A stretch of 64,000 nt of DNA from Phycisphaeraceae bacterium (lineage in GTDB: Bacteria > Planctomycetota > Phycisphaerae > Phycisphaerales > UBA1924): contig JAHBXB010000002.1 of assembly GCA_019636655.1 (NCBI GenBank), positions 756,537-820,536 on the forward strand, in the 5' to 3' direction. Each line of letters opens with the position of its first letter. The first letter of the stretch is position 1. Position numbers and translations under genes: made by a program. Positions 1 to 64,000 of the stretch are shown piece after piece. The notes beneath the pieces were generated by a model, which searched no databases, was not told where the DNA came from, and worked only from the letters and a program-made list of their open reading frames with translations.

Positions 1-2
1 TC

Positions 3-920
3 GAGGACAACGGCCGCCAGGCGGTCACCGGCAACGCCGCCGACCGCGGCCGGTTCAAGGTCCCGTCCCTGCGCAACGCCGGCCTCCGCACCGGGTTCAT
101 GCACAACGGCCAGTTCACCAACATCGGCCAGGTGATCGGCTTCTACGCCCGCGCCCCAGGGGCGCCGCAGCAGTTCCCCGACAACCGCGATCCGATCATG
201 CTCCAGGTCAACGTCCCGCCGCAGGTCGCTCCCGCGATGCAGGACTTCGTCACCAACGCGCTCACCGATGCCCGCGTCACCACCGGACAGTTCCCCTTCG
301 ACCGGGCCACGCTCTACACCCAGCGGCCCGCGGACCAGCCCATCAACCTCGGCGGCGGCACCTCCGGCCAGGGCGGCATCGTCCCCACGATGATCGCCAA
401 CGCGCCCCCGTTCATCGGCAACGCCGATTTCCGCCTGGGACTCGATCGCGCCCGCGGCGGCGCCACGGCCCGGATCGCCATGTCCTCGACCCCGCCCGTC
501 GGCGGCGCGATCCCCCGCACCACCCTCTTCGGCCCCTTCCCGGTCTCGGGCGTGGGCGCCGGCAACGGCTTCGCCACGTTCCACTGGCCCATCGTCCCCG
601 GCAGCGTCTCGCGGAACCAGACCGTCTACTTTCAGTGGATCGTCGACGACCCCAGCGGCGCCGGCGGAGAGGCGCTCTCGTCCGTCACCCAGGTGCGGTT
701 CTTCTGCGGCAGCGTCGGCTGCCCGCCCGCCTGCCCCGCCGACTGGGACGGCAGCGGCTCGCTCACCACCGTCGACATCGCCGCGTTCGTAAACGACTGG
801 ACCTTCGGCATCGGCTCGGGCATCCCGCTGGGAGACTTCGATGGCAACGGCGTGCTCGAGCCCGGCGATATCGCCGCGTTCGTCCGCGCGTGGTTCGACG
901 GACTCACCTCGGGCTGTTAG
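3..920 (+). CDS. Di-haem cytochrome c peroxidase-like protein, C-terminal part, with GC-type dockerin (5' end outside window)
   Basis: The reading frame is open from the window edge, so the N-terminus and any haem-binding CxxCH motifs lie outside. The first visible residues (GRFKVPSLRN, then GFMHNGQF and a short spacer to VIGFY) match the C-terminal signature of MauG/CcpA-type di-haem peroxidases, whose Met in the MHNG-like motif can be a haem ligand. The last ~70 residues hold two dockerin-like calcium loops (DWDGSGSLTTVDIAAF and DFDGNGVLEPGDIAAF) ending in Cys. This is the GC-type dockerin module frequent in Phycisphaerae secreted proteins. Expected location is periplasmic or cell-surface. 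The peroxidase call is inferred from the short visible part; the dockerin call is firm. A terminator hairpin follows the stop. Confidence 0.72.
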   Translation, partial: EDNGRQAVTGNAADRGRFKVPSLRNAGLRTGFMHNGQFTNIGQVIGFYARAPGAPQQFPDNRDPIMLQVNVPPQVAPAMQDFVTNALTDARVTTGQFPFDRATLYTQRPADQPINLGGGTSGQGGIVPTMIANAPPFIGNADFRLGLDRARGGATARIAMSSTPPVGGAIPRTTLFGPFPVSGVGAGNGFATFHWPIVPGSVSRNQTVYFQWIVDDPSGAGGEALSSVTQVRFFCGSVGCPPACPADWDGSGSLTTVDIAAFVNDWTFGIGSGIPLGDFDGNGVLEPGDIAAFVRAWFDGLTSGC

Positions 921-958
921 GCGCCATTCCGCCGCACCCGATCTGCAGTTCCGTCTGG

Positions 959-996
959 ACGCCTCCCCGCCCTCACCGGCGCGGAGGCGTTTTTCC
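959..996. terminator. Rho-independent terminator between convergent genes
   Basis: An 8-bp perfect stem (ACGCCTCC at 959-966 pairing with GGAGGCGT at 983-990) is followed by TTTTCC on the plus strand. It lies 38 bases after the stop of the peroxidase-like gene and just before the end of the convergent zinc-ribbon gene. The T-run supports use mainly by the plus-strand gene. Confidence 0.7.
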
Positions 997-1015
997 TTGG
1001 CCGGACCGCGAATGA

Positions 1016-1441
1016 TCACCGGGTCCAGATGGACCACGCATCCTCGAGAAGTTCCGGCGTGATCGCCCGCCCGCACTCGGGGCACTGGCGAGGCGGCGGC
1101 TCGGTCGGCAACTGGTCCATCGTCATCCCCGCCGAGAGGTCGTAGACGCAATACGGACACACCCGCCGCCGGCGGCTGAGCGCAAAGTCCAGTGCTCGGC
1201 GCCAACGGGCCTCCTGTACGAACCCAAGAGCGGCCAAGCCAATGGACAGCGCCGCCAGGATCGCGGTGGTCGCCGGATCACCGGGCACGTGGACAAACAA
1301 CCGGGCAGCGATCACGAGAAAGAGGATCGAGGCGCCCGCCACGAGGGCAAGGACGGCGTCGCGTCGCGCCCTGCGCTTCAGGATGATGTCCTGCCTGCCC
1401 ACGCGATCTGCCAGCTCCGGTGAATGCCGCACCCGCGCCAT
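1016..1441 (-). CDS. Small membrane protein with C-terminal zinc ribbon
   Basis: The protein is about 141 aa. After a basic N-terminus come two hydrophobic segments (starting near VLALVAGASILFLVI and TTAILAALSIGLAAL), then a basic stretch and a C-terminal zinc ribbon: CPYC, a ~28-residue spacer and CPECGR. The ATG at 1441 is chosen because the longer frame would run into the divergent surE gene and has no better start. Related zinc-ribbon membrane proteins recur at about 3.5, 17.7 and 20.4 kb in this window. This small family is common in Planctomycetes and has no assigned function. Zinc binding is inferred from the four cysteines. Confidence 0.65.
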   Translation of the reverse strand: MARVRHSPELADRVGRQDIILKRRARRDAVLALVAGASILFLVIAARLFVHVPGDPATTAILAALSIGLAALGFVQEARWRRALDFALSRRRRVCPYCVYDLSAGMTMDQLPTEPPPRQCPECGRAITPELLEDAWSIWTR

Positions 1442-1535
1442 GCTGCAGGCGAAGATCCTACCGATCGGCCGCGGCGACCACATGGCCCGCAGCGGCATCC
1501 CGCCAATCGTCCACCCCCGGCGGGTACCATGCGAC

Positions 1536-2396
1536 ATGAAAGTGCTCCTGACCAACGACGACGGCCTGCTCGCCCCCGGCATTCATGCCCTGTACGAGAC
1601 CCTTGTTGATTCCAAGTCCGAGTTCGGCTCGATGGTCGGCGGCGGCGGTCGCGACGACGGCGGCATCGTCTGCCCCATCGCCCCGCTCACCGTGCAATCC
1701 GCCACCAGCCACGGCGTCACCTTCAAGACCCCGCTGATGATCGACGAGGAGCGGCTAGGGTGGGGCGGCGACCCCGCCATGACCGGCATCACCGTCGAGG
1801 GCCGCCCCGCCGACTGCACCAAACTCGCCCTCACCGCGCTCTGGCCCGAACGGTTCGGCCCCGGCTCACGCCCCGACCTGGTCGTCAGCGGGATGAACAT
1901 GGGCGCCAACGTCGGCATCAACGTCATCTACTCCGGCACCGTCGCCGCGGCGATCGAGGCCGCGTTCCTCGGGGTCCCGGCGATCGCCGTCAGCCTGCAC
2001 ATGGGACGCGGCACGCCGCGCTACGACGTCGCCGCGCGATACGCCCGCCGCACCATCGATGTCATCCTCGCCGGCGGACTCCCCCGGCCGCACGAGTGCC
2101 TGAGCATCAACATCCCCGTCACCGAGCGCGAATGGGAGGTCGAGGGCCAATGGCCGCCGATCCGGGTCTGCCCCATGAACACGCACGGGCTCAACGACGC
2201 CTACGAGCGCCGCGTCAGCCCCGGCGGTGATGTCTACTACTGGGCCGCGGGCCACGGCCTGGATTTCCGCAAGACCGGCGAGGGCACCGACGTCGAATGG
2301 CTCTGGAAGAACGCCATCACCGTCACGCCGCTGCACTACGACCTGACGCGCCACGACGCCATCCCCGCCTGGAAGGAGCGCCTCGAGGGCCGCTGA
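1536..2396 (+). CDS. surE: 5'/3'-nucleotidase SurE (acid phosphatase family)
   Basis: SurE dephosphorylates nucleoside monophosphates in the cytoplasm and is linked to stationary-phase survival. The 286-aa product begins MKVLLTNDDG, the metal-binding Asp-Asp motif of the family. It carries the QSATSHG loop with the nucleophile-side Ser, and SGMNMGANVG, which supplies the metal-binding Asn. Between helix 1 and the VAP-like strand there is a Gly/Asp-rich insertion (about residues 27-48) longer than in most SurE proteins. The ATG at 1536 starts exactly at the conserved N-terminus; the open frame upstream is ignored. The gene is divergent from the zinc-ribbon gene and convergent with the HDOD gene, 25 bases downstream. 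Confidence 0.93.
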   Translation: MKVLLTNDDGLLAPGIHALYETLVDSKSEFGSMVGGGGRDDGGIVCPIAPLTVQSATSHGVTFKTPLMIDEERLGWGGDPAMTGITVEGRPADCTKLALTALWPERFGPGSRPDLVVSGMNMGANVGINVIYSGTVAAAIEAAFLGVPAIAVSLHMGRGTPRYDVAARYARRTIDVILAGGLPRPHECLSINIPVTEREWEVEGQWPPIRVCPMNTHGLNDAYERRVSPGGDVYYWAAGHGLDFRKTGEGTDVEWLWKNAITVTPLHYDLTRHDAIPAWKERLEGR

Positions 2397-2421
2397 CCTC
2401 CGCCGGTCCGCCACCGATCGA

Positions 2422-3306
2422 TCAGGCCAGCATCGCCTGGACGACCTCGTTGGCCTCGGGCAGCTTCGCGCAGATCTCGTTCGCCGCGTTCAGCGAGAGC
2501 TTCAGCTCGTCCATCACGTCCGCGGGCGGCTCCACCGTGAGCATGTCCAGCCGGAACGCCCCGGGCAGCGACGCCGCGAAGTGATCCGCCAGGCACACGA
2601 TCCCGGCCAGCGTCCGCTGGTCGGCCGGGAGCGACAGCGGGTTGTGGTGGAAGCCCGTGACGTTGGAGAACGAGCGGGGGAACTTCCACTTGTCGCACAG
2701 CGCCTTGCCGAAGTCCTGGTGCGTCGCACCGAAGACCTCCTCCTCGCACGCCAGCATGTCGGCCTGCGGCACCCCCTCGGGCGTCGCGTTGACCTTGCCG
2801 AGCACCTCGACAAGCCGGTGCCGGTCGTACTGGATCTCGACGACGATCCCGATGTCGTGGATCAGCCCCGCCAGGAACGCCTCGTCGGTCAGCCCGATCT
2901 TCAGCGTCTCCGCGATCGCCTTGCTCGCGGCGGCGACGCCCATCGAGTGCACCCACAGGTCCTTGGCCGCGAAGCCGGGCGTCAGCGCCCCGCCGCGGAA
3001 GAGCTTGGCCAGCGACGCCGCGATCGCGATGTTCTTCACCGCGTTGAGCCCCAGCAGCACGATCGCCCGGTTAATCGACCCGATCTGCCCCGGCAGCCCG
3101 TAGAACGCGGAGTTCACGACCTTCAGGATCCGGGCGCACAGCGCCGGGTCGTTCGCGATCACCTTGTGCAGGTCCTGCGCCGTCGACTTGGGATCCTCCA
3201 CCAGCTGCACGATCCGGAGCGTGATCTCCGGCAGCGTGGCGATGTGGCTGATCTCCCGGATCGCGTTGTTGACGGACTGCTCGCGGGTCTGTGCGTCGAC
3301 GCTCAT
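2422..3306 (-). CDS. HDOD domain protein
   Basis: The 294-aa protein is almost entirely one HDOD domain (about residues 20-230). The family pattern is clear: LPEITLRIVQLVEDP, then DPALCARILKVVNSAFYG, then RAIVLLGLNAVKNIAIA, with the degenerate HD-like centre GLIHDIG. HDOD proteins are non-catalytic relatives of HD-GYP phosphodiesterases and act as scaffolds in signalling, for example in motility, competence or cell-cycle control. No receiver or GGDEF partner is fused. A good Shine-Dalgarno (AGGAG) sits 7-8 bases before the ATG. It converges with surE and has no operon partner, so its input signal cannot be guessed. Confidence 0.88.
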   Translation of the reverse strand: MSVDAQTREQSVNNAIREISHIATLPEITLRIVQLVEDPKSTAQDLHKVIANDPALCARILKVVNSAFYGLPGQIGSINRAIVLLGLNAVKNIAIAASLAKLFRGGALTPGFAAKDLWVHSMGVAAASKAIAETLKIGLTDEAFLAGLIHDIGIVVEIQYDRHRLVEVLGKVNATPEGVPQADMLACEEEVFGATHQDFGKALCDKWKFPRSFSNVTGFHHNPLSLPADQRTLAGIVCLADHFAASLPGAFRLDMLTVEPPADVMDELKLSLNAANEICAKLPEANEVVQAMLA

Positions 3307-3469
3307 GGATCGCTCCTGCCTCTGGACCGACAGCGGCTCAATGCGGCAAGATGGACCATCGGCGTGTGCGAACTCGGACTTTCGCGGCGACCCGAACGCG
3401 GAAGCACAAACCCAAACTCATCAGGCCCGTGGGGTTATCCGGACCCGCCCCCACCACCCCGCGTCGCGG

Positions 3470-4162
3470 CTACTCCCCGCTCCCGGCCCGGTCGCCGGCC
3501 ACCACGATCGAGAAGAGACCCACGACCCCCGCGATCGCCAGCGCGGCCCCAAGGAGAACGAACTCCGCGGCGGTCCCCGGTCGCGAACCGCCCGCCGTCG
3601 AGACGACAAAGGCGTTGCTCCACTGGAACCTCTGAGCCCAGTACCCGCTGTCGGCGTACAGGTACGCGAACCCCACCGTCAGACACGTCACCGACACCGC
3701 GGCGACGCCCGCCACCGCGGCCGATCGACGCGCCGGCCGCATCAGCATCCAGAGTCCGCCCGCCAGGGCGATCGCGGTCGCCGCCCAATAGGCGCAGACG
3801 CGCGGGACCGGCGACAGCGCCGTCAGGAGCGTCGGCATCGGCAGCACCAGGAGCAGCCCGCAGCACCACTGCCGACAAGGCCCCCGTCGATGCAGCAGCC
3901 TCGCCCCGAAGAGCACGCAGAACCAGGTCGCCAGCACCAGGACCCGGCCATCCTTGACGATGCACGACATCACCGAGAACGCGGCGCCGAACACGCCGCA
4001 CATCAGCCCGACCAAGTCGACCGTGACCTCGATCGATGGCTCGCCCCCGGCCCCGGATCGAACATCATCCGGCGTGAACGCCGACCCGCACTCCGGACAC
4101 CTGTTCTCCGGCAGGCCGGAGAGGTCGTACTCGCACACCGGGCAGGGGAGCGCTGGATCCAC
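3470..4162 (-). CDS. Multi-pass membrane protein with N-terminal zinc ribbon
   Basis: The 230-aa product starts at GTG. An N-terminal zinc ribbon (CPVCEYDLSGL...RCPECG, residues 7-25) is followed by about five or six hydrophobic segments ending near the C-terminus (GAALAIAGVVGLFSIVV). The ribbon is the same type found in the other small membrane proteins of this window, here at the N-terminal end. No catalytic motif is visible. It precedes no obvious operon partner; the neuC stop lies 88 bases upstream of its start. The function is unknown. Membrane location and zinc binding are inferred from composition and cysteine spacing. Confidence 0.7.
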   Translation of the reverse strand: MDPALPCPVCEYDLSGLPENRCPECGSAFTPDDVRSGAGGEPSIEVTVDLVGLMCGVFGAAFSVMSCIVKDGRVLVLATWFCVLFGARLLHRRGPCRQWCCGLLLVLPMPTLLTALSPVPRVCAYWAATAIALAGGLWMLMRPARRSAAVAGVAAVSVTCLTVGFAYLYADSGYWAQRFQWSNAFVVSTAGGSRPGTAAEFVLLGAALAIAGVVGLFSIVVAGDRAGSGE

Positions 4163-4250
4163 ATGATCTGATGCGCACTGCCCGGCGATGCGGATGCAAC
4201 AGTCGCACGGCAGGCGATCGCACGCATGATGCGGCGCCGCATGAAACGCC

Positions 4251-5426
4251 TCAGTATCTGTTCCGCTTCCTTAACAGCCCGGCCGATCCGGGCTCCACAG
4301 TCACGTCCGCCAACACCCGCGCGATCCTCACCCCCGCGCGCCCATCGCCATACGGATGCCCCGCCCGCGGCCGATCGCCGCTCGCCGCGCGTTTCAACGC
4401 CTCCGCGATCACCCCCACACGCCCCACCTTCCCCAGCGGGACATCCGCCACGTTCCCCGCCCGCTCCCGCCCCTCCTGCCTGGGCCCAACGTTCACCACC
4501 GGCAGGCGCACCGCCGCCGCCTCGATCAGCCCCGCCGACGAGTTCCCGATCATCACCCCGCGCTGCCCGCGCCCGGCCAGCCTCTTCAGCAGCGCCACGA
4601 ACCGCTCCCGCGGCAGGTGCTCCGCCTGCTTCGCCGCAGCCCCGAATCGTTCCAACTCGGACATCACGACCGTCCGCCCCGGATCATGGTTCGGCGCGAG
4701 AACCAGCACGGGCCCAAGCCCCGATCGCCGCACGCCCTCCACAACCCCCCGCGCCAGCCTCGCCTCGTCGCCATCCTCCAACCCCGATGGATGCAGCAGC
4801 ACCACCACCCGCGGATCGCCCAGCCGCGCCGCCTCGGCATCCCCCATCGCCCTGATGCCCCGCAGCCCGTCGATCGCCGGCGACCCCACGACTCGCACGT
4901 GCTCCACCCGCTCCCCCATCCGCACGATCCGCTCGGCCGAACGCGCCGTCGCCGCGAGGTGCACGTGCGACAACTTGGTGATCGCGTGCCGCATCGCCTC
5001 ATCGGCGATCCCCTCCGCCCGGTCACCGCCATGAATGTGCGCCACCGCGATCCCGCCGATCGACGCCGCGCTCGCCGCGGCGAACGCCTCGATCCTGTCC
5101 CCCAGCACCACCACCCAGTCCGGCCGCATCGCCGCAAACGCGCGGGCGAATCCCTCCATCCCCCGCCCCACGGCCGCCGCGTCCTCCAGTCGCTCACCCG
5201 CGCCGGCCCGCTGCATCCGAACCTCGGCCGCCACGCTCCGCGGGAACGCCGCCCGCACCTCGCGGATCGTCCGCGCCGGCGGCAGGAAGTGCGCCCCCGC
5301 CGCGACAACCCGGAGCCGAAGCCGCGGATGCGCCGCGACCGCCCTCATCACCGGCGCCAGCAGGCCGAACTCCGCGCGAGTCCCCGTGACCACCGCCACC
5401 GTGCGTCGACCACCGCGCCGGCTCAT
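4251..5426 (-). CDS. neuC: UDP-N-acetylglucosamine 2-epimerase, hydrolysing (NeuC/LegG type)
   Basis: This enzyme opens nonulosonic-acid synthesis by converting a UDP-HexNAc to free ManNAc (or a 6-deoxy-diamino analogue) plus UDP. The 391-aa protein has the GT-B epimerase fold signature: VVTGTRAEFGLLAPVM at residues 13-28, then VLGDRIEAFAAASAA, HIHGGDRAEGIADEAMRHAI and GNSSAGLIEAA. These are the hallmarks of hydrolysing rather than non-hydrolysing epimerases. Its ATG overlaps the neuB stop (ATGA), so the two are translationally coupled. It is the last gene of the operon maf-neuA-neuB-neuC. A hydrolysing epimerase beside neuB argues for a sialic/legionaminic-type sugar rather than pseudaminic acid; the exact substrate cannot be read from sequence. 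Confidence 0.9.
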   Translation of the reverse strand: MSRRGGRRTVAVVTGTRAEFGLLAPVMRAVAAHPRLRLRVVAAGAHFLPPARTIREVRAAFPRSVAAEVRMQRAGAGERLEDAAAVGRGMEGFARAFAAMRPDWVVVLGDRIEAFAAASAASIGGIAVAHIHGGDRAEGIADEAMRHAITKLSHVHLAATARSAERIVRMGERVEHVRVVGSPAIDGLRGIRAMGDAEAARLGDPRVVVLLHPSGLEDGDEARLARGVVEGVRRSGLGPVLVLAPNHDPGRTVVMSELERFGAAAKQAEHLPRERFVALLKRLAGRGQRGVMIGNSSAGLIEAAAVRLPVVNVGPRQEGRERAGNVADVPLGKVGRVGVIAEALKRAASGDRPRAGHPYGDGRAGVRIARVLADVTVEPGSAGLLRKRNRY

Positions 5427-6535
5427 GCCCGCTCCTCGCCAAGGTCACCCTGCGTCAGCGGCATGTCCGCCTCGACCCCGCGCACCAGCACCCGCCCGAG
5501 CGTGGCGTCCAGCTCGTACGGCGGGATCCCGGTTCCCGGCCGCTTGATCGTCAGGTCCTCGCGAGCCAGCCGGTGCCCGGCGGGCAACGCCCGCGTGGTC
5601 GTCAGCGACTGCCGCGACACCGTCCGCACATCCTCCTCGATCGCGAGCACCGGCTTCCCCGGCGGGGCCGACACCGGGCAGGTCACGTGTTCCGCGCCCT
5701 CGCCCCCGGCGCCCCCGCGCCGCGCCGACAACCGCCGCTCCACCGCCTTCGCGCCGTATTCCATGAACTCCACGGGCTCCAGCGATGCCGCGTGGTCCGG
5801 CCCCGCCGCCGACCTGCTGTACGTGAAGTGCTTCTCCAGGATCGACGCCCCGCACGCCACCGCCATCCACCCAGTCTCGATCGACGGCGTGTGGTCCGAA
5901 TACCCCACCGGCTCGCCGAACACCCCGCGGATCGCGGCGATCCCCCCGAGCGAGGCGTGCTCCATCGGCGTCGGGTACGCGCTCACGCACTGGAGCACCG
6001 CCAGGCGGTCCCTCGCTCCCGCGAGCCAGCCGATCGCCCGCGACACCTCGTCCAGCGTCGCCGCGCCAGTGCTCAGGATCAGCGGCTTGCCCGTCGCGGC
6101 CAGGGCCTCCAGCAACGGCCGGTTCGTGATGTCCGGCGACGCCGTCTTGTACGCGTCAAACCCGCCGTACGCGCTCGCCAGCCCCTCCGCCACCGCCACC
6201 AGTTCCACGCTGAACACCGTCACGATCGTCTGCATCCCCAGGTCCCGCGCGTGCTCCACCACCGGCCGCATCTGGTCGATCCCCAGTTCCAGACGCCGCA
6301 GCATCGCGAACGGATCAGACTCCCCCGCCCGCGACTGGTACACCGCCAGCCGCGCCGCCCGGCTCATCAACCGGTCCGTCTCGAACAACTGCAGCTTGAC
6401 CGCGTCGGCGTGCGCCTCATCCGCGGCTCGCACCAGCTCCATCGCCCGGTCCACCGACCCGTCGTGGTTCACCCCCAGCTCGGCGATGATGTAGGGCGAT
6501 TGCTCCGGGCCGATCTCGCGCGATCCGATCCTCAT
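5423..6535 (-). CDS. neuB: N-acetylneuraminate/legionaminate synthase (NeuB family)
   Basis: NeuB condenses a ManNAc-type hexose with phosphoenolpyruvate to give the nine-carbon nonulosonic acid. The 370-aa product shows the family start IIAELGVNHDG (residues 15-25), DAVKLQLFETDRLMS, and the barrel motif GYSDHTPSIETGWMAVACGA, with the metal-site sequence EKHFTYSR. A C-terminal SAF (antifreeze-like) domain ends in PGTGIPP and GRVLVRGVEADMPLT. The ATG at 6535 overlaps the neuA stop as ATGA, and its own stop overlaps the neuC start in the same way. All catalytic landmarks are present. Whether the product is Neu5Ac, legionaminate or a derivative cannot be decided here. Confidence 0.92.
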   Translation of the reverse strand: MRIGSREIGPEQSPYIIAELGVNHDGSVDRAMELVRAADEAHADAVKLQLFETDRLMSRAARLAVYQSRAGESDPFAMLRRLELGIDQMRPVVEHARDLGMQTIVTVFSVELVAVAEGLASAYGGFDAYKTASPDITNRPLLEALAATGKPLILSTGAATLDEVSRAIGWLAGARDRLAVLQCVSAYPTPMEHASLGGIAAIRGVFGEPVGYSDHTPSIETGWMAVACGASILEKHFTYSRSAAGPDHAASLEPVEFMEYGAKAVERRLSARRGGAGGEGAEHVTCPVSAPPGKPVLAIEEDVRTVSRQSLTTTRALPAGHRLAREDLTIKRPGTGIPPYELDATLGRVLVRGVEADMPLTQGDLGEERA

Positions 6536-7278
6536 GGCCTCTCCACGACCGCACCCCCGCCCAGCACCGCCTCCGCAACACGAAGATCGATCGGCGCGTC
6601 GATGTCCACCACCGACCCCTCCGGATTGATGACGCCGCGCCGCCGATCCTCTCGGCCGAAGAACGCGTGCGGGCCGGGGCGGACCCCCGGAAGTTCCAGC
6701 ATCAGCGCGCCCCTGGTCAGCGCGATCACGCCCCCATCCGGCACGAACGCGGCGGGCAGGTCCTGCCGCCGGAACACGCCGTGGTTCAGCACGTCCCCCT
6801 CCCACGGGCTCACCGCCCCCGTGCCCGCATCCACCCGCGCCGTCCACCACGGGTGGTGCTTCCCCACCGGCGCGTACGACTGCACCGAGTCCGCCCCCGT
6901 CTCTTCAAGCATCGCCACCGCCCGGTCGATCAGCCCCGCCGGCCGCACAGGAACGTTCGCGTACAGGATCACGATCGGCGCCCCCGCCGGGTGCCCCGGC
7001 ACGACCGACGCCACCGCGTGCCGCGCCGCGGCGTCCACCGTCGCGCCGTCCGTCGCCAGTTCCGCCGGCCGCTCGACCACCTCGACGCCCATCCGCCGCG
7101 CCGCCCGCGCCAGGTCCGCCCCGTCCGTCGAGACCACCACCCGCGACACCCGCTCCGCGCCCTGCGCGCTCAGGATCGTCCACTCGATGCACGGCCGCCC
7201 CGCGATCATCGCGAGGTTCTTTCCGGGCACCCCCTTGGACCCCGCCCGCGCCAGAATGATCGCCAAGGCCCCGTTCAT
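6532..7278 (-). CDS. neuA: CMP-nonulosonic acid synthetase (acylneuraminate cytidylyltransferase)
   Basis: This enzyme activates the nonulosonic acid with CTP to the CMP-sugar used by transferases. The 248-aa protein has the nucleotide-binding N-terminus IILARAGSKGVPGKNL (residues 7-22), VVVSTDGADLARAARRMG, RPAELATDG and the late metal motif NPEGSVVDIDAPIDL. The length is normal for the short bacterial CMP-NeuA group. A strong GAGAGGG ribosome-binding site lies just before the ATG at 7278, inside the 11-base gap after the maf stop. The stop overlaps the neuB start. It forms the activation step between neuB and the Maf-type transferase upstream. Confidence 0.9.
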   Translation of the reverse strand: MNGALAIILARAGSKGVPGKNLAMIAGRPCIEWTILSAQGAERVSRVVVSTDGADLARAARRMGVEVVERPAELATDGATVDAAARHAVASVVPGHPAGAPIVILYANVPVRPAGLIDRAVAMLEETGADSVQSYAPVGKHHPWWTARVDAGTGAVSPWEGDVLNHGVFRRQDLPAAFVPDGGVIALTRGALMLELPGVRPGPHAFFGREDRRRGVINPEGSVVDIDAPIDLRVAEAVLGGGAVVERP

Positions 7279-7289
7279 TCGATCCCTCT

Positions 7290-10200
7290 CTAGTACCCCA
7301 TCTGCAGATCGGGGTGCCCCCCGTCGCCGAGTTTCAGCAGGTCGCGCCGCCGCTGCGTGAGCCGGCGCCACAGCGTCGGGATGCTCTCCTTCGACGCGTT
7401 GCCGATCACGCTCGCCCCCGTCGCGTGCAGGTTCTTCTCGCCCGTCGGCACCGAGCCGTCGCTGAACACCGTCATCCGCCGCCGCAGTTCGTGCTCCCAT
7501 ACCGGCGTCGGCCGCGGCAGCGGCGCGATCCGCTCACCCGGGATCGCCAGCGGCAGCGCATCGATCACCGCCGCACCCGCCCGCGCCAGCCACCGGTCAT
7601 AGAACGGCTCGATCTCCGCGTACGTCCGGTCGCACCGCGTGATCCGCGGCACCACCCACATGCTCGGGAGCCCGCCCAGCCGCCCCCGCTCCGCCACAAG
7701 CCCCAACAGCCGCTCCAGGTTCGCGGTCGCCCGCTCGAACCGGTCGATCCCCATGATCGCCTTGTACGTCTCCGGCGTGTCCGCCATCAGGTCCACGCTC
7801 ACCACGTGCGCGCCCGACTGGGCCAGCGCGACCAGCATCGCGTCCTCGCACAGCAGGTCCGTCCGCACGTGGATCCCCGCGATCCCCCGCGCCGCGGCGA
7901 ACCGCACCAGCTCGATCACATCCGCGTGTAGCAGCGGATCCCCCGCCCCGCCAAACGTCACCGCCGCGTCCGTCCGCCCCGTTCCACCCTCGCCGCAGTC
8001 CGCCAGCTGGTCGATGATCCGCTCCGCGAGCGCCCGCGGCATCGGCCTGCGCTCGACCGCGCCGACCGATCCCCGCTCCCAGTGCGCCCGCCGCCCGCTC
8101 GTCCGCCGCCCGGTGCACAGCTCGATCACCATCTGCGGCGGCGAGCCCGCGGCCGTCCCGCCGCCAAGCCGCTGCCTCACCAGCGCGCCGATCGTCGCGG
8201 CCCCCGCCTCTGCCACCCCCGATCCAAGATCCTGCAGCGCCGCCCCGAACACCATCTGCCGCGGCCGCGCATCGGGCACAAACCGCAGCAGCGAATCCCG
8301 CACCGCCGGCTCCACCTGCGGGCACGTCGACCCCGCGATCAGATCCGCGATCGGCATCGCCGGGCTGTACCCCAGAATCCCGCCCAGGCTCGCCAGCGCC
8401 CCCCCGCTCTCCCACGCCCGCGACAGCGTCCCCATCAGCCCCCGCGCCACCACCATCCCGCACAACCCCGGCGGCGCCTGCGTGAAGCACGGCTTGTCCG
8501 TCCGCTCCTCCTCGAACCGCTCGATCACCTCGTCGCACAGCGCCGGGTCCACGAAGCACCAGTCCGCGCCCACCAGCAGCGCCCCATCAATGGTCCCCGC
8601 GCCGCCGCACACCCCGCCCGGCGCCGCCTCCATCACCGCCGCCATCGCCGGCGCCTCGAGCACCTCGTCGTAGCAGGTCAGGTTCGCGATCCCGCCGCGC
8701 CACGAGGTATGCGACCAGATCCGCGCCGACCGCACCGCCAGGATCCGCTCGCGGTACGCCCTGAGGTCCGCCCCCTGCACCACCACCGGCAACCCCGGGA
8801 TCGCCTCCCCGGCCGCCCGCCCCGCCGCGACCGGATCGTCGGTCAGCAGCACCACCCCGCCCAGGCGCCTGCACCGCGCCAGCCTCCGAAGCGTCGTCCG
8901 CAGCACGCTCTCCCCGAGCAGGAACGGCCGCTCAAGATCCCGCGACAAGCCCAGGTTCGACCGGTCCGCCAGCACGGGAATGATCGCCGCGACCCGCCGC
9001 GTGCCCCGCCGCTCCGCTCCGCCGGCCCCCTCCGCCGCGCCGGCCCCGGGCTTCTCTCCCGGCCCCACGATCACCGGGTCGCGCGTCCGCTTCGCCTTCA
9101 CCGGCGCACCCACCCGTTCGGGCAGGCACGCCACCGCATCATCAAGGATCCGCCCCAACTCGTCCGCCGCGTCCCCCAGCCACGTCACGTTGTCGATGTC
9201 CCGCTCGATCTGCCGCCGCTGCCGCTCCATCGGCGTCAGCGTCGCATCCATCTGCAGCGTCCGATCCGCCCGCAGCCGCTTGAACGCCCCGGTCTGGTTC
9301 AGCCGGTGCACCAGCGAATACGCCGGGACCAGCCCCGCCACCTCCCGCCCGAGCCGGTCGACCTCCCCGATCAGTTCGTTCACCAGCCCCTGGTCGTCAT
9401 GCCGCTCCAGCATCCGCCGCAGCACCCGCGCCGCATCGCGCGACAACTCACCCACCCGCCACACATCCCGCCGCACCGCCACCACCCGCTCCCTCGCCGC
9501 GATCGCCCGACCCGGTTCCACCGCCCCCGCCCGCGGCAGCCCCGCCGCCTCCCCGGCGCCCGCGAACCGCTCGACCACCTCGCGCAGCGTGACCGGCTCC
9601 GCGTGCTGCTTCCTCACCCCCCCTTCCGTCGCGTCCAGCGTCGTCAGCCCGCGAGCCGCATCGGCCTTGAAGTCCCGCTCGAACTGCGACAGGTACACCA
9701 GCATCTGCTCGTCGGTGTACACCGGCCGACCGAGCACATCCGTCGCTGGCCGCAGGCTCCGCCGCATCCGCGCGATCCGCTCCCACTCCCGCATCTCCAG
9801 CGTGCAGAACGGCCCCAGCTCCCCCGCCCACACGCCGTGGATCGCCGCACCCGCCGAGTAGTACTGCCCATCGGTGAACCCGAGATCCTGCCCGATCAGC
9901 ACCACCGGGTCGCACCCAAGGTGCCGCGCCAGGTAATACGCCAGGTGCGCCACCGTCGCCCCCGGCGTGATCTGCCCCTGCCCCGCCCGCTCCACCCGCG
10001 CTCCGGCGCCGAGCAGTTCATCCAGGAACCCGTCCGCCGCGCACCGGATCACGCCCGGGAACGCGTCGAGGATCGCCGGGTTCGCCTTCGGCTCCGCCAC
10101 CAGCGTGACCCCCTCCACATCCTCCGCCGTCAGCCCCTCGTAGAACCGCCGCGAGATCTCGTGGTAGTCCAGCGCCGTGACATAGTCCGGCCGGATCCCG

Positions 10201-11051
10201 CGCGCCAGCAGCGTCTTGAGCACCGTCTGCACCGCCACCACCACGAACCGCCCGCGCACCGCCGGATCCGCCAGGAGATCCACGTTCCGCTTCAGGCTCG
10301 GCCCCGCGCTCACGACAATCGCCGGACGCCCCCGCGCCGCATCCTTCAACTCCCCGATCCCCGGGCACGACACGTACCGGTCGATGTTCGACGTCAGGTT
10401 CCGGATGGTCACATCTACCTGCATCATCGTCGTCACCACCGTCATCTTCACCGCGTCCACCTGCCGCGCCACCAGCGCCGCGAACCGGTCCGCCCCCTCG
10501 CCCAGCCTCTCGCGGCTGGGCGGGTGCGCGACCAGCGTCACCCCCAGCGCCACGATCTCCTCCATCCCCCGGATCGTCTGCGCCAGCGTCGCCGCGTCTT
10601 CGGCGTCCGTCAGCACGGCAACATTGCACTCCCTCAGCCACGCCGAGTGGTCCACCCGCTCCAGCACCGCCCGCAGCAGCCCCACATCCGGCTCGTAGCA
10701 CAGCACGATCCCCGACCGCCCCATCTTCCGCGCGATCTCCGCCACGTGGTGCCCGACCCCAAACCCGCTGACGATGAGGCACCCGGCCGACCGCACATCC
10801 GCCCCTTCCGCCAGCCGCCGTGCCTCCTCGATCGGCCGCTTCCGGCTCCCCAGCGCCCGCGCCCCGGCCCCCGACCCGATCTGCGCACTCAGCACCGCCG
10901 CCCCCGCGCCATCCACCTCCGCCGTCGGCACGAACTCCACATCCCCTCGCGCCGCCGCCCCCCGCACCGCCCGTGCCACCTCCGGGCTTGTCCGCGCCAG
11001 CGCCGCCAGGTTCGCCTCGAGCACCGCGCCATCCGGCCCTGCACCGATCAT
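7290..11051 (-). CDS. Maf-type (DUF115) nonulosonic acid transferase fused to a nucleotidyltransferase-like domain and a cysteine-less radical SAM/SPASM-like domain
   Basis: The predicted product is 1253 aa, roughly twice the size of ordinary motility-associated factors. Residues ~90-480 hold the Maf/DUF115 glycosyltransferase: GFGVGHHV, then GRPAIVVSAGPSLKRN (242-257), DYVTALDYHEISRRFYEGL and VVLIGQDLGFTDGQYYSAG. Residues ~685-965 resemble a GT-A nucleotidyltransferase (VAAIIPVLADRSNLG, SVLRTTLRRLARCRRL, VVLLTDD). Residues ~970-1250 follow the outline of a radical SAM plus SPASM protein (MVIELCTGRRTSG, VTFGGAGDPLLH, SVIGNASKESIPTLWRRL) but lack the CxxxCxxC cluster and SPASM cysteines. The ATG at 11051 is preferred: GGAGAGAG precedes it, while upstream starts lack one. 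It probably transfers the CMP-sugar made by neuA-C onto flagellin Ser/Thr. The role of the two extra domains is unknown. Confidence 0.82.
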   Translation of the reverse strand: MIGAGPDGAVLEANLAALARTSPEVARAVRGAAARGDVEFVPTAEVDGAGAAVLSAQIGSGAGARALGSRKRPIEEARRLAEGADVRSAGCLIVSGFGVGHHVAEIARKMGRSGIVLCYEPDVGLLRAVLERVDHSAWLRECNVAVLTDAEDAATLAQTIRGMEEIVALGVTLVAHPPSRERLGEGADRFAALVARQVDAVKMTVVTTMMQVDVTIRNLTSNIDRYVSCPGIGELKDAARGRPAIVVSAGPSLKRNVDLLADPAVRGRFVVVAVQTVLKTLLARGIRPDYVTALDYHEISRRFYEGLTAEDVEGVTLVAEPKANPAILDAFPGVIRCAADGFLDELLGAGARVERAGQGQITPGATVAHLAYYLARHLGCDPVVLIGQDLGFTDGQYYSAGAAIHGVWAGELGPFCTLEMREWERIARMRRSLRPATDVLGRPVYTDEQMLVYLSQFERDFKADAARGLTTLDATEGGVRKQHAEPVTLREVVERFAGAGEAAGLPRAGAVEPGRAIAARERVVAVRRDVWRVGELSRDAARVLRRMLERHDDQGLVNELIGEVDRLGREVAGLVPAYSLVHRLNQTGAFKRLRADRTLQMDATLTPMERQRRQIERDIDNVTWLGDAADELGRILDDAVACLPERVGAPVKAKRTRDPVIVGPGEKPGAGAAEGAGGAERRGTRRVAAIIPVLADRSNLGLSRDLERPFLLGESVLRTTLRRLARCRRLGGVVLLTDDPVAAGRAAGEAIPGLPVVVQGADLRAYRERILAVRSARIWSHTSWRGGIANLTCYDEVLEAPAMAAVMEAAPGGVCGGAGTIDGALLVGADWCFVDPALCDEVIERFEEERTDKPCFTQAPPGLCGMVVARGLMGTLSRAWESGGALASLGGILGYSPAMPIADLIAGSTCPQVEPAVRDSLLRFVPDARPRQMVFGAALQDLGSGVAEAGAATIGALVRQRLGGGTAAGSPPQMVIELCTGRRTSGRRAHWERGSVGAVERRPMPRALAERIIDQLADCGEGGTGRTDAAVTFGGAGDPLLHADVIELVRFAAARGIAGIHVRTDLLCEDAMLVALAQSGAHVVSVDLMADTPETYKAIMGIDRFERATANLERLLGLVAERGRLGGLPSMWVVPRITRCDRTYAEIEPFYDRWLARAGAAVIDALPLAIPGERIAPLPRPTPVWEHELRRRMTVFSDGSVPTGEKNLHATGASVIGNASKESIPTLWRRLTQRRRDLLKLGDGGHPDLQMGY

Positions 11052-11244
11052 CAACGGCTCTCTCCGACTCGCAGAAGCATGGGGTTGGGCGGGCATCAGA
11101 TCGGGTGCAGCAGGCCAGGGGTTCGACACGTATCTCGAAAAGACGAACAACGATCGTTCCGACCAAAATCCCCTCTCTCGCCCTCCCAAATGGGCACCCG
11201 CGGCGGACCGCGAGGTACAACGTGGCAACGCCGAGGGTGCAGGG

Positions 11245-11289
11245 GCAAGAAGAGGGCAAGGGAGGGGGGAGGGGGAGGGGGAGGGGGGG
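11245..11289 (+). repeat. G-run tract in the divergent intergenic region (G-quadruplex candidate)
   Basis: The 313-base space between the maf fusion gene and the divergent plus-strand gene holds six or more runs of three to seven G separated by single A or CAA, ending at GGGGGGGCCC. This satisfies the usual intramolecular G4 pattern on the plus strand. It sits about 190-240 bases upstream of the maf start and 75-120 bases before the divergent start. No clean -35/-10 pair stood out in the rest of the gap. Confidence 0.55.
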
Positions 11290-11364
11290 CCCGCCCCTCG
11301 ATGGCGCACCATATGTATCGGGCCGTTGGTCTTTTTCGGATCCCTCAACCAAGGGGCTGCAAAC

Positions 11365-12036
11365 ATGGGCCTACCGCTAGTCCTTGCTCAGCAGAGCCCC
11401 CTCGCCGGTTCCTCCTCCGTCCCCCCTCTCCCCTCCCCCCCATTCCTCGCCCACCACTTCCTGGAGAGCCCCGCCACTGTCGCCGGCACCTTCGCCATCC
11501 TGGGCGCCCTCCTCTTCTTCATCCTCGAACGCCGCGGCAAGGCCACCTACGGCATCGCCGCCGGCGGCCTGCTGGTCCTGCTCGGCGCCGCCACCGTCCT
11601 CCTCGCCTGCTCCATCGAGACCACCCGCGAAACCCTCGCCGCCCGAACCCGCGAGATCATCGCGCTCGTCGCCCGCCGCGATTCCGCGGCTGTCGCCCCG
11701 GCCCTCGCCCCGGACGTCTCCCTCGCCGTCCTGGGAGTCCCCTTTCGGTGGGACCGCGAGCGGCTCCTGCGCGCCGTCGAGGAGCGCCTCGCCGGCGACC
11801 TCGCAATTAAGGAACACTCGGTCACTTCCACCTCCGCCACCCTCGACGGCCCCGACCTCGCCCGCACCCAGGCCCGCATCCGCGTCAACCTCGAAGCCTT
11901 CGGCATGCCCACATCATCCTGGTGGCGACTGACCTGGCGCCACGACCCCGACGGCCCCTGGCGCATCATCGCCATCGAGGCCCTCCAGATCGACGCGGTC
12001 TCCCAGTCGATGGTGGCAGGCGAGGCGGGTCGGTAA
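11365..12036 (+). CDS. Hypothetical membrane protein with NTF2/SnoaL-like C-terminal domain
   Basis: The 223-aa product has an N-terminal proline/serine-rich stretch, then two hydrophobic segments (VAGTFAILGALLFFI and YGIAAGGLLVLLGAATVLLA). A soluble C-terminal region of ~120 residues follows (ETLAARTREIIALVARRD to WRIIAIEALQID). Its pattern of an initial helix, charged strands and a final W-R-I-I-x-I-E strand suggests an NTF2-like/SnoaL fold. The ATG at 11365 is used because the frame further upstream runs antisense to maf. No function is assigned; the fold call is inference. Confidence 0.6.
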   Translation: MGLPLVLAQQSPLAGSSSVPPLPSPPFLAHHFLESPATVAGTFAILGALLFFILERRGKATYGIAAGGLLVLLGAATVLLACSIETTRETLAARTREIIALVARRDSAAVAPALAPDVSLAVLGVPFRWDRERLLRAVEERLAGDLAIKEHSVTSTSATLDGPDLARTQARIRVNLEAFGMPTSSWWRLTWRHDPDGPWRIIAIEALQIDAVSQSMVAGEAGR

Positions 12037-12124
12037 GAGGGGGTTGAGGGTCAATGGCCCCTACGCTCTATTCCTAACAACTCTTTTGCATTCTTCAGTT
12101 TTCCCCAACTCATCAATGTGATGC

Positions 12125-12292
12125 TTGTGTGATATTTGCATTTTCGAACCGTGGGCTGTCTGGCGGTCACTCGTTGAAGATAATGAATGGGCTGCGTTCC
12201 GTCGCGTCGTATTCGACATTCCTGAGATGGTGGAGTTTGGACAACAGGTCGAAGCCATTGTCGGCCCTGCGAATCGTTGCATATTGGAATAA
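12125..12292 (+). CDS. Small ORF or gene remnant in an AT-richer patch (TTG start)
   Basis: A 55-codon frame opens at TTG after an in-frame TGA and encodes a protein-like sequence (FEPWAVWRSLVEDNEWAA near its start, GQQVEAIVGPANRCILE at its end). The surrounding ~300 bases are visibly lower in GC than the neighbours and hold no other convincing gene. There is no clear ribosome-binding site, so this may be a fragment of a decayed or transferred gene rather than an expressed peptide. I do not recognise the family. Confidence 0.22.
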   Translation: MCDICIFEPWAVWRSLVEDNEWAAFRRVVFDIPEMVEFGQQVEAIVGPANRCILE

Positions 12293-12348
12293 TGACGGCG
12301 GTATGGAATGCCCGCTCTACCGCCGCCTCTCGCACTGGTTCCCTGGCC

Positions 12349-12618
12349 TCACCCCGCCTTGGAGTCCGCCAGCACGTCCACGTGCGAGTACTGGTCGAGG
12401 TTCACCACCACCAGTTCGCCGTCATCCCGGCGGATCTCCAGCCGATCAAGCCACAACTTGTCGTCCTTGGAGTGCGCGTACCACGAGCCCGTCTTCTGCT
12501 GCGAGAACGCCAGCACGACTCCCTCGACGGTCGTGTGCATCGTTCCCGTCAGCCGCGGAACCTGCTGCGTGACCCGCACTCGGGTCCCTGGACGATACTT
12601 GGGGTGCGCGTTCGACAT
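12349..12618 (-). CDS. Conserved small hypothetical protein (89 aa)
   Basis: The 89-aa product has an SH3-like beta-barrel look: PGTRVRVTQQVPRL, then VEGVVLAFSQQKTGSW, then LWLDRLEIRRDDGELVVV. The alternating hydrophobic pattern and KDDKLWLDRLEI segment look like a real, conserved planctomycete protein, but I cannot name it. Its only upstream signal is a TATACT box placed so that transcription would begin about at the start codon. It is divergent from the next small gene across a 71-base gap. The function is unknown. Confidence 0.6.
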   Translation of the reverse strand: MSNAHPKYRPGTRVRVTQQVPRLTGTMHTTVEGVVLAFSQQKTGSWYAHSKDDKLWLDRLEIRRDDGELVVVNLDQYSHVDVLADSKAG

Positions 12619-12626
12619 CGGGCGTT

Positions 12627-12632
12627 AGTATA
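12627..12632 (-). promoter_or_regulatory. -10-like box (TATACT) for a near-leaderless transcript
   Basis: TATACT ends 8 bases before the start codon of the 89-aa gene, so the expected transcription start lies within one or two bases of the ATG. No -35 match is visible 16-18 bases upstream; that sequence is GC-only. The arrangement resembles the promoter at 19031-19058. Confidence 0.4.
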
Positions 12633-12689
12633 CCCAAGCGTCGCTCCCGGCCCCCGGGTATCCACCTCCCTCCCCCCTCGTCATTCTCC

Positions 12690-12938
12690 ATGCTCCCACT
12701 CATCGGGACACTCTCCGCCACCATCACCGCCATCGCCGAGGTCTCGATCCACGGCGACCTTTACGCCGACGCCGAGCTCGAGCCCCAGCCCGCTCCCGGC
12801 CAGTTGCGGCTCGCCGGCTCGCGGACGCGGGTCCGGATCCCCCTTCACGCCTGCGAGAGTGGCCGCTTCCCCGCGGCCAACGACCGCGTCGAGATCGAGC
12901 TGCTCATGGGCCAGGTCACCCGCATTCGTGTTCTCTAG
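12690..12938 (+). CDS. Small hypothetical protein, beta-rich (82 aa)
   Basis: The 82-aa product is mainly beta-strand by pattern: AEVSIHGDLYADAELEP, LRLAGSRTRVRIPLHAC, DRVEIELLMGQVTRIRVL. It has no signal peptide, membrane segment or catalytic motif. The stop is separated by two bases from the convergent phosphohexomutase stop. The divergent neighbour is the 89-aa hypothetical protein. I do not recognise the family; the compact layout and coding-like composition support a real gene. Confidence 0.5.
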   Translation: MLPLIGTLSATITAIAEVSIHGDLYADAELEPQPAPGQLRLAGSRTRVRIPLHACESGRFPAANDRVEIELLMGQVTRIRVL

Positions 12939-12940
12939 CC

Positions 12941-14392
12941 TCACGCGATCACCTTCCCGGCCTTGTCCAGCACGGCCCGGGCTTCCTCCGGGGTGGGCGC
13001 CTCGGCGATGAGCCGCATGATCGGCTCGGTGTTGCTCGCCCGCACGTGCAGCCACGCCCGCTTGGCGTCGAAATCGACCCGCACGCCGTCCTGCCGGTCG
13101 AGTCGTTCCCTGGCGTACGCCTTCGCGATCGCCTCCAGCGCCGGAGCCGCCGACATCCCCGGCTTGAGGTCGACCTTGCGCTTCTCGATCGCGTACGCGG
13201 GGATATCCCGGACGATCTGGCTGATCTTCCGCCCATCGCGCTGCATCAGCGAGAGCACGAGCGCCATCGCCGACAGGCTGTCGCGGATGTACGTCACGTC
13301 CTGCCAGATCACCCCGCCGTTCCCTTCGCCGCCGAAGGTCGCCCCCTCCCTCTTCATCACCTCCACGACATTGGCCTCCCCCACCGCCGCGCGGAACACC
13401 TTTGACCCCGCACCCGCCAGACGCGACACCACGTCGTCGATCATCCTGCTCGTCGACAGGTTCGCCACCAGCATGGCCGGCTCGCCCACCCCGTGCATCG
13501 TCGCCCCCGGCGACCTTGCCGCCCGCCGGTGCAGGATCTCCATCGCGGCCAGGGCGAGCGTGTACTCCTCCCCGATGAACTCCCCCCGCTCATCGACGAT
13601 CGCGAGCCGGTCCGCATCCGGGTCCTGCGCGAACCCCACCGCCGCCCCGTGCTGTTTGACCGCCGCGCACAGCGAGCCGAGGTGCTCCTTGATCGGCTCC
13701 GGCGGGTGCGGGAACAGCCCGGTGTCCCGGTCGCCCAGGTGCACCACGTCGCACCCCAGCGCGTCCAGCAGCGCGGCCCCGCCGATCGCTCCGGAGCAGT
13801 TCACGGAGTCCAGCACCACCCGGAATCCCCGGCGCGCGATCGCCGCCACGTCCCCGATGGCCCGCAGCACCTTGCCGGTGTGGACCGTCACCGCGGTCGT
13901 ATCCGTCTCTACCGGCCGCAGGCGGTCCCACGGCGCCAGCCCGATGCGTCCTTCGCGGAACCGGTCCTTGATCTGCGCGGCCACGTCCGCGGCGGGCGCC
14001 GAGGCCGACGCCGTCGCGCTCCGCAGCCCGCGTTCGCGGACGATGCACTTGAGCCCGTTCCATTGCTGGGGGTTGTGGCTGGCCGTGATCACCATGCCCC
14101 CGTCCGCCGCGTGCTGATCTGTCATCACTCCGACGGTCGGCGTCATCGCCACCCCGAGGTCGATGACCTCGCACCCCGCCGCCGCGAGCCCCGCCGCCGC
14201 CGCGTCCCGGACGATGCGTCCGCCCGCGCGCCCGTCGCGCCCCAGCACCACCGTCGCCGCGCCCCCCGCCCGCTCGCAGAGCCAGCCGCCGAACGCGCCC
14301 GCGTACCTCGCGGCCACCTCGGGCGTCAGGCTCTCCCCGACGATTCCGCGGCAGCCACTCACGCTCACCATCAACGGTGCGTCTGATCCCAT
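12941..14392 (-). CDS. Phosphohexomutase (phosphoglucosamine/phosphomannomutase family)
   Basis: This enzyme interconverts hexose-1- and hexose-6-phosphates, feeding UDP-GlcNAc or GDP-sugar pools. The 483-aa product has all four alpha-D-phosphohexomutase loops: the phosphoserine loop MVITASHNPQQWNG (Ser105), the metal loop FAQDPDADR (~residue 258), the sugar loop FGGEGNGGVI (~365) and the phosphate loop VRASNTEPIMR (~460). The N-terminal VSVSGCRGIVGE and the overall length fit the GlmM/PMM group; I cannot choose between GlcN-6-P and Man-6-P. A good GGGAGGAA lies 5 bases before the ATG at 14392. UDP-GlcNAc is the likely precursor of the nonulosonic acid operon at 4-11 kb. Confidence 0.88.
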   Translation of the reverse strand: MGSDAPLMVSVSGCRGIVGESLTPEVAARYAGAFGGWLCERAGGAATVVLGRDGRAGGRIVRDAAAAGLAAAGCEVIDLGVAMTPTVGVMTDQHAADGGMVITASHNPQQWNGLKCIVRERGLRSATASASAPAADVAAQIKDRFREGRIGLAPWDRLRPVETDTTAVTVHTGKVLRAIGDVAAIARRGFRVVLDSVNCSGAIGGAALLDALGCDVVHLGDRDTGLFPHPPEPIKEHLGSLCAAVKQHGAAVGFAQDPDADRLAIVDERGEFIGEEYTLALAAMEILHRRAARSPGATMHGVGEPAMLVANLSTSRMIDDVVSRLAGAGSKVFRAAVGEANVVEVMKREGATFGGEGNGGVIWQDVTYIRDSLSAMALVLSLMQRDGRKISQIVRDIPAYAIEKRKVDLKPGMSAAPALEAIAKAYARERLDRQDGVRVDFDAKRAWLHVRASNTEPIMRLIAEAPTPEEARAVLDKAGKVIA

Positions 14393-14457
14393 GCGTTCCT
14401 CCCGATCACCTCTCAACAGTACGAACGCCCCCCGGCCACGTCCCGCTCGCAATCCGA

Positions 14458-15639
14458 TTACGCCGGCTCCTCTACCGCTTCGCCGTCGATCACCCCGTCC
14501 GGCTCGAGCGGCATCGCGGCGGGCGCTCCCTCCACCACCATCACCGGGAACTCCGACGCGTAGTCCGCCCGCGACCTCAGTCGCGTCCGCACGCGGATCG
14601 ACCACCGGTACCGCGGCCACCCCTTCGCTGTCGCCGTGCTCGAGGGGGGCGACCCCGGCGGCGCCATCAGCGACAACTCCGCCCGCAGTGCCTGCCCGGG
14701 CTCCGCGGCGGTCTCGCCGATCGCCGCGACCCACTCGTCCACCACCGCCGTCGTCACAACCTGCTGCTTTCCACCCGAGTACTTGATCTCCGACTTCCAG
14801 CAGGTCAGGTTCAGCGCCAGTTCCTCGACGACCACAGCCGATCGCGCCACCTGCTCCAGGTGCGCCCACGCCGGCTGGCCCACCACCAGCGGATGATCCG
14901 CCACGGCGAGCAGCGCCTCGCTCACCGATGCGCCGACCTGCTTGTACACCCACGTCCGCCAGAGCGCCACCAGCGCCAGCACGCCCGTGACCCCCGCGCC
15001 GACGTAGGCGATTTCCTCCCAGGGCTGATCCGCCACGATGAAGTAGTGTGCCGCGTAGGGCACCGCGAGCAATCCCCACGCTATCAACGCTCCGATCCAC
15101 GTCCACCCCCGCGCGGCCACGCTCACCCGCGGCTTCAGCACCACCACCCCCTCGGCCTGCACCTCGGGCCGTGCCGGGGCCTGCACCGAGATGGCACCGG
15201 TCAGCGTCGGCACGAGCGCCGCCGCGCCGATGATCCAGAATCCGATCAGCCCGATCATGTATCCGCGGAAGGAGCAGTGCCGCCACAGAAAGGCGACGGA
15301 GGGGCTCCCGGGGTCGTACCACACCTCCACCTTCGATCCCACGGGGTGGCGCGCCACGACCGACTCCGCCCACGCCCTCGAACCCTTCTCGCGGTGCTGC
15401 GGGGCGTAACGGCTCGACCGGTACGTTGTGCCCGCGACGTCGAACTGGAAACTCACCCGCGGCTCGTACGACCGCTTGCCCTTGGAGCCACGGTGCTCGA
15501 CCACGTCGGTGTTCGTGACGATCGCGTCTGTCTTCACGACCCTCGACAGCAGCGACCACTGCGACAGGACCATGCCCGCGCCGGTCGCCACCATCAGCAG
15601 CCCGGCCAGACCCATGATGACCGCAATGAGCTTCGACAC
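14458..15639 (-). CDS. DUF3592 domain membrane protein
   Basis: The ~393-aa protein begins with a hydrophobic segment (LIAVIMGLAGLLMVATGAG), followed by a DUF3592-type soluble domain: SRVVKTDAIVTNTDVVEHRG, EPRVSFQFDVAGTTYRSS, HPVGSKVEVWYDPGSPSVAF. A second hydrophobic segment (MIGLIGFWIIGAAALV) and two more around residues 190-235 follow. The C-terminal ~150 residues are soluble, with no recognised motif. DUF3592 proteins are membrane proteins without a firm function. The start is uncertain: GTG at 15639 gives a natural N-terminus, and GTG at 15657 would add six residues. It is divergent from uvrC. Confidence 0.78.
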   Translation of the reverse strand: MSKLIAVIMGLAGLLMVATGAGMVLSQWSLLSRVVKTDAIVTNTDVVEHRGSKGKRSYEPRVSFQFDVAGTTYRSSRYAPQHREKGSRAWAESVVARHPVGSKVEVWYDPGSPSVAFLWRHCSFRGYMIGLIGFWIIGAAALVPTLTGAISVQAPARPEVQAEGVVVLKPRVSVAARGWTWIGALIAWGLLAVPYAAHYFIVADQPWEEIAYVGAGVTGVLALVALWRTWVYKQVGASVSEALLAVADHPLVVGQPAWAHLEQVARSAVVVEELALNLTCWKSEIKYSGGKQQVVTTAVVDEWVAAIGETAAEPGQALRAELSLMAPPGSPPSSTATAKGWPRYRWSIRVRTRLRSRADYASEFPVMVVEGAPAAMPLEPDGVIDGEAVEEPA

Positions 15640-15697
15640 GCCCGGAGTGTAACGCACGGCTGCCGCTCGACCCGCGACGCGTCCCTACCGTTCCCTC

Positions 15698-17155
15698 GTG
15701 GCCACGGACGACCGCACACCCGACCCCGCCGGCGACCGCGAGGAACCACGCTCGGCCCCCCACGCCGACGCTCCTGATCGCGAGCACCGGCTTGCCGCAC
15801 TGCTTCGGCGCGCGCGCGGCCTTCCCGCCGTCCCCGGCGTGTACCTCATGAAGGACGCCAAGGGGGTCGTGGTCTACGTCGGCAAGGCGGCCCGCCTTCC
15901 CGACCGTGTTTCCTCCTACTTCGTGCCTTCCGCAGACCTGGGCGCGATGAAGCAGCCCATGCTCGACGTCGTCGAGGACTTTGACATCCTCGAGTGCGAG
16001 AGCGAGTGGGAGGCGCTGCTCACCGAGAACCGGCTGATCAAGGACATCCATCCCCGCTTCAACGCTCGCCTCACCGACGACAAGACCTTTCCGTATCTCG
16101 TCGTCTCCCAGCGCGAGGATTTTCCGCGCGTCGAGGTCACGCGCGACCTCACGGCGCCCCACGCGCAGGGCGCCAAGGTCTTCGGCCCCTTCGCCTCGGC
16201 GGGCGCGCTCCGCGAGGCTGTGCAGCTCCTGCAGCGGGTCTTCAAGTTCCGGACTTGCCACCTGGAGATCACCGAGGGCGACCCCAAGAACCTCTACTTC
16301 CGGCCGTGCCTGCTGTACAACATCGGCCAGTGCACCGCCCCGTGCGCCGGCAAGGTCTCCAGGGACGCGTACCGCGCCGACATCGCCCGCTTCGTGCGCT
16401 CCATCGAGTCCAAGCGTTCCGACCTGCTGCGCCAGATGCGCGACGACATGGCCGCCGCGGCGGCGGCCCTCGAGTTCGAGAAGGCCGCCACGCTCCGCGA
16501 CCAGATCACGGCCCTGGAGAAGCTCGACCAGCGGGCCCGGCGCAGCGACCGCTGGCAACCCGAGGCCGAGTCGTTCAACCTCGACCCGCGCCAGGGCCTG
16601 CGCTCGCTCCAGAAGACCCTGGGGATGGACGAGCCGATCCGGTGCCTTGAGGCGATCGACATCGCGCACCTGCAGGGGGGCGAGACGGTGGGCTCGAAGG
16701 TCTGCTTCGTGGACGGGCGGCCGCTCAAGGACGAGTACCGCCGCTACCGCATCAAGTCGGCGAGCAACGACGACTACACGTCGATCCGGGAGGTCGTCTC
16801 GCGCCGGTATCGCGATGCCGGCGCCGGGCAGGAGTTGTACCCCGACGTCATCCTTGTCGACGGCGGCCTGGGCCAGTTGCACGCGGCGCTGGAGGCGTTT
16901 GACCAGCTTGACGTCAAGCCACCGATGGTGATTTCCCTGGCCAAGAAGGAAGAACTGATCTACGTCCAGGACCGGCATGAGCCGCTCCGGCTGGGCCGCA
17001 ACAACGCGGGGCTGCGGCTGTGCCAGGCGATCCGCGACGAGGCCCACCGCTTCGCGCAGCACTACCACCACGTCCTCCGGCGAAAGAAGACCCTGAAGGA
17101 CGCCCCGCCGCCGGACCCTCGCAAGCCGGTCGACCCGCCCACCGCGGGGGCGTGA
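15698..17155 (+). CDS. uvrC: Excinuclease ABC subunit C (UvrC), form lacking the HhH end
   Basis: UvrC makes the dual incisions of nucleotide excision repair. The 485-aa product starts at GTG. After a ~30-residue extension comes the GIY-YIG nuclease (VPGVYLMKDAKGVVVYVGKA, ~residues 45-64), the Cys-rich FRTCHLEI...RPCLLYNIGQCTAPC region, a UvrB-binding UVR motif (AAAALEFEKAATLRDQITAL) and the RNase H-like 5' nuclease (AIDIAHLQGGETVGS, VILVDGGLGQLHAAL, RDEAHRFAQHYH). The three acidic/His catalytic positions are present. It ends soon after this domain, so the tandem helix-hairpin-helix C-terminus of E. coli UvrC (610 aa) is absent. The GNAT gene converges two bases after the stop. Confidence 0.92.
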   Translation: MATDDRTPDPAGDREEPRSAPHADAPDREHRLAALLRRARGLPAVPGVYLMKDAKGVVVYVGKAARLPDRVSSYFVPSADLGAMKQPMLDVVEDFDILECESEWEALLTENRLIKDIHPRFNARLTDDKTFPYLVVSQREDFPRVEVTRDLTAPHAQGAKVFGPFASAGALREAVQLLQRVFKFRTCHLEITEGDPKNLYFRPCLLYNIGQCTAPCAGKVSRDAYRADIARFVRSIESKRSDLLRQMRDDMAAAAAALEFEKAATLRDQITALEKLDQRARRSDRWQPEAESFNLDPRQGLRSLQKTLGMDEPIRCLEAIDIAHLQGGETVGSKVCFVDGRPLKDEYRRYRIKSASNDDYTSIREVVSRRYRDAGAGQELYPDVILVDGGLGQLHAALEAFDQLDVKPPMVISLAKKEELIYVQDRHEPLRLGRNNAGLRLCQAIRDEAHRFAQHYHHVLRRKKTLKDAPPPDPRKPVDPPTAGA

Positions 17156-17157
17156 CT

Positions 17158-17670
17158 TCACACCCGCTTTGTCATGTAGACCTCGTCCACCTCTTCCCCG
17201 TTCACGACGATCCCGCCGGGCTCCACGCCCCACGCCTCGAAGCCGAGGCTTTCGTAGAGCCGGCGTGCCGGGCCGCCGCGCGTCGACACGGAGAGACCGA
17301 TGATCGTCACCCCGGGCCACTGGGACGCGCGCTGGACCGCCGCGGCTACCACTGCGCGGCCCAGGCCCTGGCCGCGGAATGCAGGCTCGCACCACACGCC
17401 CCAGACCAGGGCGCGATGCCGCGCCTTCAGACGCGCAAGCCGGTGCACCCCGGCCACGGCGGCTAGGCGGCCTGGCTCGGACTCGGGCTCGCAGGCGAAG
17501 ATCGCGTTCTCCGGCTTTGCCAGCCATGCCCTCGCCCCCTCCACGTCGGCCGCGAAGTCATCCCCCGGAGAAGCGGTGTAGGCCCATGGCGAATCGTCCA
17601 GCATCGCGCGCCGAACCGCGAGGTACGCCGCGGCATCGTGGGTCCCAAGTGCGCGGACGGCGTGCGTCAT
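17158..17670 (-). CDS. GNAT family N-acetyltransferase
   Basis: The 170-aa protein has the GNAT acetyl-CoA site VWCEPAFRGQGLGRAVVAAA (residues ~97-116) and the following LSVSTRGGPARRLYESLGFE strand-helix, ending in a conserved YM-like strand (DEVYMTKRV). The start MTHAVRALGTHDAAAYLAVR is typical of small-molecule acetyltransferases. The substrate cannot be inferred. It converges on uvrC with a 2-base gap and is followed upstream by a zinc-ribbon gene in the same direction (61-base gap). Confidence 0.85.
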   Translation of the reverse strand: MTHAVRALGTHDAAAYLAVRRAMLDDSPWAYTASPGDDFAADVEGARAWLAKPENAIFACEPESEPGRLAAVAGVHRLARLKARHRALVWGVWCEPAFRGQGLGRAVVAAAVQRASQWPGVTIIGLSVSTRGGPARRLYESLGFEAWGVEPGGIVVNGEEVDEVYMTKRV

Positions 17671-17731
17671 ATGGGCGGACTTTATCGGTGGGCTGCGCGT
17701 GCGGCCATGCATGCGATGCTCGCTCGTCCGA

Positions 17732-18211
17732 TCAGGGTCGTCCGCTCTTGCAGCCACACTCCGGGCAGACCGCGCCGGGAGCAAGGCCAGCGAGGCTGTA
17801 CCCGCAGGCCTCGCAGCACTCCTTGTCCCGACTGGATTGAACGGCCATCCGAAAGGTGATCCCGGCTGCCGACATGGTGGCTCCGATGAGCAGCAGCGAG
17901 ACTCCCCAGAACCAGTTCACGCCGTGAGCCTCGTGGGTGATGCCGAACGCCAGCGGGATGATGATTCGGTCGTCGGATGCCAGCAGTGCACCTGGCCCAA
18001 AGTAGGCCGTGCTCCGGTTGGGCTTGCACACGCCGATCGCCCCGCCAGTGACCCCGACCCAATACTGGTCATACAGGGTGAAACCCCACTCCCGCCGCCA
18101 GGAGGCAAACCACCCTGCGCACAACAGAACGCCGCACACGACGAGCGCCGTGCCCAGCGCGGTCCATCGAGCATGGCGCGTGGGGCTGCTCGGTGGTCTG
18201 TTCGTGGACAC
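17732..18211 (-). CDS. Membrane protein with C-terminal zinc ribbon
   Basis: The 159-aa product starts at GTG with an AAGGAGG ribosome-binding site ten bases upstream. It has an N-terminal membrane segment (ALGTALVVCGVLLCAGWFA), a ~60-residue exposed loop, a second membrane segment (WFWGVSLLLIGATMSAAGI) and a C-terminal zinc ribbon CEACGYSLAGL...VCPECG. It belongs to the same family as the other zinc-ribbon membrane proteins in this window and has no assigned function. Confidence 0.7.
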   Translation of the reverse strand: MSTNRPPSSPTRHARWTALGTALVVCGVLLCAGWFASWRREWGFTLYDQYWVGVTGGAIGVCKPNRSTAYFGPGALLASDDRIIIPLAFGITHEAHGVNWFWGVSLLLIGATMSAAGITFRMAVQSSRDKECCEACGYSLAGLAPGAVCPECGCKSGRP

Positions 18212-18241
18212 GATGCAGAGTCCTCCTTGCCGAGTGATCGG

Positions 18242-19021
18242 TCATTCGAGCACGCGCGTGAGGTCTTGGCGATCGCCAATCGGCGGGCCCCTGGCGGGGG
18301 TTCGGCACGCCGCCGCGGCGAACGCGTGTCGCGAGTCATCAGTTGATACGGTGGGGGAATCGTGAGCGGGGGGTGCCGGGGGGCGGCGGCCGCCGGCGTC
18401 GGCATCGCGGGGTTCGTGGCGATCAAGCGGAATGGAGGTGGAGGGATTGGACGGGAGCGGCGACTCGTGGCGCGGGGCCGGATTGGAGGAAGAGGGGGTC
18501 GAGGGAGTGTGCGGGAGGGAGAGGGGGCGGGCTGGGGATAGAGCGGTGGAGTGTTGGGGAGAGGGGGGTGCCGGTGTGGGAGGCCGGGGCGGGGTGTTGC
18601 AGGTGGTGTCGGTGGCGCGGCGCGGACCTGGGGTGAAGTTGGCGAGGCGGAGGAGGAGGGCGGCGGCGCGGCGGGCGGTCTCGCGGGAGCGGCGGCGGAG
18701 TTCCAGGCCGCGCTGGTCGCCGGGACGGACGGGGAAGTGGGATTCGTCGGCGTTGTGTTCGTCGATGGAGCGGCCCATCGCGATGGTGGCCGCGGGGAGG
18801 AAGTTGGAGGCGACGATTCTCGTGCGGCGGGCGATGGTGGATTCGATCTGGTCCAGCCGTTCGGCGATTTCGGGCTCGGCGAACCAAAGGATGAGGGCTT
18901 CGACGGTGGTGTGGTGGAGGTCGGCGACGTCGCGGAGGGTGAGGGTGGGGTCGGTGACGGAATTGAGGATCTTGGCCGCGAGGTCGGGGGAGGGGTTGAA
19001 GGAGGAGGGGAGGTTGAGCAT
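18242..19021 (-). CDS. Hypothetical protein: HTH-like N-terminus, disordered proline-rich C-terminus
   Basis: The first ~120 of 259 residues look like a compact helical domain (ILNSVTDPTLTLRDVADLHH, TTVEALILWFAEPEIAER, ASNFLPAATIAMGRSI). The LTLRDVADLHHTTVEALILW portion resembles a helix-turn-helix with an unusual Trp at the recognition end. The remaining ~140 residues are low-complexity Pro/Ser/Thr/Arg and probably disordered. It has the best sigma70-like promoter in its neighbourhood, placed so that the transcript is nearly leaderless. DNA binding is inferred only. The C-terminal length is uncertain because its composition matches non-coding GC-rich sequence. Confidence 0.5.
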   Translation of the reverse strand: MLNLPSSFNPSPDLAAKILNSVTDPTLTLRDVADLHHTTVEALILWFAEPEIAERLDQIESTIARRTRIVASNFLPAATIAMGRSIDEHNADESHFPVRPGDQRGLELRRRSRETARRAAALLLRLANFTPGPRRATDTTCNTPPRPPTPAPPSPQHSTALSPARPLSLPHTPSTPSSSNPAPRHESPLPSNPSTSIPLDRHEPRDADAGGRRPPAPPAHDSPTVSTDDSRHAFAAAACRTPARGPPIGDRQDLTRVLE

Positions 19022-19030
19022 GACCCGTGC

Positions 19031-19058
19031 AGAATACGGGTTTTTAACGGTGTGTCAA
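19031..19058 (-). promoter_or_regulatory. Sigma70-like promoter of the HTH/disordered protein gene
   Basis: On the minus strand TTGACA (19058-19053) is followed by 16 bases and TATTCT (19036-19031). The -10 ends only nine bases before the ATG at 19021, so the transcript should be leaderless or have a one- to four-base leader. A conserved 13-mer (CCTATCAAAACCC on this strand, 19073-19061) lies two bases upstream of the -35. Confidence 0.6.
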
Positions 19059-19146
19059 TAGGGTTTTGATAGGAAAGTCAAAAATCGCCTAAGTGGTGAA
19101 TTGGTGGAGGGTTGCGCGTGGTCTTGGAGGGCGGAGGGTTGCTGGT

Positions 19147-19225
19147 GCAGAGGGAACCATGCTGGTTCCCTCTGCGACTCCCTCCGGCCGGGAGATCGCT
19201 GGTGCTGCGCAGTGATGCCGGAGGG
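19147..19225. repeat. Compound palindromic element (REP-like)
   Basis: A perfect 13-bp inverted repeat, GCAGAGGGAACCA with its complement separated by TGC (19147-19175), is followed at once by a second inverted repeat, CCCTCCGGC (19180-19188) pairing with GCCGGAGGG (19217-19225). It lies between the minus-strand genes ending at 19296 and starting at 19021 and is not followed by a T-run, so it does not look like a terminator. The architecture recalls intergenic REP/BIME elements. Confidence 0.6.
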
Positions 19226-19295
19226 CGGGATTGCACTGACTCAACCGCACAGCCAGTTGAATCGGGTGGACGACGTCGATGTCACCTGCCCGGGC

Positions 19296-19799
19296 TTATG
19301 GGACAACGTGAGGTGCGGTCCAAACCGTCTTGGCTTGTTCGTCAAGCGTGGAGATCTTTGGGAATCCGTCGCAGATCATGAACGCCCTCGGAGTTGCTGA
19401 TCGGTCTAGAACACCGAAGATTGCGCCGGTCGCGTTCACAAGTACCTGCCCTCGGCATTTCTCCTCTGGATCAAAGAGCAGGACTCCCAGCGATTTATCA
19501 GATTTGGCGATCGAAAGCCGTGTATTTGTATCGAAGTCGCGCAGTTGAATGAATGGCATTTCATCCCGCATGCCGAGTGAGAGCGGAACTCTGCCTTCCT
19601 TGTCGAAAAATGTGCAGGTGGCCCCTTGCGGCCCATTCTGAATGGAGGCCATCTGGCGGCCCTCCGGATCAACCACAACGAACCTGCACGCCACGATTTC
19701 GCCCGGGAATGGCGGTCGAGTGGTCATGTAGTGGGTGGCGGCCGAGAAGGCAACAGCAGCCATTGACAAAGCACAAGATCCGGCGGCGAGGCAACGCAT
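19296..19799 (-). CDS. Predicted exported hypothetical protein
   Basis: The 167-aa product has a signal-like N-terminus (MRCLAAGSCALSMAAVAFSA). The mature domain is made of short repeated beta strands: VVDPEGRQMASIQNGPQGA, FFDKEGRVPLSLGMRDE, LFDPEEKCRGQVLVNATG. Each unit ends in a hydrophobic strand after an acidic-Gly turn, suggesting a beta-roll or propeller blade-like repeat. GC content is lower than in flanking genes. In the leader a perfect hairpin pairs with the AAAGGGG Shine-Dalgarno. A possible upstream promoter lies near 20082. The family is unknown. Confidence 0.6.
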   Translation of the reverse strand: MRCLAAGSCALSMAAVAFSAATHYMTTRPPFPGEIVACRFVVVDPEGRQMASIQNGPQGATCTFFDKEGRVPLSLGMRDEMPFIQLRDFDTNTRLSIAKSDKSLGVLLFDPEEKCRGQVLVNATGAIFGVLDRSATPRAFMICDGFPKISTLDEQAKTVWTAPHVVP

Positions 19800-19805
19800 T
19801 AGCGA

Positions 19806-19822
19806 CCCCTTTCGAAAAGGGG
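19806..19822 (-). promoter_or_regulatory. Hairpin covering the ribosome-binding site
   Basis: CCCCTTT, a 3-base loop and AAAGGGG form a perfect 7-bp stem. On the minus-strand mRNA the 3' arm (AAAGGGG) is the Shine-Dalgarno, six bases before the ATG at 19799. If folded, the stem would hide the ribosome-binding site. Confidence 0.45.
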
Positions 19823-19944
19823 GGCACGCCCTATTGCGCACCCCCGCCCGACAGCAGGTCCATCACGGCCCCGACAAGGCCAAGGGCACGCAGGAGCGTG
19901 CTCCTATTGCCGGGAGTCGTCCGCGTGCCTGTTCCTTGCCGATA

Positions 19945-20060
19945 CTCCGGCACAAGCCGGAGGTGATGGTTCACTGTCGGGAGCAGCCAAGTTACCGGGT
20001 CAAGCCTACCGGATCAGGCGCAGGTAGCTCAGCAAGAGGCAACACGATGTAGTCTGCGCC
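19945..20060. repeat. Two short inverted repeats in a gene-free stretch
   Basis: The 635 bases between the exported-protein gene and the next plus-strand gene hold no convincing ORF. CTCCGGC-ACAA-GCCGGAG (19945-19962) is a 7-bp hairpin. GGCGCAG (20017-20023) pairs with CTGCGCC (20054-20060) around a 30-base loop that contains GTAGCTCAGC, which resembles a tRNA D-arm, but no complete tRNA cloverleaf can be drawn. Confidence 0.4.
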
Positions 20061-20082
20061 AGGTACATAGTTTGACGTAATA

Positions 20083-20095
20083 GGATTTTGATAGG
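20083..20095. promoter_or_regulatory. Copy of the GG(A/G)TTTTGATAGG motif
   Basis: The motif GGATTTTGATAGG also occurs at 30501-30513 and, with one change, at 19061-19073. In each case, read on the minus strand, it lies two bases upstream of a -35-like hexamer (here TTACGT, weakly matching). This copy is upstream of the minus-strand exported-protein gene starting at 19799 and could be part of its promoter. Confidence 0.35.
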
Positions 20096-20243
20096 AATGC
20101 AGAAACTACGCGTGGCGATCGTCTGTCTCCGTCTTCGGAGATTGTCCTGACAGAATACTGCGCGGTTCCGCAGTCTGGAATTGGATGCTAACTGGACCAC
20201 CTCGGGAATAGCTGCGCGTGACCTACTGCCAAGTGCGACTCCT

Positions 20244-20352
20244 CCGCCCCTGTCGGGGCGGGTGTGTGAATGCCATGCTCTCCACGGGTTTCGCGACGCT
20301 CAGAGCCGCGTCGCTTCACCCGTGGCTACAGGCCGCCGCCCCGTTGGGGCGG
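20244..20352. repeat. Three-hairpin palindromic element (REP-like)
   Basis: Two near-identical hairpins, CCGCCCC-TGTC-GGGGCGG (20244-20261) and CCGCCCC-GTT-GGGGCGG (20336-20352), flank a larger palindrome. In that palindrome CCACGGGT (20282-20289) pairs with ACCCGTGG (20318-20325), and inside it GCGACGC (20293-20299) pairs with GCGTCGC (20308-20314). No T-run or ORF is associated. Symmetrical organisation with flanking direct copies of one hairpin suggests a mobile non-coding palindromic repeat. Confidence 0.65.
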
Positions 20353-20434
20353 GGAGGCCGTGCAGATGGGTGGTGCGTTGGGTGTTGTGGCGTGTTGGGC
20401 GGGGTGCTTGACCCATCTTGATTACCATGGTGTC

Positions 20435-20812
20435 ATGGAACCATCGAGGGCGACGGTGGCGCGGACGCGGTTTTTTCTGCTGGTGGCGGTGCGGTCGGCG
20501 TGCCTGATGCTTGCGGGCTTCGGCGGGTACTTGATGTTCGACAATCTTTGGCGCGTCGCGTTCGACGTGCTGCGGCTGACGGTGGAGGACAGCGGCAACT
20601 GGAACCGGTACACAGTTTTCGATTCGGTCGCCAGGTTCTTTTCGTTCATGGTGCCTGTCGCGTTCGCGTACGTGCTGTGGCGGATGTCGCCGCGGCTTGT
20701 GCGGGCGGTGGCGCCGGATCCGGAGTTCGTGTGTCCCAACTGTGGGTACCCGCTGAAGGGGCTGCGGTCGCCCGCATCGTGCCCGGAGTGCGGGCAGGTG
20801 CTGGTGCCTTAG
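20435..20812 (+). CDS. Small membrane protein with C-terminal zinc ribbon
   Basis: The 125-aa product starts MEPSRATVARTRFF and has two membrane segments (FFLLVAVRSACLMLAGFGGYL and FFSFMVPVAFAYVLW). A C-terminal zinc ribbon follows: CPNCGYPLKGL, seven residues, CPECGQ. The organisation is close to the minus-strand protein at 17.7-18.2 kb. The gene ends seven bases before folP and may be co-transcribed with it, though nothing else links it to folate synthesis. The function is unknown. Confidence 0.68.
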   Translation: MEPSRATVARTRFFLLVAVRSACLMLAGFGGYLMFDNLWRVAFDVLRLTVEDSGNWNRYTVFDSVARFFSFMVPVAFAYVLWRMSPRLVRAVAPDPEFVCPNCGYPLKGLRSPASCPECGQVLVP

Positions 20813-20818
20813 ATCCCG

Positions 20819-21766
20819 GTGATGATGGGTGGAATGAGCGAGGACGTGGCTGGTGCGGCGGGGGGCGAGTGGCGGGTCTCGGCGGCGCGGCGGGTGTCGC
20901 TGGCGCGGCCGGTGGTGCTGGCGATTCTGAACCTGACGCCGGACTCGTTCTCGGATGGGGGGACGTACCCGACGATTGAGTCGGCGCTGGAGGGGGCGAG
21001 GGCTGCGGTGGGGCTTGGGGCCGATGCGCTGGACATCGGGGGGGAATCGACGCGGCCCGGGGCGCGGGCGGTGCCGGAGGAGGAGCAGATCCGGCGGACG
21101 GCGCCGCTGATCGCGGCGATCCGGCGGGAGCGGGGGCTGGACCACGTGCCGATCACGATCGATACGACGCGGAGCGCGGTCGCCGCGGCGGCGATCGAGG
21201 CGGGGGCGGATGGGATCAACGACGTGTCGGGGGGGACGGAGGATGAGGGGATGCTTCGGCTCGCGGCGGGGGCCGGGGCGGGGGTGGTCCTGATGCACCG
21301 GCTGGCGACGCCGGAGCGGGACGTGTATTCGGATCGGTACGGGGCGAACGAGCCGGACTATTCCGGGGCGGGCGGGGTGGTCGGGGCGGTGCGGGCGTTT
21401 CTGGCGGCGCGGGTGGGGGCGGCGCTGGCGGCGGGGGTGGCGCGGGAGGGGATCGTGGTGGATCCGGGGTTGGGGTTCGGGAAGACGGTGGGGCAAAACC
21501 TGGAGCTGATCAGGCGGACGGGGGAGTTGGCCTCGCTGGGGTACCCGGTGCTGTCGGGGCTGTCGCGCAAGTCGTTCACCGCGCGGGCGGGGGGGCTGGC
21601 GGAGGGGACGCCGGCGCGGGAGCGGCTCGCGCCGACGATCGCGCTGACGGTGGCGCACCTCGCGGCGGGGGCGCGGATCTTCCGGGTGCATGATGTCGGG
21701 CCGGTGGTGGAGGCGCTGCGGGCGGCGGAGGCGGCGCGGAGGGCGGGGGACGCTGGGGGCGGGTGA
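20819..21766 (+). CDS. folP: Dihydropteroate synthase
   Basis: FolP joins p-aminobenzoate to 6-hydroxymethyl-7,8-dihydropterin diphosphate in folate synthesis. The ~315-aa product has the diagnostic motifs ILNLTPDSFSDGG (near residue 35), ALDIGGESTRPGA, TIDTTRSAVAAAAIEAGADG followed by INDVSGG, VVDPGLGFGKTVGQN and LSGLSRKSFTARA. The TIM-barrel length is normal. The start is ambiguous among GTG 20819, ATG 20822/20825 and ATG 20834; none has an ideally spaced Shine-Dalgarno. The preceding zinc-ribbon gene is only seven bases away. FolC, the next enzyme but one in the pathway, is encoded at 42.5 kb. Confidence 0.95.
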   Translation: MMMGGMSEDVAGAAGGEWRVSAARRVSLARPVVLAILNLTPDSFSDGGTYPTIESALEGARAAVGLGADALDIGGESTRPGARAVPEEEQIRRTAPLIAAIRRERGLDHVPITIDTTRSAVAAAAIEAGADGINDVSGGTEDEGMLRLAAGAGAGVVLMHRLATPERDVYSDRYGANEPDYSGAGGVVGAVRAFLAARVGAALAAGVAREGIVVDPGLGFGKTVGQNLELIRRTGELASLGYPVLSGLSRKSFTARAGGLAEGTPARERLAPTIALTVAHLAAGARIFRVHDVGPVVEALRAAEAARRAGDAGGG

Positions 21767-21913
21767 AGAGTGAGGAGGCCATTCGCGTGCTGTTTGGAGC
21801 GGCGGCGGCATCCAAGCGGGAGCGGACGATCGGGAATGGTGCGGTCTACGATTCCTCCCTAGTCATTCAGCCGCGGGCGTGCCCACTGCAGCGCCCGCCA
21901 GGAACCAGAACCC

Positions 21914-22249
21914 ATGGCGAACGCCAACATTGCGGAGATCACCGACGGCAGTTTTCAGGCCGAGGTGCTGGAATCGGACAAGCCGGTGCTCGTGGATTTC
22001 TGGGCGGAGTGGTGCATGCCCTGCCGGGTGCTGGGGCAGACGATCGATGAGATCGCTGGGGAGTATGCGGGGCGGGTGAAGATCGCGAAGGTGGACATCG
22101 ATTCGAACCGGGAGGTGCCGGTGAAGTACGGGATCCAGGCGATCCCGACGGTGATCCTGTTCAAGGGTGGCGAACTGAAGAAGAGGTTCGTGGGCCTGGT
22201 GGGCAAGGGGGATCTGGCGGCGGCGCTGGACGACTTGCTGAAGGCCTGA
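21914..22249 (+). CDS. trxA: Thioredoxin with WCMPC active site
   Basis: The 111-aa protein has a standard thioredoxin fold: VLVDFWAEWCMPCRVLG (active site ~residues 33-37), KVDIDSNREVPVKYGIQAIPT with the cis-Pro, and ILFKGGELKKRFVG. The redox pair is C-M-P-C rather than the usual C-G-P-C, which should alter redox potential. Length and lack of a signal peptide fit a cytoplasmic general reductant. It stands alone after a 147-base gap and is followed 47 bases later by the oxidoreductase gene in the same direction. Confidence 0.93.
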   Translation: MANANIAEITDGSFQAEVLESDKPVLVDFWAEWCMPCRVLGQTIDEIAGEYAGRVKIAKVDIDSNREVPVKYGIQAIPTVILFKGGELKKRFVGLVGKGDLAAALDDLLKA

Positions 22250-22296
22250 GGCGGGTTCGTCGAGGGGGCGCGGGCTTCACCATTGATCGGGGCCAC

Positions 22297-23436
22297 ATGG
22301 GCAGCAGCAACGGGAAAGTCGCACCGGTCCGGGCGGGCGTGGGCGGGCGGGACATCCGGTGCGGGGTGATCGGGGTTGGGCGGATGGGGCGGCACCACGC
22401 GCGGGTGTACTCGCAGCTGGCGGGTTGCGTGCTGGTGGGGGTGGTGGACGCGAACGAATCGAGGCGGATGGACCTGGCGGACCAGTTCGGGTGCCGGGCG
22501 TTCGAGAGCGTGGAGCAGTTGCTGGCCGCGGGGGTGGACGCGGTGTCGATCGCGGTGCCGACGACGCACCACCGCGCGGCGGCGGAGCCGTGCCTGAAGG
22601 CGGGGGTGGCGTGCCTGATCGAGAAGCCGCTGGCGCAGGACGAGCAGGAGGCGGGGGCGCTGAAGGACGTGGCGCAGGCGAGCGGGTCGATCCTGATGGT
22701 GGGGCACATCGAGCGGTTCAACCCGATCATGCGGGCGCTGCGGAAGGAGCAGGAGTCGGGGCCGCCGATCACGCCGAAGTTCATCGAGGTGCACCGGGTG
22801 AGCCCGATGACGTTCCGCTCGGTGGACGTGGGCGTGGTGATGGACATGATGATCCACGACCTGGACGTGGTGCTGATGCTGATGGACGGGCAGGAGCCCG
22901 ACGAGGTGCACGCGTCCGGGGTGCCGGTGATCACGGAGCACGAGGACATCTGCAACGCGCGGCTGGTGTTCAACCGGCCGTACGGCAAGTGCGTGGCGTC
23001 GATCTCGGCGTCGCGGCTGGCGCTCAAGACCGAGCGGGTGACGCGGATCACGGGGGAGAACGCGTACGTCAAGATCGACTACGCGGCGAAGAAGGGGACG
23101 GTGATCCGGCGGATGGCCAACGAGATCCAGATGCAGGAGGTCCGGGAGCAGCTGCGGCGCGGCTCGGACCTGACGAGCCTGAAGTGGCAGGAGCTGGTGA
23201 ACATCGAGAACCTGGAGATCGACGACTCGGAGCCGATCATCGAGGAGATCAAGGCGTTCATGGGGTGCGTGCGGATGGGGTCGCGGCCGGAGATCGACGC
23301 GACGGCGGGGTTTGTGAATGTTCGCACGGCGCAGCGGATCGTGGAGGCGACGCGGGCGGACTGGCACGTGGGACCGGGGGCGGGTGAAGGGGGCGTGAAG
23401 AGCGGCGCGGGGGCGTCCCGTGCCACGGCCAGGTAG
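22297..23436 (+). CDS. Gfo/Idh/MocA family sugar oxidoreductase
   Basis: The 379-aa protein has the Rossmann NAD(P) motif IRCGVIGVGRMGRHHARVYS (residues ~20-39). It also has VDAVSIAVPTTHHRAAAE, the catalytic EKPLAQDEQEAGAL (Lys of EKP) and the HIERFNP motif near residue 140. The MIHDLDVVLMLM segment is characteristic of members acting on UDP-sugars or exported cyclitols. The family oxidises or epimerises sugars through a bound dinucleotide; the substrate is unknown. A UDP-GlcNAc 3-dehydrogenase is one possibility. It is not close to the nonulosonic acid operon. A terminator-like hairpin lies 73 bases after the stop. Confidence 0.85.
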   Translation: MGSSNGKVAPVRAGVGGRDIRCGVIGVGRMGRHHARVYSQLAGCVLVGVVDANESRRMDLADQFGCRAFESVEQLLAAGVDAVSIAVPTTHHRAAAEPCLKAGVACLIEKPLAQDEQEAGALKDVAQASGSILMVGHIERFNPIMRALRKEQESGPPITPKFIEVHRVSPMTFRSVDVGVVMDMMIHDLDVVLMLMDGQEPDEVHASGVPVITEHEDICNARLVFNRPYGKCVASISASRLALKTERVTRITGENAYVKIDYAAKKGTVIRRMANEIQMQEVREQLRRGSDLTSLKWQELVNIENLEIDDSEPIIEEIKAFMGCVRMGSRPEIDATAGFVNVRTAQRIVEATRADWHVGPGAGEGGVKSGAGASRATAR

Positions 23437-23509
23437 GGATTGCGGGCGTTCGGGGGGGCGTGAACGGTGGCCCGGTGGGGCGGGCGCGATACACTCTTGA
23501 CTCTGCAGG

Positions 23510-23537
23510 GATGCGAGATTGCCTCGCGTCCTTTTTT
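23510..23537 (+). terminator. Terminator hairpin between the oxidoreductase and S1-domain genes
   Basis: GATGCGAG (23510-23517) pairs with CTCGCGTC (23523-23530), with one G-T pair and a 5-base loop, followed by C and six T. It lies 73 bases after the oxidoreductase stop and 84 bases before the S1-gene ATG. A TACACT box about 20 bases upstream leaves open an attenuator role for the S1 gene. Confidence 0.65.
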
Positions 23538-23620
23538 CATCCGGCCGCGGTTCGAACCGTCCGTCCCGTCGAGCCGCCGGGCCAATCAGCAACGACGGAC
23601 CCATCCCCATCGGCGTCAAC

Positions 23621-25039
23621 ATGGATCCCACCCCTTCCACCCAGCCCGGCCAGTCTCATCCAACGTCCAACGGCGATCCATCGACCGACGCGCAGAGGGC
23701 GTCGCGCGAGGCGGCGAAGCCGGCCTCGAGCGTGATCGATGCGCAGACCGCCGCGGAGATCGACGCGGCGATGGCGGAGATGGAGTCGGCGGGCGGCGGG
23801 TTCGGCGGGGGCGGGGCGCACCAGGTGCCGGCGTCGATGCCGCACGCGAAGCCGCACATCCGCGGGCCGCGGGTGGTGCAGGCGGGGCGTGAGCACCGGA
23901 CGGGGACGGTGGTGAGTGTGGGGCCGAGCGACCTGTTCCTGGAGTTCGGGCCCAAGGAGCTTGGGGTGGCGCCGCGGGTGCAGTGGCCCGACGACCTGCT
24001 GCCGAAGGTGGGCGAGGACATCGAGGTGGTGATCGACCGGTTCGAGCCGGGCGAGTCGCTGTTCATCTGCTCGCGTCCAGGGACGGTGCAGAAGGCGGCG
24101 TGGGAGATCCTCGAGATCGGGCAGGTGGTGGAGGCGCGGGTGGTCGGGGTGAACAAGGGCGGGCTGGAACTGGAGGTGGCGCAGCACCGGGCGTTCATGC
24201 CGGCGTCGCAGGTGGCGCTGGACCGGATCAACGACCTGTCGGTGTTCGTGGGGCAGAAGTTCCCGTGCACGGTGTCGCAGCTTGATCGCCGCGGCAAGGG
24301 GAACATCGTGCTCTCGCGGCGGGACCTGCTGCAGGCGGAGCGGGCGGAGAAGGCCGCGCGGCTGCGCGAGGGGCTGCAGGAGGGGCAGGTGGTGGACGGG
24401 GTGGTGCGGAAGATCATGCCGTTTGGCGCGTTCATCGACCTGGGCGGGGTGGACGGGCTGGTGCACCTGAGCGACCTGACGCACGACCGGGCGAACTTCG
24501 GCGAGAAGAACGTCGCGAAGCACATCCAGGAGGGGCAGCAGGTCAAGGTGAAGGTGCTCAAACTGGACTGGGAGGCGAACCGGATCTCGCTGGGCATCAA
24601 GCAGCTCGCGGCGGACCCGTTCCAGCAGGCGGTGTCGGACATCACGGAGGGGGCGGAGGTGACGGGGCGGGTGGTGCGGCTGACGGACTTCGGCGCGTTC
24701 GTGGAGTTGTCGCCCGGTGTGGACGGGCTGGTGCACGTATCGGAGATCGCGCACCGGCGGATCAACACGCCGGGGGATGTGCTCAAGACCGACGAGGTGA
24801 TCAAGGCGAAGGTGCTGAAGATCGACCCGGAGTCGCGCCGGATCTCGCTGAGCATCAAGGCGACGCTGCCGGCGCCCGAGCCGGTGGCAGGCCCCGGCGG
24901 CCCGGGCGGGCGCGGCGGCCGCAAGGGCGGCGAGGACCGCTTCAAGCGGACCGCGGAGGAGATCATGAAGGATTCGCCGCAGCTGCGTCGGCTTCGCGAG
25001 AAGTTCGGCAAGCAGCAGTTCAAGGGCGGGATCGGCTGA
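23621..25039 (+). CDS. S1 RNA-binding domain protein (ribosomal protein S1-like)
   Basis: The 472-aa product has an acidic/Gly-rich N-terminal region of ~85 residues and then four S1 (OB-fold) repeats. They begin around VQAGREHRTGTVVSVGPSD, EIGQVVEARVVGVNKGGLEL, EGQVVDGVVRKIMPFGAF and EGAEVTGRVVRLTDFGAFVE. The last two are the best preserved, each with VDGLVHLSDL/VDGLVHVSEI. A basic Gly-rich tail follows. The ATG at 23621 is chosen because upstream codons read through the terminator hairpin. It has four S1 repeats, against six in E. coli RpsA, and probably binds mRNA or ribosomes. A textbook terminator follows the stop. Confidence 0.88.
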   Translation: MDPTPSTQPGQSHPTSNGDPSTDAQRASREAAKPASSVIDAQTAAEIDAAMAEMESAGGGFGGGGAHQVPASMPHAKPHIRGPRVVQAGREHRTGTVVSVGPSDLFLEFGPKELGVAPRVQWPDDLLPKVGEDIEVVIDRFEPGESLFICSRPGTVQKAAWEILEIGQVVEARVVGVNKGGLELEVAQHRAFMPASQVALDRINDLSVFVGQKFPCTVSQLDRRGKGNIVLSRRDLLQAERAEKAARLREGLQEGQVVDGVVRKIMPFGAFIDLGGVDGLVHLSDLTHDRANFGEKNVAKHIQEGQQVKVKVLKLDWEANRISLGIKQLAADPFQQAVSDITEGAEVTGRVVRLTDFGAFVELSPGVDGLVHVSEIAHRRINTPGDVLKTDEVIKAKVLKIDPESRRISLSIKATLPAPEPVAGPGGPGGRGGRKGGEDRFKRTAEEIMKDSPQLRRLREKFGKQQFKGGIG

Positions 25040-25065
25040 TCTACGGAACGCACGCACGAAGAAAC

Positions 25066-25097
25066 AAACCCCGGCGGCTATGCCGGGGTTTTTCTTT
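25066..25097 (+). terminator. Rho-independent terminator of the S1-domain gene
   Basis: A perfect 10-bp stem, AAACCCCGGC (25066-25075) with GCCGGGGTTT (25082-25091) around a 6-base loop, is followed by TTCTTT. It begins 27 bases after the stop codon and lies before the end of the convergent LOG-family gene. Confidence 0.92.
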
Positions 25098-25133
25098 GGC
25101 TTTGGCGCGCGGATGGCGGCGCGGGGAGGGGGG

Positions 25134-26030
25134 TCAGGCGGGGTCGTGGCGGTGGTGGATCTTCTCGCGGATCTCGGTGATCTCCTTGTCGGCGTCGCCC
25201 GCGAGGCCGTTCTCGCCGAGGTACCACTTCTTGCGTGGGAGGCCCCAGGTGAAGCCGAACTGTTTCTCGGCCGCCTCGGCGATGATGTCGACGGTCTCCT
25301 CGGGGGAGTCGGTGAGGTGGACCAGGTCGAGGTCGTTGGGGGAGATCGTGCCGGCGGGGAGCATGGTGGACCTGAAGTAGTCCAGGAGCGGCGCGTAGTA
25401 GTCGCGGCCCATGAGGACGACGGGGAAGTCGGCGATCTTGCCGGTCTGGATGAGGGTGAGGGCCTCGAAGGTTTCGTCCATGGTGCCGAAGCCGCCGGGC
25501 ATGACGACAAAGGCGTAGGAGTACTTGACGAGCATGACCTTGCGGACGAAGAAGTAGCGGAACTCGACGAAGCGGTCGACGTAGGGGTTGGGGCGCTGCT
25601 CCATCGGGAGCTGGATGTTGCAGCCGATGGACCGGCCGCGGACGTCGCGCGCCCCGCGGTTGGCGGCTTCCATGACGCCCGGGCCGCCGCCGGTCATGAT
25701 GGTGAAGCCGAGGCGGGCGATGCGCTGGGAGGTGTCGCGGGTGAGTTGGTAGTAGGGGTGGTCTTCCTTGAAGCGTGCTGAGCCGAAGACGGTGACGCAG
25801 GGGCCGACGAAGTGCAGGGCGCGGAAGCCCTTCACGAACTCGCCGAAGATGCGCGCCGCGCGGAGGAGTTCGAAGGAGCGGGTGCGCGGGCCCTGGAGGA
25901 AGAGGCCTTCCTCGATGTTGCGGGTGGATTTGCCCCAGCGGTTGCCGTTGGATGAGCCGTTGGCCCCGGGCTCGCGCGGCGGGGACTTGAGGGGCGGGAG
26001 ATTGGGGGGGCTGTCGGGATCGTGTGGCAA
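25134..26030 (-). CDS. LOG family protein (TIGR00730-type Rossmann fold)
   Basis: The 298-aa product contains the lysine decarboxylase-like/LOG fold: CVTVFGSARFKEDHPYY, FTIMTGGGPGVMEAANRGA and the signature VVMPGGFGTMDETFEAL. Active LOG proteins hydrolyse cytokinin riboside 5'-monophosphate or related nucleotide monophosphates. The PGGxGTxxE motif and the preceding Arg/Lys are present, so catalysis is plausible, but the bacterial physiological substrate is unknown. An N-terminal extension of ~45 low-complexity residues precedes the domain. The gene converges on the S1-domain gene and is followed upstream by a gap with a zinc-ribbon remnant. Confidence 0.88.
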   Translation of the reverse strand: MPHDPDSPPNLPPLKSPPREPGANGSSNGNRWGKSTRNIEEGLFLQGPRTRSFELLRAARIFGEFVKGFRALHFVGPCVTVFGSARFKEDHPYYQLTRDTSQRIARLGFTIMTGGGPGVMEAANRGARDVRGRSIGCNIQLPMEQRPNPYVDRFVEFRYFFVRKVMLVKYSYAFVVMPGGFGTMDETFEALTLIQTGKIADFPVVLMGRDYYAPLLDYFRSTMLPAGTISPNDLDLVHLTDSPEETVDIIAEAAEKQFGFTWGLPRKKWYLGENGLAGDADKEITEIREKIHHRHDPA

Positions 26031-26136
26031 GGAGTGGACTCCGGGCTCGACTGGGTGAGCCGGCGGTGCGGGTTACTGGAGTCACATCGGGCACATGAAT
26101 CGCGGGTCTTGAGCGGGTCGGCGAGTTCGATTCGCT

Positions 26137-26292
26137 CTATGCACGCTGTTTCACGCGGCTCCAGCGCCATCGCACGCCTGCGGGGTGATCGGGCGAGCGC
26201 TCGCCGCACTCGGGGCAGATCTCGCCCGGGGCGCACGGTACGGCAAGGACGCGGGTGAAGCACGAAGGATCACGTTCCGCATCTACTGAACT
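26137..26292 (-). pseudogene. Remnant of a zinc-ribbon protein gene
   Basis: A short open frame ends in CAPGEICPECGERSPDHPAG, the second half of the zinc-ribbon motif that recurs in this window. The expected first CxxC is missing and no usable start codon lies between this frame and the end of the upstream dockerin esterase. It looks like the 3' end of a decayed zinc-ribbon gene. The 263-base gap here holds nothing else that I can recognise. Confidence 0.28.
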
Positions 26293-26293
26293 G

Positions 26294-27460
26294 CTAGCAG
26301 CCCCGCGCGGCTGTGATCCAAAGGTTGATGAACGCGGCGAGGTCGGCGGGGGTGACGCCTTCGATTCCATCTACCTCCGCTGCAGAGGTGGCGTTGGAGA
26401 CCGAGTCGAACCAGGTGTTGACGTAGACGGCGATGTCGGTCGGGGTGGCGACGCCGTCGTGGTTCCAGTCGCCGGGGCCGGGGCAGCGGAGCATGCGGAC
26501 GAGGAAGGCCCTCGCGGCGGCGTCCGTCTCGGCGCCGAGGGCGCCGTGCCCGGCGCCGGGGACCTGGCGGTAGTCGTTCCAGACCCCAGCGGCGGTGGCG
26601 GCGGCGGCCAGCCGCGTGCTCTGGTTGAGCGGCACCGAGGTGTCCTGCATGCCGTGGCCGATGAACAAAGGCGGGTCGTCGGTTGTGACGAGGTTGGCGG
26701 GGCCGGCGCTCTGGGCGAGTGCGTGGAGCGCGGGCCACGGGGCCGCGGGGTTGGACGCGTTGTCGCGGATCTGGCCGACGGAGATGCCGGTGGTTGCGGA
26801 GCCGAGGAGGCGCGATTCGGGGGACTCCAGGGCGTCGTGGTCGATGCCGGACCCCGGGGGCGTGGTGACGTCGGCGTTCATCTGCAGCAGGTCCGCGGGG
26901 CCGAAGTAGTCGACAGCGCACTGGACCCGGGAGGAGAAGGCGAGCGCACCGCCGACGGTTCCCTCGAGCGAGGCCTCGCCGCCGCTGGTGGCGCACATGG
27001 CGGAGAGGTGTCCACCTGCGGAGGTGCCCCAGGTGCCGATGCGGCGCGGATCGATGCCGAGCACCGGGGCATCCGCGCGGAGGCGGCGGATGGCGGCCTT
27101 GACGTCGTTGATCTGCGCGGGCCAGGTGACCGGCTCGGCCCCCCACTGCCCGGCCTGTGAAGTGAGGCGGTACTGCACGGAGGCGACGGCAATCCCCTGC
27201 TGCAACAGCGGCGCGGTGACGCCCGGGAAGGGCAGCGGCGAGCCGCCGCTCCAGCCCCCGCCGTGGATGAAGACAAGAACGGGCCACGGGCCAGTCCCGA
27301 CGGGCCGCCAGAGGTAGACAAAGGCCTGGCGGCCGCCGATGGTGGCGTACGGAATGGAGACGTCGGGCGCGGGTTGGGCCAGGGCGGGGGCCGCGGCGGC
27401 GGCGATGGCGCACACCGGGGCGAGGAGATGCCGGATCAGGCCGTGGCAACGGATGCGCAT
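26294..27460 (-). CDS. Secreted alpha/beta-hydrolase (esterase) with C-terminal GC-type dockerin
   Basis: The 388-aa protein has a signal peptide (HLLAPVCAIAAAAAPALAQP). An esterase domain follows, with the oxyanion motif VFIHGGGWSGG, the nucleophile elbow GTWGTSAGGHLSAM, and late Asp and His (FIGHGMQDTS and GAGHGALG). The C-terminal ~70 residues repeat the dockerin form (DWNHDGVATPTDIAVYVNTW then VDGIEGVTPADLAAFINLW). The second calcium loop is degenerate, and the protein ends in Cys, as at the left edge of the window. Substrates of such BD-FAE-like esterases include acylated polysaccharides. A GGGAG site lies eight bases before the chosen ATG. It is divergent from the DUF2007-like gene. Confidence 0.85.
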   Translation of the reverse strand: MRIRCHGLIRHLLAPVCAIAAAAAPALAQPAPDVSIPYATIGGRQAFVYLWRPVGTGPWPVLVFIHGGGWSGGSPLPFPGVTAPLLQQGIAVASVQYRLTSQAGQWGAEPVTWPAQINDVKAAIRRLRADAPVLGIDPRRIGTWGTSAGGHLSAMCATSGGEASLEGTVGGALAFSSRVQCAVDYFGPADLLQMNADVTTPPGSGIDHDALESPESRLLGSATTGISVGQIRDNASNPAAPWPALHALAQSAGPANLVTTDDPPLFIGHGMQDTSVPLNQSTRLAAAATAAGVWNDYRQVPGAGHGALGAETDAAARAFLVRMLRCPGPGDWNHDGVATPTDIAVYVNTWFDSVSNATSAAEVDGIEGVTPADLAAFINLWITAARGC

Positions 27461-27626
27461 TGGACAACTCCCGTGGTTGGTCACGAGCCCCTAGGTATGC
27501 AGATCAACGCGGCTGGGCGGGGTGGATTGCGAGGGTCAGTGACCAGAGGTAGAGATGGACCAAGAGTTGCGGGCAAGGCCGCGGCCGATCCCCTAGGCTT
27601 GTGGTGTTTGGAGGAGGCCAACGGCC

Positions 27627-28127
27627 ATGGCGCGAGACAACGACCCTGATCAACCGGTGGTGGTTGCGACATCAGCCACCGAGGTTGGCGGGGAGGAACT
27701 GGTGTCGGTGATCCGGGCCGCGGGGATCGACGCGATGGTGATCGGGGCGATGACGGCGGGGTTCCGGGCGGAGGCGCCGGGGATTGTGAAGATCATGGTG
27801 CGGCGGGCGGATGCGTCCGGCGCGGCCGCGGCGCTGCGGCAGGCGGGGGCGGACGCGGCGTCGGTGGTGTGGAGCGATGTGGATGTGGGCGAGGGGGAGG
27901 CGTCGCAGGGGGACAACGCGCCGACGGGGTCGAACCGCGTGGCGTGGACGGTGGTGCTGGCGGTGATGCTGCCCCTGGGGCTGGTGCTGACGACGACGCT
28001 GAGCACGAGCACGAGCGCCTCCGCGGCGACCCGGGCGATCGGGCCGATCCTGCTGGCGACGTGTGCGATCATGCTGACGTGGCTGTTCACCAGTGCGAGG
28101 GCGGAGGAGGGGGAAGATCGGGCGTAG
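27627..28127 (+). CDS. DUF2007-like protein with two membrane segments
   Basis: The 166-aa product begins with a ~85-residue soluble domain (VVVATSATEVGGEELVSVIR, AGIDAMVIGAMTAGF, KIMVRRADASGAAAALRQAG). It matches the pattern of putative signal-transducing DUF2007 proteins: a strand, a helix that aligns two sequence positions, and a final helix ending in AG. Two membrane segments follow (AWTVVLAVMLPLGLVLTTTL and AIGPILLATCAIMLTWLF). GGAGGAGG precedes the ATG. The function is unknown. It is divergent from the esterase and convergent with the GAF membrane gene. Confidence 0.6.
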   Translation: MARDNDPDQPVVVATSATEVGGEELVSVIRAAGIDAMVIGAMTAGFRAEAPGIVKIMVRRADASGAAAALRQAGADAASVVWSDVDVGEGEASQGDNAPTGSNRVAWTVVLAVMLPLGLVLTTTLSTSTSASAATRAIGPILLATCAIMLTWLFTSARAEEGEDRA

Positions 28128-28198
28128 AAGCTCTCGTACGCTTGGCACACCGCTCGTTCCCGCGATCGACACTCACCAAGTCGAGCGTGCGCCGATCT

Positions 28199-29137
28199 TC
28201 ACTGAGCGTGAGCGAGTTTCGCGCTGCGATCGGCAACAAATCCCTGCAGGGCGGCCGCGATGTTGAGGGCGATTCGCTCGTCGTCAGCCATGAACAATCC
28301 CTTTGCGGGCGATGTGATGGCGACGACGCCGACCACGTTGCTTGACTGAGGCGCAAATATTGGAGCGCACAGGATGGAAGCGCTCGGCTTGCATTGTGCG
28401 TCGGCAATGTCCTCGAAGTGCTTGGCCTTCGCCTTGAGATCCGAGGAATCAGAGCACACGACCACTCTTTTCTCGAAAAAACAGCGGTGCGCAATGCCGC
28501 TGTCGGCACTCGGATCGCTCACATCGAAGTACCGCTTTGCCGCCTGGCTTGGCCAGTTGTAGAGGAATCGCGGATTGGGAATCACCAGGCGCTGTTGCCG
28601 CGGATCGAGGACCCACACCTCAATGCGGATCGAATCGCTAGCGCGGTCATTGCCGCAGATAAGCGGCATCAGCGTGACCATGCTCAGGTCGTACAGAGCC
28701 TCGTCCGAGTTGGCAGCACCGAGAACCGCGAACTCGCTCAAGGCGGGCAGCCTTGCTGCGGACAGGCCGGTGCGCTCTGATTTTTGTGCACTGCACTGGC
28801 GGTAGATGATGAGCCCGGGGATGGTCGAAGCAACAAGAAGCAGTATCGCCTGGAAGAGCATCTGAACGAGCATCCCGTGCTCATGAAGCCACGAGCGCAT
28901 GCGGCACCACAGGTACAGCATGGCGATCAGCGGCAGGGTAATAGCCGCCATGAAGGCCCAAAGATCATTCGAGACAAACGAGACCACCGGGCCGGCAGCA
29001 CCGACAACGCCCGGCAGAAGCAGCTTTCGCAGCCAGTCGATGAGCTCCGTCGCCTTGTTGCCGGCGACTCCCTTCCCGATGTCGGCAAGGAATCCATGGC
29101 CAACTGGAGAGATCCGCGTCGAACGGTCGTGACCCAT
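28199..29137 (-). CDS. Membrane-anchored GAF-like domain protein
   Basis: The 312-aa protein has two or three hydrophobic segments in its first 140 residues (LLLPGVVGAAGPVVSFVS, FMAAITLPLIAMLYLWC, MLFQAILLLVASTIPGLII). A cytoplasmic GAF-like domain follows: LYDLSMVTLMPLICGND, EVWVLDPRQQRLVI, SILCAPIFAPQSSNVVGVVA and the closing DDERIALNIAAALQGFV helix. The Shine-Dalgarno GAGGTG sets the ATG at 29137. Its GC content and codon use are clearly lower than those of its neighbours, suggesting recent acquisition. No output domain is fused and no effector gene is adjacent. The ligand is unknown. Confidence 0.6.
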   Translation of the reverse strand: MGHDRSTRISPVGHGFLADIGKGVAGNKATELIDWLRKLLLPGVVGAAGPVVSFVSNDLWAFMAAITLPLIAMLYLWCRMRSWLHEHGMLVQMLFQAILLLVASTIPGLIIYRQCSAQKSERTGLSAARLPALSEFAVLGAANSDEALYDLSMVTLMPLICGNDRASDSIRIEVWVLDPRQQRLVIPNPRFLYNWPSQAAKRYFDVSDPSADSGIAHRCFFEKRVVVCSDSSDLKAKAKHFEDIADAQCKPSASILCAPIFAPQSSNVVGVVAITSPAKGLFMADDERIALNIAAALQGFVADRSAKLAHAQ

Positions 29138-29365
29138 AGGGCACCTCGCTCGAGAATTGGCTTGACTGATCAAGAATTACGTTAGCTGATGCGCGTTCTT
29201 TTCTGCGCTGCTCAACGGCCGATGGAGCGGGTATTTATTCTGCCTTTACGTTAGTGTTTCGGAACCTCACCGCACCCATACTCTTGTGGGTCCAGAGGCC
29301 ACTTCTCGCTTCACATCGATACCGATGGTGATGCCGAGTCTTGCAGATTGATGGAGGCGCCGCCG

Positions 29366-30322
29366 ATGGCGTATGACTCGCGCTTGGCAATCCCGGTGAT
29401 CGTGGGGCCGACGGCATCGGGGAAGTCGGCGATCGGGGTGGCGCTCGCGCTGCGCCTGGAGCGGGCCCGGGGGGTGAAGGGTGTGGTGATCGCCGCGGAC
29501 TCGATGCAGGTGTACCGCGGGCTGGACATCGGGACGGCGAAGCCGACGGTGGCGGAGCGGTGCGGGGTGGAGCACCGGATGATCGACCTGGTCGAGCCGG
29601 TGGAGGCGTTCAGCGTGGACGCGTGGCTGGAGGGGGCGGAGGCGGAGATCGCGCGGGCGCGGGCCGCGGCGGGGGCTCCGATGGTGGTCGGGGGGACGCA
29701 CCTGTACATCAAGGCTCTGCTCGAGGGGATGTTCGAGGGGCCCGAGCCGGATGCGGCGCTCCGGGCCGAACTGACGGCGATGGACGCCGGGGCGCGGCGG
29801 GCGGAACTGGAGCGGGTCGATGCCGCCGCGGCGGCGCGGATCCATCCCAACGATGTGCGGCGGACGGTGCGGGCGCTGGAGGTCTTCCGGCAGACTGGAA
29901 CGCCGATCTCGGTGCTGCAGTCGCAGTGGGACGGGGGGCGTGTGCGGGCGGACTGTGTGCTTGTGGTGGTGGAGTGGCCGGTGGAGGCGCTGAACCGGCG
30001 CATCAACGCGCGTGTGAAGGGGATGATGGAGGCGGGGCTGCTGGAGGAGACGCGGGCCCTGTGGGAGGCGGGGCGCCTGGGGATGCAGGCTCGCGAGGGG
30101 CTGGGGTACAAGCAACTGGTGGCGCACCTGGAGGGGCGGTGCACGCTGGTGGAGGCGGTGGAGGCGATCAAGATCGAGACGAGGCGATTTGCAAAGAATC
30201 AGCGGACGTGGCTCAGGAGGCTCTCGGCGCGGCCGCCGGGGGGTGGGCTGGTGCGGATTGATGGGGAGCGGATCGGGGCGGACGAAGCAGCGCAACTCGT
30301 TGAACAACAGATGTTTAGATAG
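29366..30322 (+). CDS. miaA: tRNA dimethylallyltransferase
   Basis: MiaA adds dimethylallyl to N6 of A37 in tRNAs that read U-starting codons. The 318-aa product has the P-loop VIVGPTASGKSAIG (residues 11-24), AADSMQVYRGLDIGTAKPT with the substrate-binding Asp, HRMIDLVEP, VVGGTHLYIKALLEG, HPNDVRRTVRALEVF and the late RRFAKNQRTWLRRL motif. GGAGG lies eight bases before the ATG at 29366, so this is preferred to the ATG five codons upstream. It is followed 206 bases later by topA, with a possible promoter between them. Confidence 0.94.
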   Translation: MAYDSRLAIPVIVGPTASGKSAIGVALALRLERARGVKGVVIAADSMQVYRGLDIGTAKPTVAERCGVEHRMIDLVEPVEAFSVDAWLEGAEAEIARARAAAGAPMVVGGTHLYIKALLEGMFEGPEPDAALRAELTAMDAGARRAELERVDAAAAARIHPNDVRRTVRALEVFRQTGTPISVLQSQWDGGRVRADCVLVVVEWPVEALNRRINARVKGMMEAGLLEETRALWEAGRLGMQAREGLGYKQLVAHLEGRCTLVEAVEAIKIETRRFAKNQRTWLRRLSARPPGGGLVRIDGERIGADEAAQLVEQQMFR

Positions 30323-30468
30323 CGCTGTTCGGGTCGATGCGAGAGCGGGGTCGGCGGGAAAGGACTTGAGGCCGCGGGACCGATCAGCCGAGACAAGGGT
30401 CGACCCGAGCAGGTCCCCACCTGCTTGACAATCGTGTGGTCCGGTCAATACCAACCGAACCCGGTGCC

Positions 30469-30513
30469 GTATAAGGTTTGCGGCACTGGCGTTGTCGATC
30501 GGATTTTGATAGG
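30469..30513 (-). promoter_or_regulatory. GGATTTTGATAGG motif next to -35/-10-like hexamers in the miaA-topA gap
   Basis: On the minus strand CCTATCAAAATCC (30513-30501) is followed two bases later by TCGACA (30498-30493), an 18-base spacer and TTATAC (30474-30469). This is the same layout as upstream of the gene at 19021. No minus-strand gene follows, so it may drive an antisense or small RNA, or the motif may act on topA, whose ATG is 15 bases beyond it on the plus strand. Confidence 0.3.
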
Positions 30514-30528
30514 CTAGTAAAGGCGAAT

Positions 30529-33333
30529 ATGGCCAAGGGAACGAGCACATCACGCAAACGGGGGAGTGGCAAGGCCGCGGCTGGAGCGGCCGGGGGAGAC
30601 GGGGCGGCCGCCGGACGCGGCGGGGGACGCGCCAAGGTGGGTCGGCGCGGCGGTGCGGACCGCGGCGCTGGGCTGGGGAACCGCTCGGTGGCGGGGAAGC
30701 AACTGGTGATCGTCGAGTCGCCGTCGAAGGCGAAGACGATCAACAAGTACCTGGGGGATGGGTACGTCGTGCTGGCGAGCGTGGGGCACGTGAGGGACCT
30801 GCCCAGCAAGAACCCCAAGGGGGACAAGAGCCCCGTGCCGGGGGTCGACCTGAAGCACAAGTTCCGCCCGACGTACGAGGTGCTGCCGGGCAAGACCAAG
30901 GCGATCTCCGACCTGAAGCGAGCGGCGAGGCAGGCGTCGGATGTGTGGTTTGCAACCGACCTTGACCGGGAGGGGGAGGCGATCGCGTGGCACCTGGCGG
31001 AGGAGCTGGGGATCGACCCGAAGCAGGCCAAGCGGGTGATCTTCGCCGCGATCACGCGGGATGACATCTCGGAGGCGTTCAAGAAGCCGCACCCGATCGA
31101 CATGGACCGGGTGAACGCGCAGCAGGCGAGGCGGATCCTGGACCGGATCGTGGGGTACCAGGTGTCGCCGATGCTGTGGAAGAAGGTGGCGCGGGGGCTG
31201 AGCGCGGGGCGGGTGCAGAGCGTAGCGGTGCGGGTGATCGTGGAGCGGGAGCGGGAGATCCGGGCGTTCATCCCTGAGGAGTCGTGGCAGATCACGGCGA
31301 ACTTCACCTCCGAGACAGCCAAGGCGGCGGGCCTGGCGGACGCGTGGAGGAAGATGCTCGCCCAGCGCGACGAGAAGGACAACGCGCCGACGCTCAAGGC
31401 CCAGAACGCGTGGCTGGCCGAGCACGGGGGGATCAAGGCCGAGCTGGTGGAGATCGCGGGGGAGAAGTTCGAGCTGACGGGTGGGAAGAACGCGGACGAG
31501 AAGTCCGCGGAGGCGATGGCGAAGCGAGCGGCGGAGATCGCCGAGGCCGCGGGGCTGAGGAACGTGCGGTCGCAGTCGAGGGTGGACGAGAAGGGGAAGG
31601 GGCCGGCGCGGTGGGTGCGCACCATCAGCGGCGACGCGGACCCGACGACGCCGTACAAGGTGACGGGGGTCGAGACGAAGCGGACGAGCACGCGCCCGTC
31701 GCCGCCGTTCATCACGAGCACGCTGCAGCAGGCGGCGTCGACGCGCCTGGGGTTCGGCGCGCAGCGGACGATGCGGACGGCGCAGCAGTTGTACGAGGGC
31801 GTGGACCTCCCGGGCGAGGGTCCGGTGGGCCTGATCACGTACATGCGCACCGACTCGACGCACCTGTCGGGGACGGCGCTGTCGATGGTCCGGGAGCACA
31901 TCCTCAAGACGTACGGGGAGAAGTACCTGCCGGAGAAGCCGAACTTCTTCTCGTCGAGCAACAAGGCGGCGCAGGAGGCGCACGAGGCGATCCGTCCGAC
32001 GAGCCTGGCCCACCCCCCCAGCCGCGTGCGCAACGCGCTGAACCCGGACCAGTTCCGGCTGTACTCGATCATCTGGGAGCGGTTCGTGGCGTGCCAGATG
32101 TCGGCGGCGCAGTGGGACTCGACGGCGGTGACGATCAAGGGCGGGAGGGACAAGGCGCGGGAACTGGCGTTCCGCGCCACGGGCCGGGTGCTGGTGTTCG
32201 ACGGGTTCTACCGGGTCGCCGGGGTGCCGACGGCGAGCGACGAGCAGACGCTGCCGTCGCTGGAGCAGGGGCGGACGCTGTCGCCCTTCGCGATCGAGCC
32301 GCGCCAGCGGTTCACCTCGCCGCCGGCGCGGTACTCGGAGGCGTCGCTGATCAAGACGCTCGAGAGCGAGGGGATCGGCCGGCCGAGCACGTACGCCTCG
32401 ATCATCAGCGTGATCCAGGACCGCAAGTACGTGGAGCAGGTGGACCGGCGGTTCTACGCCACGGACCTCGGGGAGGTGGTGACGGACAAGCTGGTGGAGG
32501 CGTTCCCGCGGATCATCGACATCGGGTACACACGCGACATGGAGGGGGAGCTGGACAAGGTCGAGGAGGACCACATCGACTGGGTGGAGATGCTCCAGCG
32601 GTTCTACGGGCCGTTCAAGGAGCAGCTCGAGCACGCGATGGAGACGCTCAGCCACGCGAAGGCGGAGACCCGTCCGGCGCCGAAGGAGTACCGGTGCGCC
32701 AAGTGCGGGAGCGACCTGGTGTACCGCTTCGGGAAGAACGGGCGGTTCCTGAGCTGCTCGACCTTCCCGGCGTGCGACTACGCCTGCCCGGTGGACCGCG
32801 AGGGGAAGCCGCGCCCGGCCGAGGGCGTGAACGTGGCGTGCCCCAAGTGCGGCGGGGCGATGAACAAGCGGTCGGGGCGGTTCGGGGTGTTCCTGGGGTG
32901 CGCGAGGTACAACGACGAGAAGGACCCGTGCGACGGCATCCTGAACCTGGACAAGAAGGGGCGCGTCAAGGCCCCGAGCCCGCCGGCGCTGGTGACGGAC
33001 CTCGAGTGCAAGACCTGCGGCTCGCCGCTGAACCTGCGCTCGGGCCTGCGCGGCCCGTGGCTGGGGTGCTCGCGGTACCCCAAGTGCAAGGGACGCGGGA
33101 AATGGACGGAGGTCGACGAGAAGAAGCGGGCGGCGCTGGAGGCGGCGCTGGAGGAGCACGCGAAGGAGCACCCGGTCAAGGTGATCACGACTCTCGACGG
33201 GAAGCCCCTGACCGATGCCATGGGCCGGCCGCTGCCCGATGCGCCGCCGATCGAGCAACTGGTGACGGGCGGCGAGGTGCGGTCGTCGGGGGACGGCGGG
33301 GGTGCGGATGAAGAGATGGAGGCGGTGGCCTAG
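30529..33333 (+). CDS. topA: DNA topoisomerase I with three C-terminal zinc-ribbon modules
   Basis: TopA relaxes negative supercoils through a transient 5'-phosphotyrosine. The 934-aa protein has a ~55-residue Gly/Arg-rich N-terminal extension and then the Toprim domain (LVIVESPSKAKTINKYLG, TDLDREGEAIAWHL). The type IA core carries the active site GLITYMRTDSTHLSG (Tyr438) and ESEGIGRPSTYASI. From ~residue 722 there are three topoisomerase zinc-ribbon modules: CAKCGSD...CSTFPACDYAC, CPKCGGAMNKR...C and CKTCGSPLNLR...CSRYPKC. The acidic C-terminus is short. All catalytic landmarks are present. A charged insertion around residues 275-355 is longer than in E. coli TopA. Confidence 0.95.
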   Translation: MAKGTSTSRKRGSGKAAAGAAGGDGAAAGRGGGRAKVGRRGGADRGAGLGNRSVAGKQLVIVESPSKAKTINKYLGDGYVVLASVGHVRDLPSKNPKGDKSPVPGVDLKHKFRPTYEVLPGKTKAISDLKRAARQASDVWFATDLDREGEAIAWHLAEELGIDPKQAKRVIFAAITRDDISEAFKKPHPIDMDRVNAQQARRILDRIVGYQVSPMLWKKVARGLSAGRVQSVAVRVIVEREREIRAFIPEESWQITANFTSETAKAAGLADAWRKMLAQRDEKDNAPTLKAQNAWLAEHGGIKAELVEIAGEKFELTGGKNADEKSAEAMAKRAAEIAEAAGLRNVRSQSRVDEKGKGPARWVRTISGDADPTTPYKVTGVETKRTSTRPSPPFITSTLQQAASTRLGFGAQRTMRTAQQLYEGVDLPGEGPVGLITYMRTDSTHLSGTALSMVREHILKTYGEKYLPEKPNFFSSSNKAAQEAHEAIRPTSLAHPPSRVRNALNPDQFRLYSIIWERFVACQMSAAQWDSTAVTIKGGRDKARELAFRATGRVLVFDGFYRVAGVPTASDEQTLPSLEQGRTLSPFAIEPRQRFTSPPARYSEASLIKTLESEGIGRPSTYASIISVIQDRKYVEQVDRRFYATDLGEVVTDKLVEAFPRIIDIGYTRDMEGELDKVEEDHIDWVEMLQRFYGPFKEQLEHAMETLSHAKAETRPAPKEYRCAKCGSDLVYRFGKNGRFLSCSTFPACDYACPVDREGKPRPAEGVNVACPKCGGAMNKRSGRFGVFLGCARYNDEKDPCDGILNLDKKGRVKAPSPPALVTDLECKTCGSPLNLRSGLRGPWLGCSRYPKCKGRGKWTEVDEKKRAALEAALEEHAKEHPVKVITTLDGKPLTDAMGRPLPDAPPIEQLVTGGEVRSSGDGGGADEEMEAVA

Positions 33334-33380
33334 ACTCTCCGCAACTTCTTGAGCGGGTCGACGTTCGAACGACCGACTTG

Positions 33381-34418
33381 ATGGCGATTTTGCGGCGGGT
33401 TTTTGAGCAACAATGCAAGCGTCGATTCGGCACCGAGAATCCCCAGAGGATGGTGCTGGAACACTGGGAGCGGATGGTTCGGCGTGGCTCTCCTGCCTGC
33501 ACGATCCGGCGGGAACTTGGGCTTGAGCCGAACCTGTGCTACGCCTGCGGGCCGAACGGCTGCGGTGCGACAGACCCTGATTGGTGCTTCGACCGATTCG
33601 GCATGTCCAGAACGACCATGCCGGACGGGCGGATCATCTGCATCGGCGGGGAACACGATGACTGGTACGTCCCGGACTTCTGCATCTACAACGATGTGAT
33701 CGTGTTGCGGCCGGCTGCGGGCGAGAGCCGGGTGACGCCGGACTCGGGCGGCGTCGAGATCTACGGCTATCCGAGGCACGAGTTCCCGCCGACGGACTTT
33801 CACTCGGCGACGCTCGCCGGCGACCGGATCGTGGTGATCGGACGGGTGGGCTATCCCGGCGAGCGGACCGCCGGCATCACCCCCGTCGTCGGGATTGACA
33901 CCACGACCTACCGGGCCGAAGGGATCGCCACGAGCGGTATCATGCCGGGTTGGATCCATGACCACCACGGCTCATACGACGCCGCGCTGCACGCCGTCAC
34001 GGTTCGCGGCGGAAAGGTGTTGACGCGCAACTCCGATCTGCCGAACTTGGGCGCCTACCGCCTGCACCTCGACGGCCTGCAGTGGGAGTGCGTCGCCGAG
34101 TGCGAGCCGCGTCGCAGGTATCTGCTGGAATGCGACGATCCGGACCGTGCCTGCGAGATCGTTCTGAACGACTTGAGGCCCGCGAGGACCGAGTATCAAT
34201 GGCTTGGAGTTGAGTACCACAGTTCGAACGCATGCGTCGACGTGCGTGGCGTTCGTGTGAAGTACGACATCCCGTATTCTCGGGTCCAACTGCTCATCGA
34301 GGGCGACCTGCCGCAGGATGTCATCGACGACCTGATCGGCGAGTTGTTGACCAACCTCGTCGCGCAGAACGGAATCCCGTGGCGAGCGTGGGAGGTTGCG
34401 TCGTTCGACGAGGATTGA
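33381..34418 (+). CDS. Hypothetical protein with kelch-like repeats
   Basis: The 345-aa product contains segments such as SRTTMPDGRIICIGGEHDDW, DFHSATLAGDRIVVIGRVG and HHGSYDAALHAVTVRGGK. These match the blade pattern of kelch/galactose-oxidase-like propellers: a hydrophobic strand, a Gly-Gly turn and a conserved Arg or Tyr. The N-terminal ~85 residues contain five Cys (CTIRRELG, CYACGPNGCG, WCFD) and no signal peptide, so it is probably cytoplasmic. It starts 47 bases after topA in the same direction and could be co-transcribed. Composition is a little less GC-rich than topA. The function is unknown. Confidence 0.55.
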   Translation: MAILRRVFEQQCKRRFGTENPQRMVLEHWERMVRRGSPACTIRRELGLEPNLCYACGPNGCGATDPDWCFDRFGMSRTTMPDGRIICIGGEHDDWYVPDFCIYNDVIVLRPAAGESRVTPDSGGVEIYGYPRHEFPPTDFHSATLAGDRIVVIGRVGYPGERTAGITPVVGIDTTTYRAEGIATSGIMPGWIHDHHGSYDAALHAVTVRGGKVLTRNSDLPNLGAYRLHLDGLQWECVAECEPRRRYLLECDDPDRACEIVLNDLRPARTEYQWLGVEYHSSNACVDVRGVRVKYDIPYSRVQLLIEGDLPQDVIDDLIGELLTNLVAQNGIPWRAWEVASFDED

Positions 34419-34431
34419 CTCGCCCGGCTGA

Positions 34432-37400
34432 TTACGCGATCACCAACTCGGTCAGGTCGCTGAACCGCCACAGCGGGTCTTCGAGTGTCCACGCGATGCG
34501 CACGGCGTTGCCGTTGCTCGCCCGGCTGGTGTAGAGAGCGAGCAGGCCTGTCGGGCCCGAGAGGCCGTAGACCAGGCCGCCCGCGGCGAAGCCCTCGGGT
34601 TCCGCCGCGGGATGGATCGTCTCGACTCGCCACTCGCCGGTGGCCGGCGCCCACCAGTAGGTGAGGATCTCGCCGGTGTCGGCGTCGCGCCCGATCAGGT
34701 GCAGGGCGTTCCACGGCGTCTGGAAGGACGTGACCGACGCCGGATCGAACCGCGCCGAGCCGGGGGCGGCCAGTGCATCCACGGCCCATTGGCCGCCGAA
34801 GGAGACATCCCACCAGACGGCGACGGCCTCGCCGGCTTGGTTGAACGCGTTGATGTGCAGCGTGTTCCACGGCGTGACGAACGACGACAGCCGGCCCTCG
34901 AGCGGGCCCGCGGCCGCGGCGGAGGTGAGTTGGTCGGTGCGCCAGAGCGGGTCGGACCCGGGGGCCCACCAGACGGCGTGCACCTGGCCCTCGGCGTCGA
35001 GGTAGGCGACGTGGTTGGCGTTCCACGCCGTGGAGAAGGCGGTGAGGTTGCTGGCGATGGGGATGAATGTCTGGCCGCGGGCCTGGATGTGCTCGACGGT
35101 GATGTTGCTGGAGCTCCAGTTGTAGTTGGACGAGGGGAAGGAGAGCCCGTTCTGGAAGTAGAGGATGAGATCGCCGTTAGCCGCGGCGCCGGCGATGAGG
35201 ACGCGGTGGTCGGTCGTGAAGAAGACCGCCGGGTTGGAGATGGGGATCGGGAACGCGGGGCCGAGGGGGAACACCGGGGCGCCATCGCCGAGCGGGCTTG
35301 GCGCGATGAACCACTGGGCGCCCAGGGCGCCGAAGACCACCACGTACAGGGAGCTGTCAGTTGGATCGGCGTAGGCGACCACGTCCGTGATCGTGCCGGT
35401 CGCCGCGGTGCCGAGGGTCAGTCGCGTGCCGTGGGTGATGCCCTGGGCATCGTCCCAGAACAGGATCGCGTTGCCGTAAGGATTGACGCCGACGACAGCG
35501 CTGGACGGGATCGATGTTCCCGCGGCGGCGGAGACAGGGACGGATGTCACAAGGCTCCAGGCGGCTCGCTCATCGATGGGCTCGGCGACGCCGTAGCCGG
35601 TGTAGATGTCGCGGCCGTTTACGAAGATCGAGGGTGTGCCCTCGACGGGGTTGTCGCCGAAGACGACGTTGTAGATCAGCGCCATCGACTCGCCGGCGCG
35701 GACGACGAAGTACTCGCGATTCGTGCCGCGGCCGGCAACGGTGTAGCGGACGACCAGGACGTCGCCCGCGTCGTTGATATCGGTGGCGTACAAGGACGAG
35801 TAGGTTGTGGGATAGATCGGCGGGACATACGGGGCGACCACGGTCACGACCCCGTTGTGCCAGGTCACGATGGAGCCCGAAGATTCGGAGCCGACGATGA
35901 CCCCTTCGTTGTTCAGGGCGTAGGCCTGCGTCAGTTCGCTGATCGGCGTGACGGTGCCGTCGGGCGTCCGGAGAATGACGGTGTACGTGAGGTCGTCGTT
36001 GCGGCGCGAGCCGAGGACGGCGCCCGAGTCGTTGACGTCGATCGGCGAGCCGTTCCAGAGCAGGGTGAGGACGCCGTCCTTGTAGAGCCAGGAGCGGTCA
36101 TTCGGGGTGGGGCTGATCGACGGCCCGTCCTGCTCGTGGAGGATGAGCGAGCCGTCGTTGGCCAGGCGGATGGGCTTGAGGTTCGCCCACTCCGGCGTGA
36201 TGCCGCCGATGATCTGCGTGACGAGGGCGGAGAGCAGCGTCCGCGTACCCCCTTGAACGAGGAACGGCTCGGCCTCGAAGACGTTGCCCAGCGAATCGGT
36301 GATCTCGATGCGACCGACGATGAGCCCCGCGTTGTTCACCGCGATGACGTGCCCATCGGAGCCGATGCCGGGGAGCATGCGGAGGTTGGCGAACATGCCG
36401 TTCACGATCGCGTAGTCCGCGCGGCCGCCGACGCTGTTGCCCAGCGAGGAGAAGAACATGAACGAGCGGTCGTCGTTGGTTGCCGGGTAGCCAATCGGCT
36501 GAACCACGCCGAGGGAGGAAAAGGCCGTCGCCGAGTTGGCACCGGGAGTGGTGACGAGGACATCCGGCTGGCCGTCATGATCCAGATCGCCCGCGGCGAA
36601 GGCGATGTCGCCCGTCGCGCCGCCGGGGAGGGAGATGGCGAGTTCCGAGAAACCGGAGTTGCGGAAGCTGATGCGCTGGCCCGCGGGCGCGCCGGGCTGC
36701 GACACCGCAAAGTCGCTCCGCCCGTCGCCGTTGATATCCCCGAGCGCGGAGATAGCGATGCCGAGGTGGTACCCCTCGCCACCGGCGATCGGGCCCGACG
36801 CCTCGGCAAGCTGGCCCTGTGCGTCGAAGCGGTAGATGCGTCCGGTATCGCTGATCGGCGGGTACTCGGGGCTGAACTGCCAGTCGTGGTTCGGCGCCCC
36901 TACGTACAGGAACGGGGTGCTCCCGGCGATGCCGACGCCGAGCGCGGCGCCGAAACGGTCGTCCGCCCGCTCGCCGTTGAGGATCAGCCGGAGCGAGCCG
37001 TCGGCGCCTGAATAGAGGTATGCCCGGCCCGAACCGGCGCCGTTGCCGTCGTGGAGCGGGGCGCCGATGAAGATATCGGGAACACCGTCGCCGGGCTGGC
37101 CTGACGGGGGGATATCGCCCGCGGAGATAACCGCGGCGCCGAACCGGTCCCCGGCGGCCTCGCCGGCAAGAGTGCGGATGACCTCTGGATTGGGAACGGG
37201 CAGGAGCGTCAGGGCCGTGGTGATCACCAGGACGACGCCCTGGCTGCTGGGGCCGCCGCCGGGGGCGCCGATGAGGACTTCGACAAACGAATCGCCGGTG
37301 ACATCGCCCAACGCGGCGACGGCGCGCCCAAACTCGGAGAAGGCCGTCGGACCCTGGAAGAACCGAAGCATCGAGCCGTCCGCGCCGGAGTAGATGTACG

Positions 37401-37839
37401 CCGCGCCGGTGGGATCGACCAGCGCGTTGGCGTTGAGATCCACCAGGGGCGAACCGACGAGCAGGTCGGGGCGGCCGTCGTTGTCGATGTCGCCGATGCT
37501 GGCGATGGAGACGCCGAAGTCGACGAAGCCGTCCTCGAGGGTGCGGATGATCTGTCGCGTGGCGCCGGAGTACAGGAACACCCGCCCCGGTGTGGACGAC
37601 TGCTCGCCCTGCTGACCGGGAGCGGAGATCGCGATGTCGTCGACCCCATCGCCATCGATATCGCCGATGGCCGCCGCGGCGGCGCCGAAGTTGGCGACCT
37701 CGACGCCCTGGGGAGGAACGAAGGACCCGAGGTTGCTGGGAAGATTCAGCGAGTGCGTGAAGGGATCGAACGTGTAAGCCGCCAGCAGCACGCGAGGCTC
37801 AAGGAGCGAGAGTTCGAACTGGCCCTGTAGATCGGACAT
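34432..37839 (-). CDS. LEPR-XLL surface protein with FG-GAP propeller and C-terminal TPWNA repeats (paralog A)
   Basis: The 1135-aa protein opens with ELSLLEPRVLLAAYTF (residues 9-24), the planctomycete LEPR-XLL motif thought to mark exported proteins. FG-GAP/integrin-alpha-type calcium repeats follow (IGDIDGDGVDDIAISAPG, IGDIDNDGRPDLLVGSP, LGDVTGDSFVEVLIGAPGG, LGDINGDGRSDFAVSQPG). The middle region has HAF-like repeats (GHVIAVNNAGLIVGRIE, DVNDSGAVLGSRRND, YALNNEGVIVG). The C-terminal ~230 residues hold at least three tandem units around 'F-x-T-P-W-N-A-L-H ... V-W-W'. AAGGAG precedes the ATG. The tandem neighbour upstream is a paralog with the same order of parts. Probably an adhesive or structural surface protein. 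Confidence 0.85.
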   Translation of the reverse strand: MSDLQGQFELSLLEPRVLLAAYTFDPFTHSLNLPSNLGSFVPPQGVEVANFGAAAAAIGDIDGDGVDDIAISAPGQQGEQSSTPGRVFLYSGATRQIIRTLEDGFVDFGVSIASIGDIDNDGRPDLLVGSPLVDLNANALVDPTGAAYIYSGADGSMLRFFQGPTAFSEFGRAVAALGDVTGDSFVEVLIGAPGGGPSSQGVVLVITTALTLLPVPNPEVIRTLAGEAAGDRFGAAVISAGDIPPSGQPGDGVPDIFIGAPLHDGNGAGSGRAYLYSGADGSLRLILNGERADDRFGAALGVGIAGSTPFLYVGAPNHDWQFSPEYPPISDTGRIYRFDAQGQLAEASGPIAGGEGYHLGIAISALGDINGDGRSDFAVSQPGAPAGQRISFRNSGFSELAISLPGGATGDIAFAAGDLDHDGQPDVLVTTPGANSATAFSSLGVVQPIGYPATNDDRSFMFFSSLGNSVGGRADYAIVNGMFANLRMLPGIGSDGHVIAVNNAGLIVGRIEITDSLGNVFEAEPFLVQGGTRTLLSALVTQIIGGITPEWANLKPIRLANDGSLILHEQDGPSISPTPNDRSWLYKDGVLTLLWNGSPIDVNDSGAVLGSRRNDDLTYTVILRTPDGTVTPISELTQAYALNNEGVIVGSESSGSIVTWHNGVVTVVAPYVPPIYPTTYSSLYATDINDAGDVLVVRYTVAGRGTNREYFVVRAGESMALIYNVVFGDNPVEGTPSIFVNGRDIYTGYGVAEPIDERAAWSLVTSVPVSAAAGTSIPSSAVVGVNPYGNAILFWDDAQGITHGTRLTLGTAATGTITDVVAYADPTDSSLYVVVFGALGAQWFIAPSPLGDGAPVFPLGPAFPIPISNPAVFFTTDHRVLIAGAAANGDLILYFQNGLSFPSSNYNWSSSNITVEHIQARGQTFIPIASNLTAFSTAWNANHVAYLDAEGQVHAVWWAPGSDPLWRTDQLTSAAAAGPLEGRLSSFVTPWNTLHINAFNQAGEAVAVWWDVSFGGQWAVDALAAPGSARFDPASVTSFQTPWNALHLIGRDADTGEILTYWWAPATGEWRVETIHPAAEPEGFAAGGLVYGLSGPTGLLALYTSRASNGNAVRIAWTLEDPLWRFSDLTELVIA

Positions 37840-37875
37840 GGATCGCTCCTTTTCGATGGATCATCGTACGTCGCT

Positions 37876-40800
37876 CTACACGAGCATCGTGAGGTCCTGC
37901 ACGGTCCAGTCGGCGCCGTCACCGATCGTCCAGAACAACTGGAGCAGGTGGTTGGTGCCCGCCTGGATCGCGAAGACGCTCTGGCGGCTGGGGCCGAGCA
38001 TGCCCGCGGCGATCGCGCCCGTCGTCACCGGGATGCCGCCCGACCCGGACACACTGATCGTCTCGCCCGACCAGACCTGCGTCGATGGCGTCCACCAGTA
38101 CACGATGATCTCGCCAGAATCCGCGTCGCGGCCGACGACATTCAACGCCGCCCACGGCGTGACGAACGCGGCGAGCGCGGACCCATCGAGGACCGGGGCT
38201 TCGGGTGAGTTCGAGAGCGGGTCGTACGCCCAGTTGCCGCCGAACTGCGGCACCCACCAGAGCGTGACGGGCCGGCCCGCGGAGTCGGACGCGACGACGT
38301 TGAGCGCGGACCACGGCGTGGTGTACGCGGCGAGAACGCCGTACACGCGCGGCGCGTTCGACGCGGCCGAGAGGTTTGAGACCGTCCACTCCACAGCGCC
38401 CGGGATGCTCCACACGGTCTGCACCCGGCCGTCGGAATCCAGCCCGACAAGGTTGATCGCGTTCCACGCCGAGACGAAGGCGGTGAGCGGCCCGGTGAAC
38501 GCGGGCGTGGACTGGCCTGTGGGAGCGAGTCGCTCCGTGGAGAGGTTGTGGTACGCCCAGTACACCGCGGAATCCGGGGGAGCGGTGCTCGTGGTCTGCT
38601 CGATGATGACGACGTCCCCATCGGCCGTCAGCCCGCTGAGGATGGCCCGGCCGTCGGTGGTGCTGACGTGCACCATCGGCGTGACGGGGAGGTCCCAGTC
38701 GGAATACGTCGGGCGGAGGTTGACACCGGTATCGAACGAGCCATCGAGGTACGGGGTGTACCAGAGCAGGTCGTTGCCCGCCCGCACCACGGCGTACACG
38801 CGTGAGTCGCGCGGGTCGGTGTAGAGGACGATATCCGACGCGGTCGCCGCGGGATCCGCCGCGTATCGCAGCGAGAGTGTCTGCGCGACAGTCCCGGAGG
38901 CGGTGGTGCGCAGGACGACCGGGAGGCCGTCCTCGTTGATCATCCCGGCGTACTCGACCCCGGCGCCGGAGTAGGCAGAGGTCAGGCGGGAGTCCGCCGC
39001 GGCCACGGGATTGACCGGCGGCGGCTCGGTAGGCGTGTAGATCATCCCGGCGAACATGATGCGCCCGTCGGAAAGGAACTGGGCCGGCCCCGACACCGTG
39101 GGGTAGGCAAGCTGGGCCTCGGTGGGATTGAGGACCGTATCGAGGAACTGCTGGAGGCCAACGCCCGGGGTATAGAGGTAAGCGACCGAGGTGACGGTGC
39201 TCGGCGGGCGACCGCTGGGGAACGAGTACTGGATGTAGTTCAGCAGCGCGAAGATCCGCCCGGATTCGTCGACGCCCTCGACGCTCCAGGAATAACTTCC
39301 GGTGCTGGGCGGAACGGTGGGTCGGGCAGCAAGGGTGGTCAACGCGGCGTTGGTCGCGGCGGCAGAGGCGAGATCGATGGCCTCGGTGCCGCCGACAATG
39401 TCGCCGCGGCTGTTGACCCCTTCCATGCCGGGGCGGTAGAAGCTGTACGAGTGCTGCAGGCCCTTGACGAGTTGGACCTGCCCCGCTGGCGTGAAGCGGT
39501 ACACCGCCGAACCGGAGGCGCCCACGACCATTCCGGAATCGCTGACCGCCGAGACGCCGCCGGCCCACAGTTCGACGAGCGACCCGCCGCGGAACAGGTA
39601 CGCGGACTGCGCTTGGCCCGAACCTGTCAGGCCATCGAAGACCACGTCGCCCGCGTTCGAGAGATCGACGAAATCGAGCGCGGTCGGGGAGGTGCCGAAC
39701 GTGCGGACGATGGCCTGCTCGAGCGTGACGCGGGCGGAGCCGTAATAGAAGAAGATCGCCCCGGGCGGCGCGAAGAAACCCGGGAATGGGCTGAGGTCCT
39801 GGCGGGCGCGGCCGACGAAGAGTCCGGCGTCGTTGACGGCCAGCAGGAGGTCGCCATCGAGAAGCCCGGGGAGGCTCGCGATCGACTGCAGAACACCGTT
39901 GCGTGAAACGTAGTCGCCGATGATGGCGTACTGACCGTTATCGCTGATCGCTGCGACGCCCGGAAGAGGCCCGGCGAGGACCGTCGGCACGAGTTGTGCG
40001 GCGCTCCCCTCTGCCAGGGGACTACCTCCGATGAAGTCGCTGATGCCGTCGCGATCAGCATCACCGAGGTAGGCAATGGACGTGGCGCCCTCCAGAAACG
40101 AGGAGACGGGGGAGAGTGAGTTGGTCGTATTGCCCGGAAAGAGCCGCATGCGCGGCGTGGTCTGTGCGCCGGGACTGAACAGGGCATACGCCGGGTCGGG
40201 GTCTTGCGGGGAGTAGACCTGGTAGCCATCGAGAAGGGTGATGCGGGCCCCCATGGCGGCACCCGCCTCGACGCCGACGAGGTACGACCCGGTATCGGGC
40301 CCGCCGCCGCCCGCGGTGAACCGGTAGACATGCCCCGCATCCGGGAGCGCCGGGAGTTCATCGCCGAACGACGGGAAGTCAAAGCCGGGAGCGCCAACAA
40401 GGTAGCGGAGCAGAAAGCCGGGGAACTGCCCGGCGTAGCCCACAATGGCGACCGCTGCACCGAACTGATCACCCGCGGCCTCGCCCGTGAACATGTAGCG
40501 GAGCGAACCGCTCGCGCCGTCAAAGACATACGCGGCGCCGGCTTCCACGCCGAACTCTTCGTTGCCCGGAGCGCCGACGATGTAATCTGGGACGCCGTCG
40601 CCATCGCTGGGCTCGTCCCAGTCGGTGTGAACGGGGGTGTCAACGCCGCCGCCCACCGCGTGGCCGAAGCGATCTCCCATGGCCGTGCCGTTGAACGTGC
40701 GGAGCACCGCGCCGTCGGCGCCGGAGTAGACGTACGCCCGACCGGTGCCGTTGGCGCCCGGAGCCCCGGCGAGCAGATCCTGCACGCCGTCGCCGTCGAG

Positions 40801-41409
40801 GTCGCCGCCGCGGTTCAAGGACCAGCCCAGTTCGTCGGTGGCGCCCGAGCCGGTGAGCGTGCGAATCACCGTGCCGTTCGCGCCGGAGTAGATCCAGATC
40901 CGACCGAAGCGGTCAGCGGTCGCATCCGCGGTGGCGTCGAACGAGGGAGAGCCGACGGCAAGGTCGCCGACGCCGTCGCCATCCAGGTCACCTGCATCGA
41001 GCAGCGCCGAGCCGAAGCCGGCAAAGCCATCGGAGAGCGTTCGCATGAGGGTGCGGTCGATCCCGGAAAAGATGTAGACCGCGCCGGGGGTCCCGCTCCA
41101 TCCCCAATCCGACGCTCCGTATTGCCCGCCGGCGCCGATGGCCCCCTCGCCGTGGCGCATGCCCGGGGCCGAGATGGCGAAATCGTCCGCGCCGTCGCCG
41201 TTGATGTCGCCCAGCGCCGCGACGGAGTAGCCAAACTGAGCCATCTCTACGCCCTGAGCGGGGATCGCGTGGATCAGTCGGCTCATCTCGAACGCATCGA
41301 ACGCCGTCTGTCCGGTGTACGACGCCGAGAGGAAGAGCCGGGGCTCCAGGGGTTCGAAGAGATGATGGGGTACAGATCCGGCGCCGCAACGATCGCAAGA
41401 CGTTGGCAT
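37876..41409 (-). CDS. LEPR-XLL surface protein with FG-GAP propeller and C-terminal TPWNA repeats (paralog B)
   Basis: The 1177-aa protein has the same order of modules as the gene 36 bases downstream. FEPLEPRLFLSASYTG (residues 18-33) is the LEPR-XLL motif. It is followed by FG-GAP repeats (LGDINGDGADDFAISAPG, AGDLDGDGVGDLAVGSPS, GGDLDGDGVQDLLAGAPG, LGDADRDGISDFIGGSPL) and HAF-like repeats (AVNDAGLFVGRARQD, AVSDSGMVVGASGS). The C-terminal ~230 residues contain AFVSAWNAINLVGLDSDG, AYTTPWSALNVVASDSAG and AFVTPWAALNVVGRDADSG, each followed by a Trp-rich strand. An N-terminal CDRCGAGS precedes the export motif. CCGGAG lies seven bases before the ATG. The pair is probably a tandem duplication and likely one operon. 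Confidence 0.85.
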   Translation of the reverse strand: MPTSCDRCGAGSVPHHLFEPLEPRLFLSASYTGQTAFDAFEMSRLIHAIPAQGVEMAQFGYSVAALGDINGDGADDFAISAPGMRHGEGAIGAGGQYGASDWGWSGTPGAVYIFSGIDRTLMRTLSDGFAGFGSALLDAGDLDGDGVGDLAVGSPSFDATADATADRFGRIWIYSGANGTVIRTLTGSGATDELGWSLNRGGDLDGDGVQDLLAGAPGANGTGRAYVYSGADGAVLRTFNGTAMGDRFGHAVGGGVDTPVHTDWDEPSDGDGVPDYIVGAPGNEEFGVEAGAAYVFDGASGSLRYMFTGEAAGDQFGAAVAIVGYAGQFPGFLLRYLVGAPGFDFPSFGDELPALPDAGHVYRFTAGGGGPDTGSYLVGVEAGAAMGARITLLDGYQVYSPQDPDPAYALFSPGAQTTPRMRLFPGNTTNSLSPVSSFLEGATSIAYLGDADRDGISDFIGGSPLAEGSAAQLVPTVLAGPLPGVAAISDNGQYAIIGDYVSRNGVLQSIASLPGLLDGDLLLAVNDAGLFVGRARQDLSPFPGFFAPPGAIFFYYGSARVTLEQAIVRTFGTSPTALDFVDLSNAGDVVFDGLTGSGQAQSAYLFRGGSLVELWAGGVSAVSDSGMVVGASGSAVYRFTPAGQVQLVKGLQHSYSFYRPGMEGVNSRGDIVGGTEAIDLASAAATNAALTTLAARPTVPPSTGSYSWSVEGVDESGRIFALLNYIQYSFPSGRPPSTVTSVAYLYTPGVGLQQFLDTVLNPTEAQLAYPTVSGPAQFLSDGRIMFAGMIYTPTEPPPVNPVAAADSRLTSAYSGAGVEYAGMINEDGLPVVLRTTASGTVAQTLSLRYAADPAATASDIVLYTDPRDSRVYAVVRAGNDLLWYTPYLDGSFDTGVNLRPTYSDWDLPVTPMVHVSTTDGRAILSGLTADGDVVIIEQTTSTAPPDSAVYWAYHNLSTERLAPTGQSTPAFTGPLTAFVSAWNAINLVGLDSDGRVQTVWSIPGAVEWTVSNLSAASNAPRVYGVLAAYTTPWSALNVVASDSAGRPVTLWWVPQFGGNWAYDPLSNSPEAPVLDGSALAAFVTPWAALNVVGRDADSGEIIVYWWTPSTQVWSGETISVSGSGGIPVTTGAIAAGMLGPSRQSVFAIQAGTNHLLQLFWTIGDGADWTVQDLTMLV

Positions 41410-41497
41410 GGACGACTCCGGTTGTACACCAATCTATACAGCCCACCCCACCGGCGCTGTTCCAGCGATGTTAATTGTCGATTGCCGTATCCGGTGG

Positions 41498-42532
41498 TCA
41501 CGCACGCGGTGTTCGGGTTGACCGAACCGCCGTGCGTGCCCGCGCCTTGGGCGTCGCCCGCCGCGCCGGAAAGATCGCGGTGGACTGGCCGATCGCCTCG
41601 CCCAGCCGATGCGGGCCCTGCACGATGCGCTTGCAGGCGCTGGCGAGGTTGTCCTTGCTGAACTCGACGCCGATGAATCGGCGGCCGAGGGCGTGGGCGA
41701 TGACACCCGTCGTGCCCGAGCCGAGGAACGGGTCCATCACCAGTTCGCCGTCGTTGGAGCAGGCGCGGATCACCCGCTCCAGGTAGGCCTCGGGAAGCTG
41801 GTTGTCGTGGTTGGCCCGCCGCTCCTTGTTGTTGCCCTGGATGCGGCCCCAGAACTTGCCGTACCACACATCCATGGGCACCCGCATCCCGGGCGGCATG
41901 CCGTCCTTCTTGGAGATCGTGCGCGGGTCGAAGTAGGTCGTCGCGCGATCAGAGGGCTCAAGCACCGCGTCGGCGTTCCAGGTGTGCGCAGCGCCGGGCT
42001 TGACGAACCACAACGCGTGGACCTTGGAGTTGATGAACCGCGCCCGCGTGTTCTGCCCGAAGCGGTAGTGCCAGATGCACCAGTTGATCATGTCCAGCGC
42101 GGGCTGGGCCACGCCCGCCGAGCGAGCATCGGCCGGCTTCTTCAGGTGGCACACGATCTCCGCGGCGGTGTCGTCCGGGATATTGATCCAGAAGGCGCCG
42201 CCGGGCTTGAGTGCGGCGCGGCAGAGATCAAGCCAGCGGTACGTGAACTCCAGGTAATCGCCCCGCGGCATCGAATCGTCCCACTTGTCGTACGCGCGGT
42301 TCCAGTTGAACGGCGGATCCGCGAAGACCATGTCGACAGTCCCCGCGGCGCACTCCGGGATCGACAAGATGACCTCGCGGCAGTCGCCGTGGTAGAGCCG
42401 GGCGACCGCCCCGTTCGCGGGATGGGTCAGCGTGACGGGCTCGGCGGAGGCCGGAGCGCGGCGCGGGCGGGCCGGCGATGCGGGGGTGCCGTTGCGGCGC
42501 CGGTCGGAGTTGGAGCGGTTGAGGATCGTCAC
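41498..42532 (-). CDS. Site-specific DNA methyltransferase, N6-adenine/N4-cytosine type
   Basis: The 344-aa product has catalytic motif IV VFADPPFNWN (residues 69-78) before the AdoMet motif VMDPFLGSGTTGVIAHALG (~261-279). This gives the beta-class order. HGDCREVI and FIGVEFSKDNLASAC flank these motifs. A ~35-residue basic N-terminus and a basic C-terminal tail lie outside the core. It starts at GTG 18 bases after folC and is not near any restriction endonuclease gene, so it is an orphan methyltransferase, perhaps CcrM-like in role. The target sequence is unknown. Confidence 0.88.
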   Translation of the reverse strand: MTILNRSNSDRRRNGTPASPARPRRAPASAEPVTLTHPANGAVARLYHGDCREVILSIPECAAGTVDMVFADPPFNWNRAYDKWDDSMPRGDYLEFTYRWLDLCRAALKPGGAFWINIPDDTAAEIVCHLKKPADARSAGVAQPALDMINWCIWHYRFGQNTRARFINSKVHALWFVKPGAAHTWNADAVLEPSDRATTYFDPRTISKKDGMPPGMRVPMDVWYGKFWGRIQGNNKERRANHDNQLPEAYLERVIRACSNDGELVMDPFLGSGTTGVIAHALGRRFIGVEFSKDNLASACKRIVQGPHRLGEAIGQSTAIFPARRATPKARARTAVRSTRTPRA

Positions 42533-42550
42533 GGCGGCAGTGTACGGCGG

Positions 42551-44020
42551 TCAGGCACCGCGGCGCGCCTCGGTGGCGAGGAGCCTCTTGGCCTCGCCGA
42601 CCAGGTACATGGAGCCGGTGACGCAGATCACGTCGCCGCGGCCGGCGCACTTGCGGGCCATCGCCATCGCCTCCTCGAGGCTGCGGGCGATCTGGACGAC
42701 GCGGCCGGCGATCTCTGCGTACTTGCGGGCGAGGTCCCGGGGGTCGGCGGCTCGGGGGTTCCCCGAAGCGCGGGTGAAGATCACCTTGTCGGCGCCCGCC
42801 GCCAGTTCGCGGAGCAGCGCGCCGGTGTCCTTGTCGGCGCAGCAGCCAAAGATCGTGATCATGGAATCGAAGGAAAGGTGGGACGAGGCGGCGCGGACCA
42901 GGCAGCGGATGGAATCCTCGTTGTGCGCGCCGTCGAGCAGGAGGCGGGGGCTCCCCGGAACCACCTCGAAGCGGCCGGAGAGTTCGACCTTCTCCAGGCC
43001 GGCGATGACCCGGTTCTCCGGGCACTTGAAGCCCGACTCGGTCAGGGCATCCAGGATCGCGAGCGCGACGCCGCAGTTGTGCGCCTGGTGTTCGCCCCGG
43101 AGGGGGACGGCGATGTGCTCGTAGGAGGATCGCGGGGTAGAGAGGCAGACGCGGGCCCGCGGCCCGGCGGGGCTCTTCGCATCGAAGCGGACGGAAAACT
43201 CGACATCGGCGCCGACCACGCGGAGGGGCGCGCCGGCGGCCTGCGCGGCCTCGGCGAGCACGGCCAGCACCTCGGGCTTCTGGATCGCCGTGATGGCGGT
43301 GACGCCGCTCTTGAAGATGCCGGCCTTCTCCCGCGCGATCGCTTCCACCGTGCTCCCCAGCAGCTGCGTGTGGTCCAGCCCGATCGTCGTGATCGCCGTG
43401 ACCTCGGGGCGTATGACGTTCGTGGAATCCAGCCGGCCGCCGAGCCCGACCTCGATCACCGCGATGTCCACGGCCTGCTCGAAGAAGTACAGCAGCGCCA
43501 TCGCCGTCAGGTGCTCGAAGAAGGTGGCTGTGCCGTGGGCCGCCTCGATGGACTTCGCCGCCTCGCGCACGCGCGAGAGCGCCCCCGCGAACTCCGCGTG
43601 GGGAATGAGCCGGCGGTTGATGCGGATCCGCTCGCGGATATCGACCAGGTGCGGGCTGGTGTACACACCGACCGCGTAGCCGCACGCCTCGAGGCCCGCG
43701 GCTGTCATCTCGCAGGTCGACCCCTTGCCCTTCGTGCCCGCGACATGAACGAACTTGACGTGCTGCTGCGGATTGCCCAGGGCCTCCAGCAGCGCCCGCA
43801 TCCGGTCCAGCTTGAACATCTCCGGCGTCAGGGTCGACTGCCGAACCCGCTCGAAGTCCGTCAGGTCAGCGAGGTACTTGAGGGATTGCTGGTACGAGGC
43901 CGGCGCATCCTCGCCCGGCGCGAGGCCCGGCGGAACGTCACCCCTGGATCCCTTCGCGGCGTCCACCTTGACCGGCTTCCGGCCGGCGGGACGCGATACC
44001 GTCGTCGATCTCTCTGGCAT
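42551..44020 (-). CDS. folC: Bifunctional dihydrofolate synthase/folylpolyglutamate synthase
   Basis: FolC adds glutamate to dihydropteroate and then extends the polyglutamate tail of folates. The 489-aa product has the Mur-ligase P-loop VHVAGTKGKGSTCEM (~residues 92-106), YTSPHLVDIRERIRIN, TFFEHLTAMALLYF, VEVGLGGRLDSTNV and TTIGLDHTQLLG. The C-terminal domain shows LLLDGAHNEDS and VFGCCADKD-like sequence. A ~40-residue disordered N-terminal extension is unusual. The ATG at 44020 is the first sensible start. It is followed by the orphan methyltransferase in the same operon direction. It complements folP at 20.8 kb. Confidence 0.92.
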   Translation of the reverse strand: MPERSTTVSRPAGRKPVKVDAAKGSRGDVPPGLAPGEDAPASYQQSLKYLADLTDFERVRQSTLTPEMFKLDRMRALLEALGNPQQHVKFVHVAGTKGKGSTCEMTAAGLEACGYAVGVYTSPHLVDIRERIRINRRLIPHAEFAGALSRVREAAKSIEAAHGTATFFEHLTAMALLYFFEQAVDIAVIEVGLGGRLDSTNVIRPEVTAITTIGLDHTQLLGSTVEAIAREKAGIFKSGVTAITAIQKPEVLAVLAEAAQAAGAPLRVVGADVEFSVRFDAKSPAGPRARVCLSTPRSSYEHIAVPLRGEHQAHNCGVALAILDALTESGFKCPENRVIAGLEKVELSGRFEVVPGSPRLLLDGAHNEDSIRCLVRAASSHLSFDSMITIFGCCADKDTGALLRELAAGADKVIFTRASGNPRAADPRDLARKYAEIAGRVVQIARSLEEAMAMARKCAGRGDVICVTGSMYLVGEAKRLLATEARRGA

Positions 44021-44282
44021 GATCCCTGCTGTCTGTCCGCCTGGGACTGCGAGAAGCGGCGCCGTGGCCGCTCCCGGATGTGCGTCGCGAAGTTCGGCCC
44101 CACGATGCGTCGCCTCCGCGTCCAGGCGCCGCAGCCGCCCCACCCACCCAGCCCTCCCGAGTGTCCCCGGAGTTCCTCCAAAGCCGCCGGCTACCCGGGC
44201 GCGGCTCTTGTGAATATACGCGCTGCGTCAAGACTTGGCGAAGACCAGTTCCGGATCACGCCCTGTCGCTTGTTGCAACCTG

Positions 44283-45188
44283 TTACAACAGCGCCAGTTC
44301 CGTGAGAACCGCTTGCAGCGTCTTCACCGTCTCGCCGGTCGCCTCGGTCATCGGGAGGCGGAGGACGCCGTTGTCGCGCCCCAGCAGTTTCATCGCCGCC
44401 TTCACCGGGATCGGGTTGGTCTCGAGGAAACTCGCCCGGCAGAGCGGGAACACCTCGCGGTGCAGCGACAGCGCCTCGGACCACCTCCCACCAAGGAACG
44501 CGCTGCACAGCGCCGTCATCTTCGCCGGGACGATGTTCGAGATCACGCTCACAACACCCACCGCGCCCACGCTCGCGAACGGGAGCGTCATCGAGTCGTC
44601 GCCCGAGAGCAGCGCCAGGTCCGGGCAGCGCTGCGCGATCTCGCTCGCCGAGTCGGTCGAGCCCGTCGCCTCCTTGCAGGCCCGGATGTTGGGGTGCTTG
44701 CTGAGCCGCTCGACCGTCGCCGGTGTCAGCGCCACCCCCGTACGGCCCGGGATGTTGTACAGCACCACCGGGAGTTCCGCGGCATCGGCAACCGTAATGA
44801 AGTGCCGGTACAGCCCCTCCTGCGTGGGCTTGTTGTAGTACGGGTTGACGGAGAGCGCCGCGTCGGCCCCGAGCTGGGCCGCGAGCCGCTGCAGTTCCAC
44901 CGCGTGCGACGTGGAGTTGCTCCCGGTGCCGGCGATCACCATGATCCCCTCGGCCCGCCCGTGCTCCACGCACGTCTTGACCAGGTGCTCGTACTCGTGG
45001 TGCGTCAGCGTGGGCGATTCGCCCGTGGTGCCGGCGACGACGATCCCCGTGACCCCGCCCTTGGCCTGGTCGCGGATCTGCTGCTCCAGCCGTCCGAAGT
45101 CGATGCCGTCGCCGCGGGCGTTGAACGGGGTGATGATCGCGGTGAACGCGCCGGTGAACCGGCGGTGAGTTGGGTGTGGCGTGGTCAT
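44283..45188 (-). CDS. dapA: 4-hydroxy-tetrahydrodipicolinate synthase
   Basis: DapA condenses pyruvate with aspartate semialdehyde at the entry to lysine and diaminopimelate synthesis. The 301-aa product has GAFTAIITPFNARGDGIDF, the pyruvate-site VVAGTTGESPTLTHHEY, VNPYYNKPTQEGLYRHF with the catalytic Tyr, and NIPGRTGVALTP. The Schiff-base Lys lies in RACKEATGSTD, and LLSGDDSMTLPFASVGAVGV follows. Length and all catalytic residues are normal. A 262-base gap separates its stop from folC; it holds a GTTGCAAC/GTTACAAC-like inverted sequence at the dapA stop and nothing else recognisable. Confidence 0.95.
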   Translation of the reverse strand: MTTPHPTHRRFTGAFTAIITPFNARGDGIDFGRLEQQIRDQAKGGVTGIVVAGTTGESPTLTHHEYEHLVKTCVEHGRAEGIMVIAGTGSNSTSHAVELQRLAAQLGADAALSVNPYYNKPTQEGLYRHFITVADAAELPVVLYNIPGRTGVALTPATVERLSKHPNIRACKEATGSTDSASEIAQRCPDLALLSGDDSMTLPFASVGAVGVVSVISNIVPAKMTALCSAFLGGRWSEALSLHREVFPLCRASFLETNPIPVKAAMKLLGRDNGVLRLPMTEATGETVKTLQAVLTELALL

Positions 45189-45307
45189 GGCGTGGCTCGC
45201 TGGTGGTCAGGCCGGCGCGACGGTCGCGGCGGCATCCGCTGGTGGTTCCCCTGCCCTGGCGTTCCGGCCGCATCATTGCGGTGGCGCCCCGGCGCTCCCC
45301 ATTGCCA

Positions 45308-45937
45308 TCAATCTACGCGCGCCGAGCCCCGCCCGCCCGGGGAATCGCCGAACGCGCTGGGAATCGTCCCGGTCTCCCGCGGCTTGACCCAGAGCGACAT
45401 CTGGATGTCGTCCTCGTACACGCCGGGCGCCATCTTGAACTCCCCCTGCCGCCGCCCCTCTTCCACAAACCCCATCGAACGGTAGAGCCGCAGGGCGTTG
45501 ATGTTGGTGGCAAAGACGCCCAGGCAGACCTTCTCGATCGCCGGATGGACCCGTGCCCAATCCAGCAGCGCCCCGACAAGCACCCGCCCCAGCCCGCGCC
45601 CACGCCAGTCGGAGTCGACTCCTAGGCCAAAGTGCCCGTGGTGGGCCATCCGCTGCTTGGCGTTCGCACGGAACGAGATCTCGCCGACCAGCCGCGGACC
45701 CGCCTCGGCCACGATCCAGACCTTGTTGGGGGAATCCCGGTGGTCGCGGATCAGTTCAATCTCACGCGTCCCTTCGTACTGCGCCATCTCCTCGAGCGTC
45801 GTGACCGAGTGCGGGCTGGTCGTCACGACATCCCGCGCGTGCCGGATCAACTCCGCGGCATCCGCCTCGTCCGCCGTGCGGAGCAGCACCTCGGCCCCGT
45901 CACGGAGCCTGACCCGCGCCGGCTCGATGACGCTCAT
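45308..45937 (-). CDS. GNAT family N-acetyltransferase
   Basis: The 209-aa protein has the GNAT acetyl-CoA loop FGLGVDSDWRGRGLGRVLVG (~residues 105-124), VCLGVFATNINALRLYRSMG, and the closing strand DDIQMSLWV. It resembles RimJ/RimL-like or phosphinothricin-type acetyltransferases in layout, with RLRDGAEVLLRTADEADAAE at the start. Its ATG overlaps the DinB stop by four bases (ATGA), so the two are translationally coupled. The substrate is unknown. Confidence 0.88.
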   Translation of the reverse strand: MSVIEPARVRLRDGAEVLLRTADEADAAELIRHARDVVTTSPHSVTTLEEMAQYEGTREIELIRDHRDSPNKVWIVAEAGPRLVGEISFRANAKQRMAHHGHFGLGVDSDWRGRGLGRVLVGALLDWARVHPAIEKVCLGVFATNINALRLYRSMGFVEEGRRQGEFKMAPGVYEDDIQMSLWVKPRETGTIPSAFGDSPGGRGSARVD

Positions 45938-46470
45938 GACCGCGCCACTCCCGGCGGAGGGTTCGACCTCGCGAACAGGATGAAGTCGGTCGCGGCGACC
46001 GTGCCGCCGCACTCGGCCACCAGCCGCGCGATCTGGCCCCGGTGGTAGGTCGAGTGGTTCACCACGTGCGCCAGGATGTCCCGCACGCTCGACGATGCCG
46101 GGTGCCCCTCGGTCGTGGTATAGGCCGCCACCGTGTCGAGCCCCGCCTCATCCAGCGCCCCCACACCGGCTGCCCACATGGCGTCCAGCGCTTCGCATTC
46201 CTTGATCGTCGCCCCCAGGCTCCACACCGGGAACCACCCCTGGTCGAAACTCGGGGCCTCCGCCCGGCCCAGACGCGACAGCCACAGCCGGCGCGCCAAC
46301 TGCGTGTGCGCCCAGATCTGCACCGCCTTGACCAGCGAAGGCGCTTCCGATGCCGCCCCTCCGGGCCCGGATTCCAGCGACGACTTCGCCGACCTCAGCG
46401 ACTGGTTCACCAGCGCGTTGGCCCACGACTCGTACTCGAAGGCCCGCTGGACCTGCATGATGGTCGCCAT
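45934..46470 (-). CDS. DinB family protein
   Basis: The 178-aa product follows the four-helix DinB/YfiT pattern. It begins with VQRAFEYESWANALVNQSL and ends with the metal-binding helix VRDILAHVVNHSTYHRGQIA (~residues 130-149), whose two His and preceding His suit a His3 metal site. The central WSLGATIKECEALDAMWAAG helix is typical. The family includes thiol-dependent transferases (bacillithiol or mycothiol S-transferases); the substrate is unknown. It lies 36 bases after pdxJ and is coupled to the GNAT gene through ATGA. Confidence 0.85.
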   Translation of the reverse strand: MATIMQVQRAFEYESWANALVNQSLRSAKSSLESGPGGAASEAPSLVKAVQIWAHTQLARRLWLSRLGRAEAPSFDQGWFPVWSLGATIKECEALDAMWAAGVGALDEAGLDTVAAYTTTEGHPASSSVRDILAHVVNHSTYHRGQIARLVAECGGTVAATDFILFARSNPPPGVARS

Positions 46471-46506
46471 GGGATTTGCTCCGGCCCCCTGTGTCCCCCG
46501 CCGTCG

Positions 46507-47262
46507 CTAAACGCCGGCCATCGCCGCCTTCATCTGCACCACAGCCTCGCGCAACCCCGTGTACACCGCCCGGCTGACGATCGAATGCCCGATGTGCAGC
46601 TCCTCGATCCCCACCAGCGAGGCCACCGCCCGAACATTCTGGTAGTTCAGCCCGTGCCCCGCGTTGAACCGCATCCCCGCCGCGCGGATCCGCCGCCCCG
46701 CATCGGCGACCTGCTCGATCGCCCGCGTCAGCCCCGCATCGGCCGCGTCGCCGCCCGCCGCGGCGAACGCCCGCGCGTACGGCCCCGTGTGGACCTCGCA
46801 CATTGCGAACCCCGCCCGCTTCGCCGCGTCGATCTGCGCCGGATCCGCATCGATGAACGCCGAGCAGCGGATCCCCGCCTCGCTCAGCCTCGCGACCACC
46901 CGGCCGATCGCCGCCGCGTTGCGCGCGACATCCAGGCCCCCCTCGGTCGTGATCTCGTCCCGCCCCTCGGGGACCAGCGCGCACTCGTGCGGCCCGCGCC
47001 CCAGCGCCCTGAGCCGCAGCGCGATCTCGGTCATCTCCTCCGTCGCGGCCATCTCCAGGTTCAGCCGCACCCCCAGCATCGCCGCCAGACGTTCCACGTC
47101 GCCGTCGTTGATGTGCCGCCGGTCCTCCCGCAGGTGAACCGTAATGATGTCCGCCCCGCCCATCTCCGCCTCGTGGGCGGCTCGGACCGGGTCCGGTTCG
47201 TCCCCGCGCCGGGCCTGGCGGATGGTGGCCACATGATCGATATTGACGCCGAGAAGGGGCAT
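46507..47262 (-). CDS. pdxJ: Pyridoxine 5'-phosphate synthase
   Basis: PdxJ condenses 1-deoxyxylulose 5-phosphate with aminoacetone 3-phosphate in the DXP-dependent route to vitamin B6. The 251-aa product has LGVNIDHVATIRQARRG at the N-terminus, ITVHLREDRRHINDGDV, LNLEMAATEEM, CALVPEGRDEITTEGGLDV, VEVHTGPYA-like CEVHTGPYARAF and FNAGHGLNYQNV. Catalytic His, Glu and Arg positions are present. The ATG at 47262 is preferred over a TTG two codons earlier. It lies 24 bases after the S24 repressor gene in the same direction, so it may be co-transcribed with it. Confidence 0.95.
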   Translation of the reverse strand: MPLLGVNIDHVATIRQARRGDEPDPVRAAHEAEMGGADIITVHLREDRRHINDGDVERLAAMLGVRLNLEMAATEEMTEIALRLRALGRGPHECALVPEGRDEITTEGGLDVARNAAAIGRVVARLSEAGIRCSAFIDADPAQIDAAKRAGFAMCEVHTGPYARAFAAAGGDAADAGLTRAIEQVADAGRRIRAAGMRFNAGHGLNYQNVRAVASLVGIEELHIGHSIVSRAVYTGLREAVVQMKAAMAGV

Positions 47263-47286
47263 GCGCAAGGGTAGGAGCCGCCGGCG

Positions 47287-48234
47287 TCACCGCAGCGATC
47301 GCGTCACGCTCACCGCCGCGTACAGCCCCGCGACCCGCTCTCGCTCGAACACCGCCGGCGGATACGCCGGGTTCAGCGGCTGCAGGCGGATCATCTCGCG
47401 CCCCGCGCCGGAGGTCTCGAAGTACACCCGCTTGAACGTGGTCGGCTGGTCACCCGCCCCGTCGAGCCTCGCGAAGCAGTCCATCCCCGCCCGCACCACC
47501 CGCGCCGGCGAGAAGACCACGATGTCCCCCTCCCGATACTCCGGCTCCATCGAGTCCCCCACCACCCTCGCCGCGAACGCATCCGGATCGTCGACATCCG
47601 GCGTGCGCACATACTCGTCCGCCACCCGTGCGGGGTACCCCAGATCCGTGAACTCCGCCGGGTAGCCCGCGGCCACCGAGTTGATCAGCGGCACATCCGC
47701 CGATCGCGCCACACCCAGCGGCGCCAACTCCCCAACCCCCCCACCCCCTCCACCCGCCGGGTCCGGCGTGGCCCGGGCGATCAGTCGTTTCAGGTCCCCC
47801 GACCGGAACGCCGCATCCAGCGTTCCCGCTCCCCCCATGGCCCGCAGCACCTCGGCCAACTGCCTCGCCGCCCGCTCGCGCGACTGCAACCGCTCAACCT
47901 CCAGGCGGATCTGCGCCGGCGTCTCTTGCCACCGCGCCGCCTCCACCAGCCGCCCCGCCTCGAGCCCGAGCGCCCGCTCGATCCGGCCCAGCATGTCTTC
48001 ACTCGGCGGCGCCCCCCGCCGGCCCGTCTCGATCGCCGACAGGTACGCCTTCGAGCACTCCGCCAGGTCCGCCACTCGCTGCAGGGTCAGCCCCAGTTCC
48101 ACCCGCCGCGCCCGGAGCATCCGCCCCACCGCGGGCGCAGCCCCACCCGCTTCCACGGCTCCGCCCGCGGTTTCCGAGGTCACCCCGGACTCACCCAAGG
48201 ATCGATTCTGTGCGCCAAATCGCGACGATACCAT
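47287..48234 (-). CDS. CI/LexA-like repressor: XRE helix-turn-helix plus S24 peptidase
   Basis: The 315-aa product has an XRE-type HTH (GRMLRARRVELGLTLQRVAD then CSKAYLSAIETGRRGAPP, residues 37-76), a coiled linker and an S24 autopeptidase domain. The peptidase has a cleavage-site-like Ala-Gly in INSVAAGYP (189-190), the nucleophile Ser228 in VVGDSMEPEYREGDIVVF and the general-base Lys268 in TTFKRVY. This is the arrangement of phage CI and LexA-like repressors that self-cleave on RecA filaments. AAGGTG precedes the ATG at 48234. It is divergent from the operon encoding the HTH protein, ATPase-GNAT and terminase-like protein, whose promoter overlaps its own. It probably represses that operon until DNA damage. 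Confidence 0.9.
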   Translation of the reverse strand: MVSSRFGAQNRSLGESGVTSETAGGAVEAGGAAPAVGRMLRARRVELGLTLQRVADLAECSKAYLSAIETGRRGAPPSEDMLGRIERALGLEAGRLVEAARWQETPAQIRLEVERLQSRERAARQLAEVLRAMGGAGTLDAAFRSGDLKRLIARATPDPAGGGGGGVGELAPLGVARSADVPLINSVAAGYPAEFTDLGYPARVADEYVRTPDVDDPDAFAARVVGDSMEPEYREGDIVVFSPARVVRAGMDCFARLDGAGDQPTTFKRVYFETSGAGREMIRLQPLNPAYPPAVFERERVAGLYAAVSVTRSLR

Positions 48235-48243
48235 ACATACACC

Positions 48244-48280
48244 TTGCACAAAGTCTACAAACTGGTCATACTCATGTCAA
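48244..48280. promoter_or_regulatory. Interleaved divergent promoters between the S24 repressor and the terminase-like operon
   Basis: Minus strand: TTGACA (48280-48275), a 17-base spacer and TAGACT (48257-48252), leading to the repressor ATG at 48234. Plus strand: TTGCAC (48244-48249), a 17-base spacer and CATACT (48267-48272), leading to the operon. Each -10 lies inside the other's spacer, so the two RNA polymerases exclude one another. Confidence 0.7.
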
Positions 48281-48318
48281 TGTTCACTCATTCAAAGACA
48301 ACGGAGCGTGTCTGAGTG
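48270..48318. promoter_or_regulatory. Candidate operator half-sites of the S24 repressor
   Basis: ACTCAT occurs at 48270-48275, across the plus-strand -10, and at 48286-48291, a 16-base repeat distance. CACTCA (48285-48290) is mirrored by TGAGTG (48313-48318). The repeats overlap both promoter cores and the leader of the plus-strand operon, as expected for repressor-binding sites, but no perfect dyad like lambda OR is seen. Confidence 0.4.
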
Positions 48319-48344
48319 AGCGTCACGAGCCGGAGGGGCCACAA

Positions 48345-48872
48345 TTGCTGACACAATACGAACATACAGGATCGCCGCCCGACCGCAAGGGGAAAACGCG
48401 AAATCACCCGCCCCACCCGCCACTTCCACGAGCCCCTCGTCGCCCCGGACGGCTCGCGCCCGACCGCCTCGCCGACGACCCCGGCTCCGACGCCCGCTAC
48501 CACGTCCGCACCTCGGCCGAGACCCTGGTCGACCGCAGCGAGTTCCTCCCCGTCGACGAGGCCGCCCTCATCCGCGCGGTCTACGGCGAGGGGGTCGCCA
48601 TGACGATGCTGGCCCGGGCCGCCGGTCTCCCGGTCGCGATGATCCGCCGCCGCATCAAGAAGATCGTCCGACGCCTCCTCACCGACGAGTTCGCCTTCGT
48701 CGCGACCCACCTCGCCCAGTGGCCGCCGATCACCCGGCGCATCGCCCGCTGCTGTGTGCTCCACGGCCGGACGCTCCGCAGCGCCGCGCTCGAACTCGGG
48801 CTCACCGTCCACGTCGTCCGCCGGCACCGCGACATGGTCCTGACCCTCGCCGCAGGGAGCGTCGCGGCCTGA
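48345..48872 (+). CDS. Helix-turn-helix protein, first gene of the terminase-like operon (TTG start)
   Basis: The predicted 175-aa product starts at TTG because GGAGGGG lies six bases upstream; no in-frame ATG is available. After a ~60-residue basic/proline-rich N-terminus the rest is helical. Two HTH-like segments are visible: AVYGEGVAMTMLARAAGLPV plus AMIRRRIKKIVRRLL, and CCVLHGRTLRSAALELGLTV plus HVVRRHRDMVL. The pair resembles sigma-region-4-type or terminase small-subunit DNA recognition. It precedes the ATPase-GNAT gene by 24 bases. A DNA-recognition partner for the terminase-like protein is my inference; it could also be a transcription activator. Confidence 0.6.
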   Translation: MLTQYEHTGSPPDRKGKTRNHPPHPPLPRAPRRPGRLAPDRLADDPGSDARYHVRTSAETLVDRSEFLPVDEAALIRAVYGEGVAMTMLARAAGLPVAMIRRRIKKIVRRLLTDEFAFVATHLAQWPPITRRIARCCVLHGRTLRSAALELGLTVHVVRRHRDMVLTLAAGSVAA

Positions 48873-48896
48873 GGGAGCACCAAGGGAGGGGAGGGC

Positions 48897-50261
48897 ATGG
48901 ACACATCAGCACCATCGGAGCGGACGCTGCGCGCGGCGGCGATCATGGGCCTCGGCGCTCGCTTCAACGACATCGGGCTCAAGCCGCGCGCCGGCGCCGA
49001 CCGTCTCGCAGAGCGCCTCCTCTCCCTCCTCGCGGGGGAGGGTTCTGCCGAGGCGCCGCGCATCATCCACATCACCGGTCCAAGCGGCGCCGGCAAGTCG
49101 CTGACCCTCGACCGCGTCACCCGCGAACTGGGTGATCGGGCCGTGGTCTGCGCCGTACCGGTCGCTGCCCCGCACACCCGCGTGATCGATCTCTTCGCCT
49201 CACCTGTCGAGCATGCCCTGCGGCTCCTCGCGGCCGCGGGCATGGGCGAGGCCTGGGCCAGCGCCCGGCGATTCGCTGAACTCTCCGCCGGGGAGCGCGC
49301 CCGCGTCGCCCTGGGTGTGTCCATGGAGCAAGTCGGCCGTCTCCGCCAACACCGCACCGGCCGGCTCGCACTCATCGTCGACGAACTCGGCTCGGCCCTC
49401 GACGGCCCGACCGGCATCTCGGTCGCCGCGTCGCTGCGCCGGTGGGCGCTCCGGGAGGGTGCGATCGACATCATCGCGGCGGGCGTGCGACGGGATGTGG
49501 GGCCGGCCATCGGCGCGGACTGGGTTGCCACGATGGATCTGGGCGGAGTGTTCCGCCTCCAACCGGGGCGCGCCCTCGCGATCCCTGCCGACCCGGGCGA
49601 GATCACCATCTCGCCGGGCTCCGCGTGCGACTTCCGCGCCCTGGCGATGTTCCACTACCGCGCCGGGCCGCCGCGGGGCGTTGTCCGTGTGCTGACGGCC
49701 CGCGCCCGCTCCGGCCGAACCGTCGGCGTCCTCACCGTCTCGATGCCGGTCCTCAACGCGACGTGGCGCGAACAGGCATGGCCCGGATGGCTCGCGCCGC
49801 TGGACCGCCGCGCCCGCGCCGTGGCCATCAACGACTCGCTCCGCGTGATCTCCCGCGTCATCGTCCATCCCGCCTACCGCGGGCGCGGCATCGCGCGACG
49901 GCTCGTCCGGACCTACCTCGACCACCCGCTCACGCCCCGCACCGAGTCGCTCGCGGCGATGGGCTGCGCGTGCCCCTTCTTCCGCGCCGCGGGCATGCGC
50001 GAACTGGACCCGGGTGAGTCACGCCGGGACCGGTCGCTGCGACACACGCTCGCGGCGGTGGGAATCGAGCCATGGCGGCTCTCCGACGCCGGCGCGATCG
50101 ATGCCGGCCAACTCGACCACCCCAGCGTGGAGCGGGCGCTCCGCGCCTGGGCCCGCGACTCGCGCGCGACCTCGCGCCACGCCGCGGCGGACCCGCGCTC
50201 ACTTCTCCGCCTGGCAGGCGAATCACTGGAACGGGGCATGAGGGTCTACGTCAGCGGCTGA
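48897..50261 (+). CDS. ABC-type ATPase fused to a GNAT acetyltransferase-like domain (COG2401-like)
   Basis: The 454-aa protein has an ATPase half and a GNAT half. The P-loop is IIHITGPSGAGKSLTLDRV (residues 56-74). An ABC signature-like LSAGERARVALG (129-140) and a Walker B LALIVDELGSALD (157-169) follow. From ~240 a GNAT domain contains VISRVIVHPAYRGRGIARRL (residues 317-336) and ESLAAMGCACPFFRAAGM. This combination matches what I remember as COG2401. The GNAT part also resembles Mom-type DNA-modifying acyltransferases. GGGAGGGGAGG precedes the ATG. A small GC hairpin (50254-50268) overlaps the stop. It lies between the HTH and terminase-like genes in one operon. A role in ATP-driven DNA or protein modification is inferred. 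Confidence 0.78.
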   Translation: MDTSAPSERTLRAAAIMGLGARFNDIGLKPRAGADRLAERLLSLLAGEGSAEAPRIIHITGPSGAGKSLTLDRVTRELGDRAVVCAVPVAAPHTRVIDLFASPVEHALRLLAAAGMGEAWASARRFAELSAGERARVALGVSMEQVGRLRQHRTGRLALIVDELGSALDGPTGISVAASLRRWALREGAIDIIAAGVRRDVGPAIGADWVATMDLGGVFRLQPGRALAIPADPGEITISPGSACDFRALAMFHYRAGPPRGVVRVLTARARSGRTVGVLTVSMPVLNATWREQAWPGWLAPLDRRARAVAINDSLRVISRVIVHPAYRGRGIARRLVRTYLDHPLTPRTESLAAMGCACPFFRAAGMRELDPGESRRDRSLRHTLAAVGIEPWRLSDAGAIDAGQLDHPSVERALRAWARDSRATSRHAAADPRSLLRLAGESLERGMRVYVSG

Positions 50262-50292
50262 AAGCCGCATTTCAAACCAAAGGGGGGAACCA

Positions 50293-51876
50293 ATGACCAG
50301 CCAGCCGATGCTTGAACCCGTCGATACCGACCTCGGGCCGCCGCCCGCGACGCCAGACGCTCTGCACGAATGGCTCGAAGTGCACGCGGGCGTGAGCGTG
50401 CCGCGCCGGGCCCTGCTCGCCGCGAGCGACGCCCCCTTCGACTACCTGCTGCACACGTACTTCGAGGGACGGACGTTCCCGTCCGAATCCGGCCCGTCCG
50501 ACGCGGACGGCGCGAGCCACCTCACCGAGCCCGCCCCCGCTCGCGGCCCGGCGGACTGCGTCGTCTGGGCCAGCCGCGGCGGGGGCAAGACCTTCCTCGG
50601 TGCCGTCGCGACGATGCTCGACCTCGTGCACAAGCCCAGCATCCAGGTCCGCATCCTCGCGGGGAGCGTGGAGCAGGCCCAGCGGATGCACACCCACCTG
50701 CGTGCCCTCTTCGAACGCCCCGCCCTCGCCCGCCTCGTGGAGGGCAAACTCACCTCCCGGCGCATCGCCCTGACCAACGGCTCGTGCGCCGAGGTGATGG
50801 CCTCGTCGCAGGCCTCCGTGCGTGGCACCCGCGTGCAGAAGGTCCGGTGCGACGAGGTAGACCTGTTCGACCGCGACGTCTGGACCGCCGCCCAGTTGAC
50901 GACCATGTCCAAGGCCATCCCCGGCCCCTGGGGCCGGCGCGTCCGGGGCTCCGTCGAAGCCCTCAGCACCATGCACATCCCGATGGGGCTCATGTGGCAC
51001 GTCGTGGCCGACGCCGCCCGCGCGGGCGACACCCCGCACCGCCAGCGCCGGCTGCTTCGCTGGGGTGTGGTAGACGTGCTGGAGCACTGCGGCGACGAGC
51101 ACCGCTGCGAGTCCTGCCCGCTCTTCGAGGAGTGCGGCGGCGCGGCCAAGCCCGGGCGAGGCGTCGGCCGCGGGTCCGGACACCTGCCGGTGCACGATGC
51201 GATCGTGATGAAGTCCCGCGTCAGCCGGGAGACCTGGGAAGCAGAGATGCTCTGCCTCCGCCCCTGCCGCTCCGGCTGCGTCTACGAGGAGTTCGATCCC
51301 GAGGCGCACACCTACGACGACGGCGCTCCCGCGCCCGGGCCCGTCGAGTCCGCGACGACGATCGTCGCCGGCATGGATTTCGGTTTCCGCGCCCCCACGG
51401 TGGTCCTGCTCGGCGCCGTCGATCAAGCCGGCGTGCTGCGCATCTTCGATGAACACATCGCCGCGGGCCTGACGCTGGACCGTCACATCGATCTGCTGCG
51501 GGGCGGCCGCTGGCCCCGGATCGACTGGATCGGCGCCGACCCGGCGGGCAACCAGACCAACGACCAGACCGGCGTCAGCAACGTCTCGCTCCTTCGGCGC
51601 GCCGGGCTGCGCATCCGGGCCCGGCGCTCCGGCCTCCACGAGGGGCTCCTGCTCGTCAAGGCCCGCCTCAGGCCCGCCCTGGGCCCAGCCCGCCTGCTCG
51701 TCCACCGCCGCTGCACCGGCCTGATCGAGTCGCTCGCGAAGTACCACTACCCGCCCGACCGGCCCGAGGCGACCGCGCCGGAAAAGGACGGCAGCGACCA
51801 CGCGGCCGATGCGCTGCGGTACCTCGTCCTCAACCTCGATGCGCCCTTCAGGACCACCGTGCGGAGTTACCTGTGA
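50293..51876 (+). CDS. Terminase large subunit-like DNA-packaging ATPase/nuclease
   Basis: The 527-aa protein has a terminase ATPase (Walker A VVWASRGGGKTFLGAV, residues 90-105; Walker B VRCDEVDLF, 184-192; coupling-like region after it). A C-terminal RNase H-like nuclease follows, with its three acidic sites in place: AGMDFGF (Asp362), IGADPAGN (Asp416) and DGSDHAADALRYLV (Asp502/506). Between the two domains is a four-Cys insertion, CGDEHRCESCPLFEECGG (Cys266, 272, 275, 281), that could bind zinc or an Fe-S cluster. AGGGGGGAA precedes the ATG. No portal, capsid or tail gene follows; the next gene is a convergent OsmC. The enzyme looks intact. Its job outside a phage is unknown. Confidence 0.82.
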   Translation: MTSQPMLEPVDTDLGPPPATPDALHEWLEVHAGVSVPRRALLAASDAPFDYLLHTYFEGRTFPSESGPSDADGASHLTEPAPARGPADCVVWASRGGGKTFLGAVATMLDLVHKPSIQVRILAGSVEQAQRMHTHLRALFERPALARLVEGKLTSRRIALTNGSCAEVMASSQASVRGTRVQKVRCDEVDLFDRDVWTAAQLTTMSKAIPGPWGRRVRGSVEALSTMHIPMGLMWHVVADAARAGDTPHRQRRLLRWGVVDVLEHCGDEHRCESCPLFEECGGAAKPGRGVGRGSGHLPVHDAIVMKSRVSRETWEAEMLCLRPCRSGCVYEEFDPEAHTYDDGAPAPGPVESATTIVAGMDFGFRAPTVVLLGAVDQAGVLRIFDEHIAAGLTLDRHIDLLRGGRWPRIDWIGADPAGNQTNDQTGVSNVSLLRRAGLRIRARRSGLHEGLLLVKARLRPALGPARLLVHRRCTGLIESLAKYHYPPDRPEATAPEKDGSDHAADALRYLVLNLDAPFRTTVRSYL

Positions 51877-51912
51877 GCCAGACCACTCCGGTGCCAGCGC
51901 CAGCCCGCGGGC

Positions 51913-52338
51913 TCAGCCCTCGAGTTTCGCGTCCAGCGAGATCTTGGTGTTCAGCACCTTCGAGACCGGGCAGTTCGCCTTCGCCTCGCTCGCGATCGCC
52001 TGGAACTTCGCCTGGTCGATCTTCGGAATCGAGGCCGTCAGGTCGAGGTGGATCGCCGTGATCGCCCACCCGCCGCCCACCTGGTCCAGCGACAGGTTCG
52101 CCGTGGTGGCGAGCTTCGTCGGCGTGAAGCCGGTGCCCGACAGCGCATGGGCCAGCGCCATCGTGAAGCACCCCGCGTGCGCGGCGGCGATCAACTCCTC
52201 CGGGTTCGTGCCCGCGCCCGACTCGAACCGGCTCGAGAACGAATACGGCGTCGACTTGAGGACCCCGCCCGGGGCGGAGAGGGTGCCGGATCCCGACTTG
52301 AGGTCGCCCGACCACTGTGCGGAAGCGGTGCGCTTCAT
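51913..52338 (-). CDS. OsmC/Ohr family peroxiredoxin-like protein
   Basis: The 141-aa product begins MKRTASAQWSGDLKSGSG and has the family pattern GTNPEELIAAAHAGCFTMAL, with the peroxidatic Cys (~residue 58). The resolving Cys lies near ASEAKANCPVSKVL. These proteins reduce organic hydroperoxides in the cytoplasm. Length and both cysteines are normal for the OsmC subgroup. GGAGA precedes the ATG at 52338. It converges on the terminase-like gene with a 36-base gap and seems a return to ordinary chromosome. Confidence 0.92.
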   Translation of the reverse strand: MKRTASAQWSGDLKSGSGTLSAPGGVLKSTPYSFSSRFESGAGTNPEELIAAAHAGCFTMALAHALSGTGFTPTKLATTANLSLDQVGGGWAITAIHLDLTASIPKIDQAKFQAIASEAKANCPVSKVLNTKISLDAKLEG

Positions 52339-52436
52339 GGCTGTCTCCTGTGTTGAATGCGGCCGACCGCAGTCTATGCGACCCCCTACACGAGTAGCGC
52401 ACAGATCGAGACAAGCCGCGAGCCATACCGTTCCGC

Positions 52437-52556
52437 ATGGACTGGGCCAAGTGGATTGCGATCCAGGTCTTGGTGGCCCTTGCTTGCATTGTGCTCGGGA
52501 CGGTCGTGTTGAAGTGGCACCGGCGCGGGTTCTACCGGCGCTGGAATCGAGACTGA
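52437..52556 (+). CDS. Small single-pass membrane protein (39 aa)
   Basis: ATG at 52437 opens a 39-codon frame encoding a short amphipathic start (MDWAKWIAI), one membrane segment (QVLVALACIVLGTVVL) and a strongly basic tail (KWHRRGFYRRWNRD). The positive-inside distribution predicts a cytoplasmic C-terminus. No strong ribosome-binding site is visible. It lies alone in the 299-base gap between the OsmC and kinase genes, in the same direction as the kinase. Confidence 0.45.
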   Translation: MDWAKWIAIQVLVALACIVLGTVVLKWHRRGFYRRWNRD

Positions 52557-52637
52557 TCCCGGCAGCAGCGTTCAAAGCACGGCACCATCGTCGGCCTCCC
52601 ACCACCAGCCAACCGTCTCCCTTCCATACCATCCCGC

Positions 52638-55184
52638 GTGGCGACCCACGACCATACAACAATCCCCAACCCCGGCGAGCCGCGCCGCACCGGCCCGCGC
52701 GCCGCGGAGCCGATCGACTCGCTCGTGGGCCAGACGATCGGCGTCTACCACGTCATCGGAGCCCTCGGCGAGGGTGGTTTCGGCGCCGTCTACCTCGCGG
52801 AACAGAGCCAGCCCGTGCGCCGGCGCGTGGCGCTCAAGGTGATCCGCGCCGGCATGGACAGCCGCTCGGTCCTCGCGCGGTTCGAGGCCGAGCAGCAGGC
52901 CCTCGCCCTCATGGACCACTCCGGCGTGGCCAAGGTCTTCGACGCCGGCGTCACCCCCCCGTCCCTCGGCGCCCGCCCCTTCTTCGTCATGGAGTACGTG
53001 AAGGGCGTCCCCATCACCGCCTTCTGCGCCAGCGAGCACCTCGGCCTCGACGAGCGCGTCGCCCTCATGATCCAGGTCTGCGCCGCGGTGCAGCACGCCC
53101 ACATGAAGGGCGTCATCCACCGCGACCTCAAGCCCAGCAACATCCTCGTCGAGCTCGAGGACGACCGCCCCCACGCGACGATCATCGACTTCGGCGTCGC
53201 CAAGGCCCTCAGCCACCGGCTCTCCGATACCACGCTCTACACCGAGCAGGGGCAGATGATCGGCACGCTGGAGTACATGGCCCCCGAGCAGGCCCGCGGC
53301 ACGGCCGTCGATGTGGACACGCGCTCGGACGTCTACTCCCTCGGCGCGATCCTCTACGAACTCCTCTCCGGCCACACCCCCCTCGACAGCGCCGCCCTCC
53401 GGTCCGCCGGCTACCGCGAGGCCCAGCGCCTGATCGAGGAGCAGCAGCCCGCCCGCCCCAGCGAGCGCGTCACCCGTGCCGCCACCGTCGCCCCCGGCGC
53501 CACCCTCCCCGGCGACAGCCAGGCCCTCTCCCGCTCGCTCCGCGGCGACCTGGACTGGATCGTCATGAAGTGCCTTGAGAAGGAGCGATCCCGCCGCTAC
53601 GACTCCGCCAGCGCCCTCGCCCGCGACCTGGAACGCTTCCTCCGCAACGAGCCCGTCGAGGCCGGCCCACCCAGCGCGGCATACCGCGCCTCCAAGTTCA
53701 TCCGCCGCCACCGCGCCGCCGTCGCCACGGCGCTGATCGTCGCGGGCGCCGTGCTCGCCGCGGTCGCGGGCACGTCGTGGGGCCTTGCCTGGGCCCTGCG
53801 TGAACGCGAACGCGCGGAGACGCAGGCTGCCGCGGCGGAAAAAGCCCGCGACGAGGCCGAGGCCGTCACCGCCTTCCTCTCGAACATGCTCGATTCGGTC
53901 GACCCCGCGCAGCACGGCAAGGACGTCCGCGTCCGCGAGGTGCTCGACAAGGCCTCCCTGACGATCGGCACGGAAATGGCGGACCGGCCCCTGGTCGAGT
54001 CCCGCCTGCGCCAGACCATCGGGAACTCCTACCGCTCCCTGGGGATGTACGACCAGGCCGAACTGCACCTCCCTATCGCCGCGGAAATCCGCAAGCGGGA
54101 ACTCGGCGAGAGCGACCCCGCGACGGTGCAGGTGATCGCGAACGTCGCCGGGCTGCGGCACCAGCAGGGCAACTACGCCGAGGCCGAGGCCGTCAGCCTG
54201 CGGGCCCTCGACGCCCTCAAGCGCGCCGGCCGCGAGAACGACCCCGTCGCCCTGGGCCTGATGAACAACCTCGCCCAGACCTACTCAAGACAGGGGCGGC
54301 TCGCGGAGGCGATGGAACTCCAGCAGCGGACGGCCCAGTTGTACGAGGAGACCCGTGGCCCCGACCACGCGGACACCCTCGGCGCCATGGTGAACCTGGC
54401 GCTGCTGCACGAATCGCTGGGCCAATCCGCCCGGGCCGAGGCCGTCTTGCTCAAGGCAGTCGAGGGCTGGACCCGCGCCTTTGGCCCCAGCCACCCGGGA
54501 ACACTGCTGGCGCAGAACAACCTGGGCACGCTGTACATGGCGACCCGCCGCCCGGACAAGGCCGAGCCGCTGCTGCGCCTCGTCGTACGCGAACGCGCCC
54601 GCGTCCTGGGTGAGGAGCACCCGGACACCGCCAGGGCGATGATCAACCTCGGCCTCGCGCTCTGGCGGCTGAGCCGCGTCGACGAATCCGCGCGGGTGTA
54701 CGAGCAGGCGTGGGACGCCGCGGCCAAGTCCCTCGGCGAGACGCACGAGGACACGCTGACGGTCGCGCTCAACCTGATGTCCGCCTACGAGACCCAGGGG
54801 TGGCCCGCCTCGACCGCCGCCCGCTCCGCCCGGCTGGTGGCGGCGCTCAAGGCGGTGATCAAGCGTCCGGACGCAACCCCGGCGCAGTTCAACAGCTGCG
54901 CATGGATCCTGCTCACCGTCCAACCCGAGTCGCTCCGCGACCCCGCGGCCGCGCTGCATGCCTCAAAGCGGGCCTGCGACGGCGAGCGGGCCGCGGGCGG
55001 GCCCGACCTCTGGCAGTACCTGGACACGCGCGCCCTGGCCCAGTCGCGAACGGGCGACCACGCCGGCGCCGCGACGACGCAGCGTGAAGCCATCAGCCTC
55101 ATCCCCGAGCAGGGGGAGGCGTACCGGGCCGAGATGCAGGAACGTCTGGAGCAGTTCGAGGCCGCGGCTGGCAAGCGGGACTAG
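52638..55184 (+). CDS. Membrane Ser/Thr protein kinase with C-terminal TPR repeats
   Basis: The 848-aa protein starts at GTG. The Hanks-type kinase domain (~residues 34-335) has the glycine loop IGALGEGGFGAVYLAE, Lys67 in VALKVI, HRDLKPSN (161-168), DFG (184-186) and APE (215-217), so it should be active. The activation-loop GTLEYMAPEQARG is typical of planctomycete kinases. One membrane segment (~361-387) is followed by an extracytoplasmic region of tetratricopeptide repeats (for example NSYRSLGMYDQAELHLPIA and NLAQTYSRQGRLAEAMEL) up to the end. The TPR part probably senses or binds proteins outside the cytoplasm. Its stop overlaps the convergent HTH-membrane gene by four bases. Confidence 0.93.
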   Translation: MATHDHTTIPNPGEPRRTGPRAAEPIDSLVGQTIGVYHVIGALGEGGFGAVYLAEQSQPVRRRVALKVIRAGMDSRSVLARFEAEQQALALMDHSGVAKVFDAGVTPPSLGARPFFVMEYVKGVPITAFCASEHLGLDERVALMIQVCAAVQHAHMKGVIHRDLKPSNILVELEDDRPHATIIDFGVAKALSHRLSDTTLYTEQGQMIGTLEYMAPEQARGTAVDVDTRSDVYSLGAILYELLSGHTPLDSAALRSAGYREAQRLIEEQQPARPSERVTRAATVAPGATLPGDSQALSRSLRGDLDWIVMKCLEKERSRRYDSASALARDLERFLRNEPVEAGPPSAAYRASKFIRRHRAAVATALIVAGAVLAAVAGTSWGLAWALRERERAETQAAAAEKARDEAEAVTAFLSNMLDSVDPAQHGKDVRVREVLDKASLTIGTEMADRPLVESRLRQTIGNSYRSLGMYDQAELHLPIAAEIRKRELGESDPATVQVIANVAGLRHQQGNYAEAEAVSLRALDALKRAGRENDPVALGLMNNLAQTYSRQGRLAEAMELQQRTAQLYEETRGPDHADTLGAMVNLALLHESLGQSARAEAVLLKAVEGWTRAFGPSHPGTLLAQNNLGTLYMATRRPDKAEPLLRLVVRERARVLGEEHPDTARAMINLGLALWRLSRVDESARVYEQAWDAAAKSLGETHEDTLTVALNLMSAYETQGWPASTAARSARLVAALKAVIKRPDATPAQFNSCAWILLTVQPESLRDPAAALHASKRACDGERAAGGPDLWQYLDTRALAQSRTGDHAGAATTQREAISLIPEQGEAYRAEMQERLEQFEAAAGKRD

Positions 55185-56011
55185 CTCTTCCGGCCGATCG
55201 CCCAGCCGATGAGTCCGCACACCAGGATGATCGCCGCGCTCCCGCCGATCCACACCAGCGGGAAGTTGCTCGTCAACGCCTCGACCAGCGGGCTGTTGTG
55301 CATCCCGACCAGCCCGAGGATCGCCACCGCGATCGACACCATCGCCACGGCGACCACGCCCAGCGCCAGACCGCCGGAAAGACCGGACCACGTGCCGTCG
55401 AAGGGCTCCGCGGCGACCATCATCATGCCCGCCCCGGCCATGGCCGAGGAGGAGACATCGCTCGCCGCGCCGGTGGTCTCGAACAGGCCGGAGGTGCCGC
55501 CGGTCTCGGCCGGGGCGCCCTCGCCGCCCGCCACGCCCTCCAGCAGGTCGGCGCCCAGCGAGGTGTCGTCGGCCTCGCGAGTGAGGTCCAGCAGACCCGA
55601 CCCCGAGCCCACGGACTCGACCGTGATATCACCCGCCCCGCCCGCGCCTGTGGTGACCTGCGTCACGGCGGAGGGGTCGGCCTCTTCCAACTGGTCGGAA
55701 TCGAAGATGCTGATGCCCGAGCGCTCCTTGGGGCTCTCGGTGATGGGGCTCTCGGCCGGACCCGAATCGTCCTTGGCCAGGCCGAGCCCGGAACCCGAGC
55801 CGCCGATGTCGGCCAGCGGGATCATGCTCGAACCGCCCAGTTCGGCCTCGCTGCCGCCGGAGATGAGTTCGACCTGCTCGACCTTGAACATCAGGCGGTC
55901 GCGGTCGCGGAACTCCTGCAGGCGGCCCTGCGTCACCATGTCGCGGACTTCGGAGGGAGTCACGCCCAGCTTCTGGGCCGTTTCCTCGAGGCTGTAGAAC
56001 ATCTTGGCCAT
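55181..56011 (-). CDS. Excisionase-like HTH domain plus acidic linker and two C-terminal membrane segments
   Basis: The 276-aa protein has an N-terminal winged-HTH of the MerR/excisionase type (FYSLEETAQKLGVTPSEVRD, then QEFRDRDRLMFKVEQVE, residues 5-52). A ~140-residue acidic Ser/Gly-rich linker with SIPLADIGG-like and DLTREADDTS segments follows, then two membrane segments (LALGVVAVAMVSIAVAILGLV and LVWIGGSAAIILVCGLIGWAI). Such proteins are widespread in Planctomycetes; tethering of a DNA-binding domain to the membrane is inferred. AAGGTG lies 6 bases before the ATG at 56011. It converges on the kinase gene with overlapping stop codons. The linker is Ser/Thr-rich, so it could be a kinase substrate, but nothing proves this. 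Confidence 0.75.
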   Translation of the reverse strand: MAKMFYSLEETAQKLGVTPSEVRDMVTQGRLQEFRDRDRLMFKVEQVELISGGSEAELGGSSMIPLADIGGSGSGLGLAKDDSGPAESPITESPKERSGISIFDSDQLEEADPSAVTQVTTGAGGAGDITVESVGSGSGLLDLTREADDTSLGADLLEGVAGGEGAPAETGGTSGLFETTGAASDVSSSAMAGAGMMMVAAEPFDGTWSGLSGGLALGVVAVAMVSIAVAILGLVGMHNSPLVEALTSNFPLVWIGGSAAIILVCGLIGWAIGRKS

Positions 56012-56291
56012 CACGCACCTTCCCTTCAGCGGACACTTCGCGCCGGGGCCTTCGTGCCCCCGGGCGGGATCAACCGGCGTTTCCGAATCCTTGGCCTGAA
56101 TCCTTGCGGAATCAGGACTTGCGGTTCGGGGACGAAGGATACCACGAACCCGCCCCTCCCGCACCCCCCCTCCCCCCCCCTCCTTCCCCCGGGAGGCATT
56201 CCATATACACACCCTGCCGGCCTGTTCGCTAGCCTCTGGACGGCTGTTCCCGTGGGCCGGCCAACGGGATCCCGGGCTTCTGGAGGGTGCG

Positions 56292-57200
56292 ATGAGTCCA
56301 TCCGGCATCAGGACAGGGCGGGCAACGGGCGAGGCGGCGACCGCCTTCCGCCGGCCGATCGCCCCCTGGCCGATCGAGCGGTACGAGATCCCCCACCCGG
56401 CCCTGCCGCCCGCCCTGGACGGGCTCACCGTGCTGCACCTCTCCGACCTGCACGCCCGGAGCCACCCGCACGCGAGGCTGCCGTTCACCTTCGGATCCCT
56501 GCTGGCGGCGATGTGCACGGTCACGGTCGACGTCGTCGCGCTGACCGGCGACTTCATGCACGCGCCGGGCCACGAGCGGGGCGCGATCAAGGCGCTGGAG
56601 CTCATCGCGGGGGTGCTGGCGGAGCGGCCGGCGCGGATCGGGGCGTACGGCGTGTTCGGCAACCACGACACCCCGGGGCTGATCCGCGAGGCGGTGCGGA
56701 TCGCGGGGATCACATGGCTGGCGAAGGCGGACCGGCCGCACCAGCCGCGGATCGTGGATGAGCCGAGCAACGGCCTGCGCGTGATCGGGCTGAACTGGCC
56801 GGAGGACACGGCCGGACTCGGGCTCCAACTCCAGGAGGGGCCGGCGCGGCCGGGGGTGTTCCCGCTCACGCTCGCGCACATGCCGACGACGATCGTCAGC
56901 GCGGCGCAGCTCGGACTGCCGCTGATCCTCGCCGGGCACACGCACGCCGGACAGGTAAGGCTGCACGCGCGGCACGCGCCCTACACCTCGTCGGACCTGC
57001 CGCCGGACAAGGCGTCGGGGGTGCTGCGGCTGCGGGAGACGCTCTGCTGCATCTCGCGCGGGCTGGGGGACTCGGTCTTCCCCGGGCTGCGGTTCAACTG
57101 TCGGCACCACGCGCCGCTGTACACGCTGCGGTCGGCGCCGCTGCCGGCGCTGGGCTTCGGCGCGGACCCGCGGTACATCTCGCAGGTCATTCCGTGGTAG
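56292..57200 (+). CDS. Metallophosphoesterase, YaeI-like
   Basis: The 302-aa product has the calcineurin-like motifs in order: LHLSDLHARSHPH (~residues 48-60), VALTGDFMHAPGHERGAIK, GVFGNHDTPGLI and ILAGHTHAGQVRLH. It lacks the N-terminal membrane or signal sequence of many YaeI proteins. Dinuclear-metal phosphoesterases of this type include UDP-diacylglucosamine-type and general phosphodiesterases; the substrate is not determinable. GGAGGGT precedes the ATG. The preceding 280-base gap contains a long C-rich tract near 56150-56200. The next gene, bioY, converges seven bases after its stop. Confidence 0.88.
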   Translation: MSPSGIRTGRATGEAATAFRRPIAPWPIERYEIPHPALPPALDGLTVLHLSDLHARSHPHARLPFTFGSLLAAMCTVTVDVVALTGDFMHAPGHERGAIKALELIAGVLAERPARIGAYGVFGNHDTPGLIREAVRIAGITWLAKADRPHQPRIVDEPSNGLRVIGLNWPEDTAGLGLQLQEGPARPGVFPLTLAHMPTTIVSAAQLGLPLILAGHTHAGQVRLHARHAPYTSSDLPPDKASGVLRLRETLCCISRGLGDSVFPGLRFNCRHHAPLYTLRSAPLPALGFGADPRYISQVIPW

Positions 57201-57207
57201 AGCTCGG

Positions 57208-57804
57208 TCAGTTCAGTCGCTGGCGCCAGGCGATGAGCCGGGCGCCAACGGCGATCGCGAGCGCGGCCTTGAGAACATCACCGACGGCGTAGGGCCAGAC
57301 CATCATCGCGGCGGCGTCCGCGAGGCTCATCCCGGCGACGGCCACGAGGCCCGCGAGGCCGAGCAGGTGGATCGTGGCGTGGGCCGCGACAACGCCCAGC
57401 GCGATCCGGCCCGTGCCGGCGCGGGGCGCCGAACCGATGACCGCGCCCATGACCATCGGCGCCGCGGCGAACCCGAGCAGGTAGCCCACCGTGGCGCCGG
57501 CGAAGACCTGCGCTCCGCCCGAAAGGTCGGCAAAGACGGGCAGCCCCGCCAGACCCGCAAGGAGGTACACCCCCATCGAGGCCGCTCCGAGGCGCGGACC
57601 AAGCGCGAGGCCGCAGAGCACCACGGCGAGCGTCTGGAGTGTGATGGGAACCGGCGAGCCGGGGACGGGGATCGCGACCTGCGCCGCCGCGGCGGTGAGG
57701 ACCGCGAAGAAGAGGACCGCGCCGAGGCGCCGGGCGGCCGGGGTGGAGAGGATCGTTGCTGCTGGTGATGCGGCGGTCGCGGTGTTGGGGTCGGTGGGGA
57801 TCAT
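57208..57804 (-). CDS. bioY: Biotin transporter BioY
   Basis: BioY is the substrate-binding membrane subunit of the biotin ECF transporter. The 198-aa product has about six membrane segments. Family landmarks include AVLFFAVLTAAAAQVAIPVPG, PVPITLQTLAVVLCGLALGP, VYLLAGLAGLPVFADLSGG and the TVGYLLGFAAAPMVMGAV motif. No bioM/bioN ATPase or biotin-synthesis genes are adjacent, so it may act alone or share energising subunits encoded elsewhere. CCGGAG is present about nine bases before the ATG at 57804. It is divergent from the esterase fusion gene. Confidence 0.9.
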   Translation of the reverse strand: MIPTDPNTATAASPAATILSTPAARRLGAVLFFAVLTAAAAQVAIPVPGSPVPITLQTLAVVLCGLALGPRLGAASMGVYLLAGLAGLPVFADLSGGAQVFAGATVGYLLGFAAAPMVMGAVIGSAPRAGTGRIALGVVAAHATIHLLGLAGLVAVAGMSLADAAAMMVWPYAVGDVLKAALAIAVGARLIAWRQRLN

Positions 57805-57902
57805 GGCAATGGACTCCGGGTCACGGCTGAGTGTTCGGCCGCATGGTACCCGATGATGGCAGGGTGCGACGCCCTGTACGATCCTTGCCGAAGGAGCGCC
57901 GT

Positions 57903-59357
57903 ATGCCCTTGGTGCTTGATCCTCCCACCCGAGCCTTCCTTGAGGCTCTCGCGGCGCTTCCACCCATCGAGCAAGTCTCTGTGGATTATGCCCGTGCCGG
58001 AACCCGCCTGGGGCAGGCGGGTGGGGCGCGTGCGCCGGCCGAGATCGCCGATCGCGTCATCCCTGCCGGGCCGCACGGAGAGTTGAAGATCCGCGTCATC
58101 CGTCCGGTTGGCGCCGTTGGGCCGCTGCCGGGCGTGGTGTATTTCCATGGCGGCGGGTGGGTTGTTGGGGATGCGGAGTCGTACGACCGCTTCGCACGGG
58201 AGATCGCCGTGGGCTCAGGCGCGGCGGTGGTCTTCGTGGACTACAAGCGGGCGCCCGAGGCTCGCTTCCCCGCGATCCACGAGGAGGCCTACGCCGCCGT
58301 GGAATGGGTCCGCGACAACGGGGCAGAGATCGGCGTGCGCGGCGACCGGCTGGCGCTGGCGGGTGACAGCGCCGGCGGGAACATCGCCGCGAGCGTGGCT
58401 CGCCTGTGCGGGATCAGGGCCGGGCCGCGGCTGCTCCTTCAGGTTTTGTTGTGCCCGAACACCAGCGCCTCGTTCGACTTTCCTTCGCACCGGGAGTTCG
58501 CGAAGGGACCGTTCGTAACTCGCGCGGCGATGGACTGGTTTCTCGACCATTACCAGCCGGATGTGTCCGCGCGGGCGGACCCCATCCTGTCGCCGCTGGA
58601 GTCGCCCCTCGCCGACCTGCGCGGCCTTGCGCCGGCGTTGGTGGTCACGGCGGAGTACGACGCGCTCCGCGACGAGGGGGAGGCGTACGCCCGCCGGCTC
58701 GTCGAGGCCGGTGTTCCGGTGACAGCGACCCGTTACCTGAGCACCATCCACACGTTCATGGTGGAGAACCAACTGGCCGGCACCACGCCGAGCCGCGCGG
58801 CGACGGAGCAGATCTGCTCGGCGTTGCGGGCCGCGCTGGCGGACGATCATGGCGCCCAGACCGCCACAGCGCCACGTCACGCCCCACTCGGATTCATGGC
58901 CAGCGATGCCGAGTTCCTGCGCGAGTTTGAGTCCCAGCGGTGGCCGCTGGAGAGGTGGCGACACCGCGACCACGTGCGGCTGGCGTATCTCTGCCTCCGC
59001 GCGGGAACGTTTGCGGCCGCCGCGGACCGGGTCCGATCAGGGATCAAGGCTCACAACGCGGCGCACGGCGTACCGGATGGGCCGGTATCGGGGTACCACG
59101 AGACGATGACGATCGCGTGGCTGCGGCTCGTCGAGGTGGCGTTGGCGGAGTACGGCCCCGAGGCCACCGCCGATGCGTTCTGCGACGCCCATCCGGAGCT
59201 GATGGAAAAGAAGTCCCTGCGGCTGTTCTATTCGCGGGACCTGTTCATGTCCGAGCAGGCCAAGCGGGAGTTCGTCGAGCCCGACCTGGCGCCGCTGCCC
59301 GTAGCGAGGGCCCTGAGGCGTGCTGCGCAGCACGATTCACGCGAGGGCGCCCGGTAG
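57903..59357 (+). CDS. HSL-type esterase fused to an additional C-terminal alpha-helical domain
   Basis: The 484-aa protein has a complete hormone-sensitive-lipase family esterase in residues ~1-325: VVYFHGGGWVVGD (79-91), VDYKRAPEARFPA, nucleophile Ser156 in LALAGDSAGGNIAAS, Asp near VTAEYDALRDEG, and His near STIHTFM. A second, helical domain of ~130 residues follows (FLREFESQRWPLERWRHRD, HVRLAYLCLRAGTFAAAADR, GYHETMTIAWLRLVEVALAE). It resembles proteins usually encoded alone, with conserved WxHxDHV and YHET motifs. GAAGGAG precedes the ATG. The downstream TetR gene converges one base after the stop. The role of the C-terminal domain is unknown. Confidence 0.85.
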   Translation: MPLVLDPPTRAFLEALAALPPIEQVSVDYARAGTRLGQAGGARAPAEIADRVIPAGPHGELKIRVIRPVGAVGPLPGVVYFHGGGWVVGDAESYDRFAREIAVGSGAAVVFVDYKRAPEARFPAIHEEAYAAVEWVRDNGAEIGVRGDRLALAGDSAGGNIAASVARLCGIRAGPRLLLQVLLCPNTSASFDFPSHREFAKGPFVTRAAMDWFLDHYQPDVSARADPILSPLESPLADLRGLAPALVVTAEYDALRDEGEAYARRLVEAGVPVTATRYLSTIHTFMVENQLAGTTPSRAATEQICSALRAALADDHGAQTATAPRHAPLGFMASDAEFLREFESQRWPLERWRHRDHVRLAYLCLRAGTFAAAADRVRSGIKAHNAAHGVPDGPVSGYHETMTIAWLRLVEVALAEYGPEATADAFCDAHPELMEKKSLRLFYSRDLFMSEQAKREFVEPDLAPLPVARALRRAAQHDSREGAR

Positions 59358-59358
59358 A

Positions 59359-59994
59359 TCAGGCCCCGGCGCCGGCCTGCTGCATCCGCGGCATGTGCCG
59401 CCCGATCAGGTCGAGCACGGTTGGCCGCACCATGCGGGCCGCATCGTCGCGATCGTGGACCTGGCGGAGCACCAGCGTCCCCTCGACCAGGATGGTGAAC
59501 TGATCGGCGAACGTATCGGGGTCCGTGGCTCCGGCCCGCGTGGCGAGTTCGCGGAAGTGGTCCCGGCTCTTGCGCTTGTGTTCGGCGGCGGCGCGGTGGA
59601 TGGGATCGCGGGGATCGGAGAACTCCGCCGCGGCATTGATGAACATGCAGCCGCGGAACTCGGCGTCGTTGAACCAGGTGTCGAGCACATCGAAGAACGC
59701 GACCAGCTGGGCCCGCGGATCATCGCCGGCGAGCAGCCGGACGGCCCGGTCCCACGCCTGCTTCTCCCAGGCGTCGCGGGTCTCGACGCAGGCGAGAACG
59801 AAGTCGTCCTTCCCTTCGAAGTGCTTGTAGAACGTCGTCTTCGTCACGCCGGCGTGCTCGATGACCCGGTCCAGGCCGATGGCCTGGAAGCCGTGGCGGT
59901 AGAACAGGTCGATGCCGGCGGCGACGAGACGGTCGCGCCCGGTCTGCGGCGGGGGCGGGTTCCCGAAGAGTTCACTGACCGACTTGGGCTTCAT
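59359..59994 (-). CDS. TetR/AcrR family transcriptional regulator
   Basis: The 211-aa protein has the TetR DNA-binding N-terminus TGRDRLVAAGIDLFYRHGF (~residues 18-36), the recognition helices AIGLDRVIEHAGVTKTTFYK HFEGKDDF (~38-65), and a helical ligand domain with FFDVLDTWFNDAEFRGCMF. The Cys in that segment is near the ligand cavity. It is divergent from the second OsmC gene, with two GGTGCACC palindromes between them, so self-regulation and control of the OsmC gene are likely. The esterase fusion gene converges on it one base away. Confidence 0.92.
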   Translation of the reverse strand: MKPKSVSELFGNPPPPQTGRDRLVAAGIDLFYRHGFQAIGLDRVIEHAGVTKTTFYKHFEGKDDFVLACVETRDAWEKQAWDRAVRLLAGDDPRAQLVAFFDVLDTWFNDAEFRGCMFINAAAEFSDPRDPIHRAAAEHKRKSRDHFRELATRAGATDPDTFADQFTILVEGTLVLRQVHDRDDAARMVRPTVLDLIGRHMPRMQQAGAGA

Positions 59995-60019
59995 GCATGC
60001 TGCTCCGCGGCGGAGGGCG

Positions 60020-60058
60020 GGTGCACCTCGAGTACACCGGGGGTGCACCGCAAGTCAA
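60020..60058. promoter_or_regulatory. Candidate TetR operator and promoter between the TetR and OsmC genes
   Basis: Two perfect 8-bp palindromes GGTGCACC (60020-60027 and 60042-60049) are 22 bases apart, about two helical turns. On the minus strand TTGACT (60058-60053) could serve as -35 for the TetR gene, with the second palindrome in its spacer. Spacing and symmetry suit TetR dimers bound side by side. The sites are inferred. Confidence 0.5.
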
Positions 60059-60143
60059 CTGTTCGCGTGTTCCGACGAGGGCATCATAAACCCGTGCGAG
60101 CCAACGGGGCTCGCCGAGCACCGGATTCTCAAGGAGAACTCTC

Positions 60144-60734
60144 ATGTCGACTCTCACTACTCGTTCCAAGCCCACGCCCGCCGCGTCGTCCTCCGTCGTC
60201 AACGGCATCGACGTGGCGCACCTGCAGGCCTCGATCGAGGCGATCAAGGCCGAGCCAGCCAAGGGCAAGACCACGTGGCACATCAACAGCTCCTGGGTCG
60301 GGGGCACGAGGACGGACCACCACGTCAAGGGCTTCAGCATCGGCGGCGACTTTGTCGAAAGGGCGTTCGTCATCAACATCGACGAGCCGCGCGAGCTGGA
60401 GGGGACCAACCGGTTCGCCAACCCGCAGGAGCACCTGCTGGCCGCGCTCAACGCGTGCATGATGGTCGGATACTCCGCCGTCGCCGCGCTGATGGGGATC
60501 ACGCTCACCAAGCTGGAGGTGGAAACCACGGGGGACATCGATCTCCGTGGTTTCCTCGGGATCAGCGACCGCGTCGCGCCGGGGTACGTCGAACTGGACC
60601 AGGTGGTGCGGATCGCGGGGAACGCCACCGCCGAACAGTTCACACGGCTGCACGAGATCGTGCGGTCGACGAGCCCGAACTTCTTCAACATCACGCGGGC
60701 GATCCCGACGAACTCGCGGATGATCGTTGAGTGA
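60144..60734 (+). CDS. OsmC family protein
   Basis: The 196-aa protein has a ~50-residue N-terminal extension before the OsmC-like domain. The domain includes TWHINSSWVGGTRTDHHVKG, NRFANPQEHLLAALNACMMV with the conserved Cys (~residue 106), and LRGFLGISDRVAPGYVELD. The usual second (resolving) Cys is not visible, so a simple Ohr-type disulfide cycle is doubtful. Homologues of this larger subgroup are found beside TetR regulators. It is divergent from such a regulator here. A long hairpin follows the stop. Confidence 0.85.
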   Translation: MSTLTTRSKPTPAASSSVVNGIDVAHLQASIEAIKAEPAKGKTTWHINSSWVGGTRTDHHVKGFSIGGDFVERAFVINIDEPRELEGTNRFANPQEHLLAALNACMMVGYSAVAALMGITLTKLEVETTGDIDLRGFLGISDRVAPGYVELDQVVRIAGNATAEQFTRLHEIVRSTSPNFFNITRAIPTNSRMIVE

Positions 60735-60766
60735 GATCACGCGGGGTGCGCGGGCATCCCTCGATG

Positions 60767-60804
60767 GGCAGGCCGTCGTGCGTGTATCCGCACGGCGGCC
60801 TGTC
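60767..60804. terminator. Bidirectional-looking hairpin between convergent OsmC and GNAT genes
   Basis: Sixteen base pairs (60767-60782 with 60789-60804, two G-T pairs) surround a 6-base loop. The hairpin lies 33 bases after the OsmC stop and 24 bases before the GNAT stop. There is no strong T-run on either strand (GTTT on the plus side), so termination is likely but not certain. Confidence 0.55.
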
Positions 60805-60827
60805 CGTTTCCGGTTCGCACGGTGCGG

Positions 60828-61310
60828 TCACAGGTCCCGGTGCATCACGTGCAGGTCCACCAGCCGGCCGTCGGCGTGCCGGAACGCGCGCGGCAGCGTG
60901 CCGATGATCGTGAAACCCAGCCCCTGCCAGAGCGCCACGGCATGCGTGTTGGTACCGACCACCGCGTTGAACTGCATCGCGGCAAAGCCGAGGCGCCGGG
61001 CTTCCGCCAGCGAGTGCTCCCCCAGGCGCCGGCCCAGGCCGAGCCCACGCGAGTCGGGAGCGACCATGTACGCGGCGTTGGCGGTGTGCGAGCCGCGGCC
61101 GGGCTGGTTCGGCCGCAGCACATAGCCGCCGACCACGCGGCCGTCGTGCACGGCGACGTACGCAGCCGTGAACGCGGCGAGATAGCCCGCAAAGTCGGAT
61201 GCGGAGAGCGGCGCGTCGTAGACAAACGCGTCGCCGCGATCGACGATGTGGTTGAAGATCGCCCGCAGCGGCTCACGATCGGAGTCGAGATAAGGGCGGA
61301 TCTCGATCAT
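60828..61310 (-). CDS. GNAT family N-acetyltransferase (PhnO/MddA-like layout)
   Basis: The 160-aa product begins IEIRPYLDSDREPLRAIFNH and has the acetyl-CoA site AAYMVAPDSRGLGLGRRLGE (~residues 79-98). AMQFNAVVGTNTHAVALWQG and GFTIIGTLPRAFRH follow; these are characteristic of the L-amino acid/methionine sulfone acetyltransferase-like group. The FVYDAPLSASDFAGYLAAF segment supports that group. The substrate is unassigned. It follows the feoB operon direction but is separated from the small membrane ORF by 28 bases, so co-transcription is possible. Confidence 0.88.
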   Translation of the reverse strand: MIEIRPYLDSDREPLRAIFNHIVDRGDAFVYDAPLSASDFAGYLAAFTAAYVAVHDGRVVGGYVLRPNQPGRGSHTANAAYMVAPDSRGLGLGRRLGEHSLAEARRLGFAAMQFNAVVGTNTHAVALWQGLGFTIIGTLPRAFRHADGRLVDLHVMHRDL

Positions 61311-61338
61311 CGGCGAAAGGGTACGGGGCCGCGCGGGC

Positions 61339-61635
61339 TCAGCCGGGAACTTCGGGGCCGCGGCCGCCCTTCTCGACGGCCCGGCCGCCGACGGTCAGCG
61401 TCGCGCGGCGCTCGCCGCGGCGCCGCCTGAGGCGCTTGCTCAGCCACGGAACGGGGATCACCTCGCGGAACAGCCACCAGAGAGCCACGCCAAAGACCGC
61501 GGTGGCGGCCCAGAACTGCCAATCGCCGACCGGGAGCCAGAACCCCCTTGTGGGGGGCGGCGCGGCGGACAGGCTAAGGCACAGCGAACACAGCACACCG
61601 GCTCCCGGGGTTACCCCTCCCGCCGCAGCGTTCAT
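61339..61635 (-). CDS. Small membrane protein downstream of feoB
   Basis: The 98-aa product has a hydrophobic start (VLCSLCLSLSAAPPP), a main membrane segment (WQFWAATAVFGVALWWLF) and a basic C-terminus (SKRLRRRRGERRATL). It begins 10 bases after feoB and is probably co-transcribed with it. Small membrane ORFs often follow feoB and some (FeoC or analogues) assist the transporter, but no FeoC-like winged helix or Fe-S motif is visible here. The function is unknown. Confidence 0.5.
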   Translation of the reverse strand: MNAAAGGVTPGAGVLCSLCLSLSAAPPPTRGFWLPVGDWQFWAATAVFGVALWWLFREVIPVPWLSKRLRRRRGERRATLTVGGRAVEKGGRGPEVPG

Positions 61636-61645
61636 CCCTCGCGCC

Positions 61646-63754
61646 TCACGACGCGACCCAGAACGCTATCAGCGCCGCCGCGTACGCGACCGCGCTCATC
61701 CAGGCCAACTGCAGCCACGCCCACCTGGCCCCTCCCGCCTCCTTGGCGGTGACGGCCAGCGTCGGGAGGCACTGCATCGCGAGGACGTAGAAGACCAGCA
61801 ACGACCACGCGGTGGGCTTGTTGAAGATCGCTCCGCCGTCGTCCCGCCTGGCCTGCGCAACCTGTTCGAGCACGCCCTCGTCCTCCGGCTCGTCGCGGCC
61901 GGTGGTGACCACCGCCATCGTCGACACGAAGACCTCCCGCGCGGCGAACGACGAGAGGACGCCGATCGTGAGTTGCCAGTCGAACCCCAACGGGCGGAAG
62001 ACCGGCTCGAGGGCCCGGCCGGCCATGCCCGCAAAGGAGTTGGCCCGGGCGTGGCGGTGCTCGATGCTGTCGGCCTGCGCCAGGAGTTCGGCGGCCTCGG
62101 CCTCGCCGGCTTCCCCGGCGGAGGAATGCTCGACCAGGGCGGCGCGGGCCCGGAGGTCCACGGACTCCTGCGGCGGGGGGACGTGCGGGTAGGCGCTGAG
62201 CCACCAGAGCACGATGCAGATGACCAGGATGTTTGTGCCCGCGTTCCTCACGAAGACCATGGCGCGGTCGTAGGTGGTGATCGCCGCGGTCCGCAGGCTG
62301 GGCCGCTTGTAGGAGGGAAGTTCCAGGGCCATGGCGCGACTGGCACCCTTGAGGATCGTCCGGCGGGCCAGCAGCGCCGAGCCCACGCCCGCGGCGATGC
62401 CCAGCGCGTAGCACCCGACGAACGCGAGCGCCCCCCGCACGGGCTGGTCGCGGAAGAGGATGGAGATGAGCAGCACGTAGACGGGCAGGCGTGCCGAGCA
62501 GGTCATGAAGGGGGCGACGAGGATCGTCGCGAGCCGCTCCCGGCGATCGGGGATCGTGCGCGTCGCCATGATCCCGGGCAGGGCGCACGCGTGGCTGGAG
62601 AGCAGCGGCACGAAGGAGTGGCCCGGGAGGCCGAAGGGGCGCAGCACGCGGTCCATGACGAACGCCGCGCGGGCGAGGTAGCCAGTGTCCTCCAGCAGTG
62701 CGATGAGGAAGAAGAGCAGGCAGATCTGCGGCAGGAAGATCACGGTGGCGCCGACGCCGCGGACGATCCCGTCGGCGAGCAGTTCCCGCAGCACGCCGCC
62801 GGGGATCACGCGCTTGAGCCAGTCGCCCAGGCCGGTAAAGAGCCAGTCGATGCCGTCCATCGGGTACTTGGCGAGGGCGAAGAGGGCGTAGAACACCACG
62901 CCCATGATCAGCGCGAACGCGATCGACCCGAGCACCGGGTGGGTGAACGCGCGGTCCATCCGGTCCGAGAGGCTCTCGGCGCTCGCAGACCGCTGCTCGC
63001 CCGCGGGGAGCGTCGCCGCGGCGATGAAGGCGCGGTCGGCCCACTCGCGCAGGGCGGCGTCATTGGCCCCGGGGGTGATGTTGGGGATCCGGGCGCGGGC
63101 GAGCGCGGCGCGGAGATCGCCCAGGCCCTCGCCGGTGCGGGCCGAGACGTTGACCACCTCGCATCCCACGGCCTCGCCGAGCCGGGCCGGGTCGATCCGA
63201 AGACCCTGGCGGTGGGCGAGGTCGATCATGTTCACCGCGACGACCGTCGGCAGGCGGCGGCGGAGCACCTCGCCCACGAGCAGCAGGTTGCGGGCCAGGT
63301 TCGTCGCATCGATGACGACGCAGATCGCCTCCGGCGGCGCCGCGCGATCGCCCTTGGCGGCCGCCGCGCCCGCGAGGACATCGCGACAGAGCGTGGATTC
63401 GAGTTGCTCCAACTCCAGCGAGTAGACGCCGGGGAGATCGATCAGCGCGGCGTCGTGCGCGGCGGAGGGAGCCTGCCGCGGCGAAGGGTCGCAGCAGTCC
63501 GGCGACGAGGTGTCGTGCTCGATCGGATCCGACGGCGCGGGCATCGCGCGGCCGCTCCCGATCGACAGCCGCCCGAAGCGGGCCTCGACGGTCGTGCCCG
63601 GGAAGTTCGCCGTGCGGTGCCGGAGCCCGGTCAGGCGGTTGAAGAGCGTGGTCTTGCCGGTGTTGGGATTGCCGACGAGCGCGATGCGCTGCAGGCCCGT
63701 GCGGCCGGTCAGGGGATCGACGCGGGCGGGAGTGGCTGAGCCGGCTTGAGTCAT
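61646..63754 (-). CDS. feoB: Ferrous iron transport protein B
   Basis: FeoB imports Fe2+ using a GTPase domain fused to a membrane permease. The 702-aa protein has G1 ALVGNPNTGKTTLFN (residues 25-39), G2 FPGTTVEARFG, G3 ALIDLPGVYSLELEQ and G4 VVAVNMIDLA, followed by the permease with Gate motifs (for example LSSHACALPGIMATRTIPD and FMTCSARLPVYVLLIS). Between G2 and G3 lies a ~35-residue insertion containing adjacent cysteines (SSPDCCDPS) that is not typical. A charged insertion of ~60 residues occurs before the last membrane helices. feoA precedes it across a 63-base gap. Confidence 0.94.
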   Translation of the reverse strand: MTQAGSATPARVDPLTGRTGLQRIALVGNPNTGKTTLFNRLTGLRHRTANFPGTTVEARFGRLSIGSGRAMPAPSDPIEHDTSSPDCCDPSPRQAPSAAHDAALIDLPGVYSLELEQLESTLCRDVLAGAAAAKGDRAAPPEAICVVIDATNLARNLLLVGEVLRRRLPTVVAVNMIDLAHRQGLRIDPARLGEAVGCEVVNVSARTGEGLGDLRAALARARIPNITPGANDAALREWADRAFIAAATLPAGEQRSASAESLSDRMDRAFTHPVLGSIAFALIMGVVFYALFALAKYPMDGIDWLFTGLGDWLKRVIPGGVLRELLADGIVRGVGATVIFLPQICLLFFLIALLEDTGYLARAAFVMDRVLRPFGLPGHSFVPLLSSHACALPGIMATRTIPDRRERLATILVAPFMTCSARLPVYVLLISILFRDQPVRGALAFVGCYALGIAAGVGSALLARRTILKGASRAMALELPSYKRPSLRTAAITTYDRAMVFVRNAGTNILVICIVLWWLSAYPHVPPPQESVDLRARAALVEHSSAGEAGEAEAAELLAQADSIEHRHARANSFAGMAGRALEPVFRPLGFDWQLTIGVLSSFAAREVFVSTMAVVTTGRDEPEDEGVLEQVAQARRDDGGAIFNKPTAWSLLVFYVLAMQCLPTLAVTAKEAGGARWAWLQLAWMSAVAYAAALIAFWVAS

Positions 63755-63817
63755 GGTGGGTCAGTGACGGCCGAGCGTCGGGGGCGAGTGCCCCGCGTGG
63801 CCGCGGGCCGGGCCGGT

Positions 63818-64000
63818 TCAGGCATCGAGGAGCACGATGATCCGCTCGGCCAGCGGGCGGGCCAGGCCAATCCGGCCTCCCCCCCACAGGTCGCGGAGGG
63901 TTCCTCCCTCGCCGTCCGCCGCGTGCTCGCGGCAAACGCAGCCGAGGGCGACAATGCACGGCTGCCCGGCGCGGCAGAGCCGGATGCGGGCGGCGATCCC
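63818..64000 (-). CDS. feoA: FeoA-like SH3 protein, C-terminal part (5' end outside window)
   Basis: The open frame from the window edge encodes 60 residues ending RPLAERIIVLLDA before TGA. The pattern RIRLCRAGQPCIVALG, a ~28-residue variable Cys/Gly-rich section and GRIGLARPLAERIIV fits the second half of FeoA. FeoA is a small cytoplasmic SH3-fold protein that works with FeoB. The variable section (CVCREHAADGEGGTLRD) is longer than usual. Its place directly before feoB on the same strand supports the call. The start is not in the window. Confidence 0.6.
   Translation of the reverse strand, partial: GIAARIRLCRAGQPCIVALGCVCREHAADGEGGTLRDLWGGGRIGLARPLAERIIVLLDA

Follow-up and report, generated by a model that had tools for sequence, protein, structure and literature searches.

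A possible capsid-free, damage-inducible base-marking and packaging-motor machine domesticated in Phycisphaerae, with a reduced pair in a second planctomycete family

The window, the whole 64,000-nucleotide stretch of Phycisphaeraceae DNA analysed here, contains at 47287–51876 the arrangement of open reading frames given in the original prediction. An S24 repressor gene (47287–48249, minus strand) is divergent from a plus-strand operon encoding an HTH protein resembling sigma-70 region 4 (48345–48872), an ABC-type ATPase fused to a GNAT acyltransferase (48897–50261) and a terminase large subunit (TerL; 50293–51876). The predicted gaps of 24 bases between the HTH and ATPase-GNAT genes (48872 to 48897) and 31 bases between the ATPase-GNAT and TerL genes (50261 to 50293) were confirmed, as were G-rich ribosome-binding sites ahead of the ATPase-GNAT (48883–48896), TerL (50280–50289) and HTH (GGAGGGG, 48332–48338) genes. 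The flanking pdxJ and osmC are ordinary chromosomal genes, as had been proposed, and none of the ten window proteins adjoining the module matches a family of head, tail, lysis or integrase proteins. Across the class loci, too, the surrounding genes are mostly ordinary chromosomal ones; the names rpiB, aspS, coaD, arginase-like and GpA-like terminase were assigned by eye. The position of the module differs between genera, and two orientations occur.

The repressor matches Peptidase_S24 (2.4e-17) and HTH_31 (1.5e-11) in Pfam and phrog_4 (8.5e-28) in PHROG. Codon usage favours an ATG start at 48120 (277 amino acids) over the GTG at 48249, and the ATG is the more likely start; residue numbers below follow the 320-amino-acid form. 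The repressor has the features of the LexA/CI type, namely an HTH, an Ala-Gly cleavage site (Ala194-Gly195) and a catalytic Ser233/Lys273 dyad, with site and dyad kept in 25 of 26 aligned rows (the truncated repressor of one locus, L078, was left out of the alignment). One relative, L062, has a repressor without the self-cleavage residues. Moving outward in the class, the S24 gene adjoins the module in 17/20, 8/10 and 1/7 neighbourhoods.

A palindromic operator, GTTCAnnnATnnnTGAAC, was found as a conserved motif across 25 intergenic regions, the 1206-base region of L061 having been left out. Its score was 316 (best of eight starts), compared with 140–159 for three shuffled controls, each run from a single start. 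The window copy at 48282–48299 is degenerate (8.8 bits) and is placed by position only, because the window has two higher-scoring sites elsewhere. A search for the operator pattern in eight genomes gave 31 matches, compared with 8 for the reversed-pattern control. Seven of the 31 lie at the module, in G037 (no mismatches), G001 (one), G098 and G108 (two each) and G095 (three); those of G037 and G108 were read on both strands. The remaining 24 are off the module and include the best site of G016 (two mismatches), the sole site of G146 and both sites of G000. A locus was available for 23 of these: 14 are inside called genes and nine are outside, five of the nine with a gene start no more than 300 bases away. 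A second operon may be under the control of the same repressor.

The HTH protein matches Sigma70_r4 at 4.2e-5, slightly below the Pfam cut-off, and its gene most likely starts at the TTG at 48345, behind the GGAGGGG. In one relative (L173) the second half of the HTH protein bears a weak resemblance to phage antiterminator Q (Phage_antitermQ, 2.5e-5, and phrog_79, 6.8e-5, each a weak match).

The ATPase-GNAT, labelled COG2401-like in the original prediction, matches AAA_16 below the cut-off (8.6e-7), Acetyltransf_1 and Acetyltransf_10 above it, and phrog_11143 and phrog_886 in PHROG. The two domains, fused in the window, are encoded by separate genes in most relatives. The invariant residues of the aligned GNAT relatives are present and the predicted GNAT structure has a mean pLDDT of 82. 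Its best matches in the PDB are ordinary acetyltransferases and, in BFVD, a phage Mom protein ranks fifth as one of many viral matches; the substrate of the GNAT may therefore be a protein or a small molecule. Mom and the module GNAT presumably share a His-Tyr motif, and no Mom family was matched by sequence in profile searches of the Pfam/PHROG type with the window protein and its relatives.

Some phage homologues of the GNAT are annotated as ‘ABC-type ATPase fused to a predicted acyltransferase domain’ or ‘MK0520 protein’. According to passages of PMC7824862, which cite Iyer et al. 2013 and name Tenacibaculum phage pT24, GNATs that are coupled to an ABC ATPase are predicted to acyl-modify a DNA nucleobase. 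The ATPase of L173 matches a gene of this phage at 1e-10, and the ABC-type ATPase and GNAT pairing that is the hallmark of the Iyer et al. system is also that of the module. Unlike the pair described there, that of the module is tied to a terminase and fixed in host chromosomes; throughout most of the window's order it comes with a CI-type switch, and in much of the class ParB and TerS accompany it. The same passages describe Mom-type momylation with fused endonucleases, which has the GNAT fold and the logic of modifier plus nuclease in common with the module, whereas the nuclease of the module is a terminase.

TerL combines a packaging ATPase with a nuclease of the RNase H fold and has a Cys cluster. 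It matches Terminase_6C at the Pfam cut-off and phrog_2 at 5.3e-15, and the best structure matches of its model are the D6E and T4 gp17 terminases. The motifs had been described as complete, and this was borne out in an alignment of 143 rows (including both the window and its own copy, L001): the Walker A Lys, Walker B Asp-Glu, coupling Thr and nuclease Asp residues are all kept. K99, T100, D187, E188, T226, D362 and D416 are identical in every row, G98 and S225 are each found in 142 rows, and D502 and D506 are found in 140, with gaps in the other three. For the 40 closest pairs computed, among which some rows are one genome entered twice, dN/dS was 0.048–0.205, indicating that TerL evolves under purifying selection. 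The TerL tree has seven changes of family label, the minimum possible being seven, and mainly vertical inheritance along family lines is well supported by it.

TerL is present in 150 of the 163 genomes of the window's GTDB family (107 of the 112 of good quality) and was also found across the order and the class Phycisphaerae. We examined 40 neighbourhoods picked for long contigs and spread, using TerL as the seed, so that TerL counts hold by construction. In the window's family, the ATPase and the GNAT were each found in 19/20 neighbourhoods and TerL, the seed, in 20/20; TerS was found in one and went undetected in 19. The ancestral set comprises the S24 repressor, HTH, ATPase, GNAT, ParB-like protein, TerS and TerL, and after gene loss the ATPase-GNAT with TerL is the part that remains. 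The name TerS rests on a match of L184 to phrog_2538 (1.4e-7); for the candidate in L081 no TerS match was obtained, and the TerS profile of the module did not match the phage TerS candidates. At 16 of the 42 loci with 8 kb of upstream sequence, no other module gene was found there at E<1e-6.

Among genomes that were chosen rather than drawn at random, the GNAT was found (E<=0.001) in 13/15 TerL-positive and 4/20 TerL-negative genomes (Fisher test, p=1.3e-4); a variant of the test drops G510 and G409, which have a generic GNAT, and G409 was counted as TerL-negative despite a 78-residue TerL match at 8.6e-4 with a stop. The four TerL-negative genomes with a GNAT represent two modules cut at a contig end and two short, weak matches; G150 and G378 are TerL-positive and lack the GNAT. 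In five genomes the GNAT lies away from TerL and both are kept, three of them on one contig at a distance of ∼29–33 kb. The module genes are thus co-conserved across the class and tend to be absent together. The pair also occurs outside the class: in a second planctomycete family, the ATPase-GNAT is beside TerL at 12 of 13 loci. The original prediction would have failed if the genes were always embedded in complete prophages or were not co-conserved, and the neighbourhoods show neither.

All of the module genes have phage relatives, and phages carry the same families as one block ahead of their portal and capsid genes. With profiles made here, the same ATPase, GNAT, ParB-like and TerL families were found in Pseudomonas phage nickie, Salmonella phage SSU5 and Rhizobium phage RHEph10. 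The annotated order in these phages is ParB, ParB, ATPase, GNAT, TerS candidate, TerL and portal, where the SSU5 block crosses the record ends and its portal is not annotated as such. ParB precedes the ATPase in the phages, whereas it is behind the GNAT in the module; and the phage block continues into the portal and capsid genes, whereas the module has TerL as its last gene and is inherited vertically as part of the chromosome. A scan of viral contigs with the ATPase-GNAT found none. With TerL it gave 58 loci, many of which have TerL split over two genes, so that none could be picked out as the direct ancestor. The original prediction had not covered the ParB-like and TerS genes of the ancestral set, the origin of the block in phages, the base modification predicted in the literature or the pair in the second lineage.

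Six portal and capsid families were searched for in the window's own genome, and none was detected. In the wider searches, capsid PF05065 was absent from 18 genomes, portal PF04860 gave no match above the cut-off in 18 (three weaker matches are lambda-type portals) and portal phrog_12 was absent from 22. Portal phrog_145 was found in none of 22 genomes and none of 38 more from the class, while being detected in the positive genome G531; capsid phrog_212 was absent from 22 genomes, with no match in any control genome. No host-wide head genes emerged from these searches with six families, although diverged ones may exist. Of the 85 neighbours scanned out of 175 (35 class loci), none matched a terminase, integrase, portal or capsid family; two minor-tail families, phrog_382 and phrog_329, gave a single match each. 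Among the matches listed for the 79 neighbouring proteins in the second planctomycete family, which cover 25 of 27 families, there was likewise nothing of head, tail or integrase type. Apart from the two minor-tail matches, the integrase and structural genes that mark a prophage were not found among the neighbours scanned in the window, in the class or in the second family. The family-congruent TerL tree and the lack of an integrase family among scanned neighbours also differ from what defines a PICI-like phage satellite. With PADLOC, the HTH part and the ATPase part gave only weak matches (the best being mad3 at 5.3e-7, for the ATPase-GNAT, and capH at 7.3e-8), which do not amount to a known anti-phage defence system. 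No published description of the module was found at the level of abstracts or in the passages covered of PMC7824862 and PMC10853773.

Gene content, conservation, the switch and catalytic residues, the operator motif and the absence of the head families tried are direct observations. We are highly confident that the module is a phage packaging-initiation block without anything from the portal on, fixed in the chromosomes of the class and passed on mainly vertically. That the block consists of a CI-type switch, an HTH protein like a late regulator, ATPase, GNAT, ParB-like protein, TerS and TerL is well supported. The viral shell genes that were looked for were not found, so that the cells may have put the packing motor of a virus to some use of their own.

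For the chemistry, substrate, order of events and benefit of the module, we infer the following scheme. The S24 repressor would keep the divergent promoter off until DNA damage or an attacking phage leads to the activation of RecA, which in turn brings about self-cleavage of the repressor; the HTH protein would then drive the operon. The ATPase-GNAT would mark DNA by acylating a base, guided to its target by the ParB-like protein in those modules that have one, and TerL, as an ATP-driven DNA translocase and nuclease, would cut or process DNA according to this mark. The module would thus be an inducible system that modifies and cuts DNA, whether of a phage or of the damaged chromosome, instead of filling a capsid. 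Were nuclease and modifier both repressed, classical self-protection would be missing when the nuclease appears. A domesticated, damage-switched DNA-marking and terminase device without a capsid is a tentative reading, to which we give slightly less than an even chance, its function being deduced from the genes; the mechanism taken as a whole, from switch through marking to mark-guided TerL action, is marginally less probable again. The broadest reading has about even odds: a new type of cellular machine in which a base-marking enzyme and a viral packaging motor serve, without a capsid and on induction by damage, in DNA processing or defence, tamed in Phycisphaerae and retained in a second planctomycete family as the bare pair of ATPase-GNAT and TerL.

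Gene transfer agents of the RcGTA type also have a domesticated phage terminase and vertical inheritance, and elsewhere such agents can be spread over several loci. Upon DNA damage, TerL might accordingly pack host DNA into capsids encoded by a diverged head cluster at another genomic location. Vertical inheritance under purifying selection, the intact TerL and the phage-like regulation suit such a split agent, as does the excess of operator-like matches off the module (24 of 31, against 8 for the reversed control). However, 14 of the 23 located sites are inside genes, and TerS is undetected in most of the window's family. No capsid and portal co-inherited with the module were found for the six families tried, although phrog_212 had no working control. 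Lambda-type portals occur in 11 of 28 genomes, the window's not among them, and, of three such loci inspected, two are ordinary prophages whose terminase looks GpA-like by eye. We therefore regard a split agent as unlikely. The original interpretation stands as to a non-decaying module without structural phage genes and a repressor of the damage-responsive type, whereas its gene-transfer-agent option is weakened because the six head families are absent from the window's own genome and TerS is mostly undetected in the family.

Slightly less likely than a split agent is interference with phage packaging, in which TerL and the ATPase-GNAT, induced by infection, compete with or mis-process the packaging of an incoming phage genome. 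The parts do derive from phage packaging blocks, and an S24-type repressor is expected to respond to damage caused by phage; but class-wide retention, a low dN/dS with no sign of fast turnover and the weakness of the PADLOC matches argue against it. A repressor of the self-cleaving type and an operator ahead of a nuclease operon would also fit SOS-triggered self-destruction, with induced TerL shredding the chromosome of badly damaged cells. This is distinctly improbable, as it leaves unexplained why two lineages keep the ATPase-GNAT as partner. The idea of a decayed prophage or phage satellite that is frequent by chance draws on the phage relatives of every gene and on the varied places and two orientations between genera. 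It is already contradicted by purifying selection, the family-congruent tree, retention in 107 of 112 good genomes and the 85 scanned neighbours, which show none of the phage families sought beyond two minor-tail matches, and we consider it very improbable indeed.

Cells have tamed phage tails, as tailocins and secretion systems, and whole phage particles, as gene transfer agents. If the domesticated marking and terminase device is real, a headless packaging motor would be a third way of taming phage parts, the terminase would gain a job outside virions and the predicted DNA modification by ATPase-GNAT pairs would gain a testable cellular setting. It would also account for a unit whose TerL persists in 150 of the 163 genomes in the window's family. 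A terminase gene alone is no marker of a prophage: in a scan of named genomes, 332 stretches encode a relative of the window TerL.

The four genes at 47287–51876 lie where the original prediction had placed them, with the intergenic gaps it gave, and family searches support its naming of their products as an S24 repressor, an HTH protein, an ATPase-GNAT and a terminase large subunit (TerL). The HTH protein is sigma-region-4-like, its family match falling just below the cut-off. In this organism the ATPase and GNAT domains are fused in one protein, and the operon is without ParB and the terminase small subunit (TerS). The ten flanking proteins (N6/N4 DNA methylase, Mur ligase, DapA-type synthase, acetyltransferase, DinB-like, PdxJ, OsmC, kinase with TPRs, small HTH protein and phosphoesterase) include no phage head or tail component, integrase or lysis protein, in agreement with the earlier claim that structural phage genes are missing. 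The methylase gene (41501–42532, minus strand) is ∼5 kb from the module and nothing ties it to the module.

Gene content in relatives was followed with profiles built here and run on 40 neighbourhoods, in which TerL is present by construction since it was the seed. The profiles show a putative ancestral set for the class, with S24 divergent from HTH, ATPase, GNAT, ParB-like, TerS and TerL genes. In the 10 loci from other families of the order, the respective counts were 8, 10, 9, 9, 9, 10 and 10. In the window's own GTDB family (20 loci, window excluded) they were 17, 20, 19, 19, 10, 1 and 20, the ParB-like copies being mostly remnants of ∼60 residues. The seven loci from other orders of the class gave 1, 4, 4, 4, 2, 3 and 7, and the three of these that have no GNAT nearby have it elsewhere in the same genome. 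GNAT was upstream in 26 of the 42 loci having 8 kb of upstream sequence. It occurred in 13 of 15 TerL-positive genomes (lacking in G150 and G378) versus 4 of 20 TerL-negative genomes at E ≤ 0.001 (p = 1.3e-4, the joint-absence genomes having been chosen, not drawn at random). Of those four, two have the module cut by a contig end (G026 and G093) and two gave short weak matches (G510 and G409).

Ten of the 20 loci of the window's family share c5 and c4 as host genes next to the module. Beside them the module is inverted in L060, L061, L067 and L070 relative to L062, L063, L066, L074, L078 and L079, and the four inverted loci group together weakly in the TerL tree (90/61). In Sedimentisphaerales-like relatives the module is dispersed among housekeeping genes, with aspS and coaD (named by eye) coming after in several loci. 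A gene named by eye as rpiB lies within the module, upstream of TerL, in L091, L092, L093, L156, L159 and L185, and an SDHAG motif was seen upstream in 8 of 67 loci.

TerL, which has a single match in the window's genome, was found in 150 of the 163 genomes of its family (107/112 among good ones). Across a phylum sample, 56 of 392 genomes had a match: 10 in the family (own genome included), 11 in the order (in one of them, G409, the match was weak and covered just 78 residues), 10 in the remaining orders of the class and 25, weaker, outside the class. Among the genomes listed, 10 of the order and none of the other orders were without TerL; 316 genomes without a match were not itemised. Scanning named genomes turned up 332 stretches that code for a relative, and the titles of the best 80 were mostly Phycisphaerae, Phycisphaerales, Sedimentisphaerales or plain Planctomycetota; three of these 80 (Blastopirellula, Kuenenia and Planctomycetales) may be mislabelled bins. 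These titles point to Phycisphaerae as the probable class.

The earlier view that TerL is not simply decaying is borne out by low dN/dS (0.048–0.205 for the 40 closest pairs computed, some rows repeating a genome), by catalytic residues that do not vary across 143 rows (for the final two Asp, 140 rows agree and 3 have gaps) and by a family-congruent tree, in which eight family labels need 7 changes, the minimum, against 17.5 for shuffles. A predicted model of moderate confidence (mean pLDDT 74) first matched the terminases D6E (E 2.8e-16) and T4 gp17 (1.7e-12), with low whole-chain TM-scores. At residues 266–281 of TerL (window 50293–51876) there is a Cys cluster common to viral relatives, possibly a zinc site; C272, C275 and C281 are identical in 143 rows and C266 is invariant in all 20 rows of a smaller alignment. 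In one locus (L085, genome G343), an in-frame stop splits TerL into two pieces.

A similar block (ParB-like, ATPase, GNAT, TerS candidate, TerL) stands ahead of the portal in phages. Pseudomonas phage nickie and Rhizobium phage RHEph10 carry it with an annotated portal; in Salmonella phage SSU5 it spans the ends of the linear record and no gene is annotated as portal. Our profiles matched the ATPase, GNAT, ParB and TerL of all three and none of their TerS candidates. ParB lies behind GNAT in the class, whereas it lies ahead of the ATPase in the phages. The nickie-type GNAT occurs in 30 phage records, duplicates included. In PHROGs, relatives matched phrog_723 (ParB-like, L080), phrog_2538 (TerS, L184) and phrog_2 (TerL), and the TerS candidate of L081 had no TerS match. 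In viral contigs L232–L275, TerL is often encoded as separate nuclease and ATPase genes, the nuclease gene upstream.

In f29, a planctomycete family outside the class, a fused ATPase-GNAT lies directly ahead of TerL (403–424 residues) in 12 of 13 loci, so that two lineages hold the same pair. A 68–84 aa protein precedes in 11 of 13 loci. In this TerL, Walker A, the catalytic Glu and the nuclease Asp motifs are retained, and Cys usually takes the place of the Walker B Asp. No head, tail or integrase family was found among 79 neighbour proteins (25 of 27 families shown). A conserved 74–95 aa protein directly follows TerL in 10 of 13 loci (L129–L140, L099); it could be a membrane partner, and a hydrophobic segment was seen by eye in L099.

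Searches for head genes gave no PF04860 portal above cut-off (0/18 genomes; three weaker matches, all at lambda-type portals), no PF05065 capsid (0/18), no phrog_12 portal (0/22), no phrog_145 portal (0/22 and 0/38, a positive-control genome giving a match) and no phrog_212 capsid (0/22, in a search without positive control). Among 85 of 175 neighbour proteins from 35 class loci, portal, capsid, terminase and integrase families were absent and minor-tail families gave two single matches. The PF05136 lambda-type portal was present in 11 of 28 genomes, the window's genome not among them, and two of three such loci opened read as ordinary prophages. L104 (G522) and L105 (G153), judged by eye to be near-alike lambda-portal prophages with a GpA-like terminase, lie in genomes of two different families, which suggests recent transfer.

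We read the module as a domesticated phage packaging-initiation block without a capsid. Prophage, gene transfer agent and satellite were each considered, and the module departed from each on a tested feature. Diverged head-gene families may be present, and a hidden capsid cluster would make the module a variant of a gene transfer agent. Marking and cutting of DNA are favoured over packaging because the ATPase-GNAT stays beside TerL in two lineages, while head genes of the families tried and, in most of the window's family, TerS were not found. According to PMC7824862, which names phage pT24, acyl modification of a DNA nucleobase has been predicted for a GNAT that is coupled to an ABC ATPase. 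The ATPase of one relative (L173) matches this phage. The GNAT model has a GNAT fold, with a mean pLDDT of 82 (64–69 in two of the five runs); a Mom protein ranks fifth among its viral matches, but ordinary acetyltransferases predominate. Damage would trigger repressor cleavage, the HTH protein would raise the operon, the ATPase-GNAT would mark DNA, and TerL would translocate and cut it according to the mark; the target might be phage DNA, DNA that has been damaged, or the chromosome as a whole. In the open-licence PMC literature we came across no account of terminase modules lacking a capsid, nor of any terminase conserved in Phycisphaerae, and we rate the architecture as categorically new.

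The repressor residues Ala194-Gly195, Ser233 and Lys273 are conserved in 25 of 26 rows; in the S24 family such residues are those of RecA-stimulated self-cleavage. The repressor/HTH gap holds an 18-base palindrome, GTTCAnnnATnnnTGAAC, a putative operator, with a motif score of 316 (best of 8 runs) against 140–159 for three shuffled controls. Several genomes have two copies ∼30 bases apart; that of the window is degenerate and scores no better than chance. When eight whole genomes were searched, the best operator-like site was at the module in G037, G001, G098 and G108. In G095 the module site tied with four more, each with 3 mismatches, and in G016, G146 and G000 the sites found lay away from the module. 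Off-module matches numbered 24, more than the 8 of a reversed-pattern control, and of 23 opened, 14 were within genes. On this evidence the switch is mainly local; the nine sites outside called genes (L306, L309, L312, L313, L320, L321, L325, L330 and L331) are possible further repressor targets.
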